The translations under genes were made by a program, and so were the position numbers. A DNA stretch of 64,000 bases from Carallia brachiata (lineage: Eukaryota > Streptophyta > Magnoliopsida > Malpighiales > Rhizophoraceae), in NCBI GenBank assembly GCA_021464245.1, contig JADCRB010000031.1, forward strand, positions 2,403,709-2,467,708. Direction: 5' to 3'. Shown in pieces: positions 1 to 64,000 of the stretch (position 1 is its first letter; each line of letters opens with the position of its first letter). Below the pieces are notes generated by a model. It was not told the origin of the DNA and did no database searches. It worked only from the letters and a program-made list of their open reading frames with translations.

Positions 1-430
1 TTGCTTTTTCTTTCATCATTTAAACTCGAAATCGATATTCCCCATCACTTATATAAGTGTTGAGGGTTGATATATGAATTTTATTTACATATTGCACAAT
101 ATCCTAGTTTTTCTAGCCTTTCCCCTTCCTTATTCTCTAATTGTGACTTTAATTTTGATTAGATTGTATGTACAGATGTGACAGTTATTGTTGTATTTAA
201 ATCAAATTGATACGTTGATTACTAAATTTGTGCCATGTGTTAATTTTACACAAGTTTCTATTGAATATGACTGTTTTCTCCATGCATATTTTAATTTTTT
301 TTAAAAAATTTGCAGGTGATTAAGATTTGCTTTATCATATAAGCTATATTAAGGATATAACATATATAAATTTCATTTACATATGTTCAATGTGATATTA
401 AAAACACTGGTTAAAAAAAAGAGAGAAAAA
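1..430. other. AT-rich upstream flank, no gene seen
   Basis: No coding sequence, RNA gene or clear repeat is visible here. It is plain AT-rich DNA upstream of the MLO promoter. Confidence 0.6.
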
Positions 431-913
431 AATGTACAATCAAATGCACTCAAAAGTCTCCTTCCCTCTCTCTTTTCTTCTCCATATATATAATAATTAT
501 TATTTTTTCTTTTCTTTTGGGTTATCATTTATCATTTTTCTTTTGTTTGGATTTCTAGTTTTGTATTCCATTGCATTCCCTTTCGTCGGTCAAACTTGTA
601 TAGAGTTCAATCAAATGCGCTCAAAAGTCTCCTTCCATGCATTTTTTCTTTCCGTGAAACAAAGAGACAAAGTCAAAGTCTTTTAGCTCCTATATAACCT
701 CTAATAGCCAATACCAATACACTTCCAAGTATTTCACAAGCAAACAAACACGTAAAAACACATATACGGAGTCATTGACACTTCTGCATGATTTCTTGGT
801 GAATTTGCTATATATTGCTCAGTAATAGCAATACCATCATTGTTGATATCTTTCCTTTCTACTATTTTCCTGGGTGATTGCTTGAGAAGTTTCTGCATCT
901 TGCCTAATAGACC
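431..913 (+). promoter_or_regulatory. MLO promoter and 5' UTR
   Basis: A TATA box (TATATAA) sits at 691-697, about 220 bases before the MLO start codon, so transcription probably begins near 720-730. A 29-base direct repeat with one mismatch occurs at 437-465 and 608-636, 171 bases apart. W-box cores on the minus strand lie at 588-593 (TTGACC) and 671-676 (TTGACT), the latter 15 bases before the TATA box. W-boxes bind WRKY factors and fit a pathogen-responsive gene. The motif matches are seen in the sequence. Their activity is inferred. Confidence 0.6.
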
Positions 914-3900
914 ATGTCCGGTAAGCAGGAAAGCCGGTCTCTGGAGGAGACCCCAACATGGGCTGTTGCAGTGGTCTGCTTTGTATTGGTTGCCATATCA
1001 ATTGTGATTGAACATCTTATTCATTTGGCAGCAAAGGTATACATATGTTTTCCCAACTTCAGAAAAAACTAGTCTTGTTGTTAATAGTGATTTGTTTGGA
1101 GCTTGTTTAGTCCTGATGTTGCTTTTTTGTACCCTTTTGTTTTTGGCAGTGGTTGGAAAGAAAACATAGGCCAGCTCTAGTGGAAGCGTTGGAAAAGGTT
1201 AAAGCAGGTAACCCCATCTTTAATAAATTGTTAATTTCTTGTCAATTCTGAAGTCACAAGTAGTCATGTAATCCTAAAACTATGTAATGATTGTAATCCT
1301 TTATGTTATGGCTTCTTTCTCTTCTTGCAGAGCTCATGCTTATGGGATTTATATCCTTGCTCCTGACAGTAGGACAAGGAGTAATCTCTGATACTTGCAT
1401 ATCGGAGTGTGGCATCCACTTGGCATCCTTGCAGCAAGGAACGGGAGTCGAAAGTTTCAGAATATTCAGTCGACAATCGTCGGAGGCTTCTTCAGGTCCT
1501 GGACTCGGGAGAAAATCCTAGGCGTAGTTTAGCAACGTCTAATATGACAAATGTGCAGAAAAGGTAAGAATGAAGATCATCGGTCATCAATTTCTTTGAG
1601 TAGACGTCAGTCCAGAACTTCTTGCTAAAAAATGTTGAATATATTGTTTTTGTGCATCATTTTATGTTCAATATGTAGTAACCAATTGTTGGAATTGTCA
1701 AATAAATACCTCAAAGTGTTAGAGCTTTTGATAGCTTAACATTTTCTTGCGTTCGTTTCAGGGTAAAGTTGCCTTTGTATCAGCATATGGGATCCATCAG
1801 CTGCACATATTCATCTTTGTATTAGCCATTACACATGTGCTCTATTGCATAATTACCTATATATTGGGCAGCAGCAAGGTACTGGAATCTTAGTTCTCTC
1901 ACTCCAATCTCTCTCTCAAGTATCGCATTGTTTATCTCTCAAGTATCGCGTTGTTAATTGCCTATTCTGATGTTATCTGTTTGTCTAAATCTTATTTTAA
2001 TGGCAGATGAGAAAGTGGAGGCAGTGGGAGGATGAGACAAAGACAATTGAGTACCAATACCAACATGGTAAATTTTACATCAAAGCTTCACTTCTAGATG
2101 TACAGAAAAAACCAATATATATATATATATATATAACTACCTAAATATGTTTTATAGGCCATAATAAGTTTGCTATAAATAACCTGAAGTTGCTTCAATA
2201 GAATCTTGAGTCTTTAACTTTTACTGATAACTGAAAGACTTCTGCGGTGCAGATCCAGAGAGATTTAGATTTGCAAGGGACACCTCATTTGGGCGAAGGC
2301 ATTTACAATTGTGGAGCCGTTCATCCCATTCTCCTCTGGATTGTAAGTACTAGAAAGCGAAACGATTCCTTTGAAAATTATTAGGAAAAAAAAACGAAGG
2401 AAAAATAGTGACTTAATATCAGGGGTCTGTCTTGAGTAGGAAATTGATTGTTCATATTTCTTGCCTCAAATATTAGGTGTGCTTCTTTAGACAGTTCTTG
2501 GGATCAGTCACCAAGGTTGATTACCTGACACTCCGACATGGATTTATTATGGTAAGTAAATCGTACCTGTATTTTCTTGCTCTTAGTCTGATGATGAATT
2601 TCCAGTTCCAATTCCTAACTTTGAGTTGAAATGTTATGTTCCACAGGCACACTTGGCGCCTGGAAGTGAAAGAACATTTGACTTCCAAAAATACATCAAA
2701 AGATCCCTTGAAGAGGACTTTAAAGTCGTAGTGGGGATCACGTTAGTGCTTCTGTGCCTCTAATCCCTTAAATAGCTTTGTTTTGTTTGATTTTTCAGTC
2801 TTGAGTCTAACTTACCTCTCTTGTGCAGCCCTGTTATATGGTTTATTGCAGTGTTGTTCCTGCTGTCCAATACATATGGTAAGCATCACATTCTGGTAAA
2901 TTCCCAGATTTTAGATGGTGAGTTAATGGTTCAAGCACTCCTAAATGATTATTTGGTTGCAGGATGGCACGCGTATCTGTGGCTACCATTTATCCCCCTA
3001 ATTGTAAGCTTAAACTTATTCATGCTTCTCAAACCAATACTTAAAAGTCATCACGTGTTTTAGTTAGCATCAAGGAGTTCACAATTTTCATTGTGATTTT
3101 TTCAGGTAATTTTGGTGATAGGAGCTAAGTTGCAAGTGATCATAACTCGACTGGGGTTAAGGATTCAAGAGAGAGGAGAAGTGGTTAAGGGTGCTCCCGT
3201 GGTTCAACCCGGTGATGATCTCTTCTGGTTTGGCCGGCCACGATTTATCCTCTTTCTCATCCACCTAGTCCTCTTTCAGGTACTCACACAAATCTCTATG
3301 TTCCCAGGTTCCTTCCATCAACTAGCAATTCTGTATTATGCCAGTTTATGCTAATTTTTTCAAATGTCTTTGGAACCGCAGAACGCGTTTCAGATAGCTT
3401 TCTTCATATGGAGTGTGGTGAGCAACTCTGTTTCTTCTGCTGGCACGATCAATTGGTTTCTCTTTGTGTCCATGGACTTAAATCCTTTTTTCTCCTCTCT
3501 TGCAGTAGAATTTCCATAAATTCTTGCTTCCATAGTCGTACCGAAGATGTCGTCATCAGAATCACAATGGGGTAAGTTCCATTGCAAATACATGAATTAA
3601 ATACATAATTGTGGCACATTCCCTGACCGTCCTTTGGGGACATCAGCTAATAATTGGCACTTTCATTCAATAGTTGAACAACACTTCTTGTTTACATTAT
3701 TAGAATCTGCTGTACATTGCAACTAACACAAAGCAAAACTGAATTCTACAGGGTCATCATCAGGTCGTGTGCAGCTATGTGACACTGCCTCTCTATGCTT
3801 TAGTGACACAAGTAAGTAACACTTGATGTTGCAGAGACAATGGCATTTTATAGTATGCAAAATTTTTGGAATACAAATCATATTCGATTTCTGATCCAAT

Positions 3901-4394
3901 GACATTGTTATTTCATAATCTTGCAGATGGGTTCTAGCATGAGACCAACTGTGTTCAATGAGCGAGTGGCAAAAGCTCTTAGAAACTGGCGCCGTACGGC
4001 CAAAAAGCACGCGAAACACGGAAAGCACTCCGAATCACACACCCCAATGTCCAGCAGGCCAGCAACTCCCACACACGGCATGTCGCCAATCCATCTCTTG
4101 CAAAACTACAGGAGTAGCACAGCTCTCGATAGCTTGCAGGCATCTCCAAGGATCTCAGGCTATGACCCTGATCATTGGGACCCCGAAGCAGCCAACTCTG
4201 TGCATGACCATGAATCATACGAGCCTCGGTTCATTGGAAGTCCTGAACCTGACCACAGGGAGCAAAACACACCGGTTCAAAATCCAAACGTTATGCAATT
4301 GCCTCCTGGGCCTGGTTCCATCCGCACACAGCATGAAATTGGCATTGGCTTAGCGGACTTCACATTCCGGAATAATCAGAATTATGGACAATAG
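914..4394 (+). CDS. MLO: MLO-like seven-transmembrane protein, clade V type, 15 exons, with frame breaks
   Basis: This is a plasma-membrane seven-helix protein of the MLO family. Clade V members (Arabidopsis MLO2/6/12) are powdery-mildew susceptibility factors. I read exons 914-1036, 1150-1207, 1331-1563, 1762-1878, 2007-2067, 2253-2342, 2477-2551, 2647-2741, 2829-2878, 2963-3003, 3106-3279, 3382-3417, 3506-3571, 3752-3811 and 3927-4394, all with GT-AG ends, giving about 582 codons. Clade V marks are the N-terminal [40 protein letters not shown] in exons 3-4, a calmodulin-binding helix early in the last exon ([16 protein letters not shown]), [12 protein letters not shown], and a C-terminal DFTF matching the clade's [DE]F[ST]F motif. 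The frame breaks in exon 3 (near 1408 and again near 1540), exon 6 (near 2323), exon 13 (near 3507) and exon 14 (near 3761). Conserved sequence continues in another frame after each break. Either the allele is damaged or the assembly has small indels. I favour the latter because every splice site is intact. Confidence 0.92.
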
Positions 4395-6851
4395 AACAGT
4401 TTTACATTTTCTGTAGATTGACCCCGCGTACATTTTCTTGTACATGAGAAAACAGAAAGCTTTTCTTGTGCTAGGACAGGAAAAAAGAAAAGGGACCTCC
4501 AGGAGGAATCAAAAGGCTGGGATGCTCAGGTCTTTGGACCATTCATATCATTTTCTTTTTCAGCCCTTTGTATTGTTCGTTCTTTTTTTCCTCTGTGTTT
4601 CACTCATCTGGATTTAGTAATCAACCTTGTTACATAATCAGAGGATGATCAAAATTCAAAAAGAACAATATTATGAGAATATTTATTCTGAGTATATTTT
4701 GAGTAGATTCTTTTAGTACTTATCTTTTTTGTTTTCTTCTTTCTGAAAAACTCAAAACAAACCCTCTATATTAATCTAGTTTTAGGTCTAGGTTTAATCT
4801 ATAGTCCCCACAAGCAAAAAAAAACTTTAAAAAAAAATCTCCTATATTGTATGCCATGAACTTTAATGAATGAATAATATATTGCACATTTTGAGATCAA
4901 ACAACTAGAAAATATATTATTTTTCTTTTTACTAATGGACTTCATTAAAGTAATGATAAATCCATTCAACATCGATGTAATTAATTCGTGAAGTAATTTT
5001 GACACGGGACATGCTTTATAACAAAAGATTCCTTGAAGAGTATTTAATTCTAAAATTTTCTTTTACGATGAGTCATGAATATGGCGACTTTAACTCATAA
5101 CAAGTCTTCATACACTCAAATTTCCAACTTGGTAGCTCCACCCAAATTGCAAGTGTCCCTTGTTTGGAATTTCCCGGCACCGCCCCTCCCCACACCAACG
5201 AAAAGAAAGGAAAAAGAGGTTTGCCAGTACGGTGACTTGAATGCTTGAAACTATTCCATTCCCAAAGAATGGAAGTCTTTGTTACGTTTCTAGAAAACTA
5301 AAGACAGAAAATTTCCTGCAGAGGCCCACAAGTCAGAGAAGAACCAACCAAACACCTAAAAAAAGAGACGAAAGAATGCAGAGCGATGATAAACGACGAC
5401 ATGGTGGCGTCACTCATGACTGGTGGTACAGCCGATATATAGAGTTCTAAACATATTGTTGGCAAGATTGAATAATTTGGACCCAAAAAAAAAAAAACTT
5501 ACTAATAAAATAAAATTATGAAAAATTCAGTAAGTTAATATTTTGTATTTTTATTAGTTGCCATGCAGGTGGAACTCACCAAAAATCTCCACACTTAGTT
5601 GTCGACTTTATTAGACCTGAAAATAATTATCTTTGGCCATAAAATGATAATTGGGCCAAGAATTAAATAGTAAATGAACATGACATCTAAAACCTTAAAA
5701 TTCCTTGCTTTTGGAGCCTCTCCGGGGCCAGAGAAAAAGAAAAATGAAGCCCTATTGGGTCTTGGTCGTCTCTCAATTTAATCTTGATTTTGCAATATTG
5801 GTGACTTGTTTGCTTTTCTTTATTTGGAAATGAATTTTGAAATTGAGGTCTCATTGTTTGCTCTTCTTTTTATTTTTTTACTGTTTCGTTGCAAACAAGT
5901 GCCTCAATTCTAAAATATCGAAGGAGCAATCCTATATTGAGTGCGAATGGAAGCGTGAAGTTAAATAAATTCAAATTCTGATATCACCTGACACACGCAG
6001 TATGAACGTACGTGGAAAATAGATAAATAAATGACTAACACTTTGATCAAGCTTTCAAAAAAATTTTCGGAATCCACCAAACAAGAGAAAAATAATTCTA
6101 ACAGAAAACTATTTTATTGATATTTCATAACTAAATAAACTTTTTACGTAGGACCTTATTAATAATAATTTCTAACTCTAACAAAAATGTATACCAAGAA
6201 ATAAATAAATAAAATGAGATATATTTCAATACTTAAGCGTATATCTAAAGATACAATCTACTAATATCTTAAAATTTTCAAATTAGTCCAAAATGCTCTA
6301 AATAAACTATAATATCATAATATTAAAAATGACAGCATGAATTGTTTGTAAAATAATAGAAAATATTTTTTATAACGTTTCCTACAACACATATAGCGTG
6401 AATAATTAGGATATGTCCAGAATTATGCAAGCTGTTGATTTTTTATGTCTTCGTGGGACTCACATGTATAATCCGCAAGATCAATGGTTCTTCATCATTG
6501 GGAGCAATAAGGCTACGCTGCTCTCGTATGTGCCTAAATATTTGTTTCCATGCCATATAATATATGCAAAGACAAACTAACTAAAAATGCCAATAAAGTG
6601 TGACGATAAAGATAAATGAAAAGTGAAAGAAAAAAAAACATAAATGCATTTAATTAAAACATTGTCTGTGTTACTGTTCTTCATCGTTTAAATGCACATA
6701 TAGGGATGCTTTTATTTTAAGCATGTCAATGTTCAAGGCATCCAATAACGTTTAACAGCATGAGCGACAAGACAGCGTGCCAAGAGAGCAATGGTCATCA
6801 CTTGCTGAACTCAGTAGGACAGGCCATTTTGATTAGTGAATAAAAGACGTA
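4395..6851. other. Intergenic, no gene seen
   Basis: This stretch holds the MLO 3' UTR, probably to about 4.6 kb, and then AT-rich DNA. Short open frames around 5.2-5.5 kb match no family I know and have no intron or promoter context. Confidence 0.55.
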
Positions 6852-7211
6852 TTAAACAACAATAGCTTCTTGTCCAACCGACAATAAGTAGTTATATGTA
6901 GCACAGCATCCCTTGTATGTCTTGAAAATGTAATAGCTGAAGAAGATTCCAACCGTTCCCCAAGATACACAGTGGACCAATCTAGCTGGTACACCATAAC
7001 TTAACAATAAAATGTGCAAGTGGAAATATTTGATCCACTTTTGATGGAGAAATTTGTAGAGCAGCAACAATACTATGAAAGGGCAACAAAGCCAATAGGG
7101 AAGGTGTCTATTCTGAAGTGAACTAAATCTTCCTTGTTGGATCTTTTGTCTCCTTTTTAATATGACTGCTGCCATGTAAATTTTCCAATCAAATGCCCAT
7201 TTTACCATCAA
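6852..7211 (-). pseudogene. Remnant of an oligopeptide-transporter (OPT family) C-terminal region
   Basis: The minus-strand frame of 119 codons carries WIKYFHLHILLLSYGVPA, then SWGTVGIFFSYYIFK and YKGCCATYNYLLSVGQEA. This follows the order of the late OPT transporter region: a WIK...IHMP-like segment, PPAT, a WxxVGxxFNYxxF helix, and WWxxYNYxLSxxLxAG. OPT proteins are proton-coupled peptide or metal-chelate importers of about 700 residues. Only this piece remains, key positions are changed (CCATYNY for WWxxYNY), and no flanking OPT exons are evident. I call it a decayed fragment, identified from remembered family motifs only. Confidence 0.5.
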
Positions 7212-10200
7212 ATTAGGGTCTAGCTACCAGCCAGACAAATCCACCACATATCATGGGGAACAGCTGGAATCTTCTTTAACTGTTATATTTTTAGGAGATA
7301 CAGGGATGGTAGGATTGGCATAACCATGTCTAACTAGCTGGTTAGATAGGATAAGAGGGTTGCTTTCATGGAAATACTTTTTTCCTTCACTCATCAAAAT
7401 GGTCCATACATGGGTTTCAGAAAGGGGTGACCACTGCCCCTTAGCACACTGTCCAATCGCCCCTATGAATATTACCGAATGCTCTATACTTTAACATGCT
7501 TAAAATAAAAGTATTGTACATTTGTGGTCGTGTCATACCTTTGTTGTTGCAATTAAAGAGGCTGTTTTCAGTACTCGAACTCGTTGCTATACATGACATT
7601 ATCAGTATTACAGAACTGGAAGAAATCAGATGGAGAAAGCCTACGTCCAAAGGTTTTAACATACCTGAAGTTGCTAGAAATTGCAATATAGCATATAGAC
7701 GTCCTAAGCAACACTTTTGTACAATATAGGCATGTTCTCTACCTCACCAGCAGAAGATTTATCCACTCCCTTCCATGCATTGATCAAGGAAATTGTCACA
7801 GTTGTGCCATTCTAAAATCACAATAAACTACATTAAATTCTAATTTAGTCCAATTAAAATTTAGGCTTTAGACAAATGGATGGCATCAAAAACAATAAAA
7901 GAAACAAAGAACAATTACCAAAAATTAGAGACAGAAAACGAAGAAAAACAAATTTATCAAGAATCATTTTCCATACAAAAAAATATATATATATCTGCTA
8001 ATCTCTAATTTAATATAGTGCACTTAGAAAGCAGCACCACATAAAAAGTTGGCAAATCTTTATTGTGGAGAATGTCAAATTTAATGCACTAATTAATATG
8101 ACCTATCTAATTATTTCAAAAAAAAAAAAACTAAAAAGCTGAAGTAGCAAAACCTTTTCTTTTCTCCTATTTTTCGTTCTTTCAAGTCGAATCTAAAAGA
8201 TTCATTCGCGACAATCAATTTATGTTGCATTAAACTGTGACTGAGCCTCAAATGGTCTCAGTGCACAACCTTTTGAAACTTATTCTGGTAAATTTATGAG
8301 ATAATTTGCTTACTTCTTTCATTTATGATTGTAAGATTCTCACAAGCACAATCTAAACTAACATGACAAAATAAAACAGGAGAAACCAAAGTGAGACCAT
8401 GGTGCCAACAACAAGAAGTTTTGCCCCATTACGCTGCATATAAGAAACACATAATAATAGGCTATTCCAGACACAGAAGCCGACTCAAACAAACTATGAG
8501 CAATCTACCAAATTTTGCTTTACCACCTTGCACCTATTCTTTGTAAGAAGGATAAGGAACTCCTAACAAGAGTAACCTGCAAACAGGAGCTGAAACACAA
8601 ATCATTAATAAGGGGTTTTTCTTACTGAAAAAATTCAAGTTTACAAGCTAATAAGAATTTCATTGTAAAACGAAAGACCTGAAAAAGGGTTGTCAGGACA
8701 GCTATGGAAGAATTTTGCAATAGCTCAACTATTTACAGCAAGAGGAGATCGAGAGACACGCTGTGAGCAGAGAGATGAATAAACATGAAATCTGCTATCA
8801 CGCTCATCAACCAAGGAAATTGAATTCAAATTGAGTGCAGAACTGGAAACCCTCTCACAATTGACACACAGGGAGAATAAGCATTAACCACCGAAGGTGG
8901 ATGCTAACAATGACATGAACCTCAAAAAACATAAGCCATGCCACTTCTACAAAACAATTTCTAGCTCCCTCAAAAAATTTTTCTTTGAACCAAAAACGAA
9001 AAGAAAAAGTAGAGATTACAAAGCTTGTTGATGAGATGCCTTTATTTTATAGTGAGCCGGAGAAGAAGGGAGGTGACAAGGTTTTATTTTATTTAAATAT
9101 TCAATTTTTTTTTTTAACAACCTTGGGAGTCCTAGTCAAACGCCTTCATTTTCTTTTTTGAGAATACCAATAAACATTTTTTTTAGGTCAAATTTGTTTT
9201 GAGAAGATCAATAAACATGGGTTAATCCAAAAATGACTTTTTCTCTAGTGCAAGCCATTTTCTCGCAGGCATTTGCTCCTATTGTCCTATTCAATCGGGA
9301 ATCAAATTAATGGTAGAAACATGAATTTAATCAGTTACTTTGATATGCAAAAAAGCTCCTATTTTATCTTTGCTATTCTTTCTTAATAATGAAAAATTAT
9401 TTGACAAAAAAAAAAGTGAATTGGCCACAAGGTAGCCTATAATAACATTAACATTGGTCGCACTTCCCTCTACAATAATGGTTGTTGGGGCCATTTTGAG
9501 GCATTTGATGATGTCAAGATTTCAAGTCCTTTATATTTACTGCCACAAATATTTTACTTTTGACTTTCCCATAAAAAAAAAAACGCATTCCCCAAACTAA
9601 CTTGTTCTGTTCAAGGCATAGAATACATCACCAAATTTGCTGATGGCAGCGTATGGTTCCTATTTTAAAGCTGGAAAAATTCAGTGGAATTGAGTGTTGT
9701 GGGGCTCGGAAGATCAACAAAATGAGAATTCTTGCTTGTGAAACAAGTGATCCACAATCGAGTTGGCCAGGCATGTTAGCAAAGCCCAGTGGATCTTTTC
9801 AATTGAACTTGATCACGTGATCTCAATTTCAAATGAAATGGGGAAAGACGATTTGCTTTCCCCTTGGTGCATAGAATCTTGAAATGGCTTATGCCACAAC
9901 GGAGCCCATTGCATTTTCTTTGTTTTTCTTTGAATTTATTGCCAACCATGGAAAATATATAGTCTTCCATATTCGTGTTTTAGGCCCACCCCATCGAAAA
10001 CAAGATCACACTTTGGTTTTCATTTATTTATTTTAATTTGTTGCCTAAATGCCAAAAGTTATGTGATCCACTGCTACGTGGGTGCATCGTGATAAATTCC
10101 TCCCTCCGTTTCAAGATCTTAGCGCATACAATACTGAAGATATTTTCTTTTTTTCTTCTTTTGCATTCTTTTATATTGTATTAAACTACCACTTTCTTGT

Positions 10201-10481
10201 ATAATCATCTGCCGAAATATATATCATCTAACCCAATTCATTAACTTTTTTAAAAACGCTTCAATAATTTTTTTTTTTAAGTGGATAAACTTTTTCTCAA
10301 TGGCAAGATGACGAACAGGCAAGATATGTAATAACTCTTAATGTGTTCAAAGAGAGGAAGCCTAAATCTAAATGTTGAAGAAATTCACATTTGAAAGAGA
10401 ATGTTGAAGAACAAGTGTTAAAAGTTAAGAATCGTTAGTGGAAAAGAAAAGGAATAATTAAGTTACATATACATGGTAAAG
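7212..10481. other. Intergenic, no gene seen
   Basis: No recognisable protein or RNA gene. A minus-strand TATA-like string (TATAAAATAAAG) near 9040-9053 precedes about 500 bases that are less AT-rich than the surroundings. A non-coding transcript reading toward 8.5 kb is possible but not supported by anything else I see. Confidence 0.45.
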
Positions 10482-11280
10482 TGTAAAAAAAGAAAAAAAA
10501 AATTTTGAATTCAATGGCTTGCGTTGCCAATTTTGAATTGGCAACGCCGGCCAAAGAAAGATTTTTTTTTTAAAAAAAAAAAAAAATTCATTTCCCATGT
10601 GATGTTCATATGAGAAATGAACCCTATAAATAGGCCCCTGCCCCTCAGTTCAAAACATATTCAGCAAATCTGTAAACAGAAAAATTCAGAGAATTTGAGA
10701 GAAAAAGAAAATTTTGAAAATCTCTCAAGAAAATTTCTCTTTTCTTACGTGCTTTTACTCTGCAGTATACTCTCTAACTCCTTTTTGAGAGATATTTCAG
10801 GGGTAAAGCCCAAAAAATTTGCTGTTTCCATTTCTAAAGTTATTTTTAGATTTATATTCTCCGATCGCCCTAAATCTGAATTTATGAGAATATAGATCTG
10901 AAAATATCAAATTACTTCAAATCCGGCTGAGATTAAGTCTCATACGGCCCTCAGCAAAAACCAGACAGTCATCCGAGAACAAGTCCCTTCGACCTCGGTG
11001 AAATTAAGCCAGATCGGCTCAGATCAGGTCTCTGCGTTTTAACGTAGTCAAAACGTCCAATCAGATCCATTTCAGTCTACCCAGTTCAAGAAAAACTGTG
11101 GAAATTATTTCTGTCAAGATCAAGCTCGTGCAGCCCTTGACCGAGTCAAAAAAGGAACACTAATCGGAGGATCTACGGAGATCGACCCCACGTAAATTTT
11201 CTTTATTTTACAATTTTTATTTGTAATTTATTTTTGTATTTTCGAGTTTAATTGTTTTAGACTCGAAATTTACGCTTTAC
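10482..11280 (+). repeat. 5' LTR of the Tat-type element
   Basis: About 799 bases, starting TG and ending CA. A promoter TATA box (TATAAATA) lies at 10625-10632, followed by sequence shared nearly base for base with the 3' LTR. A short inverted repeat around 10530-10550 lies in the upstream part. Against the 3' LTR it lacks several single bases in short runs, for example in the stretches near 10766, 10998 and 11060. Confidence 0.92.
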
Positions 11281-11446
11281 AAATTTTTGGCACGCTCGGT
11301 GGGACATTTCACCTCCCATCTCTTGTTCCTTAAAAAAAAAAAAAGAGGTAAAAGGGAGCCGAGAGAAAAAAAAAGTAAAAAAAAGTAAAGTAAAAAAGTA
11401 AAAAAAAAGTAAAAAGTAAAAAAAAAGTAAAAAAAAAAATTTACAG

Positions 11447-12760
11447 GTGTTCAGCACATCAAATGGCACCGAAAAGGAGTACAACTGCTGCCACAAAAAA
11501 GAAGGCAACGGCTCCATGCCTGCATCAACTACCCTACCTGGGTACGCAGGTCCAGAAACCCGGGGACGGACACAATTTCTTGCCGTCCAAACCCGACAAA
11601 ATGTCGAAATGGAGAGTCCACAGCTCGCACAACAGGATCTCTCCCCTGACTCTCTTGCCGCATGGAGGAGTCGATCACCCACCCCGATCGAAGTCGGGGG
11701 CAACACGACGAAGCCTGCTCAACAAATCCACTCACACAGAAGAATCAGAAGAGTTTTCTCCCCCAGTCTTTCCCGGAGCCTCATCTGTTGCCGTCATGAT
11801 GACCAACACAACCAACAGAGGAAAGATTTCAGAATTGGAGAACAAAATTTTGCAGCTGATCAGAGTCGTGGAGGAAAAAGATCAACAGATCGCGCTCTCA
11901 AAGGAAAAGCCCCGATCCAAGTTGATCCCGAAATCCGCGAGGAGCAACCATATCCACCCGGTTTCACTCCAGAAGCCACACCAGCCGACGTCTTCCCTGC
12001 AGAAAAGCGACCAGGTAGTTCTACACAGCTGCCACCCTCAAATTCTGTAGCTTCGCTATCTGTTCAACAATTGCAGGAAATGATAGCCAATACGATCCGA
12101 CTGCAACAAGCTACATCCTTCCAAGGATCACAGATGTACGTCAAACCGTACACCAGACGGATCGAAAGTCTCAACATGCCCTTGGGCTACCAGCCGCCCA
12201 AATTTCAACAATTCGACGGACGAGGCGATCCCAAACAGCACATCGCCCACTTCGTTGAAACCTGCAACAACGCAGGGACTTACGGAGATCTCTTGGTGAA
12301 GCAGTTTGTTCGTTCACTCAGGGAGACCGCTTTCACCTGGTTCATAAATCTTGAACCAGAATCGATCGACAGTTGGGAACAGCTACAACGAGAGTTCCTC
12401 AACAGATTTTTCAGCACTCGAAGGACGGTAAGTATGATGGAGCTTACCAGCACCAAACAAAGGAAAGGAGAGCCCGTTGTCGAATACATCAACAGATGGC
12501 GTGCCCTCAGCTTGGACTGCAAAGATCGCCTGACGGAGACTTCTGCCGTGGAGATGTGCATCCAGGAATGCATTGGGAGCTGTTATACATCCTGCAGGGT
12601 GTCAAACCCCGAACTTCGAAGAACTGGCGACCCGCGCACATGATATGGAGATAAGCATCCAGACTTCCAGAGGCACAGTTCCCATCCAGTTGGACCAGCA
12701 AGGGGGTAGAAGGGGATTAAGAAACCCAACAGCTCCGGAAAAGAAAAAGAAGTGATGACT
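11447..12760 (+). CDS. gag: gag polyprotein region of the Tat-type element
   Basis: The likely start is ATG 11463 (MAPKRSTT...), after an A-rich leader. The N-terminal part holds a coiled-coil-like stretch (ISELENKILQLIRVVEEKDQ, about 11827-11886). The conserved gag core follows in another frame at about 12150-12500 (PPKFQQFDGRGDP, FVRSLRETAFTWF, LNRFF, EYINRWRALSLDCK). It continues in a third frame to about 12690. A zinc-knuckle-like C/H segment (CKYHRIVSHPTEKC) lies near 12995-13036. Gag forms the cytoplasmic particle. The frame changes mean it is not translatable as sequenced. Confidence 0.8.
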
Positions 12761-13032
12761 GTTGAAGCCGCACCAGTAAAAGTGGGCAAAGCTAAGGTAA
12801 ATCCTCCGACCCAAATAACTCAGCCAAAACAACAGGAAAGGCGGAAGGTGACATTGCGAGAGTTGGAGCAAAGCAGTATCCATTCCCCGACTCAGACGTC
12901 CCGACATTCTTGAACAACTCTTGAGGCGAAGCTGATCGAACTCCCAGAGTGCAAGCGGCCGAATGAAAAGGATCGAGTCAGCGATCCGAGATTCTGCAAA
13001 TATCACCGGATAGTAAGTCATCCAACCGAGAA

Positions 13033-14100
13033 GTGTTTCGTCCTGAAGGAGCTAATCATGAAGCTCAAAGCCAGAATAAAATCATTCTGGACCAGGAAGG
13101 CATAACTCGCAAACCAGACCACCATCACTTCAAAACCATCAGAAGAGTGACACACCGTAAGGAGGAGCCGCTCGACAACAAAAAGTCGACAACGGAGAAG
13201 GTATATGAAGCTCTCCAAACCCTTCTCGCTAACCCTCAGCTGTTTATAGCTTTGCAATCAACAGAAGTGTGGCAAAATCAAGTCAGCAATACTCTCCAGA
13301 CCTCAGCTGAATCACAGCCATCAAATGATTCTAACTCAGCGGAGCAACAGGCGGACCAAAATCACGTCGGATGTTACTCTGCTATCTCATTTTCAGATGA
13401 GGATCTCCTGCTGGGGTCCAAACCCCACAATCGGCCGCTGTATGTATCAGGCTATGTGAAAGAACAGAAGGTCCGACGTATTCTGATCGACGATGGCTCG
13501 GCAGTCAATATTATCCCAAAATCCACCATAAAGGAGCTCGGCATCGGTGTTGATGAATTATCAGACAGCCGCTTGATGATTCATGGCTTTAATCAAGGAG
13601 GACAGAAAGCAATTGGGATGATTCGCTTGGAGCTAACTATCGGTAATCTCACTTCTAGCACTCTATTTCACGTGATTGATGCACGTACCACATATAAGAT
13701 GTTGCTAGGACGACCGTGGATTCATGGAAATGGAGTTGTGCTCTCAAGCCTGCATCAGTGCTTCAAGTACTACAATGGTGGCGTTCAAAAGGTCAATGCT
13801 GACTTAAAGCCGTTCGATGATGCTGAATCACATTTGGCGGATGCAGTCTTCTACACCGACACAGACAATCCGGAGATCATTCCATCAAAAGCTACTTGGA
13901 CTGGGGGCATCCAAAAAGGGAAAAGCTGTCGAAGAACCTGCCAATGCCAACCCAGGCTCCAACAAATGAAAAGCTGCCACAGCCTGCTGAACTTCGTCCG
14001 AAGGATGTTGCATCTTCAAGCTCCACTCCAGTCCTACGCTATGTGCCGAAGTCACGACGCTCAGAAGGTCAACCCCCTTTCTCTTATTGTATTGATCTAA
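13033..14100 (+). CDS. Retroviral-type aspartic protease region
   Basis: The frame holds a pepsin-like retro-protease domain at about 13440-13740. The active-site motif is ILIDDGSAVNIIP (13477-13515), followed by LGI, MIHGFNQGG, FHVIDARTTYKMLLGRPWIH. The closing LLGRPW is typical of plant Ty3/gypsy proteases, and DDGSA replaces the commoner D[ST]G pattern, as in many Tat elements. The enzyme cleaves the element's own polyprotein. About 60 codons downstream of the domain the frame drifts, probably by an indel near 13915. Confidence 0.85.
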   Translation: MFRPEGANHEAQSQNKIILDQEGITRKPDHHHFKTIRRVTHRKEEPLDNKKSTTEKVYEALQTLLANPQLFIALQSTEVWQNQVSNTLQTSAESQPSNDSNSAEQQADQNHVGCYSAISFSDEDLLLGSKPHNRPLYVSGYVKEQKVRRILIDDGSAVNIIPKSTIKELGIGVDELSDSRLMIHGFNQGGQKAIGMIRLELTIGNLTSSTLFHVIDARTTYKMLLGRPWIHGNGVVLSSLHQCFKYYNGGVQKVNADLKPFDDAESHLADAVFYTDTDNPEIIPSKATWTGGIQKGKSCRRTCQCQPRLQQMKSCHSLLNFVRRMLHLQAPLQSYAMCRSHDAQKVNPLSLIVLI

Positions 14101-14599
14101 ACAGGAGCAAGGTCATAGCCAACCCAAACAAAAGCTGCACAACCTGAAGGAGACTTACACTCTGCCGATACCAAAGATTGAGCCGGTTTTGTCCAAAACC
14201 ATTAAAAGGCTTCGTCAAACCACACACGGGGGCAGTCGAAGGCGGCTCACTTCCAGAAAGAAGAACACATGAAGGATTTGATCCTAATGCATACAAGCTT
14301 TTGGCAAAGGCGGGCTATGACTTCTCAAACCCGAGCACAATGGGTACGCTGCCGTCCACACATGGCGCCGCTTCTCAAATCACAGTCCCGACCTGGCTTA
14401 GGCTATCAGGAGAAGTCACCTGTGCGGATCACGCTAAAGAGCCGAAGCCGAGCAGCTAATGCACGTGCTATCAGCACCACCACCAAACAAGACAGGCTTA
14501 TCCAGTCAAACAAAGAAGGTGAAGTCAGAGATCTGCATTTCATGTCACAATTAGCGAGGAGGCTGAGTCCGACTCATCTGACGGTGAAGTAAAGGAGGC

Positions 14600-15700
14600 T
14601 CCCCCGGAACTTGAAGATGGTGGCCAAGCAATTGTTGATGAACTCAAGGAGGTCAATCTTGGCTCTCCGGAAGATCCTCGACCTACATTTGTAAGTGCTT
14701 TACTTACTGCAGAAGAGACAAGAATATGTTCAGGTATTAAGTCAATACAGGGACGTGTTCGCATGGAGTTACAAAGAAATGCCTGGACTTGACCCAAAAT
14801 TGCGGTGCATCGTCTAGCAGTAAAGAAGGGTGTTCGTTCTGTCAAGCAGCCACAACGACGGTTCCGCCCGGAACTCATTCCACAAATCGAGGAGGAGGTG
14901 AACAAGCTGATCAATGCTGGCTTCATCCGAGAGGTCACCTACCCAACGTGGATTGCCAACATTGTCCCGGTAAGAAAGAAGAATGGACAGTTGAGGGTAT
15001 GTGTTGATTTTCGAGATCTTAACAGGCCTGCCCGAAAGATGACTTTCCATTGCCCATAACGGAGATCACAGTCGATGCAACAACGGGTCACGAAGCATTG
15101 TCCTTCATGGATGGTTCTTCAGGCTATAACCAAATCAGAATGGCACCAGAAGACGAGGAGTTGACAGCATTCCGCACCCCAAAAGGTATATACTGCTACA
15201 AAGTTATGCCGTTTGGATTAAAAATGCTGGCGCCACTTATCAACGTGCTATGCAAAAAATTTTTGATGACATGCTGCACAAGATTGTAGAATGTTATGTT
15301 GATGACTTAGTTGTAAAGACTAAGAAGCGCAAAGACCACCTCGAGGATCTCAAGACAGTGTTCGAAAGACTTCGGAGGCATCAGCTCAAAATGAACCCTC
15401 TCAAGTGCGCATTCGGTGTCACATCAGGAAAGTTTCTTGGGTTCGTGGTGCGCCATCGTGGAATCGAAGTTGATCAGTCAAAGGTTGAGGCAATTCAAAA
15501 GATGCCTGAACCTAAAAACCTGCACGAGCTAAGTCTACAAGGAAAGCTGGCTACATTCGCCGTTTCATCTCCAATTTAGCTGGGAGATGTCAACCTTTCC
15601 ATCGGTTGATGAAGAAGGATGTCAACTTCGAGTGGGACGAAGCTTGCAGCAAAGCCTTTGAGAGCATAAAGAAGTACCTTTCCAATCCACCGTCCTAGGG
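14600..15700 (+). CDS. Reverse transcriptase region
   Basis: RT motifs appear in order: VNKLINAGFIREV and WIANIVPVRKKNG (about 14897-14990), RVCVDFRDLN (14995-15024), SGYNQIRMAPED (15119-15154), TAFRTPKG and the catalytic YVDDL (15295-15309), then LGFVVRHRGIEVD. It copies element RNA into DNA. The frame breaks near 15024, 15222, 15550 and 15692-15700. At each break the conserved motif continues in another frame, and a short run of one base lies at the junction. The product is dead as sequenced, although motif conservation is high. Confidence 0.9.
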
Positions 15701-15720
15701 CTCCAATTCAAGGAAAGTCG

Positions 15721-16610
15721 TTGATTCTCTACATTGCAGCGCAGGAAAGATCTTTGGGAGCCTTGCTTGCACAGGAAAATGAGCAGGGAAAGGAAGTTGC
15801 CCTGTACTACTTGAGCAGAACACTAAACGGTCCGGAGCTGAGTTATTCGCCCATTGAAAAGACATGTCTAGCACTGTTCTTTGCCATTGACAAGCTGAGG
15901 CACTACATGCAAGCTCACACGGTACGTCTCATTGCCAGAGCTGATCCTGTCAAATATATCTTATCCAGACCAATCTTGTCAGGACGACTTGCCAAGTGGG
16001 CAGTAATCCTACAAAGCTACGACATTGTCTACGTGCCTCAAAAAGCAGTCAAAGGACAAGCTCTAGCAGACTTCCTTGCAGATCACCCTGTTCCGTCAGA
16101 TTGGGAGTTCACAGATGATCTTCCAGATGAAGAGGTCTTTTACATTGAGACACTGCCACCATGGACGATGTTCTTTGATGGTGCAGCAAGGCGTGATGGT
16201 GCTGGTGCCGGCATAGTGTTTGTCACTCCTCAACGACAAATACTACCATATGCTATCATTCTCGGTGAGTTATGTTCAAATAATGTTGCTGAATACCAGG
16301 CTTTGATCATTGGTCTTCAAATGGCTGTCGATATGAAGATTCCAACTATAGAAGTCCATGGAGATTCCCAGCTCGTCATCAACCAACTTACAGGATTGTA
16401 TGACGTGAAGAAAGAGGACCTTGCGCCTTACCATCAACGTGCTCGACAGCTAATGGATGAATTTGAAAGCATCACCTTGGAGCATGTGCCTCGACGAGAA
16501 AAACTCAGGCAGACGCGTTGGCTAACCTGGCCACTTCTCTTGCAAAGTCAGAAATCCAGGCTACAGTTGTTGCCGTATGCCAGAAATGGATAGTGCCACA
16601 GAAGGATGAT
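15721..16610 (+). CDS. Tandem RNase H domains (gypsy-type plus archaeal-like second domain)
   Basis: The 290-codon frame contains a gypsy RT-linked RNase H (LGALLAQENEQGKE, YYLSRTL, SYSPIEKTCLALFFA, about 15750-15890). After a linker comes a second RNase H with FFDGAARRDGAGAGIV (about 16170-16217), AEYQALIIGLQMA and VHGDSQLVINQL. The second domain shows the expected D, E and D acidic residues. The first domain has YIAAQ where active versions usually carry an Asp, so it may be a degenerate tether. Dual RNase H is a hallmark of Tat-lineage elements. A frame change near 16500 precedes the ADALANLA-like tail. Confidence 0.88.
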
Positions 16611-16819
16611 GAAGAAACTACAGCAGCCAACGCTGTATCTGTACGTCTCGCGGAGGACGAGGATTGGCGCCAACCAATCATTGACTACTACAGCACGGGA
16701 AGCTGCCCGAAGATCGTCGTCATAAGACAGAAATTCAACGACGAGCTCCCCGCTTCATATATCTCAAGGATGCTCTGTATCGAAGGTCTTTTGATGGAGT
16801 TTTACTTCGCTGCCTAGGC

Positions 16820-17901
16820 AATGAAGAGGCAAAACAGGCTCTACTGAAGCACATTCTGGTGTTTGTGGCGGACATCAATCGGGTAAGTTGCACTTCCAAC
16901 TCAGAAGGATGGGATACTACTGGCCAACCATGGTACGTGATTCAATTGAGTTTGCTAAAACTGTCAAGCTTGTCAATTTCATGCGAATTACATACATCAA
17001 CCACCAGAGCCACTGCATCCAACTGTCTCATCCTGGCCCTTTGAAGCTTGGGGTCTCGACTTAGTGGGGCCCTTGCCAAAGTCATCCCTGGGTCACCTGT
17101 ACATCCTCGCAGCAACCGACTACTTCTCAAAATGGGCTGAAGCCATTCCACTTAGAGAGGTAAAGAAGGAGCATGTTGCCAATTTCATCCGGACTCAGCT
17201 GATCTATCGCTATGGAGTCCCTCGATTCATCATCACTGATAATGGTAAGCAGTTCTACAACAGCTTAATCGACAAGCTCTGCGAGAAGTTCAAGTTCAAG
17301 CAGTACAAGTCATCCATGTACAATGCCCCAGCAAATGGCTTGGCCGAAGCATTCAACAAGACCTTATGCAACCTGTTGCGGAAGGTAGTCTCTAAATCCA
17401 AAAGAGATTGGCATGACAGAATTCCGGAGGCATTATGGGCGTATCGTACAACTTACCGGACTCCAACACAGGCGACGCCATACTCACTTGTCTACGGTGT
17501 CGAAGCAATACTGCCGTTGGAAACACAGATTCCATCCCTGCGCATGGCTGTTCTGGAAGGACTCACACAGGAGGAGAATGCTCGCCTACGTCTGGATGAG
17601 TTAGAAGCCTCGATGAAAGGAGGCTCGAAGCACAACAGCAACTTGAGTGCTACCAAGCCCGGCTCACCAACACGTTTCAACCGCAGGGTCCGCCCTCGAT
17701 CTTTTCAAGTTGGAGACCTTGTTCTTGCAGTGCGACGGCCCATCAACATGAAGCATCGGCCTGGTGACAAGCTTACTTCCAAATGGGACGGGCCATACTT
17801 AGTGCAGGAGGCCTACACTCACAACGCTTACATGCTGTCAGACCAAGAAGGCGTCCGAATCGGCCCATCAATGGTAAATTTCTGAAACAGTATTATGTGT
17901 A
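16820..17901 (+). CDS. Integrase region
   Basis: The zinc-binding part is readable in pieces at about 16870-17030, with YYWPTMVRDSIEFAKTC-like sequence in shifting frames. The catalytic core is one clean frame from 17064. It has D in AATDYFSKWAEA (17109 onward), D in FIITDNGKQF (17227 onward) and E in GLAEAFNK (17338 onward), giving the D,D-35-E triad. It then carries ALWAYRTTYRTPTQATPYSLVYG and a C-terminal part with SFQVGDLVL and WDGPYLV. A break near 17864 leads to a TGA. In the neighbouring frame the usual KFLK..YYV-type ending and stop TAA fall at 17899-17901. Confidence 0.9.
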
Positions 17902-17919
17902 AATATGTTTAAAAAAAAT

Positions 17920-17961
<42 letters not shown>

Positions 17962-18240
17962 AAAAAAAAAAGTTCGAAGTCCCGATCTGAAAGACCAAGC
18001 GAAAATCCAAACCCAAACACTTGAGCCCAATTCAGAGTCCAACTCAAACCAAAACAAATCCAAACCAAAACCCAAACACTCGACCCAAATCCAAAAATCC
18101 AAGTCTAGAAGCCCAAACACTCGACCCAAATCCAATCCAAAACCCAAAAGCCAAAAATTCCAAGTTCCAGACACAGTCCAAACCCAAGTTCAAAATCCAA
18201 TCCAACTCCTGGCCCGCATGAGTATAAACTGTGAACGGCC
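17902..18240 (+). repeat. A-run and C/A-rich spacer inside the element
   Basis: After integrase there are long adenine runs (about 17922-17970), then about 200 bases almost wholly of CCAAA/CCCAAAC-type words. The latter include a near-exact direct repeat at about 18070-18093 and 18113-18136. It looks like a non-coding spacer between the polyprotein and cargo genes. Spacers with tandem repeats are common in Tat elements. Confidence 0.7.
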
Positions 18241-18246
18241 CAAAAA

Positions 18247-18253
18247 TATAAAA
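18247..18253 (+). promoter_or_regulatory. TATA box upstream of the homeobox ORF
   Basis: TATAAAA lies 95 bases before the ATG at 18342, in an A-rich setting followed by GC-richer leader. This is normal spacing for a plant promoter with a 60-65 base 5' UTR. It suggests the cargo gene may have its own transcript rather than depending on the LTR. Whether it is used is inference. Confidence 0.45.
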
Positions 18254-18341
18254 GCACGGAGGGTTTGAGTCTGAAACTCAGCATCAGTCTCAACCGATCT
18301 TCACCACATACCAAGACCTTTGCTCCTCTGCCACAAGAAAG

Positions 18342-18605
18342 ATGGAACCAGTTGCAGAACCTCAAGACAAGGGAGAAGAAAGGTCACCCCGCACAAGGTG
18401 GCAACCGACCATGGCACAACTGCAAATTTTGGAGGAAGTCTTCCACAACAATGGAGGTATTATTCCTAGTGCATCTCAAATTTACCAACTTGTCTCACGA
18501 TTGCGCCCGCTCGGGGCAATCGAAGGAAAAAATGTGTTTTATTGGTTCCAGAATCGGAGAAGCAGGAAGAAACCAGCACTGAGAACTGCTTTTTCCAAAG
18601 AATAG
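18342..18605 (+). CDS. WUSCHEL-related homeobox ORF carried in the retrotransposon (homeodomain part)
   Basis: This is an 87-residue frame from ATG 18342. Residues 17-78 form a WUS/WOX-type homeodomain: RTRWQPTMAQLQILEE (helix 1), SASQIYQLVSRLRPLG (helix 2) and IEGKNVFYWFQNRRSRKK (turn and recognition helix). IEGKNVFYWFQN is typical of the WUS clade, while NRRSR rather than NHKAR resembles the WOX8/9/11/12 group, so the domain is mosaic. WOX proteins are plant nuclear transcription factors for stem-cell and meristem identity. A TAG at 18603 ends the frame soon after the homeodomain, but related coding sequence continues to 18949. No intron is visible, which fits capture through RNA. It lies inside the LTRs, after INT and before the polypurine tract. 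Confidence 0.9.
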   Translation: MEPVAEPQDKGEERSPRTRWQPTMAQLQILEEVFHNNGGIIPSASQIYQLVSRLRPLGAIEGKNVFYWFQNRRSRKKPALRTAFSKE

Positions 18606-18949
18606 TCTGTCGTAGATCCCACCGGTACAGCTTCACCCTCAAATGAAGCAGGTCCGAGTTCTTCCACTGCAATGGTCTCTCCACGGTATGTTCATCAAAG
18701 CCGTAGCCCATGGGAGCATGCATGCTGGTCCTGGTGGTCTTACGGAGTCAGCCAAGGGTTCATCCCTCCTAGATACTTAAGTCTAGGAGGAATTTTTCTA
18801 GCAGAAAGGAGTATTCCGGCGAAACTTTGCCTCTCTTTCCAGAATATTCCGGCAGCATCAACCAGCCGGAAAGCGACGTCGACGTCAACATCATCGGCCC
18901 ACCAGACGAGGTCGAGCTTGACTTGGAGTTGCGCCTCGGCCCCCGCTAG
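18606..18949 (+). pseudogene. C-terminal half of the captured WUS-type gene (WUS-box and EAR motif) beyond stop and frame changes
   Basis: Right after the stop, the homeodomain frame stays open with Ser/Thr/Pro-rich sequence (TGTASPSNEAGPSSSTAMVS). The reading then moves to another frame. There 18824-18841 encodes TLPLFP, the exact core of the WUS-box, and 18917-18937 encodes LDLELRL, an EAR-type repression motif, before TAG 18947-18949. WUS-box followed by a C-terminal EAR-like motif is the known architecture of WUSCHEL-clade proteins, which recruit TOPLESS co-repressors. So the element took up a whole WUS-clade coding region of roughly 200 codons. It is interrupted here by one stop and at least one frame change near 18770-18790. 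Confidence 0.8.
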
Positions 18950-19143
18950 GACGACCGACAATATAAGGTATAACGACTTTGGCAGCACACGGCAACGACT
19001 TCGGCAACCCACGGTAACCACTTTCGTGACACGCGTCAGCCGCTGCCTCTTTTGTCTCTTATGCAGGAAAGGGACGTGGATGGCCCTACTCGATTCTGCG
19101 TACCTTCTTTTTGACTTTTCAAACAAAAAAAAAATCTTTATCT

Positions 19144-19158
19144 TATATATATATATAT
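19144..19158 (+). promoter_or_regulatory. TATA-like (TA)n box upstream of the second cargo ORF
   Basis: A TATATATATATATA stretch lies 55-69 bases before ATG 19213. A pyrimidine-rich leader (19186-19205) sits where a transcription start and short 5' UTR would be expected. It may be a second internal promoter, or simply a microsatellite. Confidence 0.35.
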
Positions 19159-19212
19159 CTTGCATTCCCGAGTTGTAATACTCACCCCTCAGCTCTTCTT
19201 TCTCAAAAGAAA

Positions 19213-19635
19213 ATGGCTAGTCTCTGCACTTGTCTCAGGAAGTTCTTCGATCAAGAAGTTGGAGGCGCACGAGCTAAGAAAAGAAGGAGTAGTCTTCCTC
19301 GAGGGATCCCTAAAAGCCCTCGAAACTCAGTCTCCAACGCCATCGGTGTCATGGAGTTCCAACTACTCTCCTTAGTTCACATCTACCACAGAGGGATGAG
19401 AAGCTGCAATCATCCTAATCTTCCTTTGGATGCGGCGACGTACAGGGAAGTTCCAACTACTCTCCTTACGTCGAAGCAGACTTGGGAATCATCACTACAG
19501 TCAGTCTCTCTGTGTGCCGGTCTTGAAGTTCCGAGGTACTGGGCCTTCCTCTTGGGGAGGTTCAAGTTCTTTGCCTACCGGATCATCCTCACCAGAGCTT
19601 TGGAACTTCAAAGAACCTTTGCCAGCCTTTGCTAG
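19213..19635 (+). CDS. Second cargo ORF of the element, unidentified
   Basis: From ATG 19213 (MASLCTCLRKFFDQEVGG) the frame runs 140 codons. An early basic cluster, ARAKKRRSSLPR, could be a nuclear localisation signal. I do not recognise a domain. A 19-base direct repeat at 19356-19374 and 19450-19468 is read in different frames. In other frames the repeat gives SSNYSP, and a Ser-rich stretch (GSSSLPTGSSSPELW) follows to about 19660, so the true product may use a different frame downstream. It sits between the homeobox gene and the polypurine tract. It may be a Tat accessory ORF or a second captured host sequence. Confidence 0.4.
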   Translation: MASLCTCLRKFFDQEVGGARAKKRRSSLPRGIPKSPRNSVSNAIGVMEFQLLSLVHIYHRGMRSCNHPNLPLDAATYREVPTTLLTSKQTWESSLQSVSLCAGLEVPRYWAFLLGRFKFFAYRIILTRALELQRTFASLC

Positions 19636-19876
19636 CTATGGAAGTTCGAATGCACCTGGAGCTAGAATGTTAATTTTTATATTGGCTGGGCTGCTAACTT
19701 TCTCAAGATCATATCAGTTTCCATTTGCGATCCAACAATATCAGGCATAGTCAGAGTTAGAAGACTTCAACATTCAATGATCATCAAGACATCTCAAGTT
19801 TCAAACTGGACTTCAAGACTTGATTCGGATCATTTCTGTAAAATTCTTCCTTACCAACCCTTGAAGTGGAGGCATT

Positions 19877-20663
19877 TGTAAACATTATTTTCAAAAAAAA
19901 AAAAAAAAAGTCAAAATTGGCGTTGCCGACTTTAAAAAAAAAAATTAATTAAAAGATTCCTTTCTCATGTGATGTTCACATGGGAAAGGAACCTTATAAA
20001 TAGGTCCCTGCCCCTCAGTTCAAAACATATTCAGCAAATCTGTAAACAGAAAAATTCAGAGAATTTGAGAGAAAAAGAAAATTTTGAAAATCTCTCAAGA
20101 AAATTTCTCCTTTTCTTACGTGCTTTTACTCTGCAGTATACTCTCCTAACTCCTTTTTTAGAGATATTTCAGGGGTAAGGCCCAAAAAATTTGCTGTTTC
20201 CATTTCCAAAGTTATTTTTAGATTTATATTCTCCGATCGCCCTAGATCTGAATTTATGAGAATATAAATCTGAAAATATCAAATTACTACAAATCTGGCT
20301 GGGATTAAGCCTCATACGGCCCTCAGCAAAATTCAGGCAACTCATCCGAGAACAAGTCCCTTCGACCCTCGGTGAAATTAAGCCAAATCAGCTCAGATCT
20401 GATCTCTGCGGTTCTTAACCGTAGTCTAAACGTCCAAATCAGATCCAGTTTCAGTCTACCCAGTTCAAGAAAAAGTTGTGGAATTTATTTCTGTAAAGAT
20501 CAAGCTCGTGCAGCCCTTGACGGAGTCAAAGAAGGAACACTAATCGGAGGATCTACAGAGATCGAACCACGTAAATTTTCTTTTATTTTTATAATTTTCA
20601 ATTTGTAATTTATTTTTGTATTTTCGAGTTTAATTGTTTTAAACTCGAAATTTACGCTTTACA
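19877..20663 (+). repeat. 3' LTR of the Tat-type element
   Basis: About 787 bases, TG to CA, preceded by a purine-rich tract. TATAAATA lies at about 19995-20002. It matches the 5' LTR closely, with scattered substitutions and single-base length differences. Confidence 0.92.
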
Positions 20664-20920
20664 AGAAAGTAAAGAGAAAATAAAATTATTTAGAGTAGTA
20701 GAGAAGTTAATAGAAAAAAAGTATGGTGAAAGAAAAGATTAATAGTAATTTATAAGTGAAAAAGTTAAGAGAAAATAAAATTATTTAAAATAGTAAAAAA
20801 AGTGTGAAAAAAAATATGATGAAAGAAAAGGTAAATAATAATTTATGAGTAAAAAAATAAAAAAAATTAAAATTATTTAAAATAATAAAAAAATAAAAAA
20901 ATAAAAAATAATTATTATTA
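20664..20920. repeat. Degenerate tandem repeat next to the 3' LTR
   Basis: Roughly 98-base units containing GAGAAAATAAAATTATTT start near 20672, 20768 and 20866. Later units are more A-rich. No coding potential is seen. Confidence 0.55.
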
Positions 20921-21414
20921 TATTTTTTTTTATCTCCTCCATTTTCTCTCGCACGACCAACACGGTGTTACACTGCTCAAATAGTTCACCCATCTAACTC
21001 ATTATCTTGTAGCTCGTTCGTTCTTGCCCTATATATCTATATCTATATCTATATCTTATCTCTCTATATCCTATCATCTCTATCTCTGTCCCCTCCTTCT
21101 TCAATCTTCTTTCCGCAGCCATCCTTGTCAGGCTGAACCCCATGTCCACATGATTATGACCTCCAGCGTCTTCTAGTCAACTACTTGACAAAAGAATAGC
21201 TTGGAAGGACAATGCCGCCATATATGTGCATTCATGTATCCCTTTCTTTGTAAGGTTATAAAAGGATTTTTCAAGCAATAATTTGAGGATTCCTTTTTTA
21301 TTATAATTACAGCTCCATTCACTTTAATATATTAGATTTTAATTTTTATGCCTGCTACTTTTATTAAAATTTTTTAATACTGTTTTGAATCTTAATAATT
21401 TTTTTTGATATATT
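20921..21414. other. Intergenic, with TATCTA microsatellite
   Basis: AT-rich sequence with a TATATC/TATCTA short repeat at about 21031-21075 and pyrimidine-rich tract to 21110. No gene is seen. Confidence 0.55.
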
Positions 21415-21419
21415 GGCCT

Positions 21420-21783
21420 TGTAAACATAAAAAAAAAAAAGAAAAAAAAAAGAGTCAATAGTCGACTTATTCCTTTCGTATGTGTACTTTCACACGGAAA
21501 AGTAAACTTATTCCCTTCGCACGCGTGCTTTCACACAGAAAAATCGACTTATTCAACCTTTTAGATCCAGTTTCAGTCTACTCAGTTCAAAATAAAGTTG
21601 TACAAATTATTTCTGTCAAGATCAAACTCGTGCAGCCCTTGACGGAGTCAAAAAAAAGGGATACTAATCCGAAGATCTACGGAGATCGACCACAGGTAAA
21701 TTTTTTTTTATTTTTAATTTTTATTTAATTTATTTTTGTATTTTCGAGTCTAATTATTTCAGATTCGAAATTTACCCGTTACA
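21420..21783 (+). mobile_element. Short solo LTR of the same Tat-type family
   Basis: It begins TGTAAACAT and ends CGTTACA. From about 21565 to 21783 it matches the 3' half of the full element's LTRs. The part containing the LTR TATA box is missing or replaced by two copies of a CTTATTCC...TTTCACAC motif (21465-21540). Perfect 5-base target duplications GGCCT flank it (21415-21419 and 21784-21788). The copy inserted properly and then lost its body by LTR recombination, as a 364-base variant. Confidence 0.85.
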
Positions 21784-21788
21784 GGCCT

Positions 21789-24168
21789 TTATCTTAACCC
21801 AAAAAAAAATAAAATTCTTTACACTGAATGAGGCAGAACATTTCATAGGGAATTTCTGCTCATAAATTATTCAGAGAAACAATTGTACGTTTAAAGTCAT
21901 AATTATTAATTTAATAGAATTCTTAGGACTTTTAACATACTAGTGACGCTTTATTAAATAATTTTAAATAAATAATAATAAATAATTATATAATATTATT
22001 TAATAATATTTAATAATTTATTTATTTATTTATTTTTATAAATTAATTATTTAATTATTTATATCACTTTATTATTATTTTAAAATTATTTATATAAAAA
22101 CAATAAATTTTTCCTTTTTAACATTAATTATTGTGACTATACTTTTGCAGGCCATGGACTGACAAAACCCAGGAGGAAATTGAAGGGGAAAAACAGTCAA
22201 AAAGATCATTTGATGACTTTCTATTTCTTTTAATAATTGTTATTTATTTTTTTAATTTTAATTTCAAAAAAAATTTAGAGTTCTTTTAAAAAAATTATAA
22301 AATGATATAAATCATTATATAATTATATTAAAAAAATTAAAAATAAATAAATTATTATATATTATTAAATAAAAATTTGTTATTATTTTGATAAAATTTA
22401 AGCAAGCTACGTATTGTGCTCTTTTTAACTAAGAGTCTCATTATACTTCCATAATTAAATTTTTATCTGATTACAATAAGGCTCCTATTTTCTGCAACAA
22501 GAGTTTTATTTTTTACAACAAAAAAAATACAGATTTTTTATATTATAAAAAAGAATATTATTGTTACACAAAATAAAATGTTTATTATAATTAGAGTAAA
22601 ATTCAATTTTGAGATGTCCTTTTTTCCTTTAACTAATATGGATCACCGTACATGCATGTATACTTCTTCACGTGCCATTGGATTTCGAGAGGTGGCATGT
22701 AAAACTATGATTATGATTCGCTATTTACAGCTTTGGTAAAGAGACCAAACAAACTCTCTTGTACAGGAATGGAATCATGCGTCCACGACCCAGCGACCAA
22801 GACAGGCCGGAGAGCTCTTCTTTTTTCTTCTATCTCCAATCCAATGTAACTGCTCTGATGGAAAAAGCTCTGTGTTGGGTTCAGTAGGCACACAAATCAC
22901 TTTTGGGATTTCACATTTGACACAAAGCAACTTGTTGAGATGATTTTGTTTCCAATTATTTGTACTTTTATGACTTTGACAAAAAGCACCGTGTGGGCTC
23001 AGTAGTCAAGTTCCCCAGGTTTTACTCCATTCCCAGCGCAATGTAGTTTTTCTTCTTGTTAGCAAATTTGTTTTTATAAATATAAGTTAGATGAAATTAA
23101 AGTGAAATTAAAAGAATATAAAATAAATTAAATGATATAAAATATTTGATAATTTAATTTAAAAAAATAAAAAATAAGTAAACTGTTAAATTTATGAGAT
23201 AAATTATGTAATTATATGTGTATTTTTAACTTATTGGCATAACAATGCTTCTTTTGTCAACAGTGTATGATAAATTGACCTGGGGAAAGGAAAATAATTG
23301 GACATGGCCCTCAAAATCTTCTTGAACACATCATGAAGATTGACCTAGTTGAATAAAATTTACATTATATAATCATTTTTTTAACTGAAAAAAAAAATAT
23401 TTGTAAATATGTCACTCATAGTATTTGTAAATTAAAATCAGAATAATCTTCATATTTGAATGTCCTGTTTAATTACTCCCATAAATATAGACTTATCATT
23501 TGAGTATTGTTAAATCCAAATGGATCTCTCTTACACTAGGCTATAGTGTTAATGAATCGTGAACCCATGTAGGGTGCAGGTATAGCTTCACTGGCGTATT
23601 ACGATGACATCACGGGAATTTAAACTTGGGTCAACGAGGAGAAAAACGCACCGAATTACCATCAAATTACTACCTCGAGTGGTACATTATATAATCACAT
23701 TGTAAATGAAATTTCTGCTCATGCGAATGATCTGTCTTTGACTAGAAAAAGAATTATACAAATTGGTATGTTAGGCAGAATTTGATTTGTGATATTATTA
23801 GATTGTAGTATGAAGAAAAATATCGTTAAAAAATAGGTGTGTGGATATAGGATTATGAAAGATGAGTGATCAACTCATTTGTCAGTGCCCGTGCGGGAGC
23901 ATTGTTAGGTTGGGTGGGTAGGAGGCCAGAAGCATGGCGGACGACTGAAGATATCTACATAATGGGCCGTGGGTCGCCATTGTGTGGAGCCTTATCATCC
24001 GAAATAATGTTGTGGAGAGGGGACTCTTATTCATCGTTCATGTATCTACTGTTATTTTGTTAGGCAGCTTGAATTTTGTATGCATATATAGTGCATGTAT
24101 GACGTTATCTTGCACATTTCAAAGTCCAAACTACGTCTTATAAATAAAAAATTAAAAAAAAATACTTA
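21789..24168. other. AT-rich intergenic, no gene seen
   Basis: Very AT-rich, with A/T blocks at 21960-22110 and 22230-22400. Short frames around 22.7-22.9 kb (minus) and 23.9-24.06 kb (plus) have no family match I know. I see no RNA gene. Confidence 0.5.
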
Positions 24169-24173
24169 GCGAG

Positions 24174-24957
24174 TGTAACGAGCGTAAATTTTGAAACTGT
24201 AACAATTAGACTCGAAAATATAAAAATAAATTATAAATAAAAATTTAAAAATAAAAGAAAATTTACATAAAGTCGATTTTCGTAATTCCTCCGATTAGTG
24301 TTCCTTTATAACTCTATCAAGGATTGTACGAGTTTGATCTTGACAGCAGTAAATTCCACAATTTTTTCTTAAACTGGGTAGACTGAAACTGGATCTGATA
24401 TAGATATTTAGATTACAGTTCAGAACTACAGAGACCTGATCTGAACCGATCTGACTTAATTTCACTGAGAGTCGAAGGGATTTATTATCGGATGAGTTAC
24501 CTGAACTTTACTGAGAGTCGTATGAGACTTGAACCCAGTCAGATTTGTAATAATTTGATATTTTTAAATATATATTCTCATAAATTCAAATTTAAAATGA
24601 TTAGAGAATATAAATCTAAAAATAACTTTAGAAATGAAAACAGCAAATTTTTTGAAATTTACACTTGAAATATCTCTTAAAAAAAAGTTAGAAGAGTGTA
24701 CTGCAGAATAAAATACATAAGAAAAGAGAAAATTTTTCTTAAAAGATTTTCAAAATTTTTTTTTTCTCTCAAATTCTCTGTATTTTTCTGTTTACAGATT
24801 TACTGAATATATTTTAAACTGGGAGTAAAGACTTATTTATAGGGTTTCATTTCCGTGTCGTGTGAAAGGAAGAAAGTTTAAATTAATTATGCGGCTGGTC
24901 GGCGTAGCCGATTTTAAGGTCGGTGATGCTAATTATTGACTTTTTTTTTTGTTTATA
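24174..24957 (-). mobile_element. Solo LTR of the same Tat-type family, minus strand
   Basis: The reverse complement follows the LTRs of the full element end to end: GTAAATTT terminus, the disease-free stretch matching GATCTTGACAG/CTGGGTAGACTGAAACTGG, and a degenerate TATTTATAG promoter box at about 24834. It is more diverged than the element's own LTR pair, so it is older. Imperfect 5-base target duplications flank it: GCGAG (24169-24173) and GTGAG (24958-24962). Confidence 0.85.
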
Positions 24958-24962
24958 GTGAG

Positions 24963-27900
24963 ATTTTTTAAATAAAATTAAAATGAAATTAAAATAATAT
25001 GATTATTAAATAATTAATTTTTTTTTATAAAAAATTTAGATGTTACAATTGTTTTTTTCTTTAGGATATTGTGCACATCCAGACACTATATTTATGAGCT
25101 TTGTCTGTGGGAAGGGAAAATTCGAACTACAAAAGCTATTTTTTTGCTAGGACACCTCACAGCATACCACAGACAACAAGTTGTTTATTTAATATAATGG
25201 AAAAAAAATTGATATTTTAAATTGTTTTCTTATCCAGATGAAACACCTATGTCTTTTTGTATTTTTTAAATAATTGCAATCATATACTACAGTAGGTAAA
25301 TTTCCACTTCTATCATAAGGGGGTAGCGGCAATCCCAGACTTTTGTACATTTTATATATGAATACCGGTTGTTAATTAATAATTACATGTCCAAATGAAA
25401 ATTTGCTGTTAAAAAATTCTTAATTACGTGAGCCCATAAATTTTGATGCAGTTTCTCCGATCGAAGATAAATCGTGATGATGATAAGTAGCAAGCCACTA
25501 CCCACAACCTAACTTGAGGCATTATTAATTTGGCAAAAGTAGCTTTGCCATGCATGGCTAATAAACAAAATAATACCACTACCTATCGTTAGTCTAGTGA
25601 TAGGAGGATTGTTCGTTTTATGCTTAGGTTACAAGTTCAAGTCTCCGTTAAAATATTTGATGAAATTAAACTAATTACGTGCACAAATTTAACACTTCGT
25701 GGGCCTTAGATTTGCACCGTAAGGGACTCAACGTGAATAACTTACTGACAAATATATTACAATACACTCTAACCAAACTTTAAAATATTATCTTATTTTT
25801 CCATTTTTAAGACAACGAATAAGCTAAATACGAATCAAAGGTGCAGTACTTTGCATTTTTCAGCAGAAAAAAAAAAAAAAAAACATAGGTCACACCAATC
25901 ATGCAAGTGCCTCTTTACTTTCCGCAAAGTGAGTAAAGTGCGCCGTCTGGTCCTAGATAGCGATTTATGGCATTTAACTAAAAAAAGTTTGATATCTATA
26001 TTTTAATAATTATATTTAATATGAATATTATGATGAATTTATTTATTTTTATAATAAAATTAATAAAATATGATATAAAAAATTATTATATAATTTTTTT
26101 TATTTTTTTATAACAAAAATAATAAGTATTATTTTAAAAATAATTAAATTCGTTATAAAAATTATATTATATATATATATATATATATATATTATCTATA
26201 TACAAGAATATATATATAAAAATAAATTGTTGAATTAATTATATGAGATTGTATTTCTCTTAATTTTATATCATTAAAGGTAGAGATATGTATCTGCGCT
26301 TTGAGTTTTGTGGATAAGGTAGAAACCTATAGCAGTTTGTGTTATCCGAAAACTGATTTGATTTAGGAGAAAAATTATATAATATATATAAAAACAGTTA
26401 TAAAGTTAATATGTGATATTTGAATTATTAGATCATAAAAAAATATTAAATTTTAAAAAATATAAATTAAATAAATTATTAAATTAATTATATATATTTT
26501 ATATATAATACAAGATGTCTTTACTTAGTCTTACCATTATTTTAAACAAGTTGCATGAGAGAAAGTGAGAAGGAAAAGGAGATGTGATAGGTGTACATAA
26601 GGAACGAGGAATAACTATATGCTACTTAGCCATAATTATTCTGTAGATGTTATTCAAATTAATTAATAGGTTTTGTAAGTGATTCGAACTCTCTTTTTTT
26701 ATCGAATTATGAAGCCTATTAGGTTATGTGAGTTATATTATATAGATAATTTTTTATATTTTTATAAATTTTATATCCTCTTTTAAAATTAGGGATCTCA
26801 AAAATAAAAATTTATGTTATTAACTATTACGGTATTTCTTAAAAAATAAAAAACGTTTATTTTCCTTCCCCGTTTCTTTAATCATTAAAGTAAAGGTAAA
26901 AAATGTCAAGTAACTATAATTTGCATTTTGTAGCACCTTATCTAGATCAATATACCATTAAAAAAAACAAAGCAAATAAGCGATGTGAATACCTACACGC
27001 TTAGCCGTTACATAACCCAGCTTGTACGAACTGTTACAAATTTAGCTCATAAAATTATTCTCAGGTTTAATTGTTTTTCTCCTAAACGAAAAAAAAATTA
27101 CCTATTAATTTGTTTCAAGTGATTTTTCTTGTCCATATGGTATAATGTTCCTCCTTTTCTTTCCCGTCCGGTCCAGTAAATGCCATTGGTTTCAACTTTT
27201 ACATTACCCTTTTTCACTTTGTCATCTCCTTTTCTTTTTACTTGTACCGTTAAATAGTTAAAAAAGATCTAAATAAATATCTTTAAAAAAATTATAATAT
27301 AATAAATTTAAAATTTATTACAATTATATTAATAAAAAATACAAAAAATAATGTTTTTTACACTATATATTTTATTATTATAATTATAAAAAAATTTTAA
27401 ATTTATTATATTACAAACATTTAACAAACAACTTTTTCTTAAAATATAAATATTTTTCGTTAGAAAAAAAAAAAAGTAGGCCTAATTTTAAGGGGCGTTG
27501 CAGGGGTTGTTGCTCACTAGTCAACGTAATGAAAGGCCCAGCCAAAAAGTTGGGTGAGTGAATGTAGTCAGTACCACCAGCAAACTGCAATTGAACCTTG
27601 AAATTTGTGTAAGCTCCTGCTTGCTTGTGCAGATTTTGTTCCGCCAACACCCAATGCTCTGACTCGGGGGTCGCTTTTCTCGCAGCAAGTTTTCAAAGTC
27701 GCAAAAGAGTAGAAGAATTTGAGATTGGGCGTTTTGTTGGATGTTGCTTATGGCCGAGTAACTATTGAACTGGTGTATTTTAAAATTTCGAAAATTGTTG
27801 TAATCATTCACCACAAAAGATTTCTCAACCCTCTAATATGAGGTGGTGAATCTTTTTTATATGAAAAAATTAATTAAAAATATTAATTAATAATTTTAAT

Positions 27901-30900
27901 CCCAATTTACATAGTTAATAATTAATATCTTTCCTATACACTTTAAAAAAATATTAAGAATTTTATCAGTACAAATGGTAAAATGTGATAGAATCATCAA
28001 AGTCAAATCGACACACAGACCAAGGAATTAAGTGCAGTAAATCACATGGGCGCCATGTTTTTTCCACTGTCTAATACTGGTGCAGCTATCCCAGGACTCA
28101 TGCACTGGCCACAGTTTCATTTACTCTGTAATCTTGGATTTCGGTCACCGGTTGGCAGAGGAATTTGGTTTTATTTTATGGTTTTCAAGTACCAACCATG
28201 CAATTAAAAAAAGAGATATGTATTTTTTTATGAATAAAAAAAGAGATCCGTATATAATTATAAGGAAAATTTTGACAAATTCAAAAAAATGTAGACGCAA
28301 GACCATGTATAATATAAATACAAATATTTTTTATTAATTTTTTATTATAAATATTAATTATTTAGTTGAACGAACTGATTTATCAATTATTTTACATATG
28401 TTTTTATTCATAATTTTAATTTCATAGATGTAAGTAAATAGATGTAAAATAATTTTATATAATATATAAAAATATTGGTAATATTGAGAAATTAATGAAG
28501 AAATCATACTGCAAGATCTTTGAGCTGAATCGTTGGTTTGTGCGATGAAATTTACCAAGCGTTATTAGGACGATGCCACTGCAAGAATGCTCCCTCCTGC
28601 ATTGTGCATGACTGCCTTTTTCGTGGAACTGAATTTCATTGCCCGAGGAGTTCAAGGACCTTATAGCTATGACTTAGCTAGAAAAAGTGGCCTCATTATC
28701 TGACACGGTTGGTGGTACATCAAATATTTTTTTACGTTGTTATATTCTCATTCTATAAGCATAATAATGGGAATAATTAGTCGAGATTATGTTATTCCTT
28801 CGAAGATTTTTAGCCTCATCCGGCAATTTTGTCCTTTTGGTTCAGTGAACCTTTCCAACGGATGCAGGGCATAAAGGACCAAACCATTTCATGGGTTTTC
28901 TTTGTAGGGTGCAAATTGGCATAATCTTGGGGCACATTTTAGCAATTAAAGCCTATGTATTTTTTTTTTTAAGAAAAAATATACATTGCACGTATATTCA
29001 TCATTGTAGTTGTGAGTTAATATAGTTTATCGTCCGTTGATATCCTCATTTATTTTTTATTAAGATTGTTATCCTCATTTAACATATGCTTTTGCTTCAT
29101 ACATAAATTTAGATTATCGTCACGAATTTCAAAACCCTAGATAGTAGTATTTTATTTTATTTAGAAGCAATTACATAAACATCGAAGTACTAATAAAATA
29201 ATAAAATTTATAAACCGTTTCTCTTTTCATTAACTCTTTTTTTTTATTATTGTCAATGGAGAGAGAAAAATGAAGAAATTATACTTTTATTTATTGTATC
29301 ACTGTGAAACAAATGTTTCCATTTAATTGATTAGATATCTGGCTGTTAATTTTAGTCAAAAAGTTCCATGTGAAGTATACTGTATGCGATAGTAAATGCA
29401 TGGAAGAAAAAGTAAATAAGGGGACAAAATTCATGAAATTCGAGAAAAATCTGCAGCCACAGAAGTTTTTTGTTTGGTGATGGCATCAATCGATCGAGTA
29501 ATAGACATTATGAGTTCCCAAAATGAGAAGTTCAATGAATCGTTTTGATTATGTCTTCCATTAAGTTCTTTGACGGAATGGAGAAGTAACACTATAAAAT
29601 GTTATTACATCGAGCCATGTTACGGTGCGCTATGCTTACATCGTTTAACAATCACAACTGCTCTTTTCGTGGACTTTATATTGGTTTTCACACATTGGTT
29701 GGTGAGGGAGATTCGAACATTATAAATTGCTGCTATGTTTTATGGTGTTAAAATTAAATCCAATCTCCCAATTATAAAAAAGAGGTGGGGATATTATGTG
29801 TTCTAATCGACAATATTCATGAATCTTGATCCTTCCTAATACAGTTGAGGCTTCATCTTGATTAGTGACATTTGCATGTCAATTGATCGCCTCCAACGAT
29901 CAGGAGATTCTTATATAAGTTGGTCAGATTAAATTTTCATTATTAAATGCAATTTAACGCTTGTTTTTTTTTTCTTTTTTGATGAATCATAATGCAATTT
30001 TATTAGAGAAACAAATTTTTTTTAACGGAAAAAAATAATGCATTGTAAAAATATTAGTCATTACACCTGTAGCTAAAACCAATTGTTATCTATTGACATT
30101 TTTATTCAATTTCTTTATTGAGAGAATCTACTGTCACAACACTAATATATACTATTAACAAATCACGTCAATTACCCACCCAACTCATTTTTTGAAAAGG
30201 AGTGACAATGCGAAAGTTTAAACCTTAGTCTCGTAGAAACACCTGCAAAACTTACAACTAAATTCATAAATACATCAATTAAATTGTAGTATATGCTGTA
30301 AATTATTGGAATTAAAAAAAAAAGAGCATTTTTTGTGACCCATGCTACAATTACTTACTGGAGCAACTTTTGGCAAAGGGCCGACACCGTCCTTAAATCC
30401 ATGGAAATATGCCCCAGACAAATGGTTCGCCGCTTTACTTCTAAGTGGCAATCATAGTCCCCTAAATCCATAGCCTACGCCTTACCCTAGAAAAGAGTTC
30501 TTCGCTGAATACTAAATTGTAACAACGTTATTTTATGAACAATTGTAGCACGCTAAGAAAGTAAATAAATAATTAAAAACAATTATAAATAGTTTTTGGT
30601 GCCTTTATTAAATTTTATTATGTTAATTTTTTTGTCAAGATGTAACTTCCAAAAAAAACTCATATAAGATCATGTTTGGATCTCTTAAAATTAAGTTTTG
30701 TAATCTTTTCCTTGGCTTAATTTAATCCATATTTCTAAGAAAATTCATCCAATACATATGTACTATAACAGCTTTATCTTAAAATGGATACATAATTGGC
30801 TAAAAAAGATAATTAGAATCATAACATATTTAAAGACCTGGATATGACTAATTAAGCCAATTAGATTAACCTAGTTAGCTATCATGTGTTGTAGAAAGCC

Positions 30901-33588
30901 TTAAAACTTGGTGGAGGAGACATAAGGTTTATCATAACCCCATGACACAAATGCAACCTAGTGCTTGCAAATGCAACTATTTTACATGTCTTTTTTTCCC
31001 TACCACTACATTTTGAAGACGCCACTTGCAAATTTTGGAACTTGAAACAACAATAATAATAATATTCGTGGGTCTAGTGCCTATTAGACCGAGTCTAAAC
31101 TATCGGCAAATGAGTGGATTTCAACTGTTTTATTATTTTGCTTTTTTATTGAGTTATGCTTTGTAGCTTAATCTTCCACAATAACACAATAATCACGTAA
31201 AATTTAATGATATTTAATATTTTTTTTAATTTCAAAAACTTACATTTCATTTTATTATTATTTTGTTACTACTTAATATTTCATTTTTTTTTTAATTTTG
31301 GTTTGATCCATCCCGATAAAACATGTTTTATACATATTTTGTACCGCGGCCGGGGTGGATTTTGAGTTTCCTACAGGTTCAAATTGGCTACTCAAGATCA
31401 AATATTTATATGATTCAAATAAAGAAAAACTTAACTTTGTTTTAAAAAAAATGATAATTTAGTGCAACTAAAAACATTCAACTGGGAGTGAAATCTGACC
31501 AGACGCTTTGGGAGGGAAAAAAGCGGAAGGAAAGGAAAATAGGGAATTAAAAAAACAATGTTTGTGTTTGAGAAATTCTTTAGGAGAGAGAAAAATTAAT
31601 TTTCTTGCTTAATTCATCAAATTCATCTCCTCATATTTAGAGAAAAATTATTGATTCCCCAACAATTTATATTAAGAGACTCTATTTTTATTATAAAAAG
31701 TAAAAATTAACATTTTATATATATATATATATATATTACTTTCTAACAAAAAATTTATAATTTTTCTTTCTAACACAACAAAAAATTAAACTATTTTTCC
31801 ACCTCCAATTTTTCTCTCTCTTATTTTCTTTTTGTCTATTTTGTTTCTCTTTCTCTACTTTCTTATTCAAATACTGTGTTAAGGAATAGGTGGAAGCTTT
31901 TGATTTATAGCTGCACAAGAAAGTTGAAACAACAATCGAACAAGGATTGGAACGTGCCTGTGCTTACAGCATTACTTTCCAATGGCATCGATGATCATCC
32001 AACCTTAATAAGAACCCCCAACAAGTCATTTGGGCAGTGACAGTGGCAGTGGCAGGGCTAGTTATGTCACTTGGTGGAAAAGACATGGCCCTGATTGGGC
32101 AAATGGTGGCAGTGACTTTCTTGTTTATGTCTCAGATTTATCGCTCGAAATATATCTTATGGAGGATTTTGCTAGTACACTTACACATAAAAAAGGCCAA
32201 AAAAAAAAAAATAATAATAATAACACACACCTTGAGATTCTGCGACACACCTGATGGCTGATGCTAACTTCTGCTCTTTTTGCACAGACTTCTATTCTTC
32301 TTCGTCCTGTTTTTGTTTTGTTTTTTTTTTTAATCATTAAAAATAAATTTATAATAAATATATTAATTATTAAAATTTTAAAATAAAATCAACATTTAAA
32401 TAATCGTGATACCTCATTTAATTATTTTTTAAAAAATATATTTATTACTTAAATATCACTAAATTTAAACATAATTTTTTTAAATTAACCATAATATTAA
32501 TTAGTTTAAAATTAATACCATCTGTCGATTAAACTGGGAGGCTGGTGTAGCATGATCTTCTGATTTTTTTTTATATATTTTTATTTTCTTTTTGAACTCT
32601 ACTTTTTTAGATTTCAGTTCTTTTTTTTTTATTTTTTTAATCAAAAGATTTCAGCTGCCTCAATTATTGGCAAAAGGGCAGCTTCAAATACACTTCTCTA
32701 TCAATGTTGGCTTTTTTTTTTTTAAATTAAAACAAATTTATTGTAGACATGACAGTTATTAAATTTATAATTGAGATCAATTTATTATACTGTTGATATC
32801 TTCGTTCAACCATTCTTAAAAGGTAGACTCCTATTGAAGTACGGTTAAGCTTGAAATAAGTTTTTTTTCAAAGTCGACTATAATATTAATGAATTTAAAA
32901 TTTAATTCTATGTTTAGACATAAATTTTCCTTTTATTCAGGATTCAAATGTTGGCTTGTTAGTATATGAATATCCAGATATTATCATCCATGGAGTAAGT
33001 TATAATCGATATGCCACAAAATTCATCTTTGATATTTTAGAATCTTATTTTCTAAAAAATAATTAAGTGTATCATTTTTTCGGTTTAATAAGATGCCTGT
33101 GTAATTATTTTTCATTAGCGTTTACTCCTCTCTCGACACAAATTGGAGGAGAAAAAAAGAATAGAAAATCAAATTCCCAATTTCGGAAAGGTCCAAAAAT
33201 TTCATGGTAGATATCAAAAATTAATAAAATTATGTATATATATATATGGAATTAGCTTTTAAGTAAACAAACATGCCTGGAATTTAAGTTACACTATTAA
33301 AAAAAATTAATTTAAGAGCAAGTCTTTCCTTTATCCAATAGACTTTAGTGCCATGTTCAACACTTAGTGAAATTTCCAAAAAAAATAAATAAATAAAAGA
33401 TCCTAATATTATATTTCTTTGGAGAAACAAAATTTTTTTAAAAAATAGTTATTTTATTGTTACAGATACAATGCGATTTTTTGCTATTTAGCTCCTCGTG
33501 GCTTGTAGTCGGTGGCGCACGAAATTCCCGAAGATGGAAAAGTAAAAAAAACAAAAGAAAAAAAAAAAAGAATTCATATGGTCAAAAG
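24963..33588. other. Long AT-rich gene-poor stretch
   Basis: No gene family is recognisable on either strand over 8.6 kb. It contains an (AT)n microsatellite at about 26166-26192, another at about 31719-31736, and many A/T homopolymer blocks. A possible tRNA-derived SINE trace lies at 25585-25660 (plus), with box A-like and box B-like words. A hydrophobic 74-codon frame at 32037-32261 has no match I know. Confidence 0.5.
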
Positions 33589-33597
33589 GTTTATTAG

Positions 33598-34191
33598 CTA
33601 TATAATACAGACACTTCAAAAAATGAATGTATTGTGTGTCGGACATGCGACAGACACGCAGCGGATATGTGTCTGACACGGTTAAAAGTGTCCGTCGAAA
33701 TTTTTTTTTTTAATTCAGATATGGGAAGCACAAGTGTCTGACATGCCACGGATACGCTTGAATATTTTTATGATTATTTTTAACAAATAAAAAAATTCTT
33801 AAAAATTATAGTTTAATACTGTCAATTGTTTATAACTTTTAAAACGTTTAAATTTTAACTTATTTTTAATTTTAATAGAAAAATTAAATTGATTATAAAA
33901 TCTTATATTTATATTTGAGTATTTCACAATAAAAATAAAAAATCTTACAATATATTATTTAAATAAAAATTTTCTAAAACTTATAGTAGTTATATAAATA
34001 TATTTTTGGGTGAATAAAGTTTATAAAATTATTTAAAAATATATATATGATACAAAAAAATTTATAAATTTAATTATATATATATAGTCGTGTCTAAACC
34101 GTATCCGTATCCTAATAATTTTAAAATTAATGTGTTATTATATCCATATCATACTGTATTTGTATCACCGTATCTGTATCCATGTTTCATA
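33598..34191. mobile_element. MULE-type MITE with 9-base target duplication
   Basis: A 594-base non-coding block rich in GTGTC(T/G)GACA and CCGTATCCGTATC words. It is flanked by exact direct repeats GTTTATTAG at 33589-33597 and 34192-34200. Loose terminal inverted similarity is seen: ATAATACAGACAC at the left end and, on the minus strand, GGATACAGATAC at the right. A 9-base duplication is the signature of Mutator-like transposases. Confidence 0.7.
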
Positions 34192-34200
34192 GTTTATTAG

Positions 34201-35929
34201 AAAGAAAAAAAACGCAGTTGGAAAGTCAATGTACAAAAGACACCCAGAAGGGGAGAGACAGCGAGAGACGGTTATACATGAGCAAAACTAGTAATGGGCT
34301 CACTGAATTCACAATTTATTTATTTTTTATTAAATTTAATTTTTTAATAATTTATATTAAGACATTATTGTAAAATTAAAAAGTTTAAGAAATTTTTTTT
34401 TTCCAACGTGTAATAAGAAAAAAGATACTACTAGGTTTTAGGAAATTTTTGCAACTATTATATACGATATGACAGAAAAATATATGATATATTAAAAAAA
34501 TTATACAAAGTATAATTAATTATTAATTTTTTTAAATTTTAATAACTAATTATACATTATGTAAGTTCTTATAATATATCATATAATTATTTTTAATTTT
34601 TTTATTATATCATATAATTTTTTGAATCAGATCATATATAACAATAACGGTCTTTTAGCTTTTTCCTGAGAAATATAAAAGTGAAGGGGCAAAGACAAAG
34701 CTCGCTGGAGCCGAGCGGAGCCAAGCCACCGGGAGAAAGTTACCCCCTACCTCCTAACTCAAAAGGATTGACAAAAAGAACGGGTAAAAACATTAGACAG
34801 TGAAAAAGTAAAGTAAATTAACCGGAAGAAAAGAAAGAGAGATAAAAAAAATTTAAAAAAAAAAGGGTGACGGAAGCTAACTGACGGCGAGAATTGTCAG
34901 GTAGCCTGCAAGAGGAGAGAGAGAGAGAGTGTGCATGTGTTGGGAAGAGGCGCTGGGAATCTTTTTGAGATGAACGGTTGGATGATGTCGATGGGACCCA
35001 CACACCCACAAAACCGTCCAACACATCATGCGCCCACGCCTCATTATTACAGCCCCCCTCCCTCCCGGTCCGCCCCGCTCCTACTTTAATATATGAACTT
35101 AGTATATAAATAAATTAACATTTTTTAAAAAAAAAAATTGGTGAGTTAAAAATTGTAGTAGACGCACGGAGATGTGTTGTGAATTGGTAAAAGAACTATG
35201 GAAATTAAAAAAAAAAATAATATGAAGAACAAAATGCTAATCAAATTTACTTACATGTAAAGCCATAAAATTTACTAAAAAAAATATGTCTAAAAAACAT
35301 GAATATATATATATATAATATATAATATAGATATATTATGTATATATATATATAGTATAAGAATATTCTGTTTTATCATAAAAATCTGGGAATTTAGTCT
35401 CAAAAAAAAAATTGAATTCTGACAAGTTGTTAGATTTAATGAATTTATTTATTTAGTGGAGTCGTTCGACTCAATTTGAAAAGAGTGTCAAGATTTACAT
35501 AATACAGGTGTCATGTGATCTTTTTTTTTTTTCCTTAAAAAACTGTTATTAGTATTACAGTGGTAAAAGAGGAGGACGGTGAGAATTAAGGTCAAAGGGA
35601 ACTCCCTACCTTATCTACCTTATAGTTGAAAGCATAGCTTCGAACGGTTTGGGCCTAAGCCCAATCGTCCGTTATCTTGTTTGTAAGGGTAACCATACCG
35701 AAATGGGTTTGCATGGTTCATGGAGGCCCGGCCCAGCCCAGCCCATGTGCAATTTGGGATGGCCACCGTTATGCATCACGCGTTTGGATGTATACTTTTT
35801 TGGCTAGTTTGGTAACGTTACGTGCTCCCTAGTTTGTTCATCCAGGTTCACTCCTCAGAGTTAAATTGCAAGCAGATAATTTAGAGATGTGAACTTAATA
35901 CATACAATGCATTCAAACTAACTAATGAC

Positions 35930-35978
<49 letters not shown>

Positions 35979-37079
35979 AGATTTTAAATTTTAATATAAT
36001 TAATACGTCTACCCACCAATGTCTAGATATCTTTGAAAAAATCGTGACTACGTCTTCAAATTTTTCAAAGCACGACCCTCTCTCTCCCGTGGGTGTGCTG
36101 TTGTCATTGTGATTATTTTCTTGGTATAAATTCAAAAAAGGTACAGTTAATATGTCACTTAACCTACTTTCTAAATCAAAATAATTCAACTACAAATTTC
36201 AGAAGACCTACAAACAATCAATTGACGTTAATTAATGCAAACAGGCCCATAAGTAGATTGAGACAATGAGTAGTCCCGCCAATAGCTGTAAGTTTTATTT
36301 TGACATCTTATGTACGAATGTGTCTTATAGATAAACGAGATCTCGTGTGTCTTTTATATAGCTCACGCTTAATAAATCTTCTAATTAAAAAAAAAAATCT
36401 GTGTGTTTCACACGAAGACGATAAAACTGGTGGTAAGGTCAGAAAGCTTGCTATTCGGGGTTCGAATTCGGAACAGTGAATGAAGCATCCCAGAGCAGTG
36501 AATTTGCATGTGTGGGGGGGGGGGGGGGGAAGCCAAAAGGTAGAAGCAAAACCTTGTTCTCAGATCATATGTACATTGAATATATTTAAACAATTATGAA
36601 TAATGATGATGGATGTAAGTCCACCAACATGGGTCCAAACCTGATTGAATATATTTCTTTGATCATTATGCTGGAATGGGTTGCTAGCCGCCGGCCTGGG
36701 GGCTCCACTTCCTTTCTACTTCTTGGACTGATTATGTAGTACATTTCAACCAAAAAAAAAAAAATATTTTAAGTAGTACATGCCTCTAGTTTGTGTTCAA
36801 GCAAAACATTTTTTTATTTATTTATGTGGAGTGTTAATGGGCGTATGAAGAGAAATGAGAGTGAAGTTGGTAGCTTGAACCCCATCAAATGGTTGAGGAT
36901 AGGGCCCCTCAATCACTATAACAAATGTTTAAACTCAAGCAAGCAAAACATCTCTTTCTTTCAGTCACAATTGAAAAGCTCCAAAGGTTGATAAATCGTA
37001 AAGAGTAGTTGGTTATGCATGCTTGATACCGGAAAGTGAATAGATAATATATTGCGACTCTATATTTTTTTTGTCAGAC
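34201..37079. other. Intergenic with GC-richer island and simple repeats
   Basis: No coding gene recognised. 34680-35080 is much less AT-rich than its surroundings. It has a (GA)n tract (34914-34930), CCCACACACCCAC and a C-rich end, and looks like a lost or unassigned promoter or first exon. 35640-35790 is a second GC-richer patch with GGCCC/GCCCA words. A (TA)n tract lies at 35934-35979, and a run of 16 G at 36514-36529. Confidence 0.5.
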
Positions 37080-39285
37080 GATGAATTACAAATTTAGTCT
37101 CACTAGTTGACCTAGTTAAAATTTAAACTAATAATCTTTTATATAAACCTAAATTCTTGTACTAAATTAAATCACACAAATAGTAAGTCTTTTATAAGTT
37201 TTTTTGAGCAGTTTTTTAGTTTCATTCTATACACGATGGTCAATTGAGAGTAATATCGCCCCATACAAATAGCGAGCATTTTCTATTATGGAGCCCATGA
37301 TCCTCCAAAGCTCCAGAGGAAGCAAAAGTTATACAAGGTTCAGTTCGGCCAGAGGCATGTAACGAGCACAAGAACTTGCGACGAATTAGGCCGAAAACCT
37401 TGCGAGGCTTTAGGGCTGGGCCTCGAGAAGACTTAGAATAAAGTTTTGCCATTTCAATCATTTCTTTCATCTCATTGTTGCTGCTGTATCGATATGATTC
37501 ATATCAATAAAATTTAGCCCCCCTATGATAAAAAAAAAAAAAAAATTTAACCCCCAAGGTTATAACCTAAGTGAGGTCTGAAGCGATCTCACTATCAGTT
37601 AAATTTTTTTCTCCCACTCTAATTATACTAAAAAAAAAAATTTAGTCTCACTCGGACTATGGAACTCAATTGCAATATTCTCAAAAAGTATGTTTAGTAT
37701 GCAGACTAAATAGTATAAGATATGACAACATATAATAAGTTAGATTATTAGTTTATATTATATTTGTATAGAATTAAGTAAGACGGAATAGTTTTTTCAT
37801 TAACCTCCTTGGAAAGTGCCTAGATGCCTGAACTGCATACTAATGGCAGGAGCTCCTCAAGTTACACTTTGTGCTGCCGGGCGCTGGGGGTGGGCGGGCG
37901 CCTCTTCTCTCTTTTCTCTTCTTATGCTTGTCTTTTCACTTGCAAGGCAACCAGCGAAGTGGAAGTGTAAATCTTTGTCAAATAGAAACTTAAAAAGTTG
38001 TTTCGCTAGTCATTAACATTATAATTTAATATATGATCCACATGTACACTGATCGTCTTTTGAGCGCATTTTTTTATTTTTTTTACAACTAAGACTTTTG
38101 TATCTAGCACAAATATACCAAATTTTAATTTTATCACCAAATAGTAATTTCCCTTTTTTTAATAAATTTTAGAAGGAGTGATCACATACTATAAGTGAAG
38201 GGGCATGATGAAAAAGTAACGAGAGAATAAACCACACCACTGCAAACTGTAAAGAAGCTTACAGCCTCTTTCCTACTGGACAACGCCAAATCCTCCGAAA
38301 TGGTAAGTTGGGCCACAGGCCCACAAGACCCACTTTTCTTGATTTAAAGTTAGACCAGCTCGACAGTCCTAGTATATCATCCATTGTTAATTCATTCATT
38401 CTAGAATGAAACAGACGTCTTGACCCAAAAAAAAAAAGAAAAAAGAATGAAACAGACGTTTCTTGGAAGGTCTTCGCCGGGTGAGTAGTAGACTAGTACG
38501 TGTGCGCGGGACTTTTCTATCAGTGTGTTTGCTTGACTTGTCAGGCCCCTGATATTTGACGTCTTCCCTTTCGGCCACTGTTGGCAACTGGTGCAAATCA
38601 CAAAAAATTTGACAATTGTCAAAGGACAAAAATATATGACGAAACGTTTGGTACATCAATAAGATAAAAATAAATTTAAAAAATTATTTTTTAAAACTTA
38701 AATTTTAAAAATAATATTAAGTAATCTAAAATAATATTAAATATATTCAAAAATTAATATTTTTTTACAAAAAAAAAAAATATGGTCATAGGTTTTGTCC
38801 CGATGGCCATGAACAACGTATGGCTATGTAAATTGCCGCATGGTCTATATGGCAGCGTAAACAAATCCCATCAGCACCCCCTATATAAACCATTTCGAGA
38901 ATGCAGAACCTTTCATCATCACAAAGCCAACAAAAAAACACATTTTATCTTTTTTCCAATGGCTTCTTTATCTCAGTTAAGTCTACTCTGCTTCCTTTTG
39001 TCTCTCTATCTTTGTCCCATACACTGGCCAGCCTAGCATCTCCAACACCCAAGGCACTGATCCTCCCAGTCTCCAAAGATGACTCTCCAATACACAATTC
39101 ATCTCAGTATAGGAACCCCATTTGTGCAAAAAATGCTTGTTGTGGATCTCGGGGCCAACATTTTTGGAAGAAATGCAATGAGGATTACGAATCATCCACC
39201 TTCAGGCCAAGCCCATGTGGCTCAGCTCCATGCTCCGTAGCTAAAGCCAGTTGTGGTCCAAGGGACTGCAATCCCAATAGTCCTA

Positions 39286-39892
39286 TGTTCCGGTCAAATC
39301 TAAATTAGATCGTGAAATAAATAGTGTATAAAGTATGAACAAAATATGTATAAAATGGGAATAAAGGAAAAAATAACTTTGAAGTTGAGAGAAAGAAATT
39401 ATTAAAAAGAAAAAATTATTTATGATGAGCCATTTATATATTAATTTGTCTTCATTTTTATTCGGTTTTTTCACATATAACTATGAGTTTTTTTTAGAAG
39501 GGAAAGTTGTACCACTTTGTGGTACCGAGAGGTACTAATTTGAAAGTGTTATTTATGTGTTACAGATATATATCTGTTATGAGATCTTGTGTTGGTGGTA
39601 ATGGTTTGCAGATGAGTTTGTAAGATATATTAAGAGAAAGAGAGGCTTTTGTCACCCGATATTAAGTCTTATATTTTTATATATTTTATAGGCTGTGAGA
39701 TTTGTATAAATATAGTGAATGGCTAAAGTGTATTGAACATTTAGATATAGTAAGTCTTTCACAAGAAATTATAATTTTTTTATTTGTTTTTGCCAATAAA
39801 ATTAAAATCATAGTCTGCTTTTGCGCTTCTATGCTTATGCAACCCAATAGTGTTATCAGGTCTTTAGTTGTCTAACGGAGAATTTCTCTACA
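39286..39892 (+). mobile_element. Copia-type LTR plus leader inserted in the pseudogene
   Basis: It starts TGTTCCGG and runs to CCCAATA (39849), 564 bases. A TGTTATCAGGTC string at 39851-39862 follows, which resembles TGGTATCAGAGC, the initiator-Met tRNA primer site of most plant copia elements. Homology to the intact gene stops before 39286 and resumes at about 39893. There is no gag-pol and no second LTR. The 9-mer CCCAATAGT occurs both just upstream (39273-39281) and at the LTR end (39843-39851). Confidence 0.7.
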
Positions 39893-40714
39893 CCCTGTCA
39901 CGCCAAGGCCACGACAACACTCGCACTGTCTTGTCTGTGGAAACTGTCTTTGGTAAATTGGAAGTTGGAGAGATTTCCAGGACAGAATAGCCATACAAAC
40001 CACAGACAGATCAAAATCAGGACCGCCCGTCACAATTCCTGACTTCATCTTCGCCTGTGCAAGTGCCTGGAATATAACCAATCTTGCTACTGGAAGCAAA
40101 GGAATGGCTGGACTTGGAAGGCCCCAAATTGCGCTACCAAAGCAGCTTTCCTCAGCATTCGGTGGAACCCTTAAGCGCAAATTCGCTATGTGCTTGCCTT
40201 CCACTCCTGATTCCAATGGCCTCATTATCTTCGGTGACTCTCTTTACGCATTCTATCCTAACTACGATCGATCAAAGTCCATAGACGTAACCTCATGGTT
40301 TAAGCGCACCAGGCTCTAAGTCAACACCGTGTTCACCGGATCATCCATCGTCACCCGAGGGCTGCCGTCTCCGGAGTATTTTGTGAAGGTGACATCAATC
40401 CTGGTAAACAATAAGCCTATCCCCATAAACTCAACTTACCTGGAATTCCACCAGAATGGTCTTGGAGGAACAAAAATATCCACGGTGGTTCCGTACACAA
40501 CTCTGGAGAGGTCGATCTACCAGGCCCTTGTCAAGGCGTTTGATGAAGAGATCGCAGCCTGGAATGTCACCAAGGTGGCCCCTGTGGAGCCTTTCTCGGA
40601 ATGTTATACCATGGGCAACTTGGGCAGGACGCTGCTTGGTCTCGGTGATCCTGATATTACTTTTGTGTTTGAAAACAATAAAAATGTGTATTGGCAAATG
40701 TTTGGAGCTAATAC

Positions 40715-41078
40715 TGTTGCGGAAATAAACGCGATGAAAAAAAAAAAAAAAAATGGAACACACAGATTTTGCGTGAAAAACTCTAATGTGGGAAAAAACT
40801 ACGGGCAAAGAGGAAAAATTCATTAAGAACGAAGAAGAGTACAGAGAGAGTTTAGGGTAGTAGTAATATAATAATCTTTAAAACTTTAGTTGAAAAGAAT
40901 AAATATATGTATACAATGAACTCTAAAGGTCAAAATAAATATAAGTCCAAAACATAATAAGTCCATATTAAGTTAGAAGTGCATATTATGTTGCACCACG
41001 AACTTTTTGAATCAAATTGAAAAGACCACGAACTCTTTGGATCAGACTGAGTGGGATTCGGGTCAGTATATTCCAATA
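40715..41078 (+). mobile_element. Copia-type solo LTR inserted in the pseudogene
   Basis: This 364-base insertion begins TGTTGCGGAAAT and ends TTCCAATA. It contains the AGATTTTGCGTGAAAAACTC / TGGGAAAAAACTACGGGC word pattern common in plant copia LTRs. It interrupts the conserved CDS exactly where the sister gene is continuous. Near-identical 5-base flanks AATAC (40710-40714) and AACAC (41079-41083) look like a target duplication. Confidence 0.75.
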
Positions 41079-41890
41079 AACACAGTGGTGCAGATGAGCA
41101 AGGATGTGGTGTGTTTGGCGTTTATGGATGGGGCTGAATGGCCAATTCCTACTACCTCGATCGTCATTGGGACACACCAGTTGCAGGATAGTCTTCTTCT
41201 GTTTGATTTGGATTCTTTTAGGATGTCTTTTATGTCCACACTTCTCAGGGAAGAAATTGAGTGCGCAAACTTCAAGTTTTAAATTTGTGTTTACTTGTTA
41301 GGATTATTATCTGCGCTTGCTATTTGTATTCATAAATTATGTGAATGTAATAGACTTACCTTTTAACTTACTTAGTACCACATGTTCAAGTAAGCCAACA
41401 TAATTTTAAAATCAGTCTCCATATATTCATTGGAAAAAAAAAATCAATTAATCTATTTTGAAACACAAAACATCAACTAAGAAAACATAGTCAATACCAT
41501 TGAGCTCCACCTTTAAAACACCTTTTAGTTTACCTTTTTGGTTTCTAATCTAACCAGTTGATCTGCTTCTTCTAGGATCACCAAATTCAATCTGCCCAGA
41601 TGTGGAGGATTGGGAAAAGGGAAATGAGACTACTATACTAGTTTTTGCTGTTCCTGTAGTCATTTTCAGAATTTGACATAAAAAGTTACCGACCCAAATT
41701 TTTGAGTACTTAGTTCCTTCATTTATCATCCGAACAAGAAAAGATGACAGTTTCTTTTTAAACTTTAGTTACAGAAAATTTTGCTTACTTCATATCAGAT
41801 GCTCAAAGTCGCCTCTATTTATTTAGTTTCGAAGAAGCTAATTAAATATTTTAGTTGTTCAAATCTTATGCAATTAAATTTGAAGATTTA

Positions 41891-43061
41891 ATTGCCGCAT
41901 TGCGGACTGTGGAGGATGCGAGAGATGTGGCCATTCATGGGAAGATATTGCGCATGTGCTTTTTCTTTGTCCTTATGCTATGGAGGTATGGGCTTGCATT
42001 AAACGGCAGTTGGGTCTCTTTGTAGATATACGCATTGGATTCCATAGCCTTATCAAGACTTTCAGTCTCTGTAAGAATATGATTGCATGGCGATGCTCCA
42101 CCCAAGTAGTTTTCATAATAGTTTTGAAAAAAAGTTGATATTTCGTATATATTTTTTTCTGAGCGGTATTTCGATTGAAACTACGATTGATATTTTTAAA
42201 ATAAAAATTAATATTTTTGAAATATTTTTTATTTTTACATTTTAAAAATTATTAATTTTATTTTAAAAATGTCAATCGCAATTTCAACTGGAATACTACT
42301 CGAGACAAAAATGCACAGAAGATGTATGCTTGCTCAATAGTTTTATGGCATCCGTGGAATGCGCGCAACAAATTTATTTTTGAAAACGAAGACTGCTTTG
42401 CTGCTTCTCTGGTTTGTCTGATTCGTAGAAAGGCAATGGAGTACTATGACCCATTATATAGAGACAATGGGCATCAAGCTACAGTGGGAGGCCATAATGC
42501 TGAGCTAATTTCTTTGATAATGCTACCGGAAGGTGTTGTTAAAATTAATGTTGATGGTGCTGCGAAGGGGGCTGCCGGTCGTGCTGGGTTTGGGGGTGCT
42601 GCAAGAAATAATTTGGCCAATTGGATATATGGTTTTACAAGGACTTGTGGCTTGTTATGGCTATTTAGGCAGAGTGACAGGCGATTTGTTCTGCTTTGAA
42701 GACGGCATGGGACAGAGGGTTACGAAATAGAATAGTTGAGCTAGATTTCTTGCTGGCCCTCCAAAAACTGGCAAGAACAGACTGGGACTTAAATTATTAC
42801 AGATTTATTATCGGTGAATGCAGACAAATGTTGAGCTGCCATTAGTGTTGTGAGTTCAAACATATCCTTTGTGAAGGAAATTATTCTGTAGACTTTATGG
42901 TAAATCAAAGATGCAAAAAACGATTATAACTTGTGCTTGGGGAAATGCCGCTCCAAGATATCCTGCCTCTCCCGTGTGCTGATATTGTAAGCATGAGTCG
43001 CTCTCGTGGTGGCTAATTTTGTATTTTCATAATTTTTTTCTTCTTAGTATAAAAAAAAAAA
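41891..43061 (+). mobile_element. 5'-truncated LINE with RNase H domain
   Basis: The coding remnants are a zinc-binding RT-tail domain (CERCGHSWEDIAHVLFLCP, 41914-41970) and an RNase H domain (KINVDGAAKGAAGRAGFGGA, 42541-42600, then a frame change and ALKTAW...LRNRIVELD). It ends in poly(A) at 43051-43060. Exact 9-base target duplications GAAGATTTA flank it (41882-41890 and 43062-43070). This is a typical truncated L1-type plant retrotransposon. A foldback element is nested within it. Confidence 0.85.
42161..42301. mobile_element. Foldback/MITE nested in the LINE
   Basis: A 141-base near-palindrome of two arms of about 50 bases. The left arm starts GAGCGGTATTTCGATTGAAA. The right arm, reversed, starts GAGTAGTATTCCAGTTGAAA, and both continue through CGATTGA(T/C)ATTTTTAAAATAAAA. 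It separates the LINE's zinc-binding and RNase H domains, so it is the younger insertion. I see no clear target duplication. Confidence 0.75.
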
Positions 43062-43559
43062 GAAGATTTATACCACTATGGGTTCAATGACCATTATGTC
43101 ATGATGTGGGGGCAAACTTATAAGGTACCTTCAGTGATGAAATATGCTCAAATTGGAGCATTTTTACTTAATTTTAAAACTTTGAGTGATTAAGTACTCA
43201 AAATCGGAAAATTTACTTCTATTCAATTTTGAAATATTTATACTCAAATTTGAAGTATGCATATTTAATTTTGCCAATTTGTATAATTCAGTACTCAAAA
43301 CTAAGAAAATGAATATTGTGTGATCATTAAGTGATCAATTCTATTCTCTAATATTCACTAAAATGATTAATTTTAAATTTTTGACATTTTTTTAGAAGTT
43401 TATATTTTATCATATAATTGAATTCTGTTCTATTCTATATTAAAAAAAATCCTACAATGCATTGCTTACTATCATCTATGAAAATACTTGATACCGAAAT
43501 CCCACCAAATATTGCAAATAAACTTAAAAAAAAGATACCAAAACGAATTGTTTCATCGA

Positions 43560-44159
43560 TAGGACTGTAAATGAGCTGAATTGCTTATTAAGAGTTCTTA
43601 GGCTCAAATTTATAAGGGTTTGTTCAAGCTCATTATTTAAGTAAACAAACGATTCTCGAGCCTAATTTGAAAGTTCGTTTCATAAACCAGCCGAGTTTGA
43701 GTTCAGACTCATTTCAATAACAAGTTCGATAAAAGAATATTTAAGAGCTTATTTATAGTCATTAGTTTGCATATCTCTGGAGACTGTGAACCAATGTACT
43801 TACTATATTCTTAATTAGTTAGGTGAGACATGAATATTTAGTGCATATCTTAATTTCTCTTATGGTTTTATATTTTTGCTGTATCTTCTCTTGGCATTGA
43901 TATGTTTTGTGTTGGATTTTTAGCAAATTACAAAATTTCACGATGAGCTGGAACCCAAGCTCGAGTTCGAGCTTACTATTAACCATTATCCCTAGCCGAG
44001 CCGATTGATCCTGAGCCTTAGTAATGTATCCTCGAGCCAAGTTCCAGCCTTGTTTTCGAAGCTTATCTCGAGTTTAAGACGAGTTTGAATTTTATGAGCT
44101 TTGAATTGAGAGCCAAAATATACATAAGTTCAGCTCGACTCAACTCGTTCACAGTCCTA
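43560..44159. mobile_element. hAT-type MITE with 8-base target duplication
   Basis: A 600-base non-coding block with terminal inverted repeats TAGGACTGTAAATGAGCT (left) and TAGGACTGTGAACGAGTT (right, reversed). The interior is rich in GCTCGAG/GAGCTT words. 8-base flanks TTCATCGA (43552-43559) and TTCGTCGA (44160-44167) differ at one base. An 8-base duplication is typical of the hAT superfamily. Confidence 0.8.
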
Positions 44160-47100
44160 TTCGTCGATTCATCCTCTTGGTTTGGCAATGAAACTTAAAA
44201 ATAAAGCTGTCTTAGGCCGGCAGGGTGCAACCGTTTAGGCAAAGAACTTCAAAATAAAAAAAAAACAAAAAAAAAGTGGGTTGAGGGCAACTAGTTGCCC
44301 CATAATTTCTTTTGAATGAATTATTTTGCCTCACACTTTTTTTGAAACCCCATTATCATAATGCAAGCTTGGATACATTGTTGGAATTTTTCTTGGATAT
44401 GCTTTAAGGCCTCAACAAAATCATTTATTGCGGTTGTAAAAAAAAATGCAAATTAAATTTCCTTATCACAATTATTTGTGGCAGACATAACAAAACCACT
44501 GATTGTATGGTTTATAGTTGAAGTTGTTGGTTATGAGGCCACAAATTTTGGTGAGAATATCAACAAAGTGTTTGATCAGATTAAATAGACACTACAAAAT
44601 TTATTAGTCTAGTGGACTCTATATTTCAAACAAAACTAATATCATCTCTGTTTTCTCCTTTTATTAAAACGATAGAAGACAAAACAAAGAATCAGCAGAT
44701 CAACTTGTAAAAACGGGGTAGCTTGACAAGTCAAGAAGTCAATCTGTTATTTTTTTCATGTTCATATTTAATTGCTTTTGCTTGCTATTATCTGATTAGA
44801 TCAGCGGGCGTACCCCGTCTCAACCCATAGAATAGAAGTGTAATTGAAATGCCACACAGTGCCCCATCAACAAAGGCTAGGAATGCTACGTTGTGGCGAA
44901 CTTGCTTCATGGAATTTGCTCCAAATACCGTCCAATTCTTGCCATTAACTAATTTCAAGTCAATCCTTCTTTCGTTGGGTCAAAATTTCAAGTCAATCTT
45001 CGGGAACATGCAAACCAAATGGGCTCCACGCAATTGCATTAATAACCAGACGAGCCAGAATACTGAAAGGCAACAAAAGGGATTCCTCGAGCCCAAGAAG
45101 GTAAGCCCACTTGGCAGCACCAAAACTGTTAGATTATAAAAAATACATTAAATTTAAAAATTTAAAAAATATATAAACTATTAAATATCATTCGATTAAT
45201 TGTATAGTTCTACTTTTCTCACTAAACATATTCAGTAGTATTGCTTTCTTTTAGAAAGACTTTGAGGCACGAATATAAGAATGTTAATCTTTCTTTCTTT
45301 TTTTTTTTGATTTAGGAACACTTTGTTTTTCAGTAGCGATAAATCGTACAAAAGTTTACTTTCTTTCTCTTTACAAATTAATATTATTACTAATATGAAT
45401 CTTTACGAATATATGGATGCTAAATTCTTAAAGTTTATTTTATTTTATTTTTTTTTGTTAATGAAATGGGAAATAATGGGTGTGCCCCCATTTCGACTAA
45501 GGAAGATTGTGACTCCATATTGGTGGTGAATTATACATTTAGTTTTACCACTTGATTCAATTAATATTTGATTCAAAAATTTTTTACATAGATTCGAATT
45601 CTTATATTTAGTTGAACCACGCACAAACGGTGAGTCTTTTATAATTTTTTAGTATCCTTCGATGCACGATGGTCCATTGAGATTAGTATTGCCAATACAA
45701 ATAGACGGGCATTTTCTATTCTGGAGCCCATGCCATCCCCCCAATGCTCCAGTGGACGCAAAAGTTGTGGAAGGTTTAGTTCGGCGCGACGCACATCATT
45801 AGCACAGAAACTTGCAACGAATTAGGCCGAAATCCTTGAGCACCTTTAGGGCTGGGCCTTCGGAAGACTTGAAAAAAAGTTGTCATTTCAGTCCTCTTTT
45901 ACATCTCATTGTTGCTGCTGTATCGACGTGCTTTCACATCAATAAAATTTACTCCCCAAGTTTATAACTCGGGTGAGATATGAAATTTAAAATTTAAAAT
46001 TTTAGACTTAATTATTAATTAAATTTTTTTTTTCTACTCTAGTTAGACTAAAAATAAAATGTTGTCGCATTCAAGCTGTGCAACTCAATTGCAATATTCT
46101 CGAGGTTTTTCCGTTTACCTTGTTGCTGCTTAAATGCCTGCACTGCATACTAATGGTAGGAGCTCCTCAAATTTATAAACGTTTAAAATTAAAATAAGTG
46201 TAACCCCAGATTAAACTATAACACTAATTACTAGCTAAGTAACTTTTCAAGTTTCTATTTGACAAGTTTTATAGCTAGACTTCGCTGGTTGCTTTGCAAG
46301 TGAAAAGACGCGTAAGAAAAGAAAGAAGAGAGAAGGGGGCGGGTGGGTTGACAAAGCAGGGATTCTAATTATTTTATTCATAAATATTTATAAATTTTTT
46401 TAATTTAGTGTTAAATTATTTAATTTTTTTAATTAAATTTTAAATCTTTTAACTCTTTTATAAATTATTCTTTTTGTTAATAGAAGTCAGTCAAATCGTT
46501 AAAAACGAAAGTTGATTAAATGGAGATAAATAAAAAATTTTAAATATAGTTTCTTTTGTATTTTCTTATTTCAATCAAGTCGTCAACGTTTTAAAACCTT
46601 CAATCAAGTCTTAAATGTTTTAAAAAATTTTCAATTGAGTCCTCTAATTTCAAAAATGTGATAATGGGGTATTTTGGGGTTTTTTTTTATTTTTTCCATT
46701 ATTTAAAAAAGTAATCATTTTTTAATTATTTTTTCCATTTTAAAATATTATAATTAGAAAATAACGAAAAATATCGATATATAATTTTTTTTATTCATTT
46801 TCATTCTGTCAACGGTCATTTTTAAAACGATTAACTACTTCTGTTGATGGAAGGATTTGTTTATAAAAAAAATTAAAAGGTTTAGAACTCGATTGAAAAT
46901 GTTGAAAGATTTATAACTAAATTTAAAAAAATTATAAACATTTATAACTAAAATAAGTATTATCCCTAGTTTAATCTAGTAAAAGTTCATCGACATATAA
47001 AAAGTCCAAATGTTGGTTATACTAAATTAGTGCAAAAAAAATATTTTTTTGAAATTATTTTTTGAAAAATTAAGATTTAGAATAATAAAATTATATTTAG

Positions 47101-48083
47101 AATAATATTAAGTATATTTAAAATTTATTTTAAAAAAATAAAAAAAGAATTTAAATAGTATATGCCTATGTAATGAAACTGTAATTTAATATATGATTCA
47201 TATTTTTATTCTCTTCCAACTTCCAAGAGTTTAATCTTTTGAGAGGAATATATGTATATAATATATATATTTATTTATTTATTTTCTTTTTTGGACAACG
47301 AAGGCTTTTATAGCGAGCACATATTTACCAAATTTTAATTTTATCACCAGATAATAATTTTTTATTTTTTATTTTTGAAAACAGTGGTCACAAACTATAA
47401 AAGAAGGGTTAAGACGAGGAAATGACGGGATCTTGAATTCTACTATAATTTGAAAAACTGCTCATACTTTTTATTACTGGACTACGCTCAATCGTCTCAA
47501 ATAGTAATTTCATTTTTTTTAATAAAGAAAATGAGAAAGCGGTGGTAGCGTTCCAACATTCTCGCCATGGAACATTGCACTATATTACTATAGTGAGGCT
47601 GCAAGTTCGGATGATTACAGCAATCATAAGACCCTAGTGTTGGTGTAAATTTAGAATTATTACACGTTCAGGTAAGACTCAAACCTAAAATTTATAATCA
47701 ATATGTTCGAACATTTATTATTAAATTATGACGGACGAGTGATCTAAATAGTAATTTCTCATGAATGTCTCAAGCAGCGAATTCCGCTCCATCTCTGGGG
47801 TTAAAATGCGCAAACCCATCAAAGGACCCACTTTTCTTACTTGAAGTTGGGCTAGGACCAACAGTCTTTATATATCATTTATTGTTAATTAATTCGTTGT
47901 AGAATGAAATAGACTTTTCTTGGAAGGTCTCGGCCGGATGACAAGTGTGCGCGGGACTTTTCTTGTCAGGCCCTTAGATTTGACGTGTTCCTTTTTGGCC
48001 ACTTGAGGGGGTAACTCAAGCAAATCGCTAAAAATTGACAATGGTCAAATATGGCAGCACAAGCAAATCCCATCGGCACTCCC

Positions 48084-48090
48084 TATATAA
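48084..48090 (+). promoter_or_regulatory. TATA box of the EDGP/XEGIP-like gene
   Basis: TATATAA lies 70-76 bases before ATG 48160. It is conserved in the duplicate (38882-38887). It places transcription start near 48115-48120, after the upstream in-frame ATG at 48103, and so supports 48160 as the start codon. Confidence 0.7.
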
Positions 48091-48159
48091 ACCATTTCAA
48101 GAATGCAAAACCTTTCATCATCACAAAGCCAACAAAAAAACACATTTCATCTCTTTCCA

Positions 48160-49511
48160 ATGGCTTCTTCATCTCAGTTAGGTCTACTCTGCTTCCTTCT
48201 TGTCTCTCTATCTTTATCCCACACACTGGCCAGCCTAGCATCTCCAAAACCCAAGGCACTGATCTTCCCAGTCTCCAAAGATGCTGCGACTCTCCAATAC
48301 ACAACTCATCCCGGTATAGGAACCCCATTTGTGCAAAAAAAGCTTGTTGTGGATCTCGGGGGCCAGCATTTTTGGATGCAATGCAATGAGGATTACGAAT
48401 CATCCACCTTCAGACCAAGCCCATGTGGCTCAGCCGCATGCTCCGTAGCTAAAGCCAGTTGTGGTCCAAGGAATTGCAATCCCAAAAGCCCTGTCACGCC
48501 AAGGTGCCACAACAACACCTGTACTGTCTTGTCGGTCGAAACTGTCTATGGTAAGTTGGAAGTTGGAGAGATTTCCATGGACAGAATAGCCATTCAAACC
48601 ACAGACGGATCAAAATCAGGACCGCCCGTCACAATTCCTGACTTCATCTTCTCCTGTGCAAATGCCTGGAATATATCCAATCTTGCTACTGGAAGCAAAG
48701 GAATGGTTGGACTTGGAAGGCCCCAAATTGCGCTACCAAAGCAGCTTTCCTCAGCATTCGGTGGAACCCTTAGGCGCAAATTCGCCATGTGCTTGCCTTC
48801 CACTCCTGATTCCAATGGCCTCATTATCTTCGGTGACTCTCCTTACGTATTCTACCCTTATTACAATCAATCAAAGTCCATAGACGTAACCTCAAGGTTT
48901 CAGCACACCAGGCTCTACGTCAACACCGTGTTCACCGGATCATCTATCGTCACCCGAGGGCCGCCGTCTCCGGAGTATTTTGTGAAGGTGACATCGATCC
49001 TGGTAGACAATAAGCCCATCCCAATAAACTCAACTTACCTTGAATTCCACCAGAATGGTCTTGGAGGAACAAAAATATCCACGGTGGTTCCTTACACAAC
49101 TCTGGAGCGGTCAATCTACCAGGCCCTTGTCAAGGCGTTTGATGAAGGGATCGCAGCCTGGAATGTCACCAAGGTGGCCCCTGTTGAGCCTTTCTCGGAA
49201 TGTTATACCATGGGCAACTTGGGCATGACGCTGCTTGGTCTCAGTGTTCCTGATATTACTTTTGTGTTCGAGAACAACAAAAATTGTATTGGCAGATGTT
49301 TGGGGCAAACACAGTGGTGCAGGTGAGCAAGGATGTGGTGTGTTTGGCGTTTATGGATGGGGCTGAATGGCCAATTCCGATTACCTCGATCGTCATTGGG
49401 ACACACCAGTTGCAGGATAATCTTCTTCTGTTTGATCTTGATTCTTCTAGGATGTCTTTTACTTCCACCCTTCTCTGGGAAGAAATTGAGTGCGCAAACT
49501 TCAAGTTCTAA
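48160..49511 (+). CDS. EDGP / xyloglucanase-inhibitor-like secreted protein (A1 aspartic-protease fold), one frame break
   Basis: An intronless gene of about 450 codons, the usual EDGP/XEGIP length. It has a signal peptide of about 24 residues (MASSSQLGLLCFLLVSLSLS). The N-lobe active-site position reads VVDLGGQHFWMQC, with DLGG instead of DTGS, and the C-lobe site reads STVVPYTTLERS with no DTG/DSG. The Cys-rich N-lobe (CNEDYESSTFRPSPCGSAAC) and GLGRPQIALPKQLSSAF are also typical. Such proteins are apoplastic and catalytically dead. Relatives inhibit microbial xyloglucan endoglucanases (XEGIP) or act as EDGP/basic 7S globulin-like proteins, usually in defence. A one-base loss at about 49284-49286 ends the frame early. 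The last 75 codons (to CANFKF) continue in the next frame, and the sister pseudogene keeps the missing base. A real truncation or an assembly error are both possible. Confidence 0.92.
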
Positions 49512-49593
49512 AATTTGTGTTTGCTAGAAGCTCATGTAAGCTTGAGTTCATGCTGGAATATTTCTTGGATTAGTGGATATGCTTTGAGGCATT

Positions 49594-49599
49594 AATAAA
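49594..49599 (+). terminator. Poly(A) signal of the EDGP/XEGIP-like gene
   Basis: AATAAA lies 83 bases after the stop codon. A matching position occurs in the duplicate's 3' flank (around 44415) in altered form. It is a plausible plant polyadenylation signal. Confidence 0.45.
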
Positions 49600-49911
49600 A
49601 TCTTAAATTTCCTTGTCAGAATCATTTATGGAAAGATATAATTGGTGGTTTAAGTGGTTGAAGTAGTTCGTTGTCAAGCCTTCTTGAGTCCGAGAGGTGT
49701 TCAGCAAAATTAAATCCATGAAATTTGCTCCAATAAATGCGATGCTTCTTAACAGAAGTGTGAGTTCATACAATTTGCTCCAAATACCGTCCAATTCTTG
49801 CCATCGACTAATTTCAAGTCTATCTTGAGGAACATGCACACCAACAGGGGCTCCACGCAGTTGCATTAATCATGAGAGATATACCAAGTGGGCTTACCTT
49901 TAGAATAAGTA

Positions 49912-50847
49912 TTTTTGGAATCAGTAATTTCGAAAAGTTTAAAATTAACTCGGAAATAAAAAAAGTCTATATCATATCAATATGGTTGAAGAGAATTTAT
50001 AAGTGAGTCAGCAACTTGCATTCTGTTAAATCAAACATTATTCGATGACATGCCGTGTCATCTGATGTGGTGAATTTAATTAACAAAAAAGTTTGGTACC
50101 ATATGATGGTATCCAGATTTAGTATTTATATTGTAATAAATTTATTTATTCCTGCAATAAAATTTATTATTTTTATAATAAAAAATATCACGTTATTTTT
50201 TGTTATAAAAATAATAAATCTTGTCACAAAAATAAAGAAGTTCATCACAATATAAATATTAAATCTAAATACTAAGTATAGATACCAACTTGAACCCTAA
50301 AATCAAATGCCAAAAGTAAATTTTATTGTTGCTGCGTACGAGGTAAAACTCTTGAATAAACAAATTGATTGCGAGAGGGTGACTTTTTCGAGGAATGCCT
50401 TAGCAAAAAAGGGCAAAAAAAAAAAAAAAAATCCAACAGTAGAAGAATATTGGATGAATTAAACTCAACCAGATTTAGAATTCTTGGTGAGTTTTTGGGA
50501 GGCTCTTAAATTGAAAATGTTAAGAAACGTAAACTATATTCTAATTACCCCAATTTGCAGGAAAACATGAACTGCATTGAAAACCCCACGCCATCTCAGC
50601 TGCCTCCACCAATGAGCCGTTTAGGTAACAAACAATTGCACCCACATTCGACCTCCCCTTTCTTTCTTCAGAAGTTAGTTGCATGCAAGAAACATCTCTA
50701 CTTTTTCTATCACTTCATGTTCTTTGCAATTCTTTGCCATTGTCCAAGCCCAATAAATTGGTAAGCTTGTACACTTATTTTTTCCATTTTATTCTTATAC
50801 ATATGCCTTCCTTTTTGTAAATTGCATTGCCAAGTGCCACCAAGACA
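49912..50847 (+). other. Upstream region of the NIP gene
   Basis: AT-rich with no separate gene. A possible non-coding 5' exon at 50561-50624 is bounded by TTTGCAG and GTAACA. It contains an ATG (50568), so it would be an upstream reading frame if transcribed. Otherwise I see nothing. Confidence 0.35.
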
Positions 50848-52148
50848 ATGAAACACTTATTCATGGATCAACCATCTCCTGTTCATGTAACTAACATTCC
50901 ATCAAATAGCTATTTAGTCAAAGATGATCAAGTGATGGCCTCCCATGGAACTTCAATGGATGGTGAAATTTCCATCGAAAACAACATTTTTCGATCCTTT
51001 CCCGGGGGCATGGATTTAAATTATGCACGTATGGTAAGCAAAATTCTAGCATAATTTGCTCTAGTAGAACTTAATTCTTAACCCCTTTGATTGAATAAAC
51101 TTGCTGCCTTGTAATGTATATTTTTGGTGTTATGTACCCTCGAATGGTAAAAAATTGATTAATGCGCAGGTTTTAGCCGAGATGATGGGAACCTTCATAT
51201 TAATGTTTTGTATTTGTGGGATCATAGCAAGCACCCAGCTAACAGGAGGTAAAGTAGGTCTTATGGAGTATGCATCTACAGCCGGACTAACTGTCATAGT
51301 TCTGATTTTCTCGATAGGCCCAATTTCCGGGGCTCATGTTAATCCTGCCGTGACAATTGCATTTGCAACTTTTGGCCATTTTCGATGGTCCAGGGTAGGA
51401 ATTGAATGAATCATCAGAACCCCTTTGTGGCTTCATGAGAAGCAATTTGGTATTAGTTTTGACATTATGTCTTGATTGTTTGACAGGTTCCATTTTATGT
51501 GTTGGCGCAAACTGTTGGTTCAGTGCTGGCAACATATGTGGGATGGTCCATCTTCGGCGTAAAACCAGATGTTATGGCCACCAGGCCCCATCATGGCTGC
51601 ATTTCTGCCTTCTGGCTGGAGTTTATTTCGACATTCATCACCATGTTCCTTGCAGCATCGTTGAAATACCAAAAATCTGTAAGAAGACATACATATCCAG
51701 CTATTTTGTTGTGATCCATTTAGGCCAAAAGTCCTAGAAGCTAGATCAATAGCTTCAATTTGACAATTTTTGCAGGTAGACCAATTGGCTGGTTTTGTCT
51801 TTGGAATTTCAATTGGACTCGCTGTGCTTGTTACAGGGTATGCACAAAAATAGTCCATTTATGCTGACTTTACCTCCCTGGTTTTTCCTTGATGCCTTAA
51901 CTACTTTCCATGCAATGAACAGGCCAGTTTCCGGAGGATCAATGAATCCTGCAAGGTCATTGGGGCCTGCCATCGCTTCCTGGAACTTTAAGGATATATG
52001 GGTATATCTTACTGCCCCGATTATCGGAGCTGTATCAGGAGCTCTCATGTACCATGCTTTACGCATCCGATGCCCGCCTTGTAGTCCTTCTGCCTCTGCC
52101 AGTCTCCTTGTTCACTCCATACCCTTAGGCATTGATGAGAACACATAA
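50848..52148 (+). CDS. NIP7-1: NIP7;1-type aquaporin (nodulin-26-like intrinsic protein), 5 exons
   Basis: A membrane channel of 296 residues. Exons 50848-51033, 51170-51394, 51487-51678, 51776-51837 and 51923-52148 join in frame with GT-AG ends. Both NPA motifs are present (GAHVNPAVTIAFA in exon 2, GGSMNPARSLGPA in exon 5). The selectivity-filter residues read Ala (helix 2, before GLTV), Val (helix 5, LAVLVTG), Gly and Arg (loop E). This A-V-G-R set is that of Arabidopsis NIP7;1, a pollen/anther boric-acid channel. The gating tyrosine of that protein is also conserved (Tyr96 in GLMEYASTAGL). Start 50848 gives a 62-codon first exon, close to NIP7;1. The frame is clean, unlike the MLO and EDGP genes. 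Strong call. Confidence 0.95.
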
Positions 52149-55100
52149 ATTGGCCTGAACTTTGTTTTACCAAAAGCTACTTTAGATTTTAGAGCTTGTT
52201 TTTATGACCCGCCAAGCACTGAGCGCAGCTGAAGGGCAGAAGCGACCCGAGTTCTGACAGTTGGAGAGGGAAAAAGCTTGTAGGATTATTAGAAAGACAA
52301 TAAGAACTTGTAGAAATAAGAGAAGATAAAGTACAAATTTGTGGGTTCATTTTTAGTGCTATTTGAGGAAATTCTGGGTGATTTCTTAGTACATACAGCA
52401 CAGTTTCATAATTGGAGAGCACAGTCGTGTTGGTAAATTGGGTTTATTTGGATTTTTTTTTTTTTTTGGTTTTTTTATAGTGATCTATGTCCCTTTACTT
52501 CTAACCAAATAATTGGATACAATTTGGTTTGCTGAGTCATTTTGGCTCACCCAAGTCCATTCTCACTCGGTGAGTGAGAATCTTGGGATAATGACAGTAG
52601 ATAGAGTATCGTAGCTTTCTGATAGAAAATCTGGAGCTTGGTTGCCACAAATTGCTGCAAAGGATTTCCTCTCGGTAAAATATCAGTTGATTCCATTTGT
52701 ACCCTCCATTGTACACAGGCTATGCGAAATACATTTTTCCGGATACTATTTATTATCTACTACTGCATGGAGACTATTTGTGAGCTGCAACTGGGGCTAT
52801 CTTGGCCATTTAACCGACATACTTGTCAGGAGCTTTGATCAACCATATGATTCACATAATTTAATGAGGTTTTTATAAGAGATTATAAAATAAGATTTTG
52901 TTTATGTAATTAAACCCAATACAAATGAATCATTAAAATTCTTTCTTTGTTTTTAAACCATTAAAAAGGACATTAAGTTATAAATTATATGAAAAGAATT
53001 TTTTTATTCCTGCAAAATCTCACTTTTCCTTTCTAAAAATGAAAATTTGAGATCTTCAAAATAAAATCTAAAGTCTAACTACCGGGTTGTAAGACATTGA
53101 AAATTTTTTTTTTGTTCATTAGAAAATATATTGAGTCATAGACAATAAAATAAGTAGTAGTTTTTAATTTCCCCCTATTTAGAAGATTTACTTAGACTTC
53201 TAAGAGAGAAGTTCGGACTCTTAATCACCGTTATCTTTTTGAAACGCTTCTCGCATGGTCTATGTACAACATATCTTAAACAAAAGGGTTATTTCTTGAT
53301 CACTTCCCCAAGATTCGGAGAAAATAGGAATGCCTTCTCCATTGTCGCCACTTTCATGTTTGGACATGAACACGCATTGCACTCTAATTGTATATAATAT
53401 TAAAAAGCCTCCTTAAAGGGTTCATAGTTTGTCTCTCCAAGTTGGCAAATTTGAAACATAGGGAAGACGTGCATTAGCCTCCAGAACCAAGACACAATCA
53501 ATCGTCTTCATTCGCCATGGAAATTAATCGCCTTGGTTGTGGGGTCCGTCCCGACCAATAAATTTCTCTTGATGTCGAACTAGAATGTCCTGATGGATTT
53601 TTTCCTTTTTAATATCATTCTTTTTATGAAGAGTCCATCAAACCGATAATTACATAATAGAAAATGGTATCACTATATTGCTCACTCTTATCGAGACACA
53701 AATAGACATATAGTCTTATCTATTTTTTTAATTTGAATTTAATTATTTAACAGTTTATATCACTGTGTGTTTATATATATCATAAAAAAATTATTCTCTT
53801 TAACATTTGCGAATAGAAAATTGCTCTTACATTTTTCAGGAATTCCAAGTCCCATTGTAGAATTTGAGTAGATGTAGTGTTGCCTATAAGGACTCTTTTT
53901 GGATATTGTAATAGATAGTATCACATACACTAACTTTTACAGATTATACTAATTCCGCCTTATCAATTCCATAAAAGATTAAAAAAAACTTATCTGTGTT
54001 CGAGCTATGAATTTTTCAATGAAGTTGGTGATTCTACCCATATTTTTCTTGTTTTTTCCGACTTGGATATTATGTCGTTGCATTTGTGTCCATATGTGCC
54101 GTGTCCTTGTCTGAGATTCCAGATGATGCTAGATCTTGGACTAAATCGTTAAGCTTGGTCGATAATCCTTGTAGATATGTGGTGTTCGATAGGTAGTAGT
54201 AGGCCCATTGTCTAAATATGGATCAAATATATATACATGGATCAAATGTGGTGAAATTCCCACCTAAAAGATGTTGCTTTCAATTTGGATCTTGCATCTT
54301 GGAAGGTGGCCCAAAGTGAATGGACAAATATGGTTTGTGGCTTTCAATATGCCTTGGCAAAATTGATGTCTCCGCCAGCATTAGTCATCGTCTTGGTAGT
54401 AGTGGGTGGCATGCTCATGCTCTTATTGCACTTTTGCCATTTCGTATAATAATATAATGGTGTAATTTAAAAGAAAGACTTCTAATTTGGAGAGCGAAAA
54501 TACTTCTAATCCTAAAAACCCTTTACTCCAATAAAGTTCGATTTCTTATGTTTTATGTCCAACTGTGTACTTTTCTCATCAAATATCTTGTACCTTTGTC
54601 AAGTTGAAGTCTAAGAGCACTAAATTATAAATTTTAGTCCACAAAAATAATACTAAAATTTGAGTGATTTTGTAGTTCTAACAAATAAATACCATTTCAC
54701 TAGACATCCACAGCTTGGAGTACATGTACTAGCTTTTTCTAATCGTTCGTTTTGCATTTTTTGTTAGAGCGTAATTTCTTCTTATACTATTGTTAAAGTG
54801 CAACTGAAGCTCTTGATAATTGGCTAGCACCTCCCCTTGTGATTTATCTGAATCATGCAAGGGATAGCACTTCACATTCACGGTAGAAAGAATTATACTT
54901 TTCACACCGTACAGTAATGCGGGCTTTTTATATTGAACAACTGAGGGGAGTCAACTCTGACTGTTTAACAAGTGTGTTATATCGTTCGAAATTCTGTTGA
55001 TAACAAATATTTAGCCTCATCAATACGATTAGTTGATGAAGATCTAAATTTATAATCTTATAATATGAACAAAATTCTTTAATTATTAGGTCACAATAAT

Positions 55101-58100
55101 CGTTAGTACTAAATTTTGTCACTTAACGCAATCCAATCCCTGAAAACAAGCAGCGAAAGTTTTTCACTTTTCTTAAATTTTTTGTTGGAAATTTCTGTGA
55201 AATTCGGAAAGGTTGTGGCCTCTATCTCTCCCATAAACCGCTAAAGCTAAAAAGACCTTTAAAACTGAAAAGACTTCACAAATGGGGCCACCTTAGCGTG
55301 TTATCCAAAATCCATCCCATGAATGATAATATCGAATAGAATAATTGACTGCCACAACTTGAATTGTTTGAATGTGGTCCCATGATATGTAATCTCCTCA
55401 TTCATCCACCATTTCTTCCGGATCGAAGACAATGTGATAAGAAAAGCCCATCAATTGTATGATCTTATCTTCATAAATTGTTTTTGTATGGAGGGCTATC
55501 TTTTTGGGCACAGTGATTGTGTTTGTGAACCTTCTTGCAATCCTGCTCCAAGTACCATTCTGTATATAGAGAAGGGGATGATTTTATTAACTTCCTTTGT
55601 CAAGTGGGTTGATATATTGACGTGTAATATAGAATAATATATATATAACACGAGTTCCTCTCCTTGAATTTAGGGGCTCTTAATTGTTGCTAATAGTTGT
55701 TTGCATCATCACCAAGAACTGCATTGTTAAGTTTACTATAATTTTACACCAAGTGAAATTACCAAATTAACAAATCTTGCAAAGTAAACATGAGCACAAT
55801 GGTTTTATTTCTAATATGTTTTTTTATTGGGCACTGGTACATGACTACACAGATTTATAATTAAATAATATTCATATTATAATTGACAGTATATTTTATA
55901 TAATAATAATTAAAAAATATGCATCGAAAAAAATAATCATATTTTTTATTATATATTTTAATATTATAATTACACAAAATATAATAACTATTATAATATA
56001 AATATTATTTAACCACATCAACAGTGTGACCATCTTCTATTTCCGTTTTTTATTTGTCATTTATGTTGTAGCCGTCCTAGAATAGCTCGTTACCGAAACT
56101 TGTCCCAACCTAAGGGGCGGGATTCGGGCCCCACCCGCATTCCCTTCCCCGGGCTTATAGCCCTTTACAAGCAATGGTAGGCATGGGCAATAACCTACTT
56201 TTTAGCAATTTGCCTATAAGCATGATATAGTAGATAGAATCCCAAAAGTTAAAGTTAAAGTGGCATCTGGAGACATCCCATGCCAGAGAAAAAAATAAAA
56301 AAAATGAATAATCCAAAGTCTTCACATACTCTCTCACGATAATATCTAATCTAATCCAACCCTAAAATGGTTTTTTCGCATAGAACTCTCGTGATAGCTA
56401 AACAACCAAAACCAACAAATCCTCCGTTCTTAAAAAGAGTCTATAGGGCTTTCACAGCTGTTGAAACATGTAGATGCGAAGATGAGTGGCGGATGCAATC
56501 ATAGTTGAGGGTGGGCAATTGCCTACCCTAAAAAAAAATTTAGGTAGTTTTAAGTATAATTTATTTTGATTTTAACTTATTATTCTTCTTGAAATTAGAA
56601 TTTTGTCACTCTTGTATTTTATATCTACTATCTATTGCTCTTTTTTTTTATATGGGTATGTAAATTTTGTCCCTCGCAACAAAAATTTCTAGATCTACTA
56701 CTGTGTTGGGTACTGGGCACCAGGCCGTCCCGGATGAGTGGCTCTAAGAGCTGATGATCTACTAAACATTGGGCTCACATTTGTACAAGTTTTGTGCCGT
56801 CCACAAAGAAATCGGAATTGATTTTTTTTCTTTTGGGTAATTAACAAAATTGATTAAAGTATCCTGCATGGGATAACAAATATAATTATTTGCTCTGATA
56901 GGATTCAATTTTTGTTTTCAATCATCTGTATGATTCAAATTTTAATATAAGTACAAAACGCCAGCCGCTACCATTAGAGGAGACCATGCATTCATCAGCA
57001 AGTAGATGAGAGGCTAAACCATTGTGCGTGTTACCGAGTATATTGAGTTCATTTTGTTATAGAGTAATTTCTCTTTCTCTTTTTCTTTTTCTTTTTCTTT
57101 TTTTGAGCCATAACATTTTGTTCTAAAATTACTAATTATAAATTTTGTATTTCTTCTGTTCTTTTAATAGTTATTGAAATATTATTTTAATAATTAACTG
57201 AGTCCACTGCAAACCATTTACAGTGTAAAAAAAAAAATTGTCCCATACTATTACCAAACATTATGATCTAATGATAAAAAAAAATCATTCATTACCATAT
57301 CAAAAATTATTAGTTTGATTTTCCGTTCAGTGTCCAATAAACCAAATACAACCACAAAATTTGTTCTTCTGATACGCAATGATCTCCCTATTAATACTAC
57401 TGAATAAGGCTCTTGCTTTTCCATTTCAATATTAGAAAAAAAAAAAAAAAGAATCCATGTTAATGTGACCCCATTAGAAATAAACATAAACTGAACATTA
57501 GACATTGTTCAGGGAACAATTACACGTCATCTATTTATTTAAGACAACAAATACCCTGATTAAGATTCCTTCATTGTCTAATTCATCATCTTTTAAGTCC
57601 TTATTAATGTGACTCATTGATACCTTAAGCATCATGCAGACAGCCGCATAATAGTACTGTTGAATCAAATGAAGCTATGGAACGGTTCAATGCACATTGC
57701 ATGAAATTATTTATCTATTGTTTTGGCCAATCGCACTGATCAAATTTTCTCAAGTACGTGTCACGGTGATTAGGCCAGACACACAAATTTCAACTTAAGA
57801 CCTAACACACTATATATATACAATGAAACATCCCAATCCACTAGCTTTGATGATGGCCCCATTTTATCCGGCCCTTTGCATTTTCATCACCAACTTATAA
57901 GATGTTGACTGTTCAGTGATTGGTCCACAAACATCTAAAATATGCATATCAATTACCACATATTATCTTTTATCTTTTTTTTGTTCTTTTTTTTGCGTGT
58001 AAAATATCTTCTTGTGTGCTTTGAGAAGTTAAAGGTGGCGTGCGCTTTGGTGCACAAAATAGAACTCTCATCTCTAAAATAAAATAATTGCAACGTCATT

Positions 58101-61100
58101 GTTTGGTATTTTAAATACCCACATACCACAGTTATTCATTTTTTTGGTCAAACAGTTAGTCAATCCTTTACTAACTACAACTACAACTTATTAATGTCAT
58201 TGTCCCATCTCTCAAATAAAAAAAAAAGTCATTGTCCCAATAATTAGAATCTATATTTCTATTTTAAAAACACCGGTTTTTAATCCTGAGATGGAAATAT
58301 GTTAGAATGATGAGAATAAAAAAGTTATCTCATTATATATCTTATTACTCAATAAACTTATTAATAGGCAGAAAAAATTGTTAAACTTGTTAAATAGGAA
58401 TCACTAATTAAACTGGAAAAGAAAAAAATAGGGTGTACTTGGATAAGTTCAAATCAATGTTATAAAACAATGCACTAAGAGTTGCGTAACTTATTCAACC
58501 AATTGATTTTTTTCAAAAAAAAAAAATAAAAAAAGAAAAACCAACTGATTATAATTATTGGTGATCAGAAGATCAATAATATTTTATTTTTATTGTATTT
58601 ACATGTACCTTTTATATTTTTTTATGTCTAATATAATTTTATGAACACTAAGTAAATATAAATATTATTTTAATTAATCATATGAATAAAATTTACATTT
58701 ATTTATTTAATTTTAAATTAAATTAAAATTTACTTTGATGTTTTACATATTTTAAGTTTATATTAAAAATTTACTAGTGGCACAATTTTTGAGAAAAAAG
58801 ATTAAAAAAAAATTAAAAAGATTAGTTCGAATTGATCTAAACTACATAAGTTTGCCTAGATAGCCACTGATTTCTCTTGTCAGGGGAGGGGGGAATATTT
58901 ATACATACCGAATCAATCTTTTTGGAAGAACTAACTTGAATTGGGTCCGATTCATCTGTCGGACTAATCTAATTGAACCAATTTTTATAGGGAAGGTTCA
59001 AACGCCTATTTCAAAGTAATTGGCTTTGGATCTCGAAGTATACAAACAACAATGTTGATGAATACATAGTAACTAATGATAAGAAAGGGGCAGAAAATTT
59101 AGCTAACATCGTAATCAGTACAAACTGAAAATTATTATAGTCCGCGTCGATGTTTTCAGAAAGTATAATGTTTTTATGAAATCTGAGATTCCTACACGTA
59201 ACACTGTGGGGACAAGGAAGCAAGGAGAAAGAAAAGTAGACAGAGAAAAAAATAAGAAAGACAAAAATTATAAATAAAAAAGATATTTTATTATTTATTG
59301 TATTTGAGAAGGCAATGGACAGTAGGAAAATAAAAATTTCTTATTTATAAAAAGTGAAAAGTAAAGGAAAAAAATTGTTATATCTGTACAACTAAATTAA
59401 TAGAGTTGTTTAAATCAAATCATATAAAAATCAACAAATTTTCTTTTAATTTTAGGACTGACGAATTTACTAAATGTTTCTCTCTCAATTAATATTTCTC
59501 TCCCTTATATTCCTCTCTCTCTCTCTCAAAAATATTTCCTCAATACAAGTATTAATTATTTTTTTTCGATTTTCTTTCCTTTTCCTTCTTTTCTTTCACC
59601 CGAACGCAACGTAAGTATCTCCTTTTTGAAAAGCGAAAATTAATTATTCCATGGCCTGGTTGTGACAAGGAAGATAACCATGGAAACCTTAGACTCTGAC
59701 ATTTTTAGCTTGCGAGATAGTGGCATTAGATACCAACCCCAACATGTGGAATCAAATCAGGCAGCTTGTCGCTTTTTTTAACCAAAAATATTGTATTTGT
59801 ACATGATTAAAATCATTAAATACCATTTTGTGAGATTAGACCCACGACCTGCGCGGGGACGTCTTTTCTTTCTTTTACTTTTCAATATTTATCAAAATTG
59901 CTTTCAGCACACAGAAAATTGTTAAACTTTGGGCTACAGTCCATTGTTTTGGGACGTCAGCCGCTTGGACCCGTCTATTTAAAATTTACGTGGGAGACAT
60001 GGAATTCCGGGGCGTACAACAGGGGGACATTATTTTGTAATTGGATACTCAAATGAAATGTACCATTGCCCAAATAGTTTAACGGGGAAAAGGTATTTAG
60101 ATTAAGCTTATAATTTAATAATAAGATTAAACTTATAATTTAATACTGACAGGATTATAGAGTACTGTTTTTATTTTTTTATTTTTTTGACAAAAAAAAT
60201 CAATTATAAATTGGGGTTTTATTAGACATCTCTTTTCATAACTCTCTCCTTCAAAAAGTGGAAGCATGTGCTTAGTTAATTTGTGTAATAGTCGATGATA
60301 ATTGCTTCAAATTGTTCTAGTCATGTAATAAAATTATATGAAATTTATTTAGACAAAGCATAAATTCCAACTTATCAAAAGAAAATGATTACTGGATGGC
60401 GACGGCCGGATGAGAGGTTTACGAGGGAGAAAGAAAGAAAGATAAGGGAAAGGCCTTTAATTTTTTAAAAAAAAAGGATAAATGTAGGTGGCCGAGAAAA
60501 GGTGAATAGGTAGAAGATTGGAAAATTTATTTGTGTAATTAGTTAATTTATGTGTACAATGATATGTCGAGTTATTATAATAAAATTTGAAATTATTTAT
60601 TTATTTATTTTTTTGTTGTAGAAATTAAGCGTTTTGTTGTATTAATAAATTAGTTTGTTGCACAAAAAAAATTTTTCTGTCTCTTTCCTGTCTTCTTTTC
60701 TTCGTTCACGTAGTGGGATCCTTTAAAAAAATTAGTGTTATATGTATAATGATTAAATTTAATTTACAATAAATTTAAGATAATGATTTATTAAGCTCAA
60801 ATTTATATAAATTAAAATTAATATGTAATAAATATCATGAATATAATAATTAAAATTAATATACAACATACCTAATTTTAATATTTATTACATATAATTT
60901 CTTTTAAAAAAAATGTAAGATTACCCTGACTATTCCGTCCAAATGCCCCCATCCTTGTATCAGTTATCTTTTTGAAAATGTACCTACCTACACATGATTT
61001 TACCCCTCTCCTGCCCCAAAAAATTTGACAGGAATTTAGATTGTTCAACGCCATTATATAACAAAAAAGACTTCATTTAATGTGCGCGTTCTTTTTTCCA

Positions 61101-61407
61101 ATTGCAGAAAGAAAAGGCCTTAAGTTGAAATTATTTCGTAAGATTCTTCCTCTCTTAACTTGGAAGACTCCTTTTGCTCAAAAAAAACTTGGAAGACTCC
61201 TACCCTTCACATCATTCCTTCTTAGGTTTGACGATGTAAATCCTACTTATTTATCAAAATCGGCGATTAAGTTAAAGGACGCGTTAATTGAGGATAATAT
61301 GTAAGCTCGTATATTTATATCCTTAATTATACGATTTTCAATCTTTTCATACATATTCGTAATCAAGGATAATAAATACAAATGTCAAATTGGCTTAATT
61401 GTAATTT
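52149..61407. other. Gene-poor region
   Basis: The NIP 3' UTR probably reaches about 52.45 kb. After that no conserved protein family is recognised over 9 kb. A coding-like trace on the minus strand at about 54060-54190 (TTYLQGLSTKLNDLVQDLAS) might be an old transposon fragment. Simple repeats include (CTTTTT)n at 57070-57105 and (TC)n at 59513-59526. Confidence 0.5.
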
Positions 61408-61828
61408 AGGATGTACGGATATTTCTAAAATAATATGTATTTGTGTGGGATACACATATTAGACATACGTATTACACATTCCGAGACATGTCTAATAAAA
61501 AATAAAAATAAAAAAATTCAGACACACTTGTCGAACAGTTCAAAGTCATGTGTTAGATCCATCTAATACACGTGTTAAACTTATATATATATAGTTCTTA
61601 ACAAAATACAAATTATATCATAAAATACCATAATAATAATAATTATTAATTATATGTATAAAAAATTTTAAATTTATTGAAAAATATTTAAATTATATAT
61701 ACATATATATAATATTTAATATATTTTATAACTGTGTCAACATCATATCTGTGTCTTAATTTTCTAAAAATTTTCGTGTTTTTGTATCCGTGTTATATCT
61801 ATGTCCCGTGTCCGTATATGTGCATCCT
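61408..61828. mobile_element. Possible MITE related to the one at 33.6-34.2 kb
   Basis: A 421-base non-coding block with AGGATG at both inverted ends (AGGATGTACGGATA left, AGGATGCACATATACGG right, reversed). The interior is rich in GACACACTTGTCGAAC and CCGTGTCCGTAT words, as in the MULE-type MITE. No target duplication is visible. Confidence 0.4.
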
Positions 61829-64000
61829 AAGTTGGAATCATATATAAGAAAAGAGTTTCATTACGTAACTTAATCTTAAATATCAATAAAGTAGTCATAT
61901 AGTTTATCTAACAATATTTAACAATTTATTTAATTTTTTTAAAAATTTTAATCATCGTATGACGCATATATTATTTTATAATTATTTTATTTTTACATAA
62001 ATATTATTACTTAATATTTGTTATAATAAAACTTGTGTCTAATTTTCTGCATCCAAACTGCGGAACTGCTGAGTTAAATAAACAGATTTCGGTCTCCTCA
62101 GAGATTTGCTTGTTTACTAATGTCCGGCATCACTCCCGCCAATGGTATGGTTGGTATTCTGCTTATAATAATAATATATTAAAAAAAAAAAACAACAGGC
62201 TGTGGTTGGTATTGTAAAAGAGATTCTAATTTTTTTTTTAATATCCAATCGGGTAAGACAAATTGTCTTGTATATGCTATATGTATAATGAGATATAATT
62301 ACTTTGTAAAGGATTGTTTTTGATTTATTGACAAACCAAAATAAGGTAAGACTAATATATCTTGTCACATCTCACACGTACCTAATTAATATTTTATTAC
62401 CAAAGTTTGTTAGTTTAAGTAGTGTGGAGTTTAATTTTTTTATAAAATAAAGTTTCGAATTCGAGTCACGTAAATGAAAAAAATGAGTGTTGAGAGAATT
62501 TTGTCATTTTTTGAGTTTTTCTTGACTTGATTTTAAATCAATGGAAACTCAATGTGATTTCTGAAAATTAAAAATTTCCGACAAAAAAAAATTAATGTCT
62601 TATTATTTTTGGTAAATATAATAAGGAAAAAAGTGATATCTCAGCTAATAAAAATTGCGCGTTATGTGAAAAACAAAATTGGTGAGTATATTTTAAATAA
62701 ATTTTATTGTATAATTTAATTTTATATAATAATAAAGTAGAGCACAGTTTATTTAACGGTATTTAATAATTAAATTATTTTTATTTTTTTAAATTTTAAT
62801 TATTTTGATAATTTATATTATTTTATTACTGCATAAATATTCTTATTTAATATTATTCGTTAAATTATTGTTCCTTAAAGTATGTGAATCTTTTGCACCG
62901 TTATTGTTTTTTCAAAAAAACAAGTATTATTATTGTTGAAGTAATTTCTGAAAAACGCTCCATTTTATCAGTCAAAGCTTTAATTGCTGAATGAATTTAG
63001 ATCCTATTTAGCATCCACTATTTTGTTTTTTCTTTAAAAAATATTAGTCAACTGTGATTTAGAAAGTTTTCATGGTTTTTTAATTAATGAATAAATTTTT
63101 TTATTTTTATTATTATAATTTTTATATGACGTTACATAATTCGTCTGATACATCATATATTATTATTAAAAATAATATACTTTAAATTATCTATCGTATA
63201 TTTTATCTGATATATCACATAATAACAATTAATTAGTAGCCACCTAAAATAATAACTACTTAATAATGTCTTTTTCTTTTATTTTTCCGTAACTATGTCG
63301 AGAACAGTCCTATCCGATATTGATAAACACGAAGTAAGAATAGGAAATTTTACTTTACTGTTTTAGAGTAAATTTTGATTATTAAAAGATATAATATTTT
63401 ATATTGATTAAAAATAAATTTATAATAATTTTGATTTTTTTTTTACTTTTAACTTAATTTTTGGTAAGTTTTGAGATTTATAATTATTTTTTTAATATAG
63501 TATTAGAATTTAATTTATTCCTCTTATTTGCACTCTTAATTTGGTTCATTTTTATAGATTTAATCTGTTTCATTTCAATTTTTTTGTGTCACATGCCGAT
63601 TGGATCTAACATGTATTAATAGAACGTGTTAAAGAATATAATATTTCATATTGATTAAAAATAAGTTTATAATTAATTGATAATAAATATTAAATTTCTT
63701 ATACTTTTAACTTAAATTTTTAATAAATTTTGAGATTTATAATTATTATTTGATATTCATTGAAATGATTTCTATCTCATAAGTTCTAGTTTTACTTTAC
63801 TGTTCTAGGGTAAATGTTTCCCCATCTCATTCGAAGTGGAATTTTATCATTTTTTCTGTAACATTAGTGGATTTTATAAGTTTTGATGACTTGTAAGTTG
63901 GAATGAAACCCGCCAGTTAGGCACAAAATAAAAAGAATAAGGTCACATGATTATATTTAAAGTAATAACAAATAAAAATAAATATCAATGCATTATATTT
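61829..64000. other. AT-rich flank, no gene seen
   Basis: Long A/T runs with no conserved coding sequence on either strand. Confidence 0.55.

Follow-up and report, generated by a model that had tools for sequence, protein, structure and literature searches.

Oncogene-bearing retroviruses are LTR elements that carry a captured host regulator of growth or fate. Extra open reading frames (ORFs) are also already known from plant LTR retrotransposons. In the aORF elements an additional gene lies between integrase and polypurine tract (PPT) and is retained through the family, and the product of the TRP28 aORF is reported to be probably able to bind DNA (PMC11963269). These aORFs run antisense, and the origin of most of them is said to be unknown (PMC7264820). 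Tat/Ogre-like elements of Phalaenopsis bear an ORF for an AlkB m6A demethylase, and a screen of 121 genomes reported 15 uncommon domains, including 2-ODD, PMD, G-patch, AIR1, B3, KOW/L26, ArgoL2 and YgdH (PMC9289625).

Set beside these systems, the retrotransposon described here seems to be one that took up a master regulator of development and retained it. It resembles the aORF elements (PMC11963269) in the position of the extra gene and in its retention through the family. Unlike the antisense aORFs (PMC7264820), its gene lies in sense orientation and has a source that can be recognised as a developmental regulator, probably WUSCHEL (WUS). With the Phalaenopsis elements it shares the Tat family and an additional host-derived ORF that was retained and amplified, but the ORF there specifies an enzyme acting on RNA whereas the gene here specifies a homeodomain transcription factor (PMC9289625). 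What would be new is the recognisable master stem-cell regulator rather than the presence of an extra ORF. The terms 'homeo' and 'WUS' have no occurrence in the main text of PMC9289625, and the text covered of PMC11963269, PMC7264820, PMC9289625 and PMC3726574 describes no plant LTR retrotransposon with a WUS gene or a homeodomain. A literature search of open-licence papers, as far as their text was available, also returned none; an earlier mention elsewhere is possible. The likeness to oncogene-bearing retroviruses, a captured host fate regulator travelling on an LTR element, holds by analogy; it differs in that here all sampled members of the family bear the gene, intact or broken.

The window, a stretch of 64,000 nucleotides of the Carallia brachiata genome (positions 2403709-2467708 of its contig, in an assembly of 337.5 Mb), contains this element at 10482-20663, with all features on the forward strand. 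The 5' LTR (10482-11281, TGTAAA...TTTACA) was given its start by reference to the TGTAAA at the start of the 3' LTR (19877-20663), which was delimited by LTR-LTR alignment with its ends read from the sequence. The two LTRs are 91.8% identical over 735 aligned columns (10569-11282 versus 19931-20664). A PBS-like stretch, TGGCACGCTCGGTGGGAC, lies at 11288-11305 and also follows the 5' LTR in three other copies (L078, L036 and L056). It is followed by a gag ORF whose frame ends early (11447-12643; PF03732, E=2.4e-13), a weakly matching aspartic protease region (13033-14100; neither PF13650, E=6e-4, nor PF13975, E=1e-3, reaches the curated cut-off), and a reverse transcriptase broken over three frames (14862-15576, the limits of the pieces searched), two of whose three pieces match PF00078 (4.5e-10 and 2.3e-15). 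An RNase H and then a second, RVT_3-type RNase H occupy 15721-16593 (PF17917, E=7.9e-23; PF13456, E=1.3e-20), and the integrase lies at 17064-17885 (PF00665, E=1.4e-9). The PPT, GAAGTGGAGG at 19863-19872, stands directly before the 3' LTR and has a counterpart, GAAGTGGGGG, in copies L078, L091 and L036. The presence of two RNase H domains is described as characteristic of Tat elements (PMC9289625). By its domain order of gag, protease, reverse transcriptase, RNase H and integrase, the protease below its cut-off and the integrase after RNase H, and by the second, archaeal-type RNase H, the element is classed from its sequence as Tat-lineage Ty3/gypsy, as the preliminary description of the window had proposed.

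No clean target duplication was seen at the window copy. More LTR pieces of the same family, 83-85% identical, lie at 21563-21783 and 24174-24858, one a partial piece on the forward strand and one inverted. Between the WUS-type gene and the PPT, a stretch at 18967-19066 (GTATAA...TATGCAG) resembles a short intron just 3' of the stop codon, and a small ORF at 19213-19635 is without a Pfam match.

The WUS-type gene occupies 18342-18949, between integrase and PPT. Its first part (18342-18602) encodes a homeodomain by Pfam (PF00046, E=2.5e-13), the homeodomain region proper comprising codons 17-79 (18390-18578), and WUSCHEL (6ry3) is the better of two PDB sequence matches to it (E=3e-19), so a WOX homeodomain does stand where the preliminary description had placed one. 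Motif search located the WUS box TLPLFP at 18824-18841 and the EAR motif LDLELRL at 18917-18937. The claimed positions and order of homeodomain, WUS box and EAR motif thus held, but the three do not form one ORF in the window copy: the homeodomain frame is closed by a stop at 18603-18605, a frameshift follows, and WUS box and EAR motif lie in another frame. No intron was seen across this stretch, as had been noted. TLxLFP occurs once in the six frames of the whole window. Among 20,000 dinucleotide shuffles of 18603-18980, TLxLFP was present in 9 and LxLxL in 3584, and in none did TLxLFP precede LxLxL in one open frame, which rules out chance resemblance of the motif pair, a possibility that had been called very unlikely.

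The gene belongs to the element family and not to this single copy. A 36-base homeobox probe (at most 3 mismatches) found 649 matches (318 + 331) in the 337 Mb assembly, its reversed control none; an integrase probe found 773 (359 + 414), its control again none. A genome-wide homeodomain search yielded 1716 candidates at first look; the top 150 were scored and showed 94-100% identity, four of them with an internal stop. A set of places chosen blind to the WOX gene was drawn by taking alternate entries among the first 39 in a list of 100 exact integrase matches, on contigs C1 to C19. A homeobox, intact or broken, lay downstream at 20 of these 20 places, and many were broken. Absence of the homeobox from the other family copies, which would have spoken against an element-borne gene, is therefore not what the genome contains.

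A larger set of 89 copies, the window's included, was fetched by similarity to the element homeodomain or to WUS protein, 60 of them hand-picked down the list of the 150 best homeodomain matches. All 89 have an ATG start. Homeodomain, WUS box and EAR-like motif share one frame of 200-212 residues in 31, and the other 58 fail this strict test of intactness. An ORF of 195-215 residues with homeodomain and EAR-like end is present in 43 copies, here called long ORFs; 42 of these have a WUS-box-like motif (32 the strict TLxLFP) and 40 have LxLxL near the C terminus.

The surroundings of the gene are shared as well. By blastn of 1.5 kb flanks in 29 copies, window copy included, the same integrase lies upstream in 24 and the same 3' stretch downstream in all 29. 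The other five (L019, L021, L022, L025 and L026) have a repeat-filled spacer and, within reach, at most a short diverged integrase end: 73% (L022) and 60% (L025) identical over 30 residues, 71% over 14 residues with weak E-values in L019 and L026, and none in L021. Because these five differ in spacer and integrase end, the WOX module seems to occur in two element backgrounds or more, and by sequence the 3' module seems common to different element lineages. Shared flanks, host WUS and WOX genes located elsewhere and matching target duplications in two copies rule out a host gene that merely lies between independently inserted LTRs, the other outcome that would have told against an element-borne gene.

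Some copies of the family transposed recently. Six copies were fetched for dating, and both LTRs were obtained from four of them (L078, L091, L036 and L056) and not from L002 and L040. In L078 the 871 columns of the LTR alignment contain 2 mismatches, along with 12 gap positions (K=0.0023); K is 0.0165 in L091, 0.0304 in L036, 0.0416 in L056 and 0.0553 in the window copy. At an assumed rate of 1.3e-8, the insertions are about 0.1 to 2.1 million years old. L078 and L036 are flanked by exact 5-bp target duplications (GTAAA and GTATA, respectively) and combine these with paired LTRs, PBS and PPT.

Upstream of the start codon lies a conserved 140-bp module (18202-18341 in the window, with TATAAAA at 18247-18253). 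Over 105 copies, per-site agreement from -140 to -1 is 0.965-0.994 per 20-bp bin and 0.79-0.94 farther up; the module is 98% conserved overall and the TATAAAA at -95 is retained in 100 of the 105. The contrast is smaller in the 20 integrase-sampled copies (0.977 in the module versus 0.955). This module is probably the internal promoter and leader of the WOX gene.

Where did the gene come from? The host has two WUS genes (L009 and L010) and further WOX genes, L011-L017, whose individual names are our own. With WUSCHEL the element gene shares the MEP start, a distance of 53 residues from RW to WFQN, the order of homeodomain, WUS box and EAR motif, and the base-contact residues. A WOX-type homeodomain with an extra residue, a WUS box 3' of it and a C-terminal EAR motif are all present. 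It differs from host WUS in being intronless, in its short divergent middle, in its hundreds of mobile copies and in its homeodomain, about 49% identical (33/68) to that of L009, from which it follows that the capture is old or evolution has been fast. L009 has two introns 3' of the homeodomain, and both are missing from the element gene. This loss is consistent with capture of a spliced RNA, in line with the RNA-mediated route suggested earlier, and leads us to infer that the source was WUS mRNA.

The RW-to-WFQN distance is 53 residues in 24 of 24 WUS rows and 10 of 10 element rows of our alignment and 52 in 19 of 19 other WOX rows; the 120 protein matches listed, out of 422, without exception have 53 as well. 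The labels WOX1, WOX2, WOX3, WOX4, WOX5 and WOX11, and part of the WUS labels, are presumptive and were assigned by us from the motifs; one row labelled WOX2 (P0011) is WOX5 at its source, while several others bear the title 'hypothetical protein' or no name. In a homeodomain tree the ten element rows form a single clade (99/88) and the host WUS genes stand near Podostemaceae WUS (94/83), a position that points to Malpighiales and no further. The phylogeny that had been called for thus united the element genes, but it did not group them with WUS: in the best tree their long branch lies on the WOX11/12 side (75/76), whose recognition helix the element's QNRRSR resembles. When the element was forced together with WUS, WOX1, WOX4 or other modern WOX groups, none of the placements was rejected (p 0.26-0.45, with a short homeodomain alignment). 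Descent from WUS itself is supported by the WUS-only one-residue indel and the motif layout, which we take as its basis in place of the tree. A recent capture from the host's own WUS is unlikely, given the 49% identity and the lack of grouping in a poorly resolved tree.

Among the host genes, L009-L012, L015 and L017 comprise two for WUS, whose homeodomains are alike, and pairs of genes labelled WOX1 and WOX4, a pattern like that left by a genome duplication. WOX gene counts in the host plant may be inflated by the elements.

Four of the integrase-sampled copies (L111, L114, L117 and L126) carry a second homeodomain type, for example VEGKNVYFWFQNRRHRE in L114. The uncorrected synonymous difference between second and common type is 0.31 in the homeodomain and 0.07 in the C-terminal part, and such mosaic genes point to exchange between WOX-bearing lineages. 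Many of the 120 listed of 422 protein matches are named WUSCHEL and others are hypothetical or unnamed; no element-encoded relative from another species was recognised among these 120. Plant gene annotation often masks transposons, and with 422 matches in total this result does not mean absence. In IMG/VR contigs 10 stretches matched a pattern, with no relative confirmed. Four short divergent WUS-like proteins were noticed among the matches (P0004-P0006 and P0068), three of them named Ipomoea and P0004 unnamed; P0004, P0005 and P0068 have 145-161 residues and P0006 has 207, and three rows checked have the 53-residue WUS-type homeodomain.

The homeodomain is under purifying selection, also in the sample drawn blind to WOX, and no other large part of the ORF is as constrained, the middle region being weakly so. 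Among the 43 long ORFs the NG86 ratio is 0.72 in the middle and 0.11 in the homeodomain, a value to be read with caution because sampling by homeodomain or WUS similarity lowers the apparent homeodomain dN. In the 20 integrase-sampled copies, broken ones included, dN/dS is 0.35 in the homeodomain (95% interval 0.22-0.53) and 0.50 in the whole ORF (0.39-0.67).

Variant counts were set against a mutation spectrum taken from a non-coding downstream stretch, which gives an expected ratio of nonsynonymous to synonymous changes (N:S) of 2.8:1 in the homeodomain. They leave out codons two or more steps away from the nearest neighbour (10 in the homeodomain) and cover 105 distinct copies, four integrase-sampled duplicates having been removed, with L091-L093, L095 and L024 all kept although their projected WOX rows are identical. 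Homeodomain variants common to at least 3 of the 105 copies were N11:S19 plus 1 stop (omega 0.20, p=2e-5), and the rarer ones 36:19 (omega 0.67, p=0.11). With the cut at 5 copies, shared variants were 5:9 (0.20, p=0.003) and rare ones 42:29 (0.51, p=0.005), so the contrast of old and new changes is not clean because rare variants also fall below neutral at the stricter cut. In the WOX-blind 20, homeodomain variants common to at least 2 copies were N10:S9 (omega 0.39, p=0.038); a Fisher test of shared versus singleton homeodomain variants in this set was not significant (p=0.64, and p=0.19 within the common type). Constraint on shared variants was weaker elsewhere in the ORF (middle 0.65, p=0.049; C-terminal part 0.54, p=0.08), and the six WUS-box codons showed no constraint of their own, with a ratio near or above 1 on few codons. 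The comparison of dN/dS among element copies, recommended in the preliminary description, thus spoke for selection. Variant counts and dN/dS results together argue that the homeodomain was kept by purifying selection during the spread of the family and that many copies then decayed.

What might the protein do? For copy L002 a three-helix homeodomain is predicted, with block-mean pLDDT of 92-95 over residues 21-70; the mean over the whole protein is 62.6, and the parts outside the homeodomain are not predicted with confidence. The WUS residues R38 and W39 (docking), Q89, N90 and R94 are named in PMC7203112; all 43 long ORFs retain the first four and 42 of them retain R94, and binding of DNA by the element homeodomain is probable on these grounds. 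The WUS box and EAR motif may recruit corepressors, by analogy with the function of these motifs in WUS.

We favour the following reading and give it somewhat better than an even chance. A Tat-lineage Ty3/gypsy family would long ago have captured a spliced WUSCHEL transcript, which then stayed between integrase and PPT as a third gene. Driven by its own promoter, the 140-bp TATA module, this gene would yield a dwarf version of WUS, some 200-210 residues long, which binds DNA via its homeodomain and recruits TOPLESS-type corepressors via WUS box and EAR motif. The protein would act in trans in host nuclei as a mimic or modifier of WUS, and the element would thereby be favoured in meristem-derived cells that found the germ line. 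The benefit to the element is the part of this reading that we propose most tentatively. Arabidopsis shoot stem cells show transiently higher transposon expression before flower induction (PMC7560203), and WUSCHEL is cited as involved in the exclusion of viruses from stem cells (PMC10589665); for these reasons a benefit from a mimic or an antagonist of WUS is plausible. If the favoured reading is true, a mobile element could directly influence the founder cells of the plant germ line, and transposon manipulation of host development for the sake of inheritance becomes testable with one encoded protein. Taken further, and by analogy, the element family might play in plants the part of an oncogene-bearing retrovirus, making a WUSCHEL of its own whose retuned homeodomain helps to alter stem-cell fate or defence such that more germ-line founders bear or express the element, an extension that is tentative and that we would put well below an even chance.

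The protein could instead oppose WUS. A short protein with the layout of homeodomain, WUS box and EAR motif and a shorter, divergent middle might take DNA sites and corepressors in competition with host WUS and so open the stem-cell niche to the element. The N-terminal arm is indeed changed: 41 of the 43 long ORFs have Arg at position 36, and an engineered S36R altered the binding of WUS to a TAAT probe and left TGAA binding unchanged (PMC7203112). The same reading would include weakened WUS-dependent functions such as the antiviral state of stem cells, for which the cited role of WUSCHEL in virus exclusion (PMC10589665) speaks. However, repression motifs are retained in most long ORFs, so a dominant negative is not necessary, and we hold antagonism, together with the weakened functions it would entail, to be unlikely. 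An accessory protein that binds its own LTR or internal promoter and sets transcription, like accessory factors of retroviruses, would suit the recurrence of DNA- and RNA-binding domains among captured domains (PMC9289625). Yet the published WUS motifs TGAATGAA and TTAATGG and the G-box are absent from the five LTRs tested and from the 140-bp module, and TGAA is high in the L078 LTR alone of the five (20 versus 14.8 expected, with 13 of 300 shuffles as high). Binding to its own LTR through known WUS motifs is thus not supported, self-regulation is quite unlikely, and action on the host is preferred because of this absence.

Other uses of the homeodomain have less to recommend them. As a chromatin tether or nuclear-import factor it would serve the integration complex and not transcription, which fits the strong constraint on it, greater than on any other large part of the ORF, but WUS box and EAR motif would be needless for a tether and most long ORFs keep them, and we think such a role very improbable. 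Finally, the gene could be a functionless transduced host fragment hitch-hiking on one successful master copy. The many broken copies and the weakly constrained middle region would be expected of such a passenger, but purifying selection on homeodomain variants, seen also in the WOX-blind sample, makes a simple passenger unlikely, and with the conserved upstream module and the occurrence of the same WOX module beside a different spacer and a diverged integrase end the idea is barely credible.

Elsewhere in the window, a direct duplication comprises 38069-41286 and 47279-49515, about 9.2 kb apart. It contains an ORF at 48103-49326 that resembles what we take to be an aspartic protease of the basic-7S-globulin type.
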